A DNA stretch of 35,464 nucleotides, from positions 1 to 35,464 of the forward strand of contig NZ_FOSR01000004.1 in assembly GCF_900114325.1 (NCBI RefSeq). Reading direction: 5' to 3'. Below the pieces are notes generated by a model. The model was not told the origin of the DNA. It saw only the letters and a program-made list of their open reading frames with translations, and ran no database searches. The stretch's first letter is position 1, and the number at the start of each line of letters is the position of its first letter. Positions 1-35,464 of the stretch are shown here, one piece after another. Both the position numbers and the translations under genes were made by a program. The DNA is from Rhodanobacter glycinis. GTDB taxonomy: Bacteria; Pseudomonadota; Gammaproteobacteria; Xanthomonadales; Rhodanobacteraceae.

Positions 1-28
1 CGGCTCTCTCTCGATTCGTGTGGTTGAC
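1..28 (+). repeat. Left terminal inverted repeat of the ISL3 element
   Basis: Bases 1-28 pair with 1324-1351 at 24 of 28 positions; the mismatches are at positions 11, 14, 15 and 17. The transposase stop codon (31-33) is immediately inside it. The window edge hides any flanking target duplication. Confidence 0.85.
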
Positions 29-30
29 CT

Positions 31-1275
31 TTACCCGACCACCTGTTGAGCCGCATGCGTCCACGGGTTTTTCGGCAGGTGCTTGAGGTTGGCGCAGATC
101 AGGTAGCTCATGACGATCAGGTGGCGGTCGGTGCCGTAGCCTCGGGCCCACGCCTTGGCCGCCTGGATGCGCCCGTTGATCCCTTCGGCAAAACCGTTGC
201 TGAGCCCGGAGCGGAAGTGTTCAAGAATGCCTTCGCGGTGCTTCTTGATGGTCGCGGCGAGCCGCTTGAACGGCGTCAGCCGGCAGCGCCTTGCCCAGTG
301 GATCCACCCATCGAGCAGGATGGTGGCCTGGGCAAGATGGCCGCCCTTGGCGAACACCGCGCGCAGCGCCTGCTTGAGCCGCCACGCGCGTGCCGTCTGC
401 AGGTTCGAGCGTTGCAGCCAGTGCATCTGGTCGATCTGCTTGCGCGTCCAGTTCGCCGCGTCCTTGAGCGTGCCCCAGCGAATGCCCTTCAGACCATCCA
501 CCTGCTTGACCTCGGCGCGCCGCACCTGATCCAACGCCTCGTTGGCCAATGCCACCACGTGGAACGGATCGAAGCTGATCTTCGCGTTCGGGCAGTATTC
601 GCGCGTGCCGGCCTGATAGGCCGCGCCAAGATCCAGACTGACGTCGGTGATCGCCGCCGCATCGCCGCCATGCGCGGCCAGGTCGCCGGCGAACGCCTTG
701 AACGTGTCGGCCTTGCGGCCCTGCACGGCGAACAGCAGGCGGCGTGCGGCCAGATCGCAGAACAAAGTGAGGAAGCGTTGTCCCTTGCGCGCACTGCGTT
801 CGTCGGCGCTGACCCGGCGCACGTCCGAAAAGTCCTCGCGCGCCCGAGCGGCTTCGACGTGAAAGTCCAGCACACGCCAGATGCGGTCATCGGACACGCC
901 CAGCAGCGCCGCCACCGCACTCACCGGCATCTGCGTGCACAGCGCGATGACGAAGGCCTCCAGTGTCTCGGTGAAACCCGCGCCAGCGCGCGCCCATGGC
1001 ACGTCGACCTGGTTCGTTTTCTCGCACTCCCGGCAACCGATGCGTGGCACCTTGGCCTCGATCAGGGCCCGATATTGGAAGAAGTTCAGGTGTTGCCAGC
1101 GACGCGGCAGGCGATCGTGAATCGGCTGATCGGCTGCGCCGCACGCCGGGCACGCCAGCCGCTTGGCCGTGCACTCGACCGTGAACACGATGCGTCCGGC
1201 GGCCTGCTGAAAGTCGACATGGGCCACGCGCCACGGCGCGGCCAGCCCGAGAGCTTGGGTAAAGAGCGTTTCCAT
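31..1275 (-). CDS. ISL3-family transposase
   Basis: A DDE-type transposase of 414 residues that mobilises the surrounding element. An N-terminal zinc-ribbon-like region has paired cysteines (C42 and C45 in CPAC; C81 and C84 in CREC). A helix-turn-helix-like stretch follows at about residues 115-140. The catalytic core has the family landmarks: D158 in SADERSARKG, D215 in SLDLGAAY, PNAKISFDPFHV at 229-240, and E364 in SNGFAEGINGRIQ near the C-terminus. The ATG at 1275 is preferred because METLFTQALGL fits the usual ISL3 N-terminus; an in-frame GTG at 1290 is the alternative and adds five residues. No frameshift or stop is seen, so the protein should be functional. A long frame on the opposite strand across this gene is a shadow. 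Confidence 0.92.
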   Translation of the reverse strand: METLFTQALGLAAPWRVAHVDFQQAAGRIVFTVECTAKRLACPACGAADQPIHDRLPRRWQHLNFFQYRALIEAKVPRIGCRECEKTNQVDVPWARAGAGFTETLEAFVIALCTQMPVSAVAALLGVSDDRIWRVLDFHVEAARAREDFSDVRRVSADERSARKGQRFLTLFCDLAARRLLFAVQGRKADTFKAFAGDLAAHGGDAAAITDVSLDLGAAYQAGTREYCPNAKISFDPFHVVALANEALDQVRRAEVKQVDGLKGIRWGTLKDAANWTRKQIDQMHWLQRSNLQTARAWRLKQALRAVFAKGGHLAQATILLDGWIHWARRCRLTPFKRLAATIKKHREGILEHFRSGLSNGFAEGINGRIQAAKAWARGYGTDRHLIVMSYLICANLKHLPKNPWTHAAQQVVG

Positions 1276-1323
1276 CCGCCAAGCGTGCACTCAGCACCGC
1301 ATCCGAGGCAAGATCGCCGTCGT

Positions 1324-1351
1324 GTCAACCACACCAGACGCGAGAGAGCCG
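1324..1351 (-). repeat. Right terminal inverted repeat of the ISL3 element
   Basis: The reverse complement of 1324-1351 matches bases 1-28 at 24 of 28 positions. It lies about 50 bp upstream of the transposase start, so the transposase promoter must sit in or beside it. Confidence 0.85.
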
Positions 1352-1687
1352 GTAATTCCGACATCGCGGATCCCGCCGGGCAGGTTGTCGAGAAACCTTA
1401 TCGTCACTGCATAGGCTGCAAGCTGGCCGCACTGATCGGCTTCATGCCGGTCAATCCGACAACAGCCGAAAGGCCGGTCAAGCCGGGATCCAGCGCTTTC
1501 AAACCATTGAACGTAAAGGCACTGGATTCCTGCCTTCGCAGGAATGACGGGCAAAAAACTGGTTGATCAGACCTTCCCTGATGGCCCTCAATCCCCTTGA
1601 GTCGTGATCGACTGGTACACCACCCTGCCACACTCCCACCAACCGATCGGCATGCCCCGCCGCCGGCCGGTCGATGCAATCGTGACA
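1352..1687. other. Gene-free stretch between the IS and the autotransporter
   Basis: No supported gene was found in these 336 bp. The one recognisable item is a REP-like hairpin at 1520-1557. I see no convincing rho-independent terminator just after the autotransporter stop codon; the only short dyad, ATCAG/CTGAT near 1566-1582, is weak. Confidence 0.6.
1520..1557 (+). repeat. REP-like palindromic repeat, copy A
   Basis: A 38-bp unit with a hairpin, stem TTCCTGC/GCAGGAA and loop CTTC, followed by ATGACGGGCAAAAA. The reverse complement of 28421-28458 matches it at 36 of 38 positions. The two differences are a T-A pair here replaced by a G-C pair there, so the stem is preserved. Such elements are typical extragenic palindromes; it is located past the 3' end of the autotransporter gene. 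Confidence 0.8.
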
Positions 1688-4600
1688 CTACAAATCCATG
1701 GTCAATTGCGCCTTCGCACCGTTGTCGCGCGATGAACCTGCGATCAGCCCGTCGTAGCCGAACGAGACGTGTACACGTTTGCCGACCGGGAAGCTGGCGC
1801 CCAATTCGACCTGCGCCGCATTCCTTGCCATGGGCAAACCCTGTACCGCGAACGCCGTGCCGCCTTGGGCAAACTGCGCCTGCACGGAAGGCCGGCCGAA
1901 ACCGAACACATGCCGCCAACCCAGCGTGCCGTACCAGTGGGCCACGCCGGCGCCCACCGACCAACGCAAGCCCAGCGTGCCGAAGGTGGCGTGGTCGCTG
2001 CCGGACGCCACGTCCAGCGCGGTGGCGCTGCCGTGTTCGTGGACGGTATTGCTGTGCAGGCGAACGTGCGCCAACGCGACATAAGGCTCCACGTAGCGGC
2101 GTGCGCTGTACCCGAAGCGGTATCCCGCATCGACGAAAAGCTGGTCCGTACGCGCGTGGCTGTCGCTGTTCAACTGCTGCGGGACCGTGCCCACCGCGAA
2201 GGCACGGTTGGTGCCGATGTCGTGCCACGTCGCGGCCAGCCCGTAGCCGAGATCGAGATGGCCCGCCACGCTGCGGCCATAGAGCGCCAGGTGACGATCC
2301 TTGAGGTGCGCGGAACCCTGGTCGCCCATCCGGTAGGACGTCTGGCCCAGGCCGGCGGCCACGCCGAGCCGGCTGCCATCGCCCACGTCCGTGTCGACGC
2401 CCACCATCCCGCCGCTGCTGTCGGCCTTCGCGCCAGCCAGGCCATTCGAACCGTCCGCATGGTTCCAGTCGCCAAGCGCATGCACCCACCACGTTGTTCC
2501 ATCCGTATCGCCGACCTGATGCAGGTGCTGCTTCACCGCATCGCGCGATTGCCGGCTGTCGTCCAGCATGACCCGGCGTACGTCCGCATGGATCGTTCCG
2601 GTCATGTTCTTGAACGCGAGCGCGGCCTGCCCCGCGCTGGTCAGCTGGCCGAACAACAGCATGCCCAGGGCGCTGTCCGGCGAGACTCCGTCCAGAGCCG
2701 CACCGAGCGCCCGCGCCTGCGGCGTATCGCCGACACTGGCGAACGAGGTGGACGAGCGTGTCACACCCACCACCACTTTGCCGTCCTTGTAGGTCACGCC
2801 ATAACCCATGAAGTCGGTGATGTCGCCTTCGGTGTTGTCGAACTGGCCCTGCACCGTGCCCTTGCCCGTGCTCTGGATCAGGTCGATCTGCGCGCCGGGC
2901 GTCAGCGGCTGGTCGCCCAGGTTCTGGATCTCCAGCGTTGTGCCGGGCTGGATGGTGACGTTGCCGGCCACCTCGACGCTGTCCGACTTGCCGCTCGCCG
3001 GGTCGATCTGCGCCTCGTAGACCGAACCGGCCTGCATCACCAGGTCGCCCTTCACGTGCAGCGTGCCGGGCGAATTGCCGGGCGCCAGCGTGCCGCCTAC
3101 CACGATGTCGTTGACCGTGCCGGTACCCTGCAGACGGGCGCCGGGCAGCACATCGATATCACCGCCCAGGCTGCCATTGACACTCAAGGTGCCGCCGCTC
3201 ACGCCCACGTGGCCGGTATAGCTGCTGCTGTCGCCGGTCAGCTCCGTGAAGCCCGACATGGCCGTGATGCCGCCGCTGCCGGAAATATTCGCCGCGAATA
3301 CATATTTGTTTTCCTCGGTGCTGGCGGAATGGTCGAAGGTCAGCATGCCGAAGGTCTGGTACGGCGCGTCCAGCTTCAGCGAAGGCGTATCGATCATGCC
3401 CGGGGCAAACAAACCAGTGCCACCGCCATCCGGATTGGCGCCGCCGATGACGATGGTTCCCCGCGGCCCGAGATCGATTCCGTCCGCCACCCTGACGGTG
3501 GCGCCATCGCGGACGGCCATTCGTACAAAATCGTTGTCGCTGCTCGTACCCAGTTTCAAGGTGCCGTCACCGCTGCCCGAAGACGATGCCGCGATCGACA
3601 GCGAGGACCCCGCACCCGAAACGGTGACATCACTTTCGATGGCCTGGTTATCCGGGATCGCCGCGTCGTTGATGCCCGCCGACACGGGGCCATGGAAGGA
3701 CACTGAGCCACCATCGACAACGGACAGCGTGGAGTAACCCATGTTGCCCAACCGTGCGCCGCCATCGACGGCAAGCGTCGAGCCAGAGCCACTTACCGTG
3801 ATGTCACTGCTGCCATTGCTCCCCGTCAGGAGTCCTATGCCCGCGGCGTCATGGCCGTGGACTAGTACCGCACCACCGTCGGAAACCGACAATGACCCAA
3901 GGCCGGCATTGCCGACCTGCAAGCCGCCGTCGGCAGTGAGTACCGATCCGATACCGCTGACCGTCACCTTGTTCTGGTTACGCGCGAGGTCGCCGACAAT
4001 CACCCCCATGCCACTGGCATTGCTGCCGTGCACGGTCACCGTTCCGCCACCAGTGACCGTCAACGTGTTCTGCGTTCCTGACAGGGCGACCGACTGCCCA
4101 CCCACCCGAAGCAGGCCTGCCACGTCGACACTGCCTTTGTCGTCCACGTTGAAGGTGCCGACACCCTCGTCCCCCGTCCCCACCACCAGATCACCCGCCC
4201 CGCCGGTTCCCGGATCCGCCGCCACTGTCAGCGCGGATCCGCTGCCCGACACCTCGATCATGCCGGTGCCACCACGGACGTAACCCGTGGGCTTGCCCGC
4301 CGGATCGTAGAGTTCGGCCGAGTCCCCCAGATAAACAGTGCCCAGGAAAGACGCCTTGCCGCCATCGAGGATCGATACGGTGCCGGCCCCACCCACGCCC
4401 ACGTCCAGGCCATGAACGCTGTCCCACGAGGAACCTTCGCCGCTCACCGTGACCACGCCATGGCCATCCAGTTCCGGGAAATTGAAGGCACCATCCGATC
4501 GCAAACCGTAACCGACGGAATCGACCCAGGACGTTCCCTGGTCGCCATCCCTCACGTGGCTGGTCAGATGACCGCCCCCGGTGACAGCCAAGCTGCCGTT

Positions 4601-6997
4601 CAACAGATTGAAACCGCCGGCATAGTTCAGAGTCGACCCCGCACCGTCCACGGTGACCGTGCCCACGCCTTTCGCCACGGCCTTACCGCCATTGCCGTAA
4701 TAGCCGAAGCCGACCAGCGTCTCGCTGTGTGCCGTGTCCAGGCCAAGGTTCGCCGCGCCGCCCTGCTTCACCATCAGTGAACCGCTGCCGCCGTTGCCGA
4801 TTTGCGCTCCGGCATCGACCACGAGCGTGGATCCGGCACCGCTCACCGTTACGTCGCCTTCGTTCCCGGCAACGTCACCGAAAACTGCGCCCACACCATT
4901 GGTATCGCTGCCGTGCACGGCCATTACACCACCGTCGGCAATCGTCAATGTGCCCTTGGCCTGCCCGCCCACGACGAGCCGCCCCGCCACGTCGACGCTG
5001 CCCTTGTCGGCCACGGACAGCGTGCCTTCGCCCTTGTAGCCGACGAACAATCCCGTATTCGCGCCACTGCTGCCTGCAGGAAGCGCGGCAACCGTCAACG
5101 ACGAGCCATCACCCGATACGTTCACCGTGCCCGTGCCAGCTTGGGTCAGGCCGGTCGACGAACCGCTGGCATAAAGCAGGGCCGCATCACCCAGATAACC
5201 CCATCCGGTGAAGGAAGCTTTGCCGCCGCCGAGCACATTGAGTGTGCCGGTGCCGCCGACACCGACATCGAGTGCATTGACGCTGTTCCACGTCGAGCCG
5301 GCGCCGGCGATCGTGGCGATCGCCGTACCGTTCAGCTGCTGAAACTGGATGTCGTCGTCGGCCGGCAGGCCGTAGCCGATGGTGTCCAGCCAGGCCGAGC
5401 CCTGGTCGCTGCTGCGCACCTGGCTGACCAGTTGCCCGCCATTGCTGACGGTCAGGCTGCCGTCGAGCACGTTCATGCCGCCGGCATAGTTCAGGGCCGA
5501 GCCAGCGCCATCCACGGTGATCGTGCCTGTGCCCTTCGCCGCATCCGGGCCGCCCGAACCGTAGTAGCCCAGGCCAACAACCGTTTCGCTGTAGGCGGTC
5601 GACAGCCCGATGTTGGCTACACCGCCCTGCTGCACCACCAGCGAACCGCTGCCAAGGTTGCCAACCTGCAAACCCGCATCGATCGTGAACGTGGAGCCGG
5701 CGCCGCCCACCGTCACGTCGCCCTCGCTGCCGAGCGCGTTGCCGAAAACCGCACCCATGCCGTTCGCAGCGTCACCATGTACGGCCAGCGTGCCGCCATT
5801 GGTGACCGTGAGCACGCCCTTGGACGGATCACCCACCGTGAGTACGCCAGCGACATCGACGCGGCCCTTGTCATCCACGGACAACGTGCCGTCGCCACCT
5901 TCGCCCACGATGAGATCGCCATTACCCGATCCGGCAGCAGCCACCACCGCCAGCGCCGAGCCTTCGCCCGAGACCTTGACGGTACCATCGCCCTGCATGC
6001 TTCCCACGGGGGTGTTCGTACCCGCTCCGGTGACCGGATCCTGAGTGTAGTCGTACGTCACGATCTCGCGCCCCAGCGCGACCTGCCCGCTGAAGCTCGC
6101 CGTCGCACCGTCCAGGATGGACAAGCGCCCCGTGCCGCCATCGCCTACGTCCAGGCTGTTGACGCTCTGCCATGACGAACCCGTGCCCGTGATCGTCGCC
6201 GTCCCCTGTCCGTCCAGCGCGTACTCCTGTATCAGGCTGTCCGGACTGGTGGCCACCTGGCCGAGGCCAAGGACGTCGATCCAGTGACCATCGGCCCGCG
6301 AATGGCTTTCCAGCCGGCCACCGTCGCTCACGGTCAGCGAACCGTTCAGCAGGTTGAAGCCGCCGGCATAGTTCAGGGTCGAACCGGCACCGCCCACCTC
6401 GACCGTGCCCGAACCGCTCGCGGCATCAGGCGACTGGCCGTAATAGCCGTACCCCACCAGGACCTCCGAGTACATCCCGGTCAATGCGAGATTGGCCGTG
6501 CCGCCCGCCGTGACCGACAGCGAGCCCGTGCCCTCGCTGCCGATTTGCACACCCTGGTCGACAGTCAACGTCGAGCCCGCGCCGGTAACGGTCACTCCGC
6601 CTACGCTGCCCTTGGCCTGGCCGATTATTGCGCCCGAGCCATTCATGTCGTTGCCGTGGACGGCCAGCACGCCTCCGCCCGACAGCACCAGGCTACCCGT
6701 GGCCTGATCGCCCACCGTGAGCTGGTCGATATCGACGCTCGATCCGGCCAATACGCTGCCGTGCGGCAGTGTCGTGTCGATGAAGACATGGCTGCCAGCC
6801 ACCGGCGCCGCGTCCCAATTGGCCACATCGCTCCAGTCCGTGGAGACGGAGCCCCGCCAATGGCTTTCGACAGCCTGCGCAGCGGGCGCAGCCACGCCCA
6901 TCAACAGACCGATGGCCACCGCCGTGGCCAGTGGACTGCGCACCGTGCGAACACGTGCAGCGGCGCCTTTGGCGCCATCGATCTTTCTGCCAGTCAT
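1688..6997 (-). CDS. Large autotransporter (type Va) adhesin-like protein
   Basis: A 1769-residue outer-membrane autotransporter. The ATG at 6997 has AGGGGAA upstream, and a signal peptide with a basic n-region, a hydrophobic stretch at 22-40 and an AQA cleavage site at about residue 42. The passenger (about 43-1410) is glycine-, serine- and valine-rich and made of short beta-helix repeats of the type G-x-G-x-L-x-V-x-x-G-G, like the T5SS/PEP-CTERM-associated repeats. Three modules of about 290 residues repeat from 111, 404 and 691, each with AVHG, a YYG motif, LNYAGG and LDVG; a shortened fourth begins near 987. SGGTLSVNGSLGG at about 1268-1279 resembles an autotransporter-associated beta-strand repeat. 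The C-terminal barrel spans about 1500-1769 and ends in LTMDL rather than the usual terminal F or W. It is preceded by two lipoprotein genes on the same strand. A surface adhesin or matrix role is inferred; no protease triad is evident. Confidence 0.93.
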   Translation of the reverse strand: MTGRKIDGAKGAAARVRTVRSPLATAVAIGLLMGVAAPAAQAVESHWRGSVSTDWSDVANWDAAPVAGSHVFIDTTLPHGSVLAGSSVDIDQLTVGDQATGSLVLSGGGVLAVHGNDMNGSGAIIGQAKGSVGGVTVTGAGSTLTVDQGVQIGSEGTGSLSVTAGGTANLALTGMYSEVLVGYGYYGQSPDAASGSGTVEVGGAGSTLNYAGGFNLLNGSLTVSDGGRLESHSRADGHWIDVLGLGQVATSPDSLIQEYALDGQGTATITGTGSSWQSVNSLDVGDGGTGRLSILDGATASFSGQVALGREIVTYDYTQDPVTGAGTNTPVGSMQGDGTVKVSGEGSALAVVAAAGSGNGDLIVGEGGDGTLSVDDKGRVDVAGVLTVGDPSKGVLTVTNGGTLAVHGDAANGMGAVFGNALGSEGDVTVGGAGSTFTIDAGLQVGNLGSGSLVVQQGGVANIGLSTAYSETVVGLGYYGSGGPDAAKGTGTITVDGAGSALNYAGGMNVLDGSLTVSNGGQLVSQVRSSDQGSAWLDTIGYGLPADDDIQFQQLNGTAIATIAGAGSTWNSVNALDVGVGGTGTLNVLGGGKASFTGWGYLGDAALLYASGSSTGLTQAGTGTVNVSGDGSSLTVAALPAGSSGANTGLFVGYKGEGTLSVADKGSVDVAGRLVVGGQAKGTLTIADGGVMAVHGSDTNGVGAVFGDVAGNEGDVTVSGAGSTLVVDAGAQIGNGGSGSLMVKQGGAANLGLDTAHSETLVGFGYYGNGGKAVAKGVGTVTVDGAGSTLNYAGGFNLLNGSLAVTGGGHLTSHVRDGDQGTSWVDSVGYGLRSDGAFNFPELDGHGVVTVSGEGSSWDSVHGLDVGVGGAGTVSILDGGKASFLGTVYLGDSAELYDPAGKPTGYVRGGTGMIEVSGSGSALTVAADPGTGGAGDLVVGTGDEGVGTFNVDDKGSVDVAGLLRVGGQSVALSGTQNTLTVTGGGTVTVHGSNASGMGVIVGDLARNQNKVTVSGIGSVLTADGGLQVGNAGLGSLSVSDGGAVLVHGHDAAGIGLLTGSNGSSDITVSGSGSTLAVDGGARLGNMGYSTLSVVDGGSVSFHGPVSAGINDAAIPDNQAIESDVTVSGAGSSLSIAASSSGSGDGTLKLGTSSDNDFVRMAVRDGATVRVADGIDLGPRGTIVIGGANPDGGGTGLFAPGMIDTPSLKLDAPYQTFGMLTFDHSASTEENKYVFAANISGSGGITAMSGFTELTGDSSSYTGHVGVSGGTLSVNGSLGGDIDVLPGARLQGTGTVNDIVVGGTLAPGNSPGTLHVKGDLVMQAGSVYEAQIDPASGKSDSVEVAGNVTIQPGTTLEIQNLGDQPLTPGAQIDLIQSTGKGTVQGQFDNTEGDITDFMGYGVTYKDGKVVVGVTRSSTSFASVGDTPQARALGAALDGVSPDSALGMLLFGQLTSAGQAALAFKNMTGTIHADVRRVMLDDSRQSRDAVKQHLHQVGDTDGTTWWVHALGDWNHADGSNGLAGAKADSSGGMVGVDTDVGDGSRLGVAAGLGQTSYRMGDQGSAHLKDRHLALYGRSVAGHLDLGYGLAATWHDIGTNRAFAVGTVPQQLNSDSHARTDQLFVDAGYRFGYSARRYVEPYVALAHVRLHSNTVHEHGSATALDVASGSDHATFGTLGLRWSVGAGVAHWYGTLGWRHVFGFGRPSVQAQFAQGGTAFAVQGLPMARNAAQVELGASFPVGKRVHVSFGYDGLIAGSSRDNGAKAQLTMDL
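4064..6667 (-). repeat. Three tandem ~290-codon modules inside the autotransporter
   Basis: Codons 111-403, 404-690 and 691-978 form three consecutive modules with the same order of motifs: AVHG, VTVxGAGST, a YYG segment, DGAGSxLNYAGG, a variable stretch ending near GYGL or GLGQ, then LDVGxGGxG and a SVDDKG or SVADKG segment. Each unit is about 860-880 bp. They look like diverged internal duplications, and could recombine. Confidence 0.75.
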
Positions 6998-7082
6998 GAT
7001 GTTTCCCCTGAAGTGTTTCGATGGACAGACGTCCATGCGTCTGCACGATGCGGACGGAGCGCATGCCCCGCGCAAAGGCCCG

Positions 7083-7814
7083 TCAGCGTTTCTGCACGGC
7101 AAACGTGAGCCGGCCACCCGGCGCCTTGCCTGCGGCTCCCGGCACGTGCAGCAGCATCGCCGTGTAAGACCCCTGGTTCATGCCCGGGATGATCACGGCG
7201 CGGTAGACCGTGGTCAGCGCCGGGATCACGCCGAGATCGTCCGAGGTGTACTGGACGACCTGGTTGTCGGGACCGGCGACGAAATGCGCCTCCTCATCCA
7301 GCACCTGGCGTCCATCGGCGGACAGCCGCATCTGCGGCTTGCGCGTCCCGTCCGGGTTGAGCAGCAGGAAATGCGCCTGGCCGAGATCGACCGGGTCATA
7401 GCCCTTGTTCTGGATCCGGAAGACCAGCACCTCGTTGTCGGTGGTGAGCTGCTGGAAGTCCTTTTCTGCGGCAATCCAATGGGCGGCCTTCGCATCGTCG
7501 TGGTCCTCGAGGGCATAGGTACCCCCCAGACGCACCTCGTCGCGCGCCTTCTTCAATTGCACCGGCGTGAGCAGGCGCGATTCGTCGGCGGCAATGGTCA
7601 GCGCGTCGAGTGCGTAGCTGCCCGTCATCGTGACGCGGCTGTGGTTGAACCAGCCGTTCTGGCTTTCGTTGCGCGCCGTGAAGCCTTCCACCTTCTTGGT
7701 GAAGCCCTGCACGGTCTTCGTGAACTGGCTGGTGTCGCCGCAAGCGGTCAAGGCCAGGGACGAAGCCAGTCCGAATGCCGCCATGACGACCGTAATCCTG
7801 TTTGTAGCGCTCAT
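7083..7814 (-). CDS. Predicted lipoprotein, unknown function
   Basis: A 243-residue protein of no family I recognise. The start ATG at 7814 follows GCAGGGGAAATAC, and the N-terminus is a lipoprotein signal with lipobox LTAC and lipidated Cys at residue 25. Directly after it is a short internal repeat, FTKTVQGFTKKVEGFT. The rest is mixed alpha/beta without obvious catalytic motifs, and contains VLVFRIQNKGYDPVDLG, which resembles a beta-sandwich domain. It lies 85 bp upstream of the autotransporter and 125 bp downstream of another lipoprotein gene on the same strand, with the same kind of ribosome binding site. This suggests a shared transcript and a role at the cell envelope, but neither is shown. 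Confidence 0.88.
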   Translation of the reverse strand: MSATNRITVVMAAFGLASSLALTACGDTSQFTKTVQGFTKKVEGFTARNESQNGWFNHSRVTMTGSYALDALTIAADESRLLTPVQLKKARDEVRLGGTYALEDHDDAKAAHWIAAEKDFQQLTTDNEVLVFRIQNKGYDPVDLGQAHFLLLNPDGTRKPQMRLSADGRQVLDEEAHFVAGPDNQVVQYTSDDLGVIPALTTVYRAVIIPGMNQGSYTAMLLHVPGAAGKAPGGRLTFAVQKR

Positions 7815-7939
7815 GTATTTCCCCTGCTTTTGCGGTGGCTGCCTCACGGCTGGTTGCCGAATGTGAAAACGACGCTCGCCTGCTCCAGGCCAAGGGATCC
7901 AGTCCACCCGGCTCCGAATCGGCGCCGGATGCTTTCTCC

Positions 7940-9352
7940 TCAGGATCGGGGCAATGCCTTGACGAGGCTCATGCGGTAACGAACGAACTGGGACTCGCCA
8001 TACTGGCTCGCATTGCTTTTCGGCTTGGAAGTGATGCCGTTCCTTGTCGTGGAGGGGTAGTCGTACCGCTCCCTGGCGACATGAATCTTGCTGATCTTGA
8101 TGATCCCCGCCTCGCCGGGCTTGAGCAGCCCGGCGTGAACCGCCGCCGTACCGATATCGGACGCCTGCCAATAGAAGCCGTCCCCCCACACGTCGCCGTC
8201 ATCCCGTCCGACAACGAAAAACAGTCCGTACTGGTTTTCGTCGAGCGGGAGCTCGCGGAACGAGCCGCCGGCATTGGCCGCCTTGTACTGCAGAATCAAT
8301 GCTCGCTCACTGGCCTGATACTTGTCATGGGCTGCGACATCGGCCTCGAGCTTTTTCAACACCGGGCCATCGCGTTCCATCTGGACAACCCATGTGCCGT
8401 TATTGCCGGAGATGGACAACTTCCCGTCCGGCGTCATTTGCCATGAATCGCCCGAGCGGACAGCGAAGTCCACACCATTACCCAGATTGAGGTTACGGGT
8501 GAAATTCAGGGTAACGAACCGCCCCGCGGGATCGAGCTTGTAACCGACAGGCACGCTGGCCCGGTATCCCGGCGACTCGAAGTCGTAAAGCACACCGGTG
8601 CCGTCTCCGATGTCGTCATCGGTGTCATTGAAAGTCAGCTCGATGCCCAGCTTGTGGTTCTTGCCGGAGGCCCACATCGAACCGTTGTGGAACATCGGGT
8701 ACCTGGCGGCCCAGGTGCCTTTCATAAGCTCGCTGAGCCGGGCGATGTTGGCGGCGCGATCGCGCGCTTCCTGGTCGGCCTTTTCCCGCGCGGCCTGCGC
8801 CTGTGCCTCGGCCGCCTTCTGCGCCTGCTCCTGCGCCTGCTTCTGCTCCTGCGCGAGCTTGGCCTTCAAGTCGTCGTAATCGCTCGAACCCTGCTCGACA
8901 TAGCTGCCCGGCTGGAACTTGCTCTTCGCCGTACCGTCGATGTCGGGAATGTCGATGCGCTTGATCTGGATGTTCCACGCGTCGTCGCCCTGCGGCGTCG
9001 CCACCGTGATCAGGACACCCTTGATGTCGTCGCCCCGGGAATAGATCTTCTTGACGACATCCTCTTCGCCCAGATGACCGACAACCTTGTAGATGTCGTC
9101 GGTGAATTCCAGCTCGATATTGGAGCGTGTCTCGTAGCGTGGCTCGACCCTGGTACCTTCGTTCTGGGCGACCTGGATATCGACGTCGCTCGCCTTCAAA
9201 CCATCGGGAAGCTTGAGCGTGAGGACTTTCGCGATCTGGCTTTCCGAGGGTCCGTCACTGTGCGAGCAGGCGGTCACCGCAAGAAGCGGGAGTGCGGCAA
9301 ACGCAAACCCCGCCACAAGGCGAAGTCGCGTGGCTTTGAAACGTGTTTTCAT
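7940..9352 (-). CDS. Predicted lipoprotein with a central coiled coil
   Basis: A 470-residue envelope protein of unknown function. ATG 9352 is preceded by CAGGGGA. The signal sequence ends in lipobox AVTAC with the lipidated Cys at 29. Residues about 37-135 form a compact domain. Residues about 160-208 are an alanine-, glutamine- and glutamate-rich coiled coil (repeats of EQAQKAAEAQAQ). The C-terminal part (about 211-470) carries KGTWAARYPMFHNGS and is rich in aromatics and glycines, like a calycin or beta-sandwich module; this assignment is a guess. It is the first gene of the minus-strand group ending in the autotransporter, and lies 236 bp from the divergent ECF sigma factor start, so the two units share a control region. 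Confidence 0.88.
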   Translation of the reverse strand: MKTRFKATRLRLVAGFAFAALPLLAVTACSHSDGPSESQIAKVLTLKLPDGLKASDVDIQVAQNEGTRVEPRYETRSNIELEFTDDIYKVVGHLGEEDVVKKIYSRGDDIKGVLITVATPQGDDAWNIQIKRIDIPDIDGTAKSKFQPGSYVEQGSSDYDDLKAKLAQEQKQAQEQAQKAAEAQAQAAREKADQEARDRAANIARLSELMKGTWAARYPMFHNGSMWASGKNHKLGIELTFNDTDDDIGDGTGVLYDFESPGYRASVPVGYKLDPAGRFVTLNFTRNLNLGNGVDFAVRSGDSWQMTPDGKLSISGNNGTWVVQMERDGPVLKKLEADVAAHDKYQASERALILQYKAANAGGSFRELPLDENQYGLFFVVGRDDGDVWGDGFYWQASDIGTAAVHAGLLKPGEAGIIKISKIHVARERYDYPSTTRNGITSKPKSNASQYGESQFVRYRMSLVKALPRS

Positions 9353-9520
9353 CTTTCGATCCCCTGTTCGAAATCTGCACGGCATCAGGCCGATGAAAGG
9401 CCGGACGGCTCCAGCACAAACGTCCGCCACCCGGCTGCCCCCAAAGCCATGAACTCCGTGCAACCGCTCTTTCGAGGCCGACCGAAGACCCGAAACGAGC
9501 CGTGCTGCTGCCCTTGTCTG

Positions 9521-9550
9521 TTGTCCTATCTGGCGCAACGCGGCTAGGAT
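9521..9550 (+). promoter_or_regulatory. Possible sigma-70 promoter for the ECF/kinase pair
   Basis: TTGTCC at 9521-9526 and TAGGAT at 9545-9550 are separated by 18 bp, about 40 bp upstream of the GTG start at 9589. The match is moderate only (4 of 6 in the -10 box). An autoregulated ECF promoter in the same 236-bp divergent region is the alternative. Confidence 0.3.
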
Positions 9551-9588
9551 TCGGCTCAAGGGGTGGACCAGAACGCAACGGGGGAAGC

Positions 9589-10170
9589 GTGACGTCCAGT
9601 GACAAGACGCCGCCATTGACCGAATGGCTGCACGAATGGCAGCAATCCGGCAACGACCGGCTCGACGACCGGCTGCTGGAAGTGCTCTATGACGAACTGC
9701 GCCGCGTGGCCGTGCAGCGACTGGCGCACGAGTCGCAGGCCGCCATCACGCCCACCGAGCTGGTGCACGAGACCTGGCTGAGGCTGAAACCTCCGAACAC
9801 CCCGATCGTCGACCGCAACAGCTTCCTTCGCATCGCCTCGGTGGCGATGCGCCATCTGCTGGTCGACCAGGCACGCGAACGGCTTTCGCAGAAGCGGTAT
9901 GGCGTGATGCAAACGCTTACCGTGTCGCTGGCGGAAAACGGCGCGCAACAACGTGCGCTCGACGACACCCAGCTGCTGGATCTTGACCGCGCTCTCGACG
10001 CCCTGGCCTCCGGCCATCCCCGCGTCGCCGAGGCGGTGGTGCTGCGCGCCTTCGCGGGTCTGGACCTGCACGAACTGGCCGGCGCGCTGTGCATCAGCCT
10101 GGCCACCGCCAAGCGCGACCTCGCCTTCGGCCGCGCCTGGCTCGCCGCCACCTTGAGGGAGCCCACCTGA
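9589..10170 (+). CDS. ECF-type RNA polymerase sigma factor paired with a Ser/Thr kinase
   Basis: A 193-residue sigma factor. Region 2 spans about 23-105, with the family-typical YDELRRVA, TELVHETWLRL and MRHLLVDQARERLSQKR. Region 4 spans about 138-190, with LRAFAGLDLHELAGALCISLATAKRD forming the helix-turn-helix in two parts. These match the TIGR02999-like ECF class that often lies beside a Ser/Thr kinase and lacks an anti-sigma gene. The GTG at 9589 follows GGGGAAGC; an upstream in-frame ATG at 9502 lacks this support. The stop codon overlaps the kinase ATG (TGATG at 10168-10172), so translation is probably coupled. In Xanthomonas citri a similar pair, EcfK/PknS, controls type VI secretion (established there). 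Here the likely targets are unknown; the divergent lipoprotein and autotransporter genes are candidates. Confidence 0.9.
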   Translation: MTSSDKTPPLTEWLHEWQQSGNDRLDDRLLEVLYDELRRVAVQRLAHESQAAITPTELVHETWLRLKPPNTPIVDRNSFLRIASVAMRHLLVDQARERLSQKRYGVMQTLTVSLAENGAQQRALDDTQLLDLDRALDALASGHPRVAEAVVLRAFAGLDLHELAGALCISLATAKRDLAFGRAWLAATLREPT

Positions 10171-12881
10171 TGGACATCGACCCCGCCGAACTGGAACGAC
10201 GCTTCTCCGAACTGGCCGAAGCGAACCACCAACAGCGCGCCGAGGCCCTGCGCGCCCTGCAGGCCGACTCGCCGGAACTGGCCCGGCGCCTGGCCCTGCT
10301 GCTCGATGCACACGAAGCCACCCGCAATCCGCTGGACCAGTTGCACGGCGAGGCCCTGCGCCACTTCGCCAGCTTCACCCCCGAAGCGCTGATCGGCCGG
10401 CAGATGGGCGACTGGACCCTCGTGCGCACGATCGGCCACGGCGGCATGGGCGTGGTCTACGAGGCGCACAGCGAGCGCGACGGCATCGCCCAGGGAGCCG
10501 CGATCAAGCTGCTCGCCGCGCCGCTGTTCAACCGCCGCGCCACCGAACACTTCGTGCAGGAAGCGCGCGTGCTGGCGCGACTCGATCATCCCGGCATCTG
10601 CCGCCTGCGCGACTGGGGCCACTCGCCGGAAGGTTGGCCGTACCTGGTACTCGACCTGGTGCGCGGCGAACCGCTGCCCGCCGACGGCGGTGGCCGCTCG
10701 CTGCGCGAGCGGCTGACGATCATGGCGCGGATCGCCGACGCGGTGGCCGCAGCGCACCGCCAACTGGTGGCGCACCTCGACCTGAAACCCGCCAACGTGC
10801 TGATGACCGCCGACCGCGGCCCGGTGCTGCTGGACTTCGGCATCTCGCGCGTGCTCAACGAGAACGACGGCGCCGGCGGCACGCTGACCCGCTGGCTGAC
10901 CCCGGCCTACGCCAGCCCCGAGCAACTGCGCGGCGAGCCGGTCTCGGCCGCCACCGATCTCTACGCGCTCGGCGTGATGCTCTACGAGCAGGCCACCGGC
11001 AAGCCGCCGTTCGACTTCGGCAATGCCTCCCTCACCGAATCGCTGCGCCGCATCGAGCAGGGCGCCGTGCCGCCGGGCAAGGCTGGCACTGGACTCCCAC
11101 GCGATCTCGACGCGATCTGCGCCCGCGCCATGCACCCCGATCCGCAGCGCCGCTACGCCAGCGCCGACGCCTTCGCCGACGACCTGCGCGCGCTGATCGA
11201 ACGGCGCCCGGTCAGCGCGCGGCCCGACAGCTGGGGCTATCGCCTGTCGCGCACGCTGGCGCGGCACCCGGTCGCCTTGCCCGCCGGCGTGCTGGCTGCC
11301 GCCGCGGTCATCACCCTCGCCGTGCTGCTGGCGTTCCAGGCCAGCGATCTCAGGAAGCAGCGCGATCGTTCGACGGCCGACGCGCAGCGCGCCAACGCGG
11401 CGACGCAACTGCTACTGAACTCGATCCAGGCGGCCGATCCCACCGGTGCGGCCGGCCCGCACGCCACCGTAGCCGACGTTCTCGCCGCAGCGGAAAAACG
11501 CATCGGTACCGAGTTGGCGGACCAACCCCACGCGCGTGCGCAGTCGCTGCTCCAGGTAGCCAACGTGCACCGCAGCCTGGACGACAACAAGCAAGCCGTA
11601 CCGCTATACCAGGCGGCGCTGAAAGCGCTGGAACAAGCCGGGTCGCCCGATCAGGCATTGCGCGTAAAAATCGTGTCCGGGCTGGCCGGTTCGCTGCGAA
11701 AACTCAACCGCCTGGACGAGGCCGTCGCATTGCTCGACGCAGAGATGGCCCGCGACAAGCCCAACGAGTATTGGCAACTGCTCCTGCCGCTGGGCACCAC
11801 CCGCATCGCGCAAGGAAAGAAGGACGAGGGCGTAAACGATCTCAAGCATGCCCTGCGCCTTGCGCCCCGGAACGACGCGAGTCGCGCCAGCATGCTGACG
11901 GATATCGGCTATGCAATGACCATGAGTGGCGATTACCCGAGTGCGGCGACGTGGTACGCGCGGGCCGTGCAAGCCGCACAGACGCTGAAGCCGGTCAACC
12001 GGGAAAGCGTGGCCAATACGCTGATGAACCTGGCCGATGCCCAGTCAAAGACCGGCCACGTCAAGGAGGCCCTCGCCAACCAGCAGCGTGCGCTGGACAT
12101 GCGCATCGCCATGTTCGGCGAGCACAACGCCAACACCATCGTAAGCTACGTCAGCCTGGCGTTCACCCAGATCGAGGCGGGCCAGTGGGACACGGCCATC
12201 GCCAACGCGCGGCACGCCGCCACGCTCGAACAAGCGCTGTCCGGCGGCCAGAGCAGGCGCATGATCAACATATGGAACGCCATCGGCCTGGCCGCCGACC
12301 GCAAGGGTGATCGCACCACTGCCAGGGAAGGCTTTTCCAACGCGCTCAAGATCGCGGAAAAGCTGCTTCCGCCCAACCATCCCTTGCTGGCCAACCTGAA
12401 CAACAACATCGCCGACACCCTGATGGCGCAAGGCGACTACCAGGCCAGCCTGGCGCCGCTGCAACGCTCCTTCGACGTGTACCACGCCATCGCCCACGGC
12501 CAGCCGTCGCGCGGCGAGGCCATCGCCAGCGCCAACATGGCCGAATCGCTGCGCAACCTCGGCCGCACGAAGGAAGCGGTGCACTGGGGTGCACAGGCGG
12601 TGCAGGAGGCCGACAAGGTGCTGACGCCCAGGCAATGGATGCTCGGCAACATCCACCAGGTCTACGCCGAGGCGCTGCTCGCCGACGGTTCCCGCGACGA
12701 GGCGGAGCAGCAGGCGCTCCGCGTCGAAAAGATCTTCGCCGCATCGAGCGTGAAAGTGCCCCGGCAGATCGTCGAGGAAAACCTGCGCTTCCTCATCGGC
12801 ATCTACAAAAAGAAGGGCGATGGCAAGGCTTTGGCTGCCTATCGCCAGAAGCTGACCACGTTGACGGCTGCCAGGCACTGA
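10170..12881 (+). CDS. Transmembrane Ser/Thr protein kinase with TPR-like C-terminal half
   Basis: A 903-residue receptor-like kinase. The cytoplasmic kinase domain (about 82-350) has the glycine loop GHGGMG at 89-94, the ATP lysine K113 (AIKLL), the helix-C glutamate E131, the catalytic D204 in HLDLKPANV, the DFG motif at 222-224 and SPE at 249-251. The usual HRD arginine is leucine, so this is a non-RD kinase, which may not depend on activation-loop phosphorylation. A single membrane helix lies at about 366-390. The remaining ~510 residues are alanine-rich helical repeats of TPR type and, by topology, should be periplasmic. The start overlaps the sigma gene stop by one base. By analogy with PknS-type kinases it should sense an envelope signal and activate the coupled sigma factor by phosphorylation (inference). 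Confidence 0.92.
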   Translation: MDIDPAELERRFSELAEANHQQRAEALRALQADSPELARRLALLLDAHEATRNPLDQLHGEALRHFASFTPEALIGRQMGDWTLVRTIGHGGMGVVYEAHSERDGIAQGAAIKLLAAPLFNRRATEHFVQEARVLARLDHPGICRLRDWGHSPEGWPYLVLDLVRGEPLPADGGGRSLRERLTIMARIADAVAAAHRQLVAHLDLKPANVLMTADRGPVLLDFGISRVLNENDGAGGTLTRWLTPAYASPEQLRGEPVSAATDLYALGVMLYEQATGKPPFDFGNASLTESLRRIEQGAVPPGKAGTGLPRDLDAICARAMHPDPQRRYASADAFADDLRALIERRPVSARPDSWGYRLSRTLARHPVALPAGVLAAAAVITLAVLLAFQASDLRKQRDRSTADAQRANAATQLLLNSIQAADPTGAAGPHATVADVLAAAEKRIGTELADQPHARAQSLLQVANVHRSLDDNKQAVPLYQAALKALEQAGSPDQALRVKIVSGLAGSLRKLNRLDEAVALLDAEMARDKPNEYWQLLLPLGTTRIAQGKKDEGVNDLKHALRLAPRNDASRASMLTDIGYAMTMSGDYPSAATWYARAVQAAQTLKPVNRESVANTLMNLADAQSKTGHVKEALANQQRALDMRIAMFGEHNANTIVSYVSLAFTQIEAGQWDTAIANARHAATLEQALSGGQSRRMINIWNAIGLAADRKGDRTTAREGFSNALKIAEKLLPPNHPLLANLNNNIADTLMAQGDYQASLAPLQRSFDVYHAIAHGQPSRGEAIASANMAESLRNLGRTKEAVHWGAQAVQEADKVLTPRQWMLGNIHQVYAEALLADGSRDEAEQQALRVEKIFAASSVKVPRQIVEENLRFLIGIYKKKGDGKALAAYRQKLTTLTAARH

Positions 12882-13016
12882 CCCCGCCGGCATCGCTGGG
12901 CGCCATCCGTCTCGCCGAACTGGCCGGAAGGTCTGCGGCGGCAACCGCCACGCGGTGACGCTGCAGTAGCCGCTCCTGCGCCGGCAAGACGGGGCGTACA
13001 TGTACAGGGTGAGATC

Positions 13017-13898
13017 TCATGTACGATCGGTGGTCGACGACAACAAGTCGGCCTGCACCACTTTCAACTCGCGCTGCGGCAGCGGGATGCTGATGCCCTT
13101 GTCGTCGAAGCGCTTCTTGATCGCGCCCAGCAGATCGGTCTGCACCGTCCAGAAATCCGCGGTGAGCGTCCATGCGCGCACCAGCAGGTCGACCGAACTC
13201 TCGCCCAGCCCATGGGTCCAGACGATCGGCTCCGGATCCTTAAGCACCCGGGCATCGGCTGCCAGCAGCTGGTGAATCTCGGCCATGGCGGCGTCGATGT
13301 CGTCCTTGTAGCCAATGCGCACATCGAGCTGGAAACGGCGCTTGCCGCGACGGTTGTAGTTGGTGATCACATCGCTGCCGACCTTGCCGTTCGGCACCAC
13401 CGACTCGCGGCCGTCCGGCAGCAGCAATTGCGTGTGCATCAGATTGATGCTTTCCACCGTGCCATCGACACCCGCGACGGTAACGAAATCGCCCACCCGG
13501 AACGGGCGGAACATGATCAGCAGCACGCCCCAGGCCAGGTTGCTCAGCGAGCCTTGCAGCGCCAGGCCAATAGCCAGGCCCGCGGTACCCAGCGCCGCCA
13601 CCATCGGCGCCGATGGCACGCCGATCACGCCCAGCGCCATCACCACCAGCACGGCGATCAATACGCCGAACAGCAGGTTGCGCAGGAAGCCGATCAGGGT
13701 GGTGTCGATCTTCGCCCGGCCCAGCGCACGCGCGGAGAAATTCACGATTCGCCGCACCACCCACGTACCGACCACCAGCAGCACCAGCGCGCCCAGCACT
13801 TTCAGGCCGACGCGCGTGAGCGTGTCCACGTTGACATAGTCGGAGAGAGAGGGAATCGCGGCGTGGCTGGCGGCGACTTCATGGGGCTGGAAAAGCAT
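13017..13898 (-). CDS. mscS: Small mechanosensitive channel MscS-like protein
   Basis: A 293-residue inner-membrane channel that opens on membrane tension to release solutes during hypo-osmotic shock. Three membrane helices occupy about 30-50, 68-92 and 97-125. The third, LGTAGLAIGLALQGSLSNLAWG, has the alternating small-residue packing pattern of the MscS pore helix. A beta domain follows with RPFRVGDFVTV and PNGKVGSDVITNYNRRGKRR, then an alpha/beta C-terminal domain. The length and domain order match E. coli MscS (286 residues). It is transcribed towards the kinase gene, with a 135-bp gap between the two stop codons; I see no clear terminator there. The start at 13898 has only a weak GGAG. 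Confidence 0.93.
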   Translation of the reverse strand: MLFQPHEVAASHAAIPSLSDYVNVDTLTRVGLKVLGALVLLVVGTWVVRRIVNFSARALGRAKIDTTLIGFLRNLLFGVLIAVLVVMALGVIGVPSAPMVAALGTAGLAIGLALQGSLSNLAWGVLLIMFRPFRVGDFVTVAGVDGTVESINLMHTQLLLPDGRESVVPNGKVGSDVITNYNRRGKRRFQLDVRIGYKDDIDAAMAEIHQLLAADARVLKDPEPIVWTHGLGESSVDLLVRAWTLTADFWTVQTDLLGAIKKRFDDKGISIPLPQRELKVVQADLLSSTTDRT

Positions 13899-14126
13899 GG
13901 GGATCAGGCTCCGGCTGGAAAATCGGCCACAAGCCTAACAGCGCTGGCGAAAAGGTTCGGTGTATCCCGGGCATGCGTGGATGGCCCCGGTCGACATCCG
14001 CCGCGAAGGCGCCGATCACCTGCACCCCAGGCCTGCAGGCAAAAGAAGCCGCACCAGGCGTTGCGCCTGATGCGACATGCCGTGCGCGGCTAGGGGGGTA
14101 CGCACGGTTGGGGAGTCACGCTGGAA

Positions 14127-14930
14127 TCAGCGTATGGCGACTTGCCTTGCCTGGTTTTCATGCTCCGTATTCGTGTGTTTCAGCAATTGCAGCGCGGAGC
14201 CATCCGCCAGGCGGAAGCTGAATTGCTGCTGCAACTTGTCCAGTGATTCCAGTCGCGGACAAACGGCCTTGGCACGCGCCTCGAGTTGATCCGAGCGCTG
14301 GTCCATGGCCTTGTCGATCGATTGGTCGATTGCATCGGCACGTGCCTCGACATCGCTGGCGTGGCCGGTCAACACCGCCCACAGCACGCTACGGGTAATC
14401 GAGTGCGCCATGTCGTTGGCGGCCTCGGTCACCGGCTGCTCGATGGCCGAGCCGAAACCCTGCTGATCCCAACGCTGCGCGTTGATGTGCGCATCCAGCG
14501 CACGCAAGGCTTCGCGGCGCTGGTGGTTGAGCCGATCCACCAGTGCATCACGATGATGCTGGCTGCCGCCCAGTGTCGCCGCCACCGTGGACAACGCGTC
14601 GAACGCCATGCCGATCGCCTCGTTGGCAATGCCGGCCATCTGTGGCAGCAGGTCGCGCATATCGCTTTCGTAGGCGCGCAAGCGGGCCGCATCCGCAGGA
14701 GACACGGCCACCGCCTTGCCGTTCACCCGCAACTGGCCGTTGTGCATGAACACGTCGGAGGGATGGCCATCGCCACTGCGATGAAAGTCGATGCCATCCG
14801 GCTTCGCCTGCACGTCGTAGGCACTGCTGTAACCACAGTGTTCGTTGTCGACATGCAGGTCGCGGGCCGACGCCTGGGCCATCGCTGCCACACCCAGCGA
14901 TACGGCCAAAATCATCCATCGTTTGCGCAT
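14127..14930 (-). CDS. Exported DUF2884 (YggN-like) protein, copy 1
   Basis: A 267-residue periplasmic protein. ATG 14930 follows GGGGAAACGAAC, and the signal peptide ends near AQASA at about residue 21. The mature part has the family pattern: CGYSSAYDV, GQLRVNGKAVAVS, RLRAYESDMRDLLP, then long amphipathic helices, and a late CPRLESLDKLQQQF. The same pattern recurs in the gene at 19867-20616 (CHASSSYDL, GTLRVDGQAVAL, LCPDIQRLASLQQ), so the two are paralogs about 5 kb apart. DUF2884 includes E. coli YggN, whose role is not established. A single gene; downstream of it lies MscS on the same strand, 228 bp away. Its upstream region holds one copy of the palindromic element. Confidence 0.88.
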   Translation of the reverse strand: MRKRWMILAVSLGVAAMAQASARDLHVDNEHCGYSSAYDVQAKPDGIDFHRSGDGHPSDVFMHNGQLRVNGKAVAVSPADAARLRAYESDMRDLLPQMAGIANEAIGMAFDALSTVAATLGGSQHHRDALVDRLNHQRREALRALDAHINAQRWDQQGFGSAIEQPVTEAANDMAHSITRSVLWAVLTGHASDVEARADAIDQSIDKAMDQRSDQLEARAKAVCPRLESLDKLQQQFSFRLADGSALQLLKHTNTEHENQARQVAIR

Positions 14931-15341
14931 GTTCGTTTCCCCGTGAACACGGACGGTCATCGTCCGAACCCGGCTTGGATGCCGCTCCATGCCGTAAAGG
15001 TTTAACCGGATCCGCCTTGCAGGCATGGGCCATGCGTCATCCCGTGCTGTTGGTCATGCTGTCGTGACCATGCCATCCGACACACGCAGCTCAATGGCAG
15101 AAACGTGGTCACACGCCAGGAGCGTGGGCGGTAGAAACTTTCGAGGCGAAAAAGTGGCTGCGTGAGGACAGATTTTCGACGATTCGCCGGCCCATAGTGG
15201 TTCTATGGGCCAAGAAGCGACGGACATATGGACCACGCAGCCACTTTTGCAGCCCGGAAGATTTCTGCCGCCCACGCTCCTAGGCAAGCCGCCACGGGCG
15301 AGCTAAGTTGCCAGGATCGACCGTCGTTCGTGGAGCAGCAC
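14931..15341. other. Divergent intergenic region holding palindromic element copy 1
   Basis: These 411 bp separate the minus-strand DUF2884 gene from the plus-strand FAD dehydrogenase gene. The palindromic element occupies 15118-15281. The parts on either side show no gene; any promoters for the two genes must lie here, with the dehydrogenase promoter most likely within or right after the element. Confidence 0.6.
15118..15281 (+). repeat. Long palindromic element, short form (164 bp)
   Basis: The ends AGGAGCGTGGGCGG and CCGCCCACGCTCCT are perfect 14-bp inverted repeats, extended by imperfect pairing (CTGCGTG.. against ..CACGCAG) to about 53 bp per arm. The centre is a 9-bp perfect stem, 15189-15197 with 15203-15211, and a TGGTT loop. 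A longer copy in opposite orientation lies at 18430-18645. Relative to it, this one lacks 26 bp at 15175/15176 and 26 bp at 15222/15223, i.e. from both arms. It encodes nothing obvious. A non-autonomous (MITE-like) or structured REP-type element is the best description; no target duplication could be assigned. Confidence 0.8.
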
Positions 15342-17000
15342 ATGCCCGATTCCACCGATGTCATCGTCGTCGGCGCCGGCCTGGCCGGACTGGTTGCCGC
15401 CACCGAGCTGACCAATGCCGGCCGCCACGTGCGCGTGCTGGAGCAGGAGCCGGAACAGAGCCTGGGCGGCCAGGCGTTCTGGTCGTTCGGCGGCCTGTTC
15501 TTCGTCGACTCGCCGGAGCAGCGGCGCATGGGCGTGCATGATTCGCATGCACTGGCGCTGGCCGACTGGATGGGCACCGCTGCGTTCGATCGGCCCGAGG
15601 ATCACTGGCCGCGACGCTGGGCCGAGGCCTATGTGGATTTCGCCGCCGGCGAGAAACGCGCCTGGCTGCACGCCATGGGCATGCGCTGGTTTCCAGTGGT
15701 GGGCTGGGCCGAGCGCGGCGGCTATGGCGCGATCGGCCACGGCAACTCGGTGCCGCGCTTCCACGTCACCTGGGGCACCGGGCCGGGCGTGCTCGAACCG
15801 TTTGTGCGCCGCGCCGGCGAAGCCGTGGCCAAAGGTTTGCTGCGTTTCGACTTCCGCCATCGCGTGGACGAGCTGATCGTGGAAAACGGCGCCGTCGTCG
15901 GCGTGCGCGGCACGCGCCTGGTCGACGATGCCGCGGCACGCGGCAAGCCCAGCTCACGCGCGGCAGCGGGCGATTTCGAACAACGCGCGCAGGCGGTGAT
16001 CGTGGCTTCCGGCGGCATCGGCGGGAACCAGGCACTGGTGCGCCAGAACTGGCCGGCACGGCTCGGCACGCCACCGGCGCACATGCTTTGCGGCGTACCC
16101 GCGCACGTGGATGGCCGCATGCTCGGCATCAGCGAAACCGCCGGCGCGCACCTGATCAACCGCGACCGCATGTGGCACTACGTGGAAGGCATCGAGAACT
16201 GGGACCCGATCTGGCCGATGCACGCCATCCGCATCCTGCCCGGGCCGTCGTCGCTATGGTTCGACGCCACCGGCAAGCGTCTGCCCGGGCCGCTGTGGCC
16301 GGGTTTCGACACGCTGGGCACGCTGGAATACCTGCGCCATACCGGCCACGACTACAGCTGGTTCGTGCTCGATCAGTCGATCATTCGGCGCGAATTTGCG
16401 CTGTCCGGTTCGGAGCAGAATCCCGACCTTACCGGCAAAAGCTGGCGCCAGGTGGCGAAGCGCGCAATCGGCAAGCACGCGCCGGCACCGGTGGAGGCGT
16501 TCAAGCAGCACGGTCGCGACTTCGTCGTGCGCGACACGCTGGAGGAACTGGTGGCCGGCATGAATGCACTGGCCGGCAACGCACTGCTGGATGCGGCGCA
16601 ACTGCGCCGCGAAATCGAGGCGCGCGACCGGCAGTTCGACAACCCCTACAGCAAGGACAGCCAGGTCATGGCGATCCACAATGCGCGGCGCTACCGCGGT
16701 GATCGACTGGTGCGCGTGGCCAAGCCGCACCGCCTGCTTGATCCCTCGCATGGACCGCTGATCGCGGTGCGCCTGAACATCCTCACCCGCAAGACCCTGG
16801 GCGGCCTCGAAACCGACCTGCAGGCCCGCGTGCTGGGCCACGACGGCCAGCCGCTGCCTGGCCTGTACGCCGCCGGCGAAGCGGCCGGTTTCGGGGGCGG
16901 TGGCCTGCACGGTTATCGCTCGCTGGAGGGCAGCTTCCTCGGCGGTTGCCTGTTTTCCGGGCGCATCGCCGGGCGCGCCGCTGCGGCCGCCGTGGCATGA
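15342..17000 (+). CDS. FAD-binding dehydrogenase (COG3573-like flavoprotein)
   Basis: A 552-residue flavoprotein of the fumarate-reductase/ketosteroid-dehydrogenase superfamily. The N-terminal Rossmann motif VVGAGLAGLVAA is followed by the acidic end of strand 2 (VLEQE) and SLGGQAFWSFGGLFF. A second dinucleotide-associated segment, IVASGGIGGN, lies at about 223-233. The C-terminus has LPGLYAAGEAAGFGGGG and a GSFLGGCLFSGR stretch, as expected for this fold. The length matches COG3573 proteins (about 550). The substrate is not evident. ATG 15342 has GGAG nearby; the upstream reading frame runs into the palindromic element and is not coding. The stop overlaps the start of the panE-like gene by 4 nt (ATGA), so the two are co-translated and may act in one pathway. 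Confidence 0.9.
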   Translation: MPDSTDVIVVGAGLAGLVAATELTNAGRHVRVLEQEPEQSLGGQAFWSFGGLFFVDSPEQRRMGVHDSHALALADWMGTAAFDRPEDHWPRRWAEAYVDFAAGEKRAWLHAMGMRWFPVVGWAERGGYGAIGHGNSVPRFHVTWGTGPGVLEPFVRRAGEAVAKGLLRFDFRHRVDELIVENGAVVGVRGTRLVDDAAARGKPSSRAAAGDFEQRAQAVIVASGGIGGNQALVRQNWPARLGTPPAHMLCGVPAHVDGRMLGISETAGAHLINRDRMWHYVEGIENWDPIWPMHAIRILPGPSSLWFDATGKRLPGPLWPGFDTLGTLEYLRHTGHDYSWFVLDQSIIRREFALSGSEQNPDLTGKSWRQVAKRAIGKHAPAPVEAFKQHGRDFVVRDTLEELVAGMNALAGNALLDAAQLRREIEARDRQFDNPYSKDSQVMAIHNARRYRGDRLVRVAKPHRLLDPSHGPLIAVRLNILTRKTLGGLETDLQARVLGHDGQPLPGLYAAGEAAGFGGGGLHGYRSLEGSFLGGCLFSGRIAGRAAAAAVA

Positions 17001-18016
17001 GCGAGAGCCGCTTGCCACGCATGGCCATCCACGGCGCCGGCCTGGTCGGCTGCTATCTGGGCGGACGTCTGCACGGCCACGCCGCCGTGCGACTGATCTG
17101 CCGGCCGTACATGATCACCGTGCTCAACGAGCACGGTCTCGGCACCAGTGACTTCCGCGGCCATCAGCGGCATGTCGCCGTCGACTCGCTGGACCTGCGC
17201 ACGCATGCCAGTGCCGCCGTCGATGCCGAGCTGGTGCTGGTGACGGTGAAGTCCGCCGCCACGGCGGAAGTGGCGGAGAAGCTGGCCGGCGTGCTCGCAC
17301 CCGGTGCCGTGGTCATCAGCTTCCAGAACGGACTGCACAACGCGCAGCAACTGCGCGCGGCGCTGCCGGCGCATACCGTGCTGGCCGGCATGGTGCCATT
17401 CAACGTGGTGCAAACTTCGCCCGGCGTATTCCACCAGGCCTCATCCGGCGCATTGATGGTGGAGGACTCGCCCGCGCTGGCACCATTCATGGAGGCCTTC
17501 GCCAGCGCCGGCCTGCCGCTGCAACCGCGCAGCGACATGCCCGCCGTGCAATGGGCCAAGCTGCTGCTCAACCTCAACAACGCGCTGAACGCGTTGAGCG
17601 GCTTGCCGTTGCGCGAAGAACTGTCGCAACGCGCATGGCGGCGTTGCCTGGCACTGGCCCAGCGCGAGGCACTGCACGTACTCGATGCCGCGAAGATTCG
17701 CCCGGCGCGACTTACGCCGTTGCCGCCCGGCTGGTTGCCGCGCGTGCTGGAATGGCCCGACCTGCTGTTCCGCCGCGTCGCCACCACGATGCTGGCAATC
17801 GACCCGCTGGCGCGCTCCTCCACCTGGGAGGATTTGCAGACGGGTCGGCGTACCGAAGTGGACTACATCAACGGCGAAGTGGTGAAACTGGCCGAGGCAC
17901 ACGGCCTGCGTGCCCCGGTCAACGCGCGCCTGGTCGACTTGATCCGCGAAGCGGAGCAGCAGCCGCGACACTGGCTTGGCGAAGCCTTGCTGGCGGAGTT
18001 GCGCAACGCCTGTTGA
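16997..18016 (+). CDS. panE: 2-dehydropantoate 2-reductase-like protein (ketopantoate reductase)
   Basis: A 339-residue NADPH-dependent reductase of the ApbA/PanE family, whose classic role is reduction of ketopantoate to pantoate for coenzyme A synthesis. The nucleotide-binding GAGLVGCYLGG sits at about residues 13-23. VTVKS and ISFQNGL follow at the end of the Rossmann domain. The central AKLLLNLNNALNALSG carries the catalytic lysine and the conserved asparagines. RRTEVDYINGEVV and HGLRAPVNARLVDLI near the C-terminus are typical PanE signatures. It overlaps the FAD dehydrogenase by 4 nt. Because PanE paralogs act on many 2-keto acids and this copy is tied to a flavin dehydrogenase rather than to other pan genes, the exact substrate is uncertain. 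Confidence 0.88.
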   Translation: MSESRLPRMAIHGAGLVGCYLGGRLHGHAAVRLICRPYMITVLNEHGLGTSDFRGHQRHVAVDSLDLRTHASAAVDAELVLVTVKSAATAEVAEKLAGVLAPGAVVISFQNGLHNAQQLRAALPAHTVLAGMVPFNVVQTSPGVFHQASSGALMVEDSPALAPFMEAFASAGLPLQPRSDMPAVQWAKLLLNLNNALNALSGLPLREELSQRAWRRCLALAQREALHVLDAAKIRPARLTPLPPGWLPRVLEWPDLLFRRVATTMLAIDPLARSSTWEDLQTGRRTEVDYINGEVVKLAEAHGLRAPVNARLVDLIREAEQQPRHWLGEALLAELRNAC

Positions 18017-18050
18017 CGCCAACGCCCTCCGCCTCATCGGCGACGTCGGT

Positions 18051-18368
18051 TCAGGACCGGCGTTCGTCGATATCGGTCACCAGGCCATCGACGATGGTCA
18101 CCACGATCACGTGACCGTCGCGCCGATACTGCCAGCGCTGGCCGCCCGAGCTGCTGCGGCCTCTCGTTCCCCGGCGATGACGACCTCGCGAGCTGCCGCG
18201 ATGCGCGCGATACGACGGGCGCCCCAGCAATTCCTGCACGTGCGCCGCGGTATCGCCCACCATCAGCAATCGATTGCCCACGCGCAAGCTGTCGGAGGCC
18301 TGCGCCACGCCGGCACAAGCGATCCACGCGAACCCGAAAAGCACGAACACCCACATACGATGAGGCAT
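18051..18368 (-). CDS. Small exported DUF2845-like protein
   Basis: A 105-residue secreted protein. ATG 18368 follows AGGGAGACGTC, and the signal peptide ends at about AQAS (residue 24). The mature start SLRVGNRLLMVGDTAAHVQELLGRP resembles DUF2845, which begins with a short beta strand, VGD and a helix, as in BamE/SmpA-like folds. An arginine-, glycine- and serine-rich loop of about 25 residues (RGSSRGRHRRGTRGRSSSGG) is unusual, and is followed by QRWQYRR and VVTIVDGLVTDID. It is convergent with panE (34-bp gap). Its start lies about 60 bp from the palindromic element copy 2. It is the last gene of the segment enclosed by the two palindromic elements. Confidence 0.8.
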   Translation of the reverse strand: MPHRMWVFVLFGFAWIACAGVAQASDSLRVGNRLLMVGDTAAHVQELLGRPSYRAHRGSSRGRHRRGTRGRSSSGGQRWQYRRDGHVIVVTIVDGLVTDIDERRS

Positions 18369-18429
18369 GACGTCTCCCTGTCTGTCGTTGCACAAGCCCG
18401 GCACGCCGCCGAGCGGATCCTGGACTGCC

Positions 18430-18645
18430 AGGAGCGTGGGCGGCAGAAATCTTCCGGGCTGCAAAAGTGTCTGCGTGGTCCATGTGTGACCAGCTTCGCT
18501 GTTATGAAGCGCTTCGTCGCTTCCTGGCCCATAGAACCACTATGGGCCGGCGAATCGTCGAAGCGCTTCATAACAGCGAAGCTGGTCAAATCTGTCCTCA
18601 CGCAGCCACTTTTTCGCCTCGAAAGTTTCTACCGCCCAAGCTCCT
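18430..18645 (-). repeat. Long palindromic element, long form (216 bp)
   Basis: The same element as 15118-15281 in the opposite orientation. The outer arms are imperfect inverted repeats of about 53 bp. Inside them are two perfect 29-bp complementary arms at 18488-18516 and 18559-18587. The centre is a 9-bp stem at 18526-18534 with 18540-18548 and a loop AACCA. Folded, the element forms a hairpin covering nearly all its length. Its right end AGCTCCT overlaps the TAG stop codon of the DUF924 gene (18644-18646). It has no coding capacity of its own that I would credit. Confidence 0.82.
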
Positions 18646-19228
18646 AGAACCCCGCGCCTGGTTGCGCGAGATAGTGCAGTTCCTCCTCCGTGCTCGGTCG
18701 ACCCAGCACGGCGTTGCGATGTGGAAAGCGGCCGAAGCGCGCGATCACTTCGCGATGACGCCGAGCATAGTTCAGCGAACTTCGGAAACGGGGGCGCTCC
18801 GCCGGCGTCACCTCCGCGTACAAGGCCTCGAACAACGCCACCGAACGCTGCTGCAGGCCTTCATTTTCAGCATGTTCCAGCGGCATGTAGGCAAACCCGC
18901 GCTGCAGCGGCGGAAGCTGGCGGTCGAAACCTTCGGCAATGCCCGACAAGGCAAGCCGCTGCGCACTGACGTCCTGCGCCCACGCGCGCGGGTCATCCCG
19001 ATACAGGTTGCGCGGAAACTGATCGAGCAGGATCAGCAGTGCCAGCCAGCCGCGCGGCGTGTCCGCCCATGCATCGAGGCGACCTTCCGCGGCGGCCTGC
19101 ACCTCGGCGCCGAAGCGGGCCCGAATCTGTTCGTCAAAGGCGGCACTCTTGGCAAACCAGCGTTTGGCCTGCTTGTCGGCGAACCAGAAATCCAGCAACG
19201 CGTCGGCGCGGGACGGTGTCGTGGACAT
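18644..19228 (-). CDS. DUF924 family protein
   Basis: A 194-residue cytoplasmic all-helical protein of the DUF924 (TPR-like) family, of unknown function. Family signatures are DALLDFWFAD near the start, LLILLDQFPRNLYRDDPRAW in the middle (about 84-103), GFAYMPLEHAE at about 131-141 and RRHREVIARFGRFPHRNAVLGR towards the end. ATG 19228 has a strong GAGGAGG. The stop codon TAG lies in the terminal CTAG of the palindromic element (18644-18646), so insertion of that element may have set the present C-terminus GAGF. The predicted length still matches the family. It is the last gene of a minus-strand run beginning at 21272. Confidence 0.9.
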   Translation of the reverse strand: MSTTPSRADALLDFWFADKQAKRWFAKSAAFDEQIRARFGAEVQAAAEGRLDAWADTPRGWLALLILLDQFPRNLYRDDPRAWAQDVSAQRLALSGIAEGFDRQLPPLQRGFAYMPLEHAENEGLQQRSVALFEALYAEVTPAERPRFRSSLNYARRHREVIARFGRFPHRNAVLGRPSTEEELHYLAQPGAGF

Positions 19229-19277
19229 GCTGAAGCCTCCTCGTGGCATCCGGACACCCGGGCACGATAACAGGCCT

Positions 19278-19748
19278 TCAGTAGCCCACCGCGCGGGCCA
19301 GGCTGCGCATGTCGCGATGCAGGGCATCCAGTCGCGGACGCTGTCGATGCAGCAGGGGTGCCGCATCGGTCGACGCCGTGGCCAGCGCCTGCTCGAAGCT
19401 GCGCAACAAGGCCGCTTCGTCGCGGGCCAGCAGGCGAATCCACAACACGTCGCTGCGCGGTATCGCGCGCCAGCGCCAGGCGTCGATGCGCGATTGCACT
19501 GCGTCCATCCAGTGTGCCTTTGGAGCCTGCGCAGCCACCGGCTCGCGGCCCTGCGCACGCCATTCGGCAATCAGCTGATCGAGCAGTTCCGCGTTTTCCA
19601 GCAGCACGCTGCGCAGACCCGGTTCGTCCACGGTGATGGCCGCACGACGATACGCCGCACGCAGGTGAAGACTGCGACGGATCATGCTGCGCCAAGGGTG
19701 TCGCGATACAGCGTGTCGCGATACGGGATGTTGCGATACGGGCGACAC
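19278..19748 (-). CDS. Small helical protein, possible ferritin-like (DUF2383-type)
   Basis: A 156-residue protein. The GTG at 19748 has an ideal AGGAGG seven bases upstream; the internal ATG at 19685 lacks a ribosome binding site, so the longer form is preferred. It begins with a basic N-terminal tail containing three 5-residue repeats (VSQHP, VSRHA, VSRHP), encoded by a 15-bp tandem repeat. The remaining 135 residues look like a helical bundle (AAYRRAAITVDEPGLRSVLLENAELLDQLIAEW in two helices, then ALLRSFEQAL and LDALHRDMRSLARAVGY). The arrangement resembles DUF2383/PA2169-type ferritin-like proteins, but the metal-binding residues are not clear and the call is tentative. It lies 49 bp upstream of DUF924 on the same strand. 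Confidence 0.7.
   Translation of the reverse strand: MSPVSQHPVSRHAVSRHPWRSMIRRSLHLRAAYRRAAITVDEPGLRSVLLENAELLDQLIAEWRAQGREPVAAQAPKAHWMDAVQSRIDAWRWRAIPRSDVLWIRLLARDEAALLRSFEQALATASTDAAPLLHRQRPRLDALHRDMRSLARAVGY
19698..19742 (-). repeat. 15-bp tandem repeat encoding VSRH units
   Basis: Three tandem copies of a GTGTCGCGATACG-like unit at a period of exactly 15 bp start at 19698, 19713 and 19728. It falls within the 5' end of the 19278-19748 gene and is read as five-residue repeats, so expansion or contraction keeps the frame. Confidence 0.75.
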
Positions 19749-19866
19749 GGGGCCGCCTCCTGTCCATGGGGAACTGGTGGCCAGTTTCGAACCCGGCCAC
19801 TTAGCGCAGGGTTAACCCGCCCCGCGCGTGGGCAAAGCACTCAGAATCCGTTCAAGGTTGGGCGAC

Positions 19867-20616
19867 TCAATGACCTACCTCAAGCAGGTCCAGCGACCGC
19901 CCCTGATCGTCGCGGATCCCCTGCTGCAGCGAGGCCAGGCGCTGGATGTCCGGGCACAAGGCCTCGATCCGCGGGCGCAACACCTGCATGCGTTGCTGCA
20001 GGCGGGCCGGCCATGTGTTGGCCAGGTTGCTGGCGCGGTCGCGCAGGGCGGCGGCACCCTGCAGGTCGCCACTCATGGCCGCGGTCAGCGCCTGCTGCCC
20101 AAGATCGGCCGCCAGCAGCGGCACGATGTCGCTGGCCAGGCGCTGGGCATACTGGTTGGCGGCGGTACCGTGCCAGTCGTGGGTGCTCTGGCTGGCCGCG
20201 ATGCGCTGTTTGAGGTCGGCCGCATCCGCCGCCAGCCGGCGATCCAGTTCGGCACGCGTATCGGCGCCCAGGTTCAATCCGCCCGCTTCGCTGCGGATGG
20301 CCTGCACCGCGACGTCCACGCCCTGGTCGGCCACGGCCTTCACCCGTGGCACCAGCGCACGAAGGTTGCGTTCGAACAGGCTCAGCCGATCCTGGTTTTC
20401 GTCATTCAGCGCCACCGCTTGGCCATCAACCCGCAGCGTGCCGTCCTCCAGCAGCACCCGTCGCGGTGCCGGGGCGGGCCGGTCGAACAGCAGGCTGTTC
20501 GCCTGCACGGTGAGGTCGTAGCTGCTGCTGGCGTGGCAGGTCGCCGCCAGCTGTTGCGCATGGACACTGGTCGCGGCAGCGAACAATCCGAACAGGATGA
20601 GGGGCAGATGACGCAT
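19867..20616 (-). CDS. Exported DUF2884 (YggN-like) protein, copy 2
   Basis: A 249-residue periplasmic protein and a paralog of the gene at 14127-14930. The signal peptide ends near VHAQ at about residue 20. The mature part has CHASSSYDLTVQA, GTLRVDGQAVALN, RLSLFERNLRALVPRV, long alanine-rich helices with many arginines and aspartates, and the C-terminal CPDIQRLASLQQ that aligns with the other copy. The two conserved cysteines (near residues 27 and 222) could form a disulfide, as in copy 1. ATG 20616 has a weak GGAAAC. It is preceded by a membrane protein gene 86 bp upstream and is probably co-transcribed with it. The function of the family is not established. Confidence 0.85.
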   Translation of the reverse strand: MRHLPLILFGLFAAATSVHAQQLAATCHASSSYDLTVQANSLLFDRPAPAPRRVLLEDGTLRVDGQAVALNDENQDRLSLFERNLRALVPRVKAVADQGVDVAVQAIRSEAGGLNLGADTRAELDRRLAADAADLKQRIAASQSTHDWHGTAANQYAQRLASDIVPLLAADLGQQALTAAMSGDLQGAAALRDRASNLANTWPARLQQRMQVLRPRIEALCPDIQRLASLQQGIRDDQGRSLDLLEVGH

Positions 20617-20702
20617 GACGGGTTTCCGGCGGATTCCAGCGCACAGCGATACCCCGGCGCGAGCGAACCCGCGCTGAACCCGGGCCGGCCACGCCGCTGG
20701 AT

Positions 20703-21272
20703 TCAGCGCGTCAGCGAATCCTTGCGCCCACGGAATTGCGCTTTCACCGACGGCTGGCCCAACCGCCACGCCAGCCATACCAGCACGGGCACCGAAACCA
20801 CTTTGAGTGCCAGGCCGATGTGGTAACTGCGCCGCGCATGGTCCAGCAGCGCCTGCAACGCCACCGCCCCCTGCGGGCCGGCGGCAGCGGCCATCGCCGT
20901 CGCCGAATCGACAAAACCGTGCCATTGCTGGAACAGCCACAAGCCGCTCAATGCCGACCACGCCGCCAGGATTCCGGCAGCCACCTGCAGCGGCAGTCGC
21001 GACCAGGCCTGGTGCAGAATGCCGCCCGCGCACAACACGATCAGTGCAAAGGCCGCCAACAGGTACCCGGCATCCCAGGCCAGCATGACGCGAAGCCCCG
21101 CGGCCCTTTGCGCATCGCCAGACCCCAAAGCCTTCAGGTGCGCCCACACTTCCTGTGCGTGATGCACGTATTGCAGGCAGCCAAACGCGGCCAGCAGCAG
21201 GATCAGCCACAGCACGATGCGCCACAGCGCCAGTCTTGACGAGGATGCGCTCGTGCGCATGGTGAATGGCAT
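20703..21272 (-). CDS. Four-helix integral membrane protein, unknown function
   Basis: A 189-residue inner-membrane protein I do not recognise. Four hydrophobic segments lie at about 17-38, 66-88, 97-114 and 152-170. The loop between helices 1 and 2 is mostly polar and includes HHAQEVWAHLKALGSGDAQRAAG. The loop between helices 3 and 4 contains QQWHGFVDSATAMAAAAGPQG. The C-terminal tail is basic (KAQFRGRKDSLTR) and probably cytoplasmic. ATG 21272 has AAGGTGG in front; a second ATG four codons later is possible. It starts the minus-strand run 21272-18644 that includes DUF2884 copy 2 and DUF924. Nothing in its neighbours defines its role. Confidence 0.8.
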   Translation of the reverse strand: MPFTMRTSASSSRLALWRIVLWLILLLAAFGCLQYVHHAQEVWAHLKALGSGDAQRAAGLRVMLAWDAGYLLAAFALIVLCAGGILHQAWSRLPLQVAAGILAAWSALSGLWLFQQWHGFVDSATAMAAAAGPQGAVALQALLDHARRSYHIGLALKVVSVPVLVWLAWRLGQPSVKAQFRGRKDSLTR

Positions 21273-21492
21273 CGGGAAACCACCTTTCTTGATGAGGCCA
21301 GGTCATGCAGAACCAGGCCGGAATTCGCTTTCAAACCCACGTCACGACAGACCTTCGCGACGAAACCCGTATGGATCGACCAGGCGCGAGGTGCGCCAGG
21401 CGTACTGCAAACCGGTCACCGAACCCGGTCTGTCATGGAGACGATACATGGTACTTCGCGGCGAACCGGGCGTGCGAGCTCGCCTCGCCGAT

Positions 21493-21526
21493 ACGACGAA
21501 GGGCGCCCGGAGGCGCCCTTCGTCGT
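21493..21526 (-). terminator. Perfect 15-bp stem-loop terminator after the small exported protein gene
   Basis: Arms 21493-21507 and 21512-21526 are fully complementary with a CGGA loop, 18 bp past the stop codon of the 21544-22005 gene. It is very stable, but no U tract follows on the minus strand, so it may act as a transcript-end stabiliser as much as a rho-independent terminator. Confidence 0.7.
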
Positions 21527-21543
21527 CGCGTTGCCTGCCAGGA

Positions 21544-22005
21544 TCAGCGGCGGCTGATGGTGAACTTGCCCACCGACACGCCAAGGTTCACGCCCTCGCC
21601 GGTACCAGCCAGCGCCAGCGACGTGGTGCCCTTGGTCAGCACCTGCGCGGTGCCGCTCTTGACCACGCCGGCCTCGGCGCCCGCCTGGGCGTAATCGCCG
21701 AATACGTCGGCGATGCTGCGCACATCACTGATTTCGCCCTTGCCATGGTCAATGCGGAACTTGCCCGCGGTGAGGCCACCGCCGACCACGCTGATCTTCA
21801 CCGGTGCGCTCTGGCCATTGTCGCAAGTCACGAAGCCAGTGCCCTCGGCGTGCTTGTAGATAAGCGACCAGCCGGACAGCTTGAATTTCAGGTGACATTC
21901 CACCTTCGCCGTTTCGGCCGCATGCACGGGAGCCACCGGCAACGCCGTCATCGCACCCGCACACAGCATCAGGGCAGCCGTCAGTCCAAGGGTACGCTTG
22001 CTCAT
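21544..22005 (-). CDS. Small exported protein of unknown function
   Basis: A 153-residue protein. ATG 22005 has AAGGAGAGGACC upstream, and the signal peptide ends near VHAAE at about residue 30. Mature region: ECHLKFKLSGWSLIYKHAEGTG, then TCDNGQSAPVKISVVGGGLTAGKFRIDHGKGEISDVRSI, and the C-terminal GTGEGVNLGVSVGKFTISRR. It is glycine-rich and beta-like, in the manner of small periplasmic SYLF-related or lipid-binding-like proteins, but no family is certain. Cysteines in ECHLK and TCDNG may form a disulfide. It is a single gene followed by a perfect 15-bp terminator, and is divergent from the universal stress protein gene with 229 bp between. Confidence 0.8.
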   Translation of the reverse strand: MSKRTLGLTAALMLCAGAMTALPVAPVHAAETAKVECHLKFKLSGWSLIYKHAEGTGFVTCDNGQSAPVKISVVGGGLTAGKFRIDHGKGEISDVRSIADVFGDYAQAGAEAGVVKSGTAQVLTKGTTSLALAGTGEGVNLGVSVGKFTISRR

Positions 22006-22234
22006 GGTCCTCTCCTTACGTTTGGCGTGATCGCCGGTTAAGCGTCCAGTCTCTGACGCAACAAGTGAACGAACAGACAAAACCGGAATACCTGTTCAGC
22101 GCCCGCACGGCAGCGTGACGGCGGCGTGCAGGTGCCGTCGCCGGGGTTTGGTCACGCATGCCTTGATGATTCACTAACAACCGGGCGCGCAAACTTCGTC
22201 ACGCAGGCTCGACGCCGTCACCCATGGAGAAAAC

Positions 22235-22648
22235 ATGCTCAAACATTCACTGGTTGGTTACGACGGTTCCGAATCCTCGCAACAGGCATTCCGTTTCGCG
22301 ATGGATGTGGCGCGGGCATGCGGTGGCCGCGTACGCGTGGTGTCCGTGCTGCAGGTCGCCGAGGGCGGCGACACCTGCGCGCTGATGATGACCGATGCCG
22401 GCGCGCAACGTGCGCAGGACCTGCTCGACGAACTGAAGACGCTGGAACCGGACGCCGCTGGCCTGATCGACCTCGAAGTCACCCACGGCAGTCCCGGCGA
22501 CGTGCTGCTCAGCCAGGTGCAGCAACACGATATCGACCACATCGTGATTGGTCACACTGCCCGCGGCACGCTGGCGCGCTGGCTGCTCGGCTCGGTCTCC
22601 GGCGACGTACTGGCGCGTGCGCACGTGCCGGTGACCGTGGTGCGTTGA
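22235..22648 (+). CDS. Universal stress protein (UspA family)
   Basis: A 137-residue cytoplasmic protein of the Usp alpha/beta fold. It starts with HSLVGYDGSESSQQAF, the nucleotide-binding beta1 loop with the conserved aspartate, and ends with HVPVTVVR. The ATP-binding motif of the family, G-x2-G-x9-G-S, is present as GHTARGTLARWLLGS, with the second glycine replaced by alanine (residues about 109-123). That change could weaken ATP binding. ATG 22235 has GGAGAAAAC. It is divergent from the small exported protein gene; no operon partner is evident, and a 147-bp gap follows. Usp proteins usually rise under stress, but no specific promoter was recognised. Confidence 0.92.
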   Translation: MLKHSLVGYDGSESSQQAFRFAMDVARACGGRVRVVSVLQVAEGGDTCALMMTDAGAQRAQDLLDELKTLEPDAAGLIDLEVTHGSPGDVLLSQVQQHDIDHIVIGHTARGTLARWLLGSVSGDVLARAHVPVTVVR

Positions 22649-22795
22649 CACCGGCACCTCGTCGAAAATACCGGCGAGTCGGTTCGCGTTAATCCACGCA
22701 GCGGTCCGGCCCTTATGCTGGATCGCTCATCGCCAGGTCACTCTGCGGCGTTTCTCGCCCCGTTCCCGGCCCATTCCCCCAGCAGGAACCCCACC

Positions 22796-23656
22796 GTGGA
22801 CACCACCGACGCCCAGCCGTGGACGCTGGAAAATCTGGACTTGACGCGCATCGACGTCGCGCGCATCCGCCACGACGAAGACCTGTTCTTCCTGGTTTGC
22901 GCCGCGTCGTTCGCCGAACAGGCGGCACAGCCGCACATGCACGAACTGGTCAAACAGTTTGCCGGTGACCGCGCATGGCAAGCGTGGTTGCGCCAATGCT
23001 GGCAACCGGAAAAGTGCCAGCACGGCCATGCCCTGGCCGCTTACGTGCGCCATGTCTGGCCGGAATACGACTGGCAGGCCGGCTTCAAGGCCTGTCTCGA
23101 TGCCGCCGTGGTGCAACCGCCCGAGCTCTACCGCGAGCGCGGCTTGACCCTGGCCGCACGTTGCGTGATCGGTGCCGGCGTGGCCAGCCATTACCGCGCG
23201 CTCGGCGAGATCACCGACGAACCGGTGCTGCGCGAACTGGTCGCCTGCATCAAGCGCGACGAAGTCCGCCACTTCAACCGCTTCTGCCAGCAGCTGGAGC
23301 AGTGCCGCACCGAAGAAGGAACCGGTCGCTACCGGATGCTTCGCGCCATGCTGGGCCAGGCCCGGCGCGGACGCGCGCCAAACCATGACGCGGCGCTCCA
23401 GCCGGTGTTCGCGCAGTGCTATCCGCAGCAAGTCGCCGACCCGGCCAGCCGTGCGCAGCTCGCCGACCGCGTCCATCAGCGCCTGCGCGCCCATTTCGGC
23501 GCCAACACCACGGCAAGAATGCTGCTCAAGCCGCTGGATCTGTCGCCACGCCTGCACGACATGCTGGAAAGGCCGCTGACACGGTTCAGCCACCGCGTAT
23601 GGCCGCTGCCCTCGCGCGCCAATGCCGCGCTGGCGCCGGAACCCGCGCGTTCGTAG
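22796..23656 (+). CDS. Ferritin-like helical protein, possible di-iron enzyme
   Basis: A 286-residue protein. GTG 22796 with AGGAA is preferred; an ATG at 22715 would add 27 proline- and serine-rich residues with little conserved character. The sequence is alpha-helical: FFLVCAASFAEQAAQPHMHELVKQF, WQPEKCQHGHALAAYVRHVWP, ARCVIGAGVASHYRALGEI, CIKRDEVRHFNRFCQQLE. The two EKCQHGHA- and KRDEVRHF-type motifs resemble the ExxH pairs of ferritin-like di-iron proteins, including acyl-ACP desaturase relatives. Several histidines and glutamates could bind metal. The true substrate is unknown; it could be a desaturase or an iron-binding protein. The gene stands alone, 12 bp from the convergent DUF6491-like gene. 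Confidence 0.75.
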   Translation: MDTTDAQPWTLENLDLTRIDVARIRHDEDLFFLVCAASFAEQAAQPHMHELVKQFAGDRAWQAWLRQCWQPEKCQHGHALAAYVRHVWPEYDWQAGFKACLDAAVVQPPELYRERGLTLAARCVIGAGVASHYRALGEITDEPVLRELVACIKRDEVRHFNRFCQQLEQCRTEEGTGRYRMLRAMLGQARRGRAPNHDAALQPVFAQCYPQQVADPASRAQLADRVHQRLRAHFGANTTARMLLKPLDLSPRLHDMLERPLTRFSHRVWPLPSRANAALAPEPARS

Positions 23657-23668
23657 TTCGGTTGTGCG

Positions 23669-24118
23669 CTATCGGACCGGCGCCGCCGTGCGCGGTTCCG
23701 ATTCGATCTTGCGCTGTTTCGCCTGCTCGATCTTCAGGCGCGCCACATCCACCGGGCGGATGCGCGTGATCGTGCAGGGAAAGTCGCGATGCCCGGTGAG
23801 CACCTTGTCGAAGTTCACCGACACTTCGTCCAGGTTCGAAGTCAGCCCGATCGCGTTGGTGAATTCGAGGTTCTGGCAAGCGCCGCCCACATCCAGCAGC
23901 CAGGCCTTGTTCGGCCGCGTGTAGACGGCGAGCTGCGTATCGCTCAGCGGCTCCCACGACCACAACGGCGCGAAGAAACGGAAGCTGCGCACCGGCGCGC
24001 CGGCTGCCGCGAGGTACGCAGCCTGGCGCTGCTGCTGACGCTGCGCATAGGGCACGCTGGAACAGGCGGCCAGCAGGCCGGCCAGGACGATGGCCATCAA
24101 TACCCGCACGCATGACAT
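23669..24118 (-). CDS. DUF6491-family lipoprotein
   Basis: A 149-residue predicted lipoprotein. ATG 24118 has GGAGG upstream. Lipobox LAAC gives the lipidated Cys at 19. The mature part has SFRFFAPLWSWEPLSDTQLAVYTRPNKAWLLDV, then GGACQNLEFTNAIGLTSN and CTITRIRPVD. The pattern WEPL...LAVYTRP..AWLL...C...L and C-x-I-x-x-IRPVD is typical of the DUF6491 group seen in Xanthomonadaceae. Two remaining cysteines may form a disulfide. It is the third gene of a minus-strand run after LytTR and a second lipoprotein, with spacings of 62 and 63 bp, and is probably co-transcribed with them. Its function is not known. Confidence 0.85.
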   Translation of the reverse strand: MSCVRVLMAIVLAGLLAACSSVPYAQRQQQRQAAYLAAAGAPVRSFRFFAPLWSWEPLSDTQLAVYTRPNKAWLLDVGGACQNLEFTNAIGLTSNLDEVSVNFDKVLTGHRDFPCTITRIRPVDVARLKIEQAKQRKIESEPRTAAPVR

Positions 24119-24181
24119 GGTGGCTACCTCCGCTGGAAACCTGCCCATTACAACGCGCAAGCATCCGTGCCGTGCACGTGC

Positions 24182-24937
24182 CTATTTCTTCTTGCCGCCC
24201 TTGTGCATGGTCACCTTCTGCCACTTCGCCGGCTCGAACCCGGCCACCTCGTAGGTCAGCGTTTCGTGCTTGTCGCCATCGGTCAGGGTCACGTCCATGG
24301 TGATCTTCTTCGTTTTCGCCATGGCGTCGATGAAGGCCTGGTCGTCGCGGATGAACAGGGCCGGTTCGCCGCCGTTGGGCCGATAGGCGCGCAGTTTGCG
24401 CGGCTTGCCGTCGAAGGTTGCAGGAATCAGACAATTGCCCTTGCACACGAAGCCGTGGCCGCTGCCGAACAGGAACACGCTCTGGCCCCAGTCCGAATGC
24501 CGGCGCAGCACCAGCCGCACGGCGTCGTTGCCGCCCGGCTCGCTGCTGTAGATGGCTGCGGTGGACTGCGTGCCGCCTTCCATCGGCCCGAGCTGATACA
24601 GCCACAAGCCCTTGAGTCGACGCGATTCGCTTTCCGCCTTCCAGCGCTTCTCGATGTCCGGCAAGGTCTGCTGCACTTCCTTTGCCGCCGCGCTGTCCGG
24701 GAAGCGGCTGACGATGTCCTGGCCCAGCGAGGCTGCCATCTGGTCGTTCTTGATCTTCAGCAGTTCGCGATAAGTGGCCAGCTGGCGCGCCGCATCGGCC
24801 TGCCTGGCCTGAGCTTGCGCCTGCGCACCGCTGGCCGGGGCTGACGCATTGCCGCCCTGCTGCGAACAGGCGGCGAGCCCCAGCGCAGCGCACACGGCAA
24901 GCGCAACGAGACCATGGCGGAAGGTCGGCTTCATCAT
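24182..24937 (-). CDS. Predicted lipoprotein with coil segment, unknown function
   Basis: A 251-residue lipoprotein. The tandem ATGs at 24937 and 24934 cannot be separated; AGGAATC lies in front. The lipobox GLAAC puts the lipidated Cys near residue 24. After a short alanine- and glutamine-rich coil (AQAQAQARQADAARQL) comes a helical segment that looks like a tetratricopeptide-type repeat (SRFPDSAAAKEVQQTL). The rest is a beta-rich domain containing FLFGSGHGFVCKGNCLIPATFDGKPRKLRAYRPN; CKGNC suggests a disulfide. It shares its coil/lipoprotein arrangement with the gene at 7940-9352, but the sequences are not clearly homologous. It lies between LytTR and the DUF6491-like gene. No function is known. 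Confidence 0.83.
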   Translation of the reverse strand: MMKPTFRHGLVALAVCAALGLAACSQQGGNASAPASGAQAQAQARQADAARQLATYRELLKIKNDQMAASLGQDIVSRFPDSAAAKEVQQTLPDIEKRWKAESESRRLKGLWLYQLGPMEGGTQSTAAIYSSEPGGNDAVRLVLRRHSDWGQSVFLFGSGHGFVCKGNCLIPATFDGKPRKLRAYRPNGGEPALFIRDDQAFIDAMAKTKKITMDVTLTDGDKHETLTYEVAGFEPAKWQKVTMHKGGKKK

Positions 24938-24999
24938 CGTCGGCAGATTCCTGGATAACAGATGCCTAGCTTGGAACGAGCCGGCGCCGCTGTGCAAGT

Positions 25000-25875
25000 T
25001 CACTCCACTGTCGCGGGCTGACCGGCGTGCTCGCGCAACGCGGCGCGATAGCGGCGACTGCACGGAATTTTCGCGCCATCACGCAGGTGCAGCCGTGCGT
25101 CGCCGGTGTCCAGCGGCTCGATCTCGGCCAGGTAATCCAGGTTGACCAGATAGCTGCGATGCACGCGCACGAAGCGCGCCGGATCGAGCCGCTCCTCGAT
25201 GCCGGCCATGGTGGCGCGCAGCGGATAATCGCGACCGCGTACATGCAGGTTCACGTAATTGCCCGCCGCCTGCAGCCATTCGATTTCGCGCGCGGCAAGC
25301 AGGAATTCCTTGCCCAGCTTGCGCACCAGGAAGCGTTCGGGCCGATCCACCGGCTCCACCGGCACGCCTTCGTCCGGCTCGGCCAGCAACGTCGCCTCGC
25401 CCTGCTTGCGCAGCAGCCACAGCCGCGACAGGCAGATCAGCGCAATGATGAGGAAATAGTTGCGAATGTCCTTCAGGTACTCGTAACCGAAATTCGGCCA
25501 CCACGCCCCGAAGCGGTAATGCCAGCCGACCAGCGCATAGGCCAGCTTGCGCAGCTCGACCATGCCGGCGACGTGCATCAGGCTGAACGCCAGGCTGGCC
25601 AGCAGATGACGGGGCAGGCTATGGCGCCAGGTATCGAAGCGGAACGGCCAACGCCGCTCCACCACCTGGATGAACGGAATCAGCAGCAGGACCAACAGCG
25701 AGCTGCTCGACTCCCATACCCACGGTTCCCATGCCGCCGTGCGGGAATGATCGATCTGCGCGACGATACCGTTGAATACCGTGTTGAGAATGGCCAGAGC
25801 CACCCAGAAGGCGACCTCGACCGAGCGCCCCCAACGCTGGAAATCCCGATATTCGACATCCGCCTGTTCGCTCAT
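25000..25875 (-). CDS. Membrane-bound LytTR-type transcriptional regulator
   Basis: A 291-residue regulator. The N-terminal part (about 1-165) contains at least three to four membrane segments (VEVAFWVALAILNTVF, LLVLLLIPFIQV, HLLASLAFSLMHV and NYFLIIALICLSRLW). The C-terminal LytTR DNA-binding domain (about 180-285) has FLVRKLGKEFLLAAREIEWLQA, GNYVNLHVRGRDYPLRATM, RFVRVHRSYLVNLDYLAEIEP and the ending CSRRYRAALREH, the hallmark sequence of the family. There is no receiver domain, so the signal is probably sensed in the membrane part. LytTR proteins bind direct repeats upstream of their targets. The likely targets are the downstream lipoproteins or the divergent flavin oxidase 158 bp away, but no binding site was identified. 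Confidence 0.92.
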   Translation of the reverse strand: MSEQADVEYRDFQRWGRSVEVAFWVALAILNTVFNGIVAQIDHSRTAAWEPWVWESSSSLLVLLLIPFIQVVERRWPFRFDTWRHSLPRHLLASLAFSLMHVAGMVELRKLAYALVGWHYRFGAWWPNFGYEYLKDIRNYFLIIALICLSRLWLLRKQGEATLLAEPDEGVPVEPVDRPERFLVRKLGKEFLLAAREIEWLQAAGNYVNLHVRGRDYPLRATMAGIEERLDPARFVRVHRSYLVNLDYLAEIEPLDTGDARLHLRDGAKIPCSRRYRAALREHAGQPATVE

Positions 25876-26033
25876 GCCGGCGATTCTACGTGGCGCTGGC
25901 GAAATCCCCATGTGCCTCGTCACGCGGCGGGATCGGTTCGTCCCTGCGCACCCGCGATTCGTCACTTCGCGCTGGGAAAGGCCGTGATCGAGGGCCACGC
26001 TGCGGCCATGCCCAGTCACCCCGGAGCCACCCG

Positions 26034-27839
26034 ATGAAAAGACGCGACCTGTTGAAGGCAGCCGTCACCCTGCCCCTGCTGCCGCTGTTGATGCGCAGCG
26101 GCACCGCCTTGGCGCACGGCGCCGGCACGCTGGCGACAGCTCTGCGTTCGCGGGTACGTCCGGGCCAAACCGGCTGGCCGGCGACTGCGGAATGGGAACG
26201 ACTGAAACGCGACGTCGGCGGCCGGCTGCTGAAGCTGGAGCCCCCGTTTGCCCAAGGTGCCGCGTCCCCGGCATTGAAACAACTCGCCAACCCGTTTGCA
26301 GTGGGTGACAACCCGGCCCTGACCCAGACCAGCGGCTGGGCTGATGCCTGGACCTCGCAACCCAGCTCCTATGCGGTGGCGGCGGAGAACACGGCCGATG
26401 TGGTCGCAGCGGTCAATTTCGCCCGCCAGCACCACCTGCGGCTGGTGGTGAAAGGTGGCGGCCACAGTTACCAGGGCACCTCGGACGCGCCGGATTCGCT
26501 GCTGGTGTGGACGCGCCACATGAACAAGATCGCGCTGCACGACGCCTTTGTGCCGCACGGCTGTGTCGGCCACATGTCGCCGCAAGCAGCGGTGAGCGTG
26601 GAAGCCGGCGCGATGTGGATCGACGCCTACAACGCGGTAACCACCCACGGTGGTCGCTACGTGCAGGGCGGCGGTTGCACCACCGTCGGCGTGGCCGGGC
26701 TGGTGCAAAGCGGTGGCTTCGGCAGTTTCTCCAAGAACTGGGGCACGGCGGCCTCCAACCTGCTGGAAGCCGAAGTGGTCACCGCCGACGGCCAGGTGCG
26801 CATCGCCAATGCCCGCACGAACCCCGAACTGTTCTGGGGCCTCAAGGGCGGCGGTGGCGGCAGCTTGGGCGTGCTCACGCGGCTGACCTTGCGCACGTTC
26901 GAACTGCCCGAGTTCTTCGGCGTGGTGGCTGGCACCATCCAGGCCGACTCGGACGCGGCGTACCGCGCCCTGATCGCCGCGGCGATGGATTTCTACCAGC
27001 GCGCGCTGTTCAACCCGCACTGGGGCGAGCACCTGAAGTTCCAGGGCGGCAATACGCTGGAAGCGATGATGCTGTTCCAAGGCATGAGCCAGCAGGAAGC
27101 CGAGCAAACCTGGGCTCCCTTCCTGGACTGGGTACGCGCCCGCAAGGATTGCCGCATCACCAAGCCGTTCCTCATCGCAACCACGCCGGCCCGGCATTTC
27201 TGGGACGCCGGGTTCTATCGCCGATACGCACCGCAGGCGATCGTGCCGGACGGCCGGCCGGGCGAGCCGAGCGACCACTACGTATGGGCGGGCGACCACG
27301 AGCAGGCGTGCTGGTTCATTCACGGCTACCAGTCGGCCTGGCTGCCGGCCTCGCTGCTGCAAGCCGGACAGCAGCCGAAGCTGGTGGATGCGCTGTTCGC
27401 CGCCGCGCAGCAGTGGGATTTCCAACTGCACTTCAACAAGGGCCTGGCCGGTGCGCCCGCCAACAGTATCGCCGCGGCCCGCGACACCGCTACCCATCCG
27501 CAGGTGCTGGACGCCTTCGCGCTGGCGCTCATCGGTGCAGCCGGCGCACCGGCCTTCCCCGGCATGCCGGGTGCGAAACCCGACCTATCCAAAGCAAGGC
27601 GGGAGGCGGCGGCCGTCGACAAGGCCATGGATGCGCTGCGCGCCGTAGCGCCCGACGCCGGCTCCTACGTCTCGGAAAGCGACTACTTCCTGCGCGACTG
27701 GCAGCAGGGATTCTGGGGCAGCAACTATCCGCGCCTCGCCGCGGCGAAGCGCAAGTACGATCCCGACGGGTTGTTCTTCGTGCACCACGGCGTCGGCAGC
27801 GAGGAATGGAACGCGGACGGCTTTACGCGGAAAGGATGA
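26034..27839 (+). CDS. Exported FAD-linked oxidase, berberine-bridge-enzyme type
   Basis: A 601-residue flavoprotein. ATG 26034 has GGAG in front. The N-terminus MKRRDLLKAA with a hydrophobic stretch looks like a twin-arginine signal, so export in folded form is likely. The PCMH-type FAD domain carries GGGHSYQG with H144 and GGGCTTVG with C215, the positions that form bicovalent flavin attachment in berberine-bridge-type oxidases. The C-terminal BBE segment has FWGSNYPRLAAAKRKYDPDG and GLFFVHHGVGSEEW. Such enzymes oxidise alcohols or sugars with oxygen and release hydrogen peroxide; the substrate here is not evident. It is divergent from the LytTR regulator and probably monocistronic. Confidence 0.92.
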   Translation: MKRRDLLKAAVTLPLLPLLMRSGTALAHGAGTLATALRSRVRPGQTGWPATAEWERLKRDVGGRLLKLEPPFAQGAASPALKQLANPFAVGDNPALTQTSGWADAWTSQPSSYAVAAENTADVVAAVNFARQHHLRLVVKGGGHSYQGTSDAPDSLLVWTRHMNKIALHDAFVPHGCVGHMSPQAAVSVEAGAMWIDAYNAVTTHGGRYVQGGGCTTVGVAGLVQSGGFGSFSKNWGTAASNLLEAEVVTADGQVRIANARTNPELFWGLKGGGGGSLGVLTRLTLRTFELPEFFGVVAGTIQADSDAAYRALIAAAMDFYQRALFNPHWGEHLKFQGGNTLEAMMLFQGMSQQEAEQTWAPFLDWVRARKDCRITKPFLIATTPARHFWDAGFYRRYAPQAIVPDGRPGEPSDHYVWAGDHEQACWFIHGYQSAWLPASLLQAGQQPKLVDALFAAAQQWDFQLHFNKGLAGAPANSIAAARDTATHPQVLDAFALALIGAAGAPAFPGMPGAKPDLSKARREAAAVDKAMDALRAVAPDAGSYVSESDYFLRDWQQGFWGSNYPRLAAAKRKYDPDGLFFVHHGVGSEEWNADGFTRKG

Positions 27840-27860
27840 TCGCGCCGCGGCACCACCGCA

Positions 27861-27892
27861 CACCGGCGTCGGGTTCGAGCAAGCCGCCGGTG
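27861..27892 (+). terminator. Possible stem-loop between convergent genes
   Basis: CACCGGCG and CGCCGGTG (27861-27868 and 27885-27892) can pair, with a 16-nt loop, just past the flavin oxidase stop and before the end of the convergent DUF3247-like gene. There is no U tract and the loop is long, so this is a weak call. Confidence 0.35.
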
Positions 27893-27920
27893 CGCAAACA
27901 CATCGTGTTCCGCCATCCAC

Positions 27921-28223
27921 TCAGGATTCACTGCCAAGGATCGAATCCAGATGCTCGACCCGCTCGATCTGGTCAAGCCAGATGCGCCGGTTCCATGCCG
28001 GTTCCCGCGGTCGCTCCAGGCGCAACTCGGCGTTGATGCCTTCGCGGCCACTCTGGTCGCGCATCACCTGCATGGTGGGACGTACGCTGACCACGCCCTC
28101 GCACACGCTGCCGTCCTTTTGCACGATCGACACGTGGCCGTTGCCCTGCAGATCGGCCACCAGCGACTCGAGGCGGCGTATATCGGCCGGATCGACACAG
28201 ACACGTTCGACATATTGAGCCAT
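27921..28223 (-). CDS. DUF3247-like small protein
   Basis: A 100-residue cytoplasmic protein. ATG 28223 has GAGGAGG upstream at good spacing. It begins AQYVERVCVDPADIRRLESLV and continues with GHVSIVQKDGSVCEGVVSVRPTMQV and GINAELRLERP, a short helix followed by a five-stranded Sm-like beta barrel pattern. DUF3247 proteins of Xanthomonas are about 100 residues and adopt an Sm-like variant fold, which fits. The role is unknown; RNA binding would be a guess. It stands between the convergent flavin oxidase gene and the compound REP island, without an operon partner. Confidence 0.82.
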   Translation of the reverse strand: MAQYVERVCVDPADIRRLESLVADLQGNGHVSIVQKDGSVCEGVVSVRPTMQVMRDQSGREGINAELRLERPREPAWNRRIWLDQIERVEHLDSILGSES

Positions 28224-28337
28224 CGCAACGACCTCCTCGGTGGGAATGCGCATCCACTCTGACGGATGCGCGGGTAAGCGCGAGTGAATTCGGCACGAAC
28301 GCTTTCGCCGCGCAATGCGCGCAGGCACCCCGCCCTT

Positions 28338-28651
28338 GCTCGTCATTCCGGCGAAGGCCCACTGCTGTCCGGAATAATTTCGAATACCCGCAGTCGTGCG
28401 GTGGCATATGCCGAAATCGGTTTTTGCCCGTCATTCCGGCGAAGGCCGGAATCCAGTGACTGTGTGGCTTGAGCAAGCGTGATCGTCACTGGATCCCGGC
28501 CTTCGCCGGGATGACGAGCACGATAGGTCATCGCCAGCCGATGTGGAGTCACCTCCTCGCCGTATCCCGGGCAAACATCGCCACGCCTTCGCCTTGGGAG
28601 CCATGCCCGGGTTATTCCGGACAACAGTGGACCGACGCCGGGATGACGAGC
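28338..28651. repeat. Compound palindromic (REP/BIME-like) island
   Basis: The outer 40-bp arms, 28338-28377 and 28612-28651, are inverted and agree at 35 of 40 positions. Within are two more REP units facing each other, 28429-28460 and 28485-28516, that match at 30 of 32 positions. Each unit has the core TTCCGGC/GCCGGAA or CCCGGC/GCCGGG with a CTTC or GAAG loop. The mixture of nested and facing copies is typical of BIME-like arrays. The unit at 28421-28458 is the close partner of the repeat at 1520-1557. Confidence 0.8.
28421..28458 (-). repeat. REP-like palindromic repeat, copy B
   Basis: Its reverse complement matches 1520-1557 at 36 of 38 positions, including the TTTTTGCCC tail. The two changes form one base pair of the stem (G-C here, T-A in the other copy). 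Confidence 0.8.
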
Positions 28652-28671
28652 AAAAAGCAGCTATTCGATAT

Positions 28672-28697
28672 TCTTTACCCCGCGATCACGGTAAAGA
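28672..28697 (+). promoter_or_regulatory. Dyad upstream of the MFS transporter gene
   Basis: TCTTTACC (28672-28679) and GGTAAAGA (28690-28697) are perfect 8-bp inverted arms with a 10-bp spacer, ending 46 bp before the MFS start codon. This is the size of a dimeric repressor operator. No regulator gene is adjacent, so this is a suggestion only. Confidence 0.35.
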
Positions 28698-28743
28698 CCG
28701 GACTGAGCCGTGGGACAATGCGCGGCCCCGCCCGGATCCCCAG

Positions 28744-30006
28744 ATGCCTTCTCCCACCGCTCCACGCTCCGATTCGCTGCTGCAACACCCCGCCTTCGTT
28801 GCCTTCTGGTGCGCGCGCATTGCCTCCGGCTTCGGCTTCCAGATGCTGTCGGTGGCGGTGGGCTGGCAGATCTACGCGATCACCGGACGCGCCTTCGACC
28901 TGGGCCTGATCGGGCTGGTGCAGTTCATCCCCTCGGTGTTGCTGGCGCTGCCGGCCGGACACGTGGCCGACCAGTTCGAACGACGCCGTGTGGTCTTGCT
29001 GGGGCAGATCGCGGAATGGACGGCCATCGTGTTGCTGGCCGCATTGACCATGACCCACCGCATACACGAAACGGGCATCCTCGCACTGGTGTTCGTGATT
29101 GGCGTGGCCAAGGCATTCGAGTCGCCGTCGATGCAGTCGCTGCTGCCGGCACTGGTGCCGACCTCGATGCTGCCGCGCGCGGTGGCAGTGAGCGGCTCGG
29201 CATTCCAGATGGCGATGATCCTGGGCCCCGCGGTAGGTGGCCTGCTGTACGTGGCCGGCCCCGGCGTGGTGTACCTCACGGCTGCCGCGTTGTATCTCGT
29301 CGCCGCCACGATGATGGCGCGCCTGCGCTACGAGCACACCCCACCGAAACGCGAACCGGCCACGCTGAAAACCCTGTTCGCCGGCGTGCATTTCATTCGC
29401 GCGCGCAAGGACGTGCTGGGGGTGATCTCGCTGGACCTGTTCGCGGTGCTGTTGGGTGGCGCCACCGCGCTACTGCCGATCTTCGCCAAGGACATCCTGC
29501 ACACCGGTCCGTGGGGCCTGGGCCTGCTGCGCGCGGCGCCGGCGGTGGGCGCACTGCTGATGTCGGTATGGCTGGCGCGGCACGACATGCAGCGCCGCGT
29601 GGGCATGATCATGTTCGCCTCGGTGGCCGGCTTCGGCGCGGCGACGCTGGTGTTCGCCGTATCCACCGCACTGTGGCTGTCGCTGCTGGCGTTGTTTGCG
29701 CTGGGCGCGTTCGACATGGTCAGCATGGTGATTCGCGGGGCGCTGGTGCAACTGGATACGCCGGACGCGATGCGCGGCCGGGTCAGCGCGGTGAACGCGA
29801 TCTTCATCAACACCTCGAACCAGCTCGGCGAATTCGAATCGGGCATGCTCGCCGCGTGGCTGGGTGCGGTGAACGCCACCCTGCTCGGCGGCATCGGCAC
29901 GCTGGTGGTGGTGGGCTTGTGGATGACGATGTTCCCCACCCTGCGCCGGCGCCAGAAACTGCATGTGGAGCCGGCCGACGTGGAACCGGCCGCCGACACG
30001 CTGTAG
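28744..30006 (+). CDS. Major facilitator superfamily transporter (EntS-like)
   Basis: A 420-residue inner-membrane transporter with about 12 helices. It begins LLQHPAFVAFWCARIASGFGFQMLSVAVGWQIY, then ALPAGHVADQFERRRVVL, the MFS motif A region between helices 2 and 3 with the conserved D and the basic RRR. The second half has LGLLRAAPAVGALLMSVWLARH and PDAMRGRVSAVNAIFINTSNQLGEF, which fits the MFS_3/EntS group of proton-driven drug or siderophore exporters. The substrate is not evident. ATG 28744 is preferred, as the upstream frame crosses REP repeats. It is a single gene, 90 bp from the next gene on the same strand, with a dyad in its promoter region that may mark control by a repressor. Confidence 0.9.
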   Translation: MPSPTAPRSDSLLQHPAFVAFWCARIASGFGFQMLSVAVGWQIYAITGRAFDLGLIGLVQFIPSVLLALPAGHVADQFERRRVVLLGQIAEWTAIVLLAALTMTHRIHETGILALVFVIGVAKAFESPSMQSLLPALVPTSMLPRAVAVSGSAFQMAMILGPAVGGLLYVAGPGVVYLTAAALYLVAATMMARLRYEHTPPKREPATLKTLFAGVHFIRARKDVLGVISLDLFAVLLGGATALLPIFAKDILHTGPWGLGLLRAAPAVGALLMSVWLARHDMQRRVGMIMFASVAGFGAATLVFAVSTALWLSLLALFALGAFDMVSMVIRGALVQLDTPDAMRGRVSAVNAIFINTSNQLGEFESGMLAAWLGAVNATLLGGIGTLVVVGLWMTMFPTLRRRQKLHVEPADVEPAADTL

Positions 30007-30096
30007 GCAGGCGGCATCGCGCAAAGCGCGACGGCAGCGTCGGCAAGCCATCGCGATGGCGTTTAAACTTCGCATTTCTGCCCGGGAAGTTCAGCC

Positions 30097-31014
30097 ATGC
30101 TCGTCACCTCGCCCGCCGCCTTCCTCGAAGCCTTCCAGACACTCGCGCCGCAGCCCGGCATGGCCGCCACGGCGCGGAGCGCATTCCTGGTAGCGCCGGC
30201 GGACTTCACCCTGGCCGCAGAATCGGCGCGGGACAACCGCTACATGGCGATGGACCAGGCCGTCGACCCGCTGCGTGCGCTGGCCCAGCACCAGTCGCTG
30301 GCGCAGGCACTGCGCGAGGACGTGCCGGTAATCGTATTCCCCGGCGACCCGGCCACGCCCGACGCGGTGTTTCCGAACAACGTGTTCGGCACCGCGCCCG
30401 ATACGCTGGTGGTCGGGCGCATGCGCCATCCTGTGCGCCAGCGCGAAGCGCAGCGCGGCGACATCCGCGCGTTCTTCGGCGAGATGCTGGACTACGACGA
30501 AGTCGACCTGTCCGGCTGCAATGACCTCGTCGCCGAACTGACCGGCTCGCTGATCATCGACCGCGCCCGCGGCATCGGCTACTGCGGCCTCAGCGAACGC
30601 TGCGACATGGCCGGTGCCGAGGCGATGCACAAGGCCTTCGGCCTGCGCCTGACGTTCTGTTTCGAGCTGACCAAAAGCGAATACCACACCAACGTGGTGT
30701 TCGCCCTGCTCGCCGGCCGCGCGGCGATTCTTGCCGCCGACGGCTTCCGTGATCCGGCCGTGCCGCAGGCCATCGCCAGCGCCTACGGCGACCGCGCACT
30801 CTGGCTCACTCCCGCCCAGAAACAGGCGTACGCCGCCAATGCCATCACCCTCGCCGACGACCGCGTGTGGATGAGCGCCGTGGCCGCCGCCTCGCTGCGC
30901 GACGAGCAGCGTGAGTCGCTCACGCAATGGGGCTTCCGCCTCGGCGCGGTGGACCTGTCCGAAATCGAGAAAGCCGGCGGCAGCCTGCGCTGCTGCGTGG
31001 GCGAGATCTATTGA
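30097..31014 (+). CDS. Amidinotransferase-fold hydrolase (arginine deiminase-related, CtlX/DDAH-like)
   Basis: A 305-residue enzyme of the guanidino-group modifying superfamily. Landmarks are FPGDPATPDAVFPNNVFGT (81-99) with the PNN substrate-binding region, ELTGSLIIDR with E147, the catalytic His H197 in SEYHTNVVF, and the catalytic Cys near the end in GGSLRCCVGEIY (C299 or C300). This is the triad arrangement of CtlX-like and DDAH-like hydrolases. The expected chemistry is hydrolysis of a guanidino or ureido group in an arginine- or citrulline-like substrate, through a covalent thiol intermediate. It is preceded by GGGAAG, 90 bp after the MFS gene. The exact substrate is uncertain. Confidence 0.85.
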   Translation: MLVTSPAAFLEAFQTLAPQPGMAATARSAFLVAPADFTLAAESARDNRYMAMDQAVDPLRALAQHQSLAQALREDVPVIVFPGDPATPDAVFPNNVFGTAPDTLVVGRMRHPVRQREAQRGDIRAFFGEMLDYDEVDLSGCNDLVAELTGSLIIDRARGIGYCGLSERCDMAGAEAMHKAFGLRLTFCFELTKSEYHTNVVFALLAGRAAILAADGFRDPAVPQAIASAYGDRALWLTPAQKQAYAANAITLADDRVWMSAVAAASLRDEQRESLTQWGFRLGAVDLSEIEKAGGSLRCCVGEIY

Positions 31015-31042
31015 GCCATTCGTCCCCCATCATTCCCATGTA

Positions 31043-31126
31043 GTAGGAGCCCGCTCGCGGGCGATGCTCCTGCTCTGGCGCTCCAGAGAGCGGAAAGCAA
31101 AAGCATCGCCCGCCAGCGGGCCCCTA
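31043..31126. repeat. GTAGGAGC-type palindromic repeat, copy 1
   Basis: Arms 31043-31068 and 31101-31126 pair at all but two positions; the centre holds a smaller stem with GGCGCTCC. It sits between the amidinotransferase-fold gene and the GST gene. It belongs to the GTAGGAGC type of REP element, also seen at 32239-32313. Confidence 0.75.
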
Positions 31127-31154
31127 CACTTGGGGCCCCTGCCGGAGCGTTGCC

Positions 31155-31823
31155 ATGATCACCGTCCATCACCTCAACAATTCGCGCTCGCAGCGCATCC
31201 TTTGGCTGCTGGAAGAGCTTGGCGTGCCCTACGAGATCAAGCGCTACCAGCGTGATCCGAAGACCATGCTGGCGCCGCCGGAACTGCGCGCGGTGCATCC
31301 GTTGGGCAAGTCGCCGGTGGTCGACGACGATGGCACCGTGCTGGCCGAGTCCGGCGCCATCGTCGAATACCTGGCCGATCGCTACGGCACCGGCACGCTG
31401 ATTCCGCCGCATGGCACACCGCAGCGCCTGCGCTGCAACTACTGGCTGCATTACGCCGAGGGTTCGGCGATGCCGCCGCTGCTGCTGAAACTGGTGTTCC
31501 ACCGCGTCGAAACTGCACCGATGCCGTTCTTCGCGCGGCCGATCGCCAAGGGCATCGCCGGCAAGGTGCAGCACGGTTTCGTCGATCCGCAGATCGCGCT
31601 GCACCTGGACTACATGGAAGGCGAACTGGGCAAGAGCGCGTGGTTCGGCGGTCCGGAATTCAGTGTCGCCGACATCCAGATGAGCTTCCCGCTGGAGGCC
31701 GCCGCCTCCCGTGGCGGGCTCAACGAAAGCCGGCCGAAGCTGTGGGCTTTCCTGCAACGCATCCATGCCCGCCCCGCCTACCAGCGCGCACTGGAACGCG
31801 GCGGCGAATACACGCTGGGCTGA
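31155..31823 (+). CDS. gst: Glutathione S-transferase
   Basis: A 222-residue cytoplasmic enzyme of the GST family that conjugates or reduces electrophilic or peroxide substrates with glutathione. The N-terminal thioredoxin-like domain (about 1-80) has HHLNNSRSQRILWLLEELGVPYE with a possible catalytic serine in NSRSQR, HPLGKSPVVDDDG with the cis-proline and glutathione contacts, and ESGAIVEYLADRY. The helical C-terminal domain has WFGGPEFSVADIQMSFPLEAA, the N-capping box region. ATG 31155 is preceded by GGAG. It is a single gene between two GTAGGAGC-type repeats and has no obvious partner; the physiological substrate is not evident. Confidence 0.92.
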   Translation: MITVHHLNNSRSQRILWLLEELGVPYEIKRYQRDPKTMLAPPELRAVHPLGKSPVVDDDGTVLAESGAIVEYLADRYGTGTLIPPHGTPQRLRCNYWLHYAEGSAMPPLLLKLVFHRVETAPMPFFARPIAKGIAGKVQHGFVDPQIALHLDYMEGELGKSAWFGGPEFSVADIQMSFPLEAAASRGGLNESRPKLWAFLQRIHARPAYQRALERGGEYTLG

Positions 31824-31900
31824 ACGGCCGGATGCCCCGTTTACGCCCAGCTCACGGGTCGGCTGGCAACGTGAACCGTCCCAACCTGAGGAGAATGTCC

Positions 31901-32218
31901 ATGAGCCGGTCTCGCGATCTCGAAAGCCGCGTCGACGACCTCGGCGACCGCGTGCGCCGTTACGCCGGTGATGTCGGCGATACCGCCCAGGGCTGGATGG
32001 CCCGTGGCCGCCGCAGCGTTTCACGCCTGGGCAACCGCGACTATGGCCAGCGCGTGTCGCGCGCCGCCGAGGACCTCGCCGACGAGGCGAACTACCAGTA
32101 CCGCCGCCTGCGTCGCCAGGTGAACCGCCATCCGGCCGCCACCGTAGCGATCGTGGCCGGCACCATCGGCGCGTTCCTGTTGCTGCGCAAGGTGTTCCGC
32201 AGCGACGACGAGGACTGA
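31901..32218 (+). CDS. DUF883-like membrane-anchored protein
   Basis: A 105-residue protein. The in-frame ATG at 31895 lies too close to the GAGGAG, so ATG 31901 is chosen, with seven bases of spacing. The first 80 residues are a highly charged amphipathic helix (DLESRVDDLGDRVRRYAGDVGDTAQGWM and more, rich in arginine). A final hydrophobic helix at about 77-97 (HPAATVAIVAGTIGAFLLLRKVF) is the usual C-terminal anchor of YqjD/ElaB/DUF883 proteins, whose E. coli member YqjD tethers ribosomes to the membrane. The length and arrangement fit. It is 77 bp downstream of gst and is closed by a REP element and the bidirectional terminator. Confidence 0.82.
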   Translation: MSRSRDLESRVDDLGDRVRRYAGDVGDTAQGWMARGRRSVSRLGNRDYGQRVSRAAEDLADEANYQYRRLRRQVNRHPAATVAIVAGTIGAFLLLRKVFRSDDED

Positions 32219-32238
32219 GCGCACCAACCGCTTGCCGG

Positions 32239-32313
32239 GTAGGAGCACCCTGTGCGCGATGGCTCCTGGTTTTGATCGGCGTCGAGGCATTCGCGCACAG
32301 GGGGCGCTCCCAC
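32239..32313. repeat. GTAGGAGC-type palindromic repeat, copy 2
   Basis: Left arm begins GTAGGAGC at 32239 and the right arm at 32291-32313 ends GCGCTCCCAC; both arms carry the TGTGCGCGA core. It resembles the repeat at 31043-31126 in its ends but not in its loop. It lies just after the DUF883-like gene. Confidence 0.7.
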
Positions 32314-32384
32314 CTTTCGATACCCACGACGACGCCCCATCTGTCGGGCGTTCGGCATCGAAAAAGGCTTTGCAAAAGAACCGG

Positions 32385-32426
32385 CTCCACGAAAAAGCCG
32401 CCCCGATGGGCGGCTTTTTCGTGGAG
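32385..32426. terminator. Bidirectional rho-independent terminator
   Basis: The arms 32385-32403 and 32408-32426 are a perfect 19-bp inverted repeat with a CGAT loop. A-rich and T-rich runs (GAAAAAG and CTTTTTC) lie within the stem on both sides, so the hairpin gives a U-run on either strand. It is 12 bp after the aceE stop codon and ends aceE transcription; on the other strand it would stop reading from the DUF883-like gene. Confidence 0.9.
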
Positions 32427-32438
32427 CGACGCGATGAC

Positions 32439-35138
32439 TCAGACAGTCAACGGGTTGGGTTTGTCCGGATCGAGCTTGTATTCCTTGATCGCGCGCGCCA
32501 CGTCCTTGGCGTTGACCTTGCCGTCCTTCGCCAGCGCGGCGAGGGCGGCATGGGCGATCCAGTAGCGATCGACCTCGAAGAAACCGCGCAGATGCTCGCG
32601 CGTGTCCGAACGGCCGAAACCGTCGGTGCCCAGCACGGTGTAGCGCATGCCGTCCGGAATGAACGCACGCACCTGGTCGGCAAACTCGCGCACGTAATCG
32701 GTGGCGGCAACGACCGGGCCCTGGCGACCTTCCAGCAAACCGGTGATGTACGGCACGCGCTGCTTGGCTTCCGGATGCAGGCGATTCCAGCGCTCGGCGT
32801 CGAAACCGTCGCGGCGCAGCTCGCTGAAGCTGGGGCACGACCAGATGTCGGCGCTGACGCCGAAGTCCTTCTCCAGCAGTTCGGCGGCGGCAATCACCTC
32901 GCGCAGGATCACGCCCGAACCCATCAGCTGCACGCGCGTCTCGCCCTTCTTCGGCTTGCCGGCGTCCTTGAACAGGTACATGCCCTTGATGATGCCCTCC
33001 GCGCTGCCTTCCGGCATGTCCGGGTGCGCGTAGTTCTCGTTCATCACGGTGATGTAGTAGTAGTGATCCTCCTGGTCCTGCAGCATGCTGCGCACGCCGT
33101 CCTGAAGCACCACCGCCACCTCGTAGGAGAAGGTGGGGTCGTACGAACGCACGTTCGGGATCGCGCCGGACATCAGGTGCGAATGGCCGTCCTCGTGCTG
33201 CAGGCCTTCGCCATTGAGCGTGGTGCGACCCGAGGTGCCACCGACCAGGAAGCCACGCGACCGCATGTCGCCGGCAGCCCAGCACAGGTCGCCGATGCGC
33301 TGGAAGCCGAACATCGAGTAGTAGATGAAGAACGGCAGCATCGGCTGGTTGCTGACCGAATAGCTGGTCGCCGCCGCCATCCACGACGCCATGCCGCCGG
33401 CCTCGCTGATGCCTTGCTGCAACACCTGGCCCTTCTGGTCTTCGCGGTAGTACAGCAGCTGGTCGGAATCCTGCGGCTTGTACTTCTGGCCGAACGGCGC
33501 GTAGATGCCGATCTGCCGGAACATGCCTTCCATGCCGAAGGTGCGCGCCTCGTCGGCGACGATCGGCACCACGCGCGGGCCGATGGCCTTGTCGCGCAGC
33601 AGCAGGTTCATGCCGCGGACCAGCGCCATGGTGGTGCTGATCTCGCGCTCGCCGGTGCCCTTGGTGATCTGCTCGAAGGCATCCAGCGCCGGCGCCTTGA
33701 AGCTCTCGTCGGCCTTGCGGCGACGCTGCGGCAGCGCACCGCCCAGTGCCTTGCGGCGCTCCAACATGTACTGCACTTCCTCCGAGTCCTTGCCCGGGTG
33801 GTAGTACGGCACATCCTTGAGCTGGTCGTCCTCGAGCGGGATGTTGAAGCGGTCGCGGAACGCGCGCACGGCCTCGTCGTCCAGCTTCTTCTGCTGGTGC
33901 GTCGGGTTCTGCGATTCGCCCGAACCCAGGCCCATGCCGTAGCCCTTGACCGTCTTGGCCAGGATCACGGTGGGCATGCCCTCGGTGTGCACGGCGGCGT
34001 GATAGGCGGCGTAGACCTTGTGCGGATCATGGCCACCACGGTTCAGGCGCCACACGTCGTCGTCGGACAGGTTGGCGACCATGGCGCGGGTCTGCGGGTA
34101 CTTGCCGAAGAAATGTTCGCGCGTATAGGCGCCACCGAAGGCCTTGCAGGCCTGGTACTCGCCGTCCACGGTTTCCATCATCAGCTTGCGCAGCGTGCCA
34201 TCGGTGTCGCGCGCCAGGAGCGGATCCCAGTAGCTGCCCCAGACCACCTTGAGCGCATTCCAGCCGGCGCCGCGGAACACGCCTTCGAGTTCCTGGATGA
34301 TCTTGCCGTTGCCGCGCACCGGACCGTCCAGACGCTGCAGGTTGCAGTTGATCACGAAGATCAGGTTGTCCAGCTTCTCGCGGCCGGCCAGCGCGATCGC
34401 GCCGAGCGACTCGGGCTCGTCGGTTTCGCCGTCGCCCAGGAAGCACCAGATCTTGCGATCGCTCTTGGGAACCAGGCCGCGGTGCTCCAGGTACTTGAAG
34501 AACTGCGCCTGGTAGATCGCCTGGATCGGACCCAGGCCCATCGACACGGTGGGCACCTGCCAGTAATCCGGCATCAGCCACGGATGCGGGTAGGACGACA
34601 ACGCGCCGCGGCCATGGCCCACGACTTCCATGCGGAACAGGTCGAGCTGTTCCTGGCTGATGCGACCTTCAAGGAACGAACGCGCATAGATGCCCGGACT
34701 GGAATGGCCCTGATGGAACACCAGGTCGCCCGGATGATCGGCGCTGGGCGCGCGCCAGAAATGGTTGAAGCCCACGTCGTACAGCGTGGCCGACGAGGCG
34801 AAGCTGGCGATATGGCCGCCCAGATCACCGGGCTTGCGGTTGGCGCGCACCACCATCGCCATCGCGTTCCAGCGGATCAGCGAACGGATGCGCCATTCCA
34901 TCGCCGCGTCACCGGGGCTCTTGGCCTCGTTCGCCGGTGCAATGGTGTTGACGTACTCGGTGGTGGGGTCGAACGGCAGGTAGCCGCCGGAACGACGGGT
35001 GGTGTCGACCATGCGCTCCAGCAGGAAATGCGCACGTTCGGTGCCGTCGTGATGGATCACTGCATCGAGCGAGTCGATCCACTCTCGGGTTTCGGTGGGG
35101 TCGATGTCCTGGTGGAGGATATCGTCGAGCTGATCCAT
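32439..35138 (-). CDS. aceE: Pyruvate dehydrogenase E1 component (homodimeric type)
   Basis: An 899-residue thiamine-diphosphate enzyme, the E1 subunit that decarboxylates pyruvate and loads the acetyl group on the lipoyl domain of E2 to make acetyl-CoA. Length and sequence fit the E. coli AceE type (887). The cofactor motif GDGE is at 235-238 with NCN at 264-266, the correct spacing. Also seen are GHSSPGIYARSFLEGR, ALSSYPHPWLMPDYWQ, SMGLGPI and TEGMPTVILAKTVKGYG. The C-terminal part includes LGTDGFGRSDTREHLRGFFEVD. ATG 35138 has GGAGAACC in front. No aceF or lpd gene follows; aceE stops at a terminator 12 bp on. This implies monocistronic expression, with the E2 and E3 genes elsewhere, as in many xanthomonads. 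Confidence 0.97.
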   Translation of the reverse strand: MDQLDDILHQDIDPTETREWIDSLDAVIHHDGTERAHFLLERMVDTTRRSGGYLPFDPTTEYVNTIAPANEAKSPGDAAMEWRIRSLIRWNAMAMVVRANRKPGDLGGHIASFASSATLYDVGFNHFWRAPSADHPGDLVFHQGHSSPGIYARSFLEGRISQEQLDLFRMEVVGHGRGALSSYPHPWLMPDYWQVPTVSMGLGPIQAIYQAQFFKYLEHRGLVPKSDRKIWCFLGDGETDEPESLGAIALAGREKLDNLIFVINCNLQRLDGPVRGNGKIIQELEGVFRGAGWNALKVVWGSYWDPLLARDTDGTLRKLMMETVDGEYQACKAFGGAYTREHFFGKYPQTRAMVANLSDDDVWRLNRGGHDPHKVYAAYHAAVHTEGMPTVILAKTVKGYGMGLGSGESQNPTHQQKKLDDEAVRAFRDRFNIPLEDDQLKDVPYYHPGKDSEEVQYMLERRKALGGALPQRRRKADESFKAPALDAFEQITKGTGEREISTTMALVRGMNLLLRDKAIGPRVVPIVADEARTFGMEGMFRQIGIYAPFGQKYKPQDSDQLLYYREDQKGQVLQQGISEAGGMASWMAAATSYSVSNQPMLPFFIYYSMFGFQRIGDLCWAAGDMRSRGFLVGGTSGRTTLNGEGLQHEDGHSHLMSGAIPNVRSYDPTFSYEVAVVLQDGVRSMLQDQEDHYYYITVMNENYAHPDMPEGSAEGIIKGMYLFKDAGKPKKGETRVQLMGSGVILREVIAAAELLEKDFGVSADIWSCPSFSELRRDGFDAERWNRLHPEAKQRVPYITGLLEGRQGPVVAATDYVREFADQVRAFIPDGMRYTVLGTDGFGRSDTREHLRGFFEVDRYWIAHAALAALAKDGKVNAKDVARAIKEYKLDPDKPNPLTV

Positions 35139-35219
35139 TGAAGGTTCTCCGCGGCGCCGTGCGGCGCAGATTCTGGGTGGGGAGGCTTGCCGCAGGGGGA
35201 TGCAGCAGGCTGACAGTCA

Positions 35220-35249
35220 AGTCTAGCCCGCGGGGCACACGACTGCCAA
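35220..35249 (-). promoter_or_regulatory. Possible sigma-70 promoter of aceE
   Basis: Reading the minus strand, TTGGCA (35244-35249) and TAGACT (35220-35225) are 18 bp apart. They match TTGACA at five and TATAAT at four positions. The leader to the aceE start would be about 75 nt. No operator for a pyruvate-sensing repressor was recognised. Confidence 0.4.
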
Positions 35250-35303
35250 TTGGACGTCCGTCGATGGGCGTCCATGCGGTGGCGCATGGGGTGTTGCCTT
35301 TGC

Positions 35304-35395
35304 GCCCTCTCCCCGGAAGGGAGAGGAGGCGAAAGCCCGCAAGTTCGAGACGACGGTGCCGAAGAGCTACTCCCTCGCCCCTCCGGGGAGAGGGC
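35304..35395. repeat. CCCTCTCCCC-type palindromic repeat
   Basis: GCCCTCTCCCCGG (35304-35316) and CCGGGGAGAGGGC (35383-35395) are perfect 13-bp inverted repeats, about 66 bp apart, followed by TGGGGTGAGAG. This type of repeat is common between genes of high-GC proteobacteria. It is upstream of aceE on the side of the window edge. Confidence 0.65.
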
Positions 35396-35464
35396 TGGGG
35401 TGAGAGGACACGCTGGCGACGAGGGAGCTACGAAGCGCGCTTTCGTTGCGCGTCATCGCGAGCA

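Follow-up and report, generated by a model that had tools for sequence, protein, structure and literature searches.

Two inverted copies of a palindromic repeat

The DNA analyzed here (the window) is a 35,464-nucleotide stretch of Rhodanobacter glycinis contig NZ_FOSR01000004.1, in which a palindromic repeat (here named the host palindrome) occurs in two inverted copies of unequal length. Individual repeat copies and insertion contexts carry L numbers and genomes carry G numbers. The two copies and the sites at which they differ are as follows.

15118..15281, plus strand: 164-bp copy of the host palindrome without blocks, arm A left and arm B right, one of 25 close copies in the genome; it lies between a DUF2884 gene and a FAD-binding oxidoreductase gene
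15175..15176, no strand: empty arm-A site AGATTT^TCGACG, filled in L021, L023, and L025
15222..15223, no strand: empty arm-B site, CATATGTCCGTCG on the minus strand, filled in L024 and L025
18430..18645, minus strand: 216-bp copy with a block in both arms, inverted relative to the 164-bp copy
18488..18513, plus strand: 26-bp unit in arm B of the 216-bp copy, with T as the next base, which is C in empty copies
18562..18587, minus strand: 26-bp unit in arm A of the 216-bp copy, identical to the arm-B unit at 18488..18513

All coordinates of the preliminary description were confirmed, and 15118-15281 and 18430-18645 were found to differ by one 26-bp block per arm. Inverted matches amount to 98% between 15118-15175 and 18588-18645, 97% between 15224-15281 and 18430-18487, and 98% between 15175-15222 and 18515-18562. 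The perfect 29-bp arms (18488-18516 and 18559-18587) were also recovered and consist of the 26-bp blocks plus three further bases. Because the base 3′ of the arm-B block is T, and not C as in block-less copies, the arm-B event reads either as 26 bp with a C-to-T substitution next to it or as 27 bp in place of one base. In some other copies of the host palindrome, the empty arm-B site is CATATTT^CCGTCG. As single-stranded DNA, both copies folded much more stably than 200 dinucleotide shuffles, with z values of -13.6 (164-bp copy) and -17.2 (216-bp copy), and an Rfam scan of the window yielded 0 matches above the gathering score.

The arms of the host palindrome vary separately

The repeat had been regarded as a multicopy, strongly structured element, and the 25 close copies found in the genome bear this out; with its terminal inverted repeats and multiple copies, it shares these two traits with MITEs. 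When empty sites were sought, the 216-bp copy proved to be missing from the matching place in the related genome G006, which gave one matching place without the host palindrome, its left junction not placed. Examination of arm co-variation revealed a two-sided change in 35 of 63 predicted pairs among 23 copies, with structure and counts taken from one alignment and without a phylogenetic null.

The further expectation that both blocks must change together was not supported. Among the 25 close copies, the arms vary independently in length, the outcome that the preliminary description had itself named as refuting: 21 copies carry neither block, two carry only A (L021 and L023), one carries only B (L024), and one carries both (L025). 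L003 and L021 differ at 0 of 162 host columns, the A block being the sole difference, while L019 and L023 differ at one host column and the block. Since these two pairs have different private variants, the A block was acquired more than once. A calculation by hand for the 25 copies gave no sign of coupling between A and B blocks: with independent arms, one or more double copies would be expected with a probability of 0.23. The two units of one element in Luteimonas sp. XNQY3 (L231 and L293) are not identical, with 5 differences in 26 positions, and in alignment the arm-B insertion is shifted by one base from the Rhodanobacter site. A third unit site in this palindrome family was found in Rhodanobacter fulvus (L278). 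All five units within the palindrome family of the R. glycinis genome are identical. The coupled-arm explanation mostly fails.

A 26-bp unit with a target rule

The unit consists of GACC, an overlapping mini-hairpin (CAGC-TTC-GCTG), and the tail TTRTGAAGCGCY. With up to 2 mismatches allowed, 42 of 147 family genomes contain it, a reversed-pattern control giving 0 in each, and only one family of the order gave matches. Genome G001 holds 36 copies at up to 3 mismatches. The unit lies in a fixed orientation between a T and YC: the base before it is T in 184 of 189 contexts, and the bases after it are T (180) and then C (181), in a set retrieved by searching for unit or host and hence not an unbiased site sample. 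No general target duplication was seen when left flanks and unit ends were compared by eye in a table.

The usual hosts are arms or loops of palindromic repeats, chiefly CGTC-type REPs and the 164-bp palindrome. Within the same genome, the unit also lies inside other palindromes (L068 and L069). The window itself contains CGTC-type REPs and a sister unit.

1459..1479, minus strand: degenerate sister unit (GACCGGCCTTTCGGCTGTTGT) after CTGGATCCCGGCTT, beside a CGTC-type REP
1523..1549, minus strand: CGTC-type REP; palindromes of this class are the most frequent unit hosts among the contexts seen
28429..28455, plus strand: CGTC-type REP, first half of a dimer, without unit
28490..28516, minus strand: CGTC-type REP, second half of the dimer, without unit

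At places aligned between species, L091/L133 and L094/L287 each show a REP on both sides but the unit on one side only, and L213/L241 is an insertion shared between species. Tandem units with a 26-bp period occur in L106 and L266, and the unit recurs at one site in separate sublineages. What these comparisons establish at the level of sequence is a precise net difference of 26 nt, precise ends in many unrelated hosts, and filled and empty paralogous sites.

Removal of exactly 26 nt restores host stems

At 119 of 192 distinct sites, a stem of 7 bp or more reappears once exactly 26 nt are taken out, whereas removal of other lengths between 20 and 32 nt has this effect at only 10 to 25 of the 192. 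With the threshold lowered to 6 bp, removal of 26 nt restores a stem at 126 sites, removal of 27 nt at 76, and removal of other lengths at 17 to 41. A slightly different stem test scored 110 of 192 unit sites versus 98 of 1,500 matched control sites. The excess lies at 7-bp stems (stems of at least 8 bp, 8/192 sites versus 40/1,500 controls), and 33 of the 192 emptied sites are without any stem. By their flanks, the sites form 77 groups of up to 18 members; many copies have thus spread together with the host palindrome and are not independent. Folding energy did not differ between emptied sites and matched GC-rich controls (median, -16.8 versus -16.7), and 5 of 192 emptied sites lay past the 5% tail of the controls. 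It is the stem test, not the energy test, that carries the hairpin claim.

Repeated insertion of a very small mobile repeat as the probable origin of the paired blocks

The 26-bp block is likely to be a mobile repeat of very small size that inserts in palindrome arms after T and before YC. The unit would insert separately into each arm, and repeated insertion in one element would produce the symmetric pair, whose arms would match because both offer near-equal targets (AGATTT^TCG and CATATTT^CCG). The differences between copies would then be insertions rather than losses, and movement might proceed via a reaction on single-stranded (hairpin) DNA or via an RNA copy, carried out by a putative enzyme. 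No enzyme or source gene was found for the unit in a search that checked Y1 transposases across 147 genomes. More tentatively, a dedicated reaction might act on exposed arms or loops of hairpins and replace a single pyrimidine before C with a 27-nt single-stranded piece (GACC ... T).

It is somewhat unlikely that, after a gain in one arm, polymerase template switching across the hairpin (quasipalindrome correction) instead copied the block to the second arm, which would complete the symmetric pair with a single additional event. PMC8794818 describes template switching as making and mending stems, and the host arms stay complementary across species (the two-sided changes in 35/63 pairs given above). 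In L157 (G115, Dyella), both arms start with AACC and differ at 2 of 26 positions, this start being rare (2 of 189 contexts) but present in other genomes too (G029 and G077), and in L147 the sequence after the 3′ end of the unit is perfectly complementary to the 5′ flank of the unit. One host variant is common to L024 and L025, as is the changed base next to the B block; a single gain of B with a later gain of A in L025 would fit this. However, 7 of 162 host columns separate the two copies, which are not mutually nearest, so a shared B gain is uncertain. Moreover, L021 and L023 have the A site filled without a B block as template, the sequences flanking the L025 blocks did not become complementary, and the paired Luteimonas units differ at five positions. 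Copying through a folded strand, as first proposed for the pair at 15118 and 18430, is unnecessary there; as a second process, it may add further cases (L157 and L147).

Very short gene conversion between host copies after one founding insertion is unlikely as well. The identity of the five units in the palindrome family would fit such conversion, but the new site in L278 and the other host palindromes need true insertion anyway. Since L003 and L021 are identical around the block, no conversion tract is visible beyond it.

Single-strand Y1 chemistry inserts DNA without target duplication, next to a mini-hairpin, and the insertion of the unit without target duplication beside its mini-hairpin resembles this. 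Mobilization by a Y1 transposase (REP-associated or IS200-type), as thought for GTAG-type REPs, is nonetheless improbable. One Y1 gene lies near a main unit in G155 and one near two sister units in G023, but 14 of 16 Y1 loci examined had neither main nor sister unit. Of the 42 genomes with the unit, 29 had a Y1 match (E value, 0.001), as did 69 of the 105 without it (Fisher P = 0.85), which shows no association across the 147 genomes. No match was obtained in 13 unit-bearing genomes, including G035 with 20 unit copies, and the Y1 transposase was rejected as unit partner.

A long ancestral form from which the 26-bp blocks were deleted one by one could account for the use of sites A and B in two genera, yet this is very improbable, given that block-less copies make up 21 of 25 here and also the majority of relatives' copies among the matches listed, that the arm-B insertion point lies one base apart between genera, that CGTC-REPs without unit stand at aligned places of other species, and that direct repeats at the ends, which could guide precise deletion, do not exceed one or two bases.

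Relation to known small repeats

Under insertion of a mobile unit, matching changes in both hairpin arms need not imply copying or selection for pairing. A length of 26 nt leaves no room for the usual transposon layout, and how such units move is a question already raised by the small dispersed repeats (SDRs) of cyanobacteria. Rhodanobacter, Dyella, and relatives would provide a second such group, in which a clean empty/filled pair and a clear target rule make the question testable. If the 27-nt reaction is real, the unit, which has a mini-hairpin of its own and sister lineages that differ in stem length, would rank with the shortest known mobile DNA units and, to our knowledge, be the first such unit outside cyanobacteria.

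By features rather than by sequence, the unit resembles the SDR elements. These are reportedly 21 to 27 nt long, with a common hairpin showing compensatory changes, and are said to occur as copies within copies and within tandem heptamers and to be confined to one bacterial group. Like SDRs (about 20 to 30 nt), the 26-nt unit is dispersed in many copies and inserts precisely into other repeats; unlike them, it belongs to other bacteria, has CGTC-REPs and the 164-bp palindrome as hosts, and lies after T and before YC. The passage on SDRs in PMC2884548 gives a size of some 20 bp and states that they might be mobile.

Di Nocera et al. 2013 (PMC3733652) report no dedicated transposase for CGTC-tagged REPs. 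These are likewise short palindromic repeats and the commonest unit hosts seen, but the unit lacks the CGTC end and the 8- to 9-bp stem and sits inside REPs, and many hosts have both. GTAG-type REPs and REPINs with RAYT transposases, as outlined in PMC3116915 and PMC3733652, also have a tetranucleotide before a short hairpin and many copies, whereas the unit has GACC instead of GTAG, a stem of 4 to 5 bp, and no consistent Y1 neighbor. The 164-bp host resembles the MITE-like palindromes ERIC, NEMIS, and YPAL, named in PMC3733652, in its terminal inverted repeats and many copies; it differs in that target duplication is not established for it and that the partner search covered Y1 only. A partial literature search, by text and not by sequence, returned no titles or abstracts on such a unit in Lysobacterales.

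The main unit stem is nearly invariant (identical in 176 of 189 contexts, with mostly one-sided changes), so mini-hairpin co-variation, and with it the likeness to the compensatory changes of SDRs, rests on the sister unit. With up to 3 mismatches allowed, the sister unit occurs in 45 of 147 genomes, and its sites are of the same kinds as those of the main unit. Among 54 contexts, its stem pair 1 is A-T in 36, G-C in 15, and broken or wobble in 3, and stem pair 3 is C-G in 51, A-T in 2, and broken in 1.

Blocks in the arms of the host palindrome

The window contains two copies of a multicopy inverted element, here called the host palindrome:

15118..15281, 164-bp copy without blocks
18430..18645, 216-bp copy with a 26-bp block in each arm (L025)

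The preliminary description had placed both copies correctly, including the difference of 26 bp per arm, and both fold far beyond shuffled controls. A genome search, in which 40 of 56 first-look candidates were scored, revealed 25 close copies (L001 to L025). Less similar copies were also recovered: L026, L027 and L031 end differently, and L037 differs in its interior. Arms were named from the oriented alignment, arm A being the AGATT side and arm B the ATATGGACC side. No block was found in 21 of the 25 close copies, while L021 and L023 carry one in A only, L024 in B only and L025 in both. Since single-arm copies exist, the arms vary independently, and the coupled change of both arms proposed earlier, by folded-strand copying or selection for pairing, was for the most part not borne out. 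At the matching place in another genome, G006, the host palindrome is absent (62 versus 299 bp).

Comparison of close copies indicated how often each arm gained its block. L003 and L021 match at every one of the 162 host columns compared, the A block being their sole difference. For L019 and L023, which have a private variant in common, the block is accompanied by one differing column. As judged from these alignments, the A block was gained at least twice, with a third gain in L025 unless it was copied there. L024 and L025 share a single host variant as well as the base adjoining the B block; despite this they differ in 7/162 columns, and therefore the B block may have arrived once or twice.

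Two-sided changes were counted in 23 block-less host copies (3 from the window's genome) taken from 39 matches listed, leaving out block-bearing copies, repeat views of the genome's own copies and the most divergent copies. At least one such change occurred in 35 of 63 predicted pairs, a count in which one alignment gave both structure and changes, without a phylogenetic null.

The end of the long palindrome provides the stop codon of a reading frame:

18644..18646, minus strand, TAG stop codon of a DUF924 reading frame

A second palindrome (L037, C19:14195-14365; L278:7171-7342) combines the host's terminal inverted repeats with a different interior, which suggests interior exchange between elements that have their ends in common. 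Solo host ends of 19 to 28 bp, with the remainder of the palindrome missing, lie at C22:59689 (L034), C14:120449 (L035) and C20:35159 (L036). L026, L027, L031 and L068 form a related class with ends like AGGAGCCTGTCGG; the first three have the host's core in common, and L068 contains the 26-bp unit.

Distribution of the 26-bp unit

The block, hereafter the unit, occurs seven times in the window's genome (≤3 mismatches): five times in the host palindrome and once each in an AGGAGCCTGTCGG palindrome (L068) and a CGTC-type REP (L069). L070 contains a more divergent variant. Within the window's family, 42 of 147 genomes contain the unit (≤2 mismatches), and its reversed pattern had no match in these 147 genomes. 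At ≤1 mismatch, it was present in 12/200 genomes of the order, all from the same family, and in 1/369 of the class, namely the window's own. Scanning named genomes yielded at least 115 stretches; the matches listed came chiefly from Rhodanobacter, Dyella, Frateuria, Luteimonas and Pseudoxanthomonas and included MAGs, one labelled Eremiobacteraeota. The single match among viral contigs (L295, IMG/VR UViG 3300025949_001132) was pooled with the other stretches in the analyses. L106 and L266, probably from one genome, each contain two units in direct tandem at a period of 26 bp.

Boundaries and target of the unit

A T immediately precedes the sharp start of the conserved stretch in 184 of 189 distinct contexts, and the unit is followed by T (180) and then C (181). 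When exactly 26 nt were excised, 119/192 contexts regained a stem of ≥7 bp, compared with 18 at 25 nt, 23 at 27 nt and 10 to 25 at each remaining length in the 20- to 32-nt range. With the bar at 6 bp, the counts were 126 at 26 nt, 76 at 27 nt and 17 to 41 at other lengths. A slightly different stem test was positive for 110/192 unit sites versus 98/1,500 matched control sites, the junction falling on the stem's 5' strand (97), in the loop (12) or at the base (1). For stems of ≥8 bp, the contrast was nearly gone (8/192 versus 40/1,500), and folding energy did not separate sites from controls. At GTCATT^CCGG and ATATTT^CCGTCG sites, T follows the unit where empty forms show C, which would fit replacement of one pyrimidine by a 27-nt piece. 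The 192 sites collapse to 77 flank groups; thus, many units travelled along with their host. By simple word match, 159 of the 192 contexts were CGTC-REP-like, 16 were AGGAGC palindromes and 17 were others, about 10 of which, by eye, are CGTC-REPs split by the unit.

Separate insertion and copying between arms

In alignments between species, L091 harbors the unit inside a REP, and at the aligned place L133 has a unit-free REP; a second pair of this kind is L094 with L287, and L213 and L241 have an insertion in common. The aligned pairs support insertion but do not prove it base by base, because these REPs have diverged.

Both arms also carry units in L231 and L293 of Luteimonas sp. XNQY3, which belong to the same palindrome family as the host. 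Occasional copying of the block across the hairpin, from arm to arm, may explain some double arms. A rare first base common to the units of both arms in L157 and a perfect palindrome in L147, which comprises the front and hairpin of the unit together with its flank, speak for it. However, the paired units of L231 and L293 differ at 5/26 positions, and L288 from the same Luteimonas strain and L260 from a Rhodanobacter MAG carry the unit in arm B only. The Luteimonas arm-B insertion aligns one base off the Rhodanobacter one, and the A block is present in L080 (G169). On sequence grounds, the patterns in Luteimonas, L260 and L080 speak for separate insertions.

For separate insertion, a hypothetical enzyme would insert the unit, either on single-stranded hairpin DNA or via RNA. 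Y1 transposase showed no association as a partner (29/42 unit-bearing versus 69/105 unit-free genomes); units were found near 2 of 16 Y1 loci. A further inverted pair lies in the window:

31043..31127, GTAGGAGC inverted pair, resembling a GTAG-type REP dimer

Sister unit

A related, very small repeat with its own mini-hairpin, GACCRGCCNTTCGGCYGTTGARAGC, is present in 45/147 genomes, with 180 copies in G023 and 21 in the window's genome (all ≤3 mismatches); its reversed pattern gave single matches in G118 and G160. It is placed as the main unit is, at a CTGGAT site and in a hairpin loop. Stem pairs were tallied over 54 contexts, a few of them probably fortuitous matches (L194, L316): one pair was A-T in 36, G-C in 15 and other in 3, and another was C-G in 51, A-T in 2 and other in 1. 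CGGGAAT-like tandem repeats adjoin the sister unit in some genomes (L319), a setting reminiscent of cyanobacterial SDRs.
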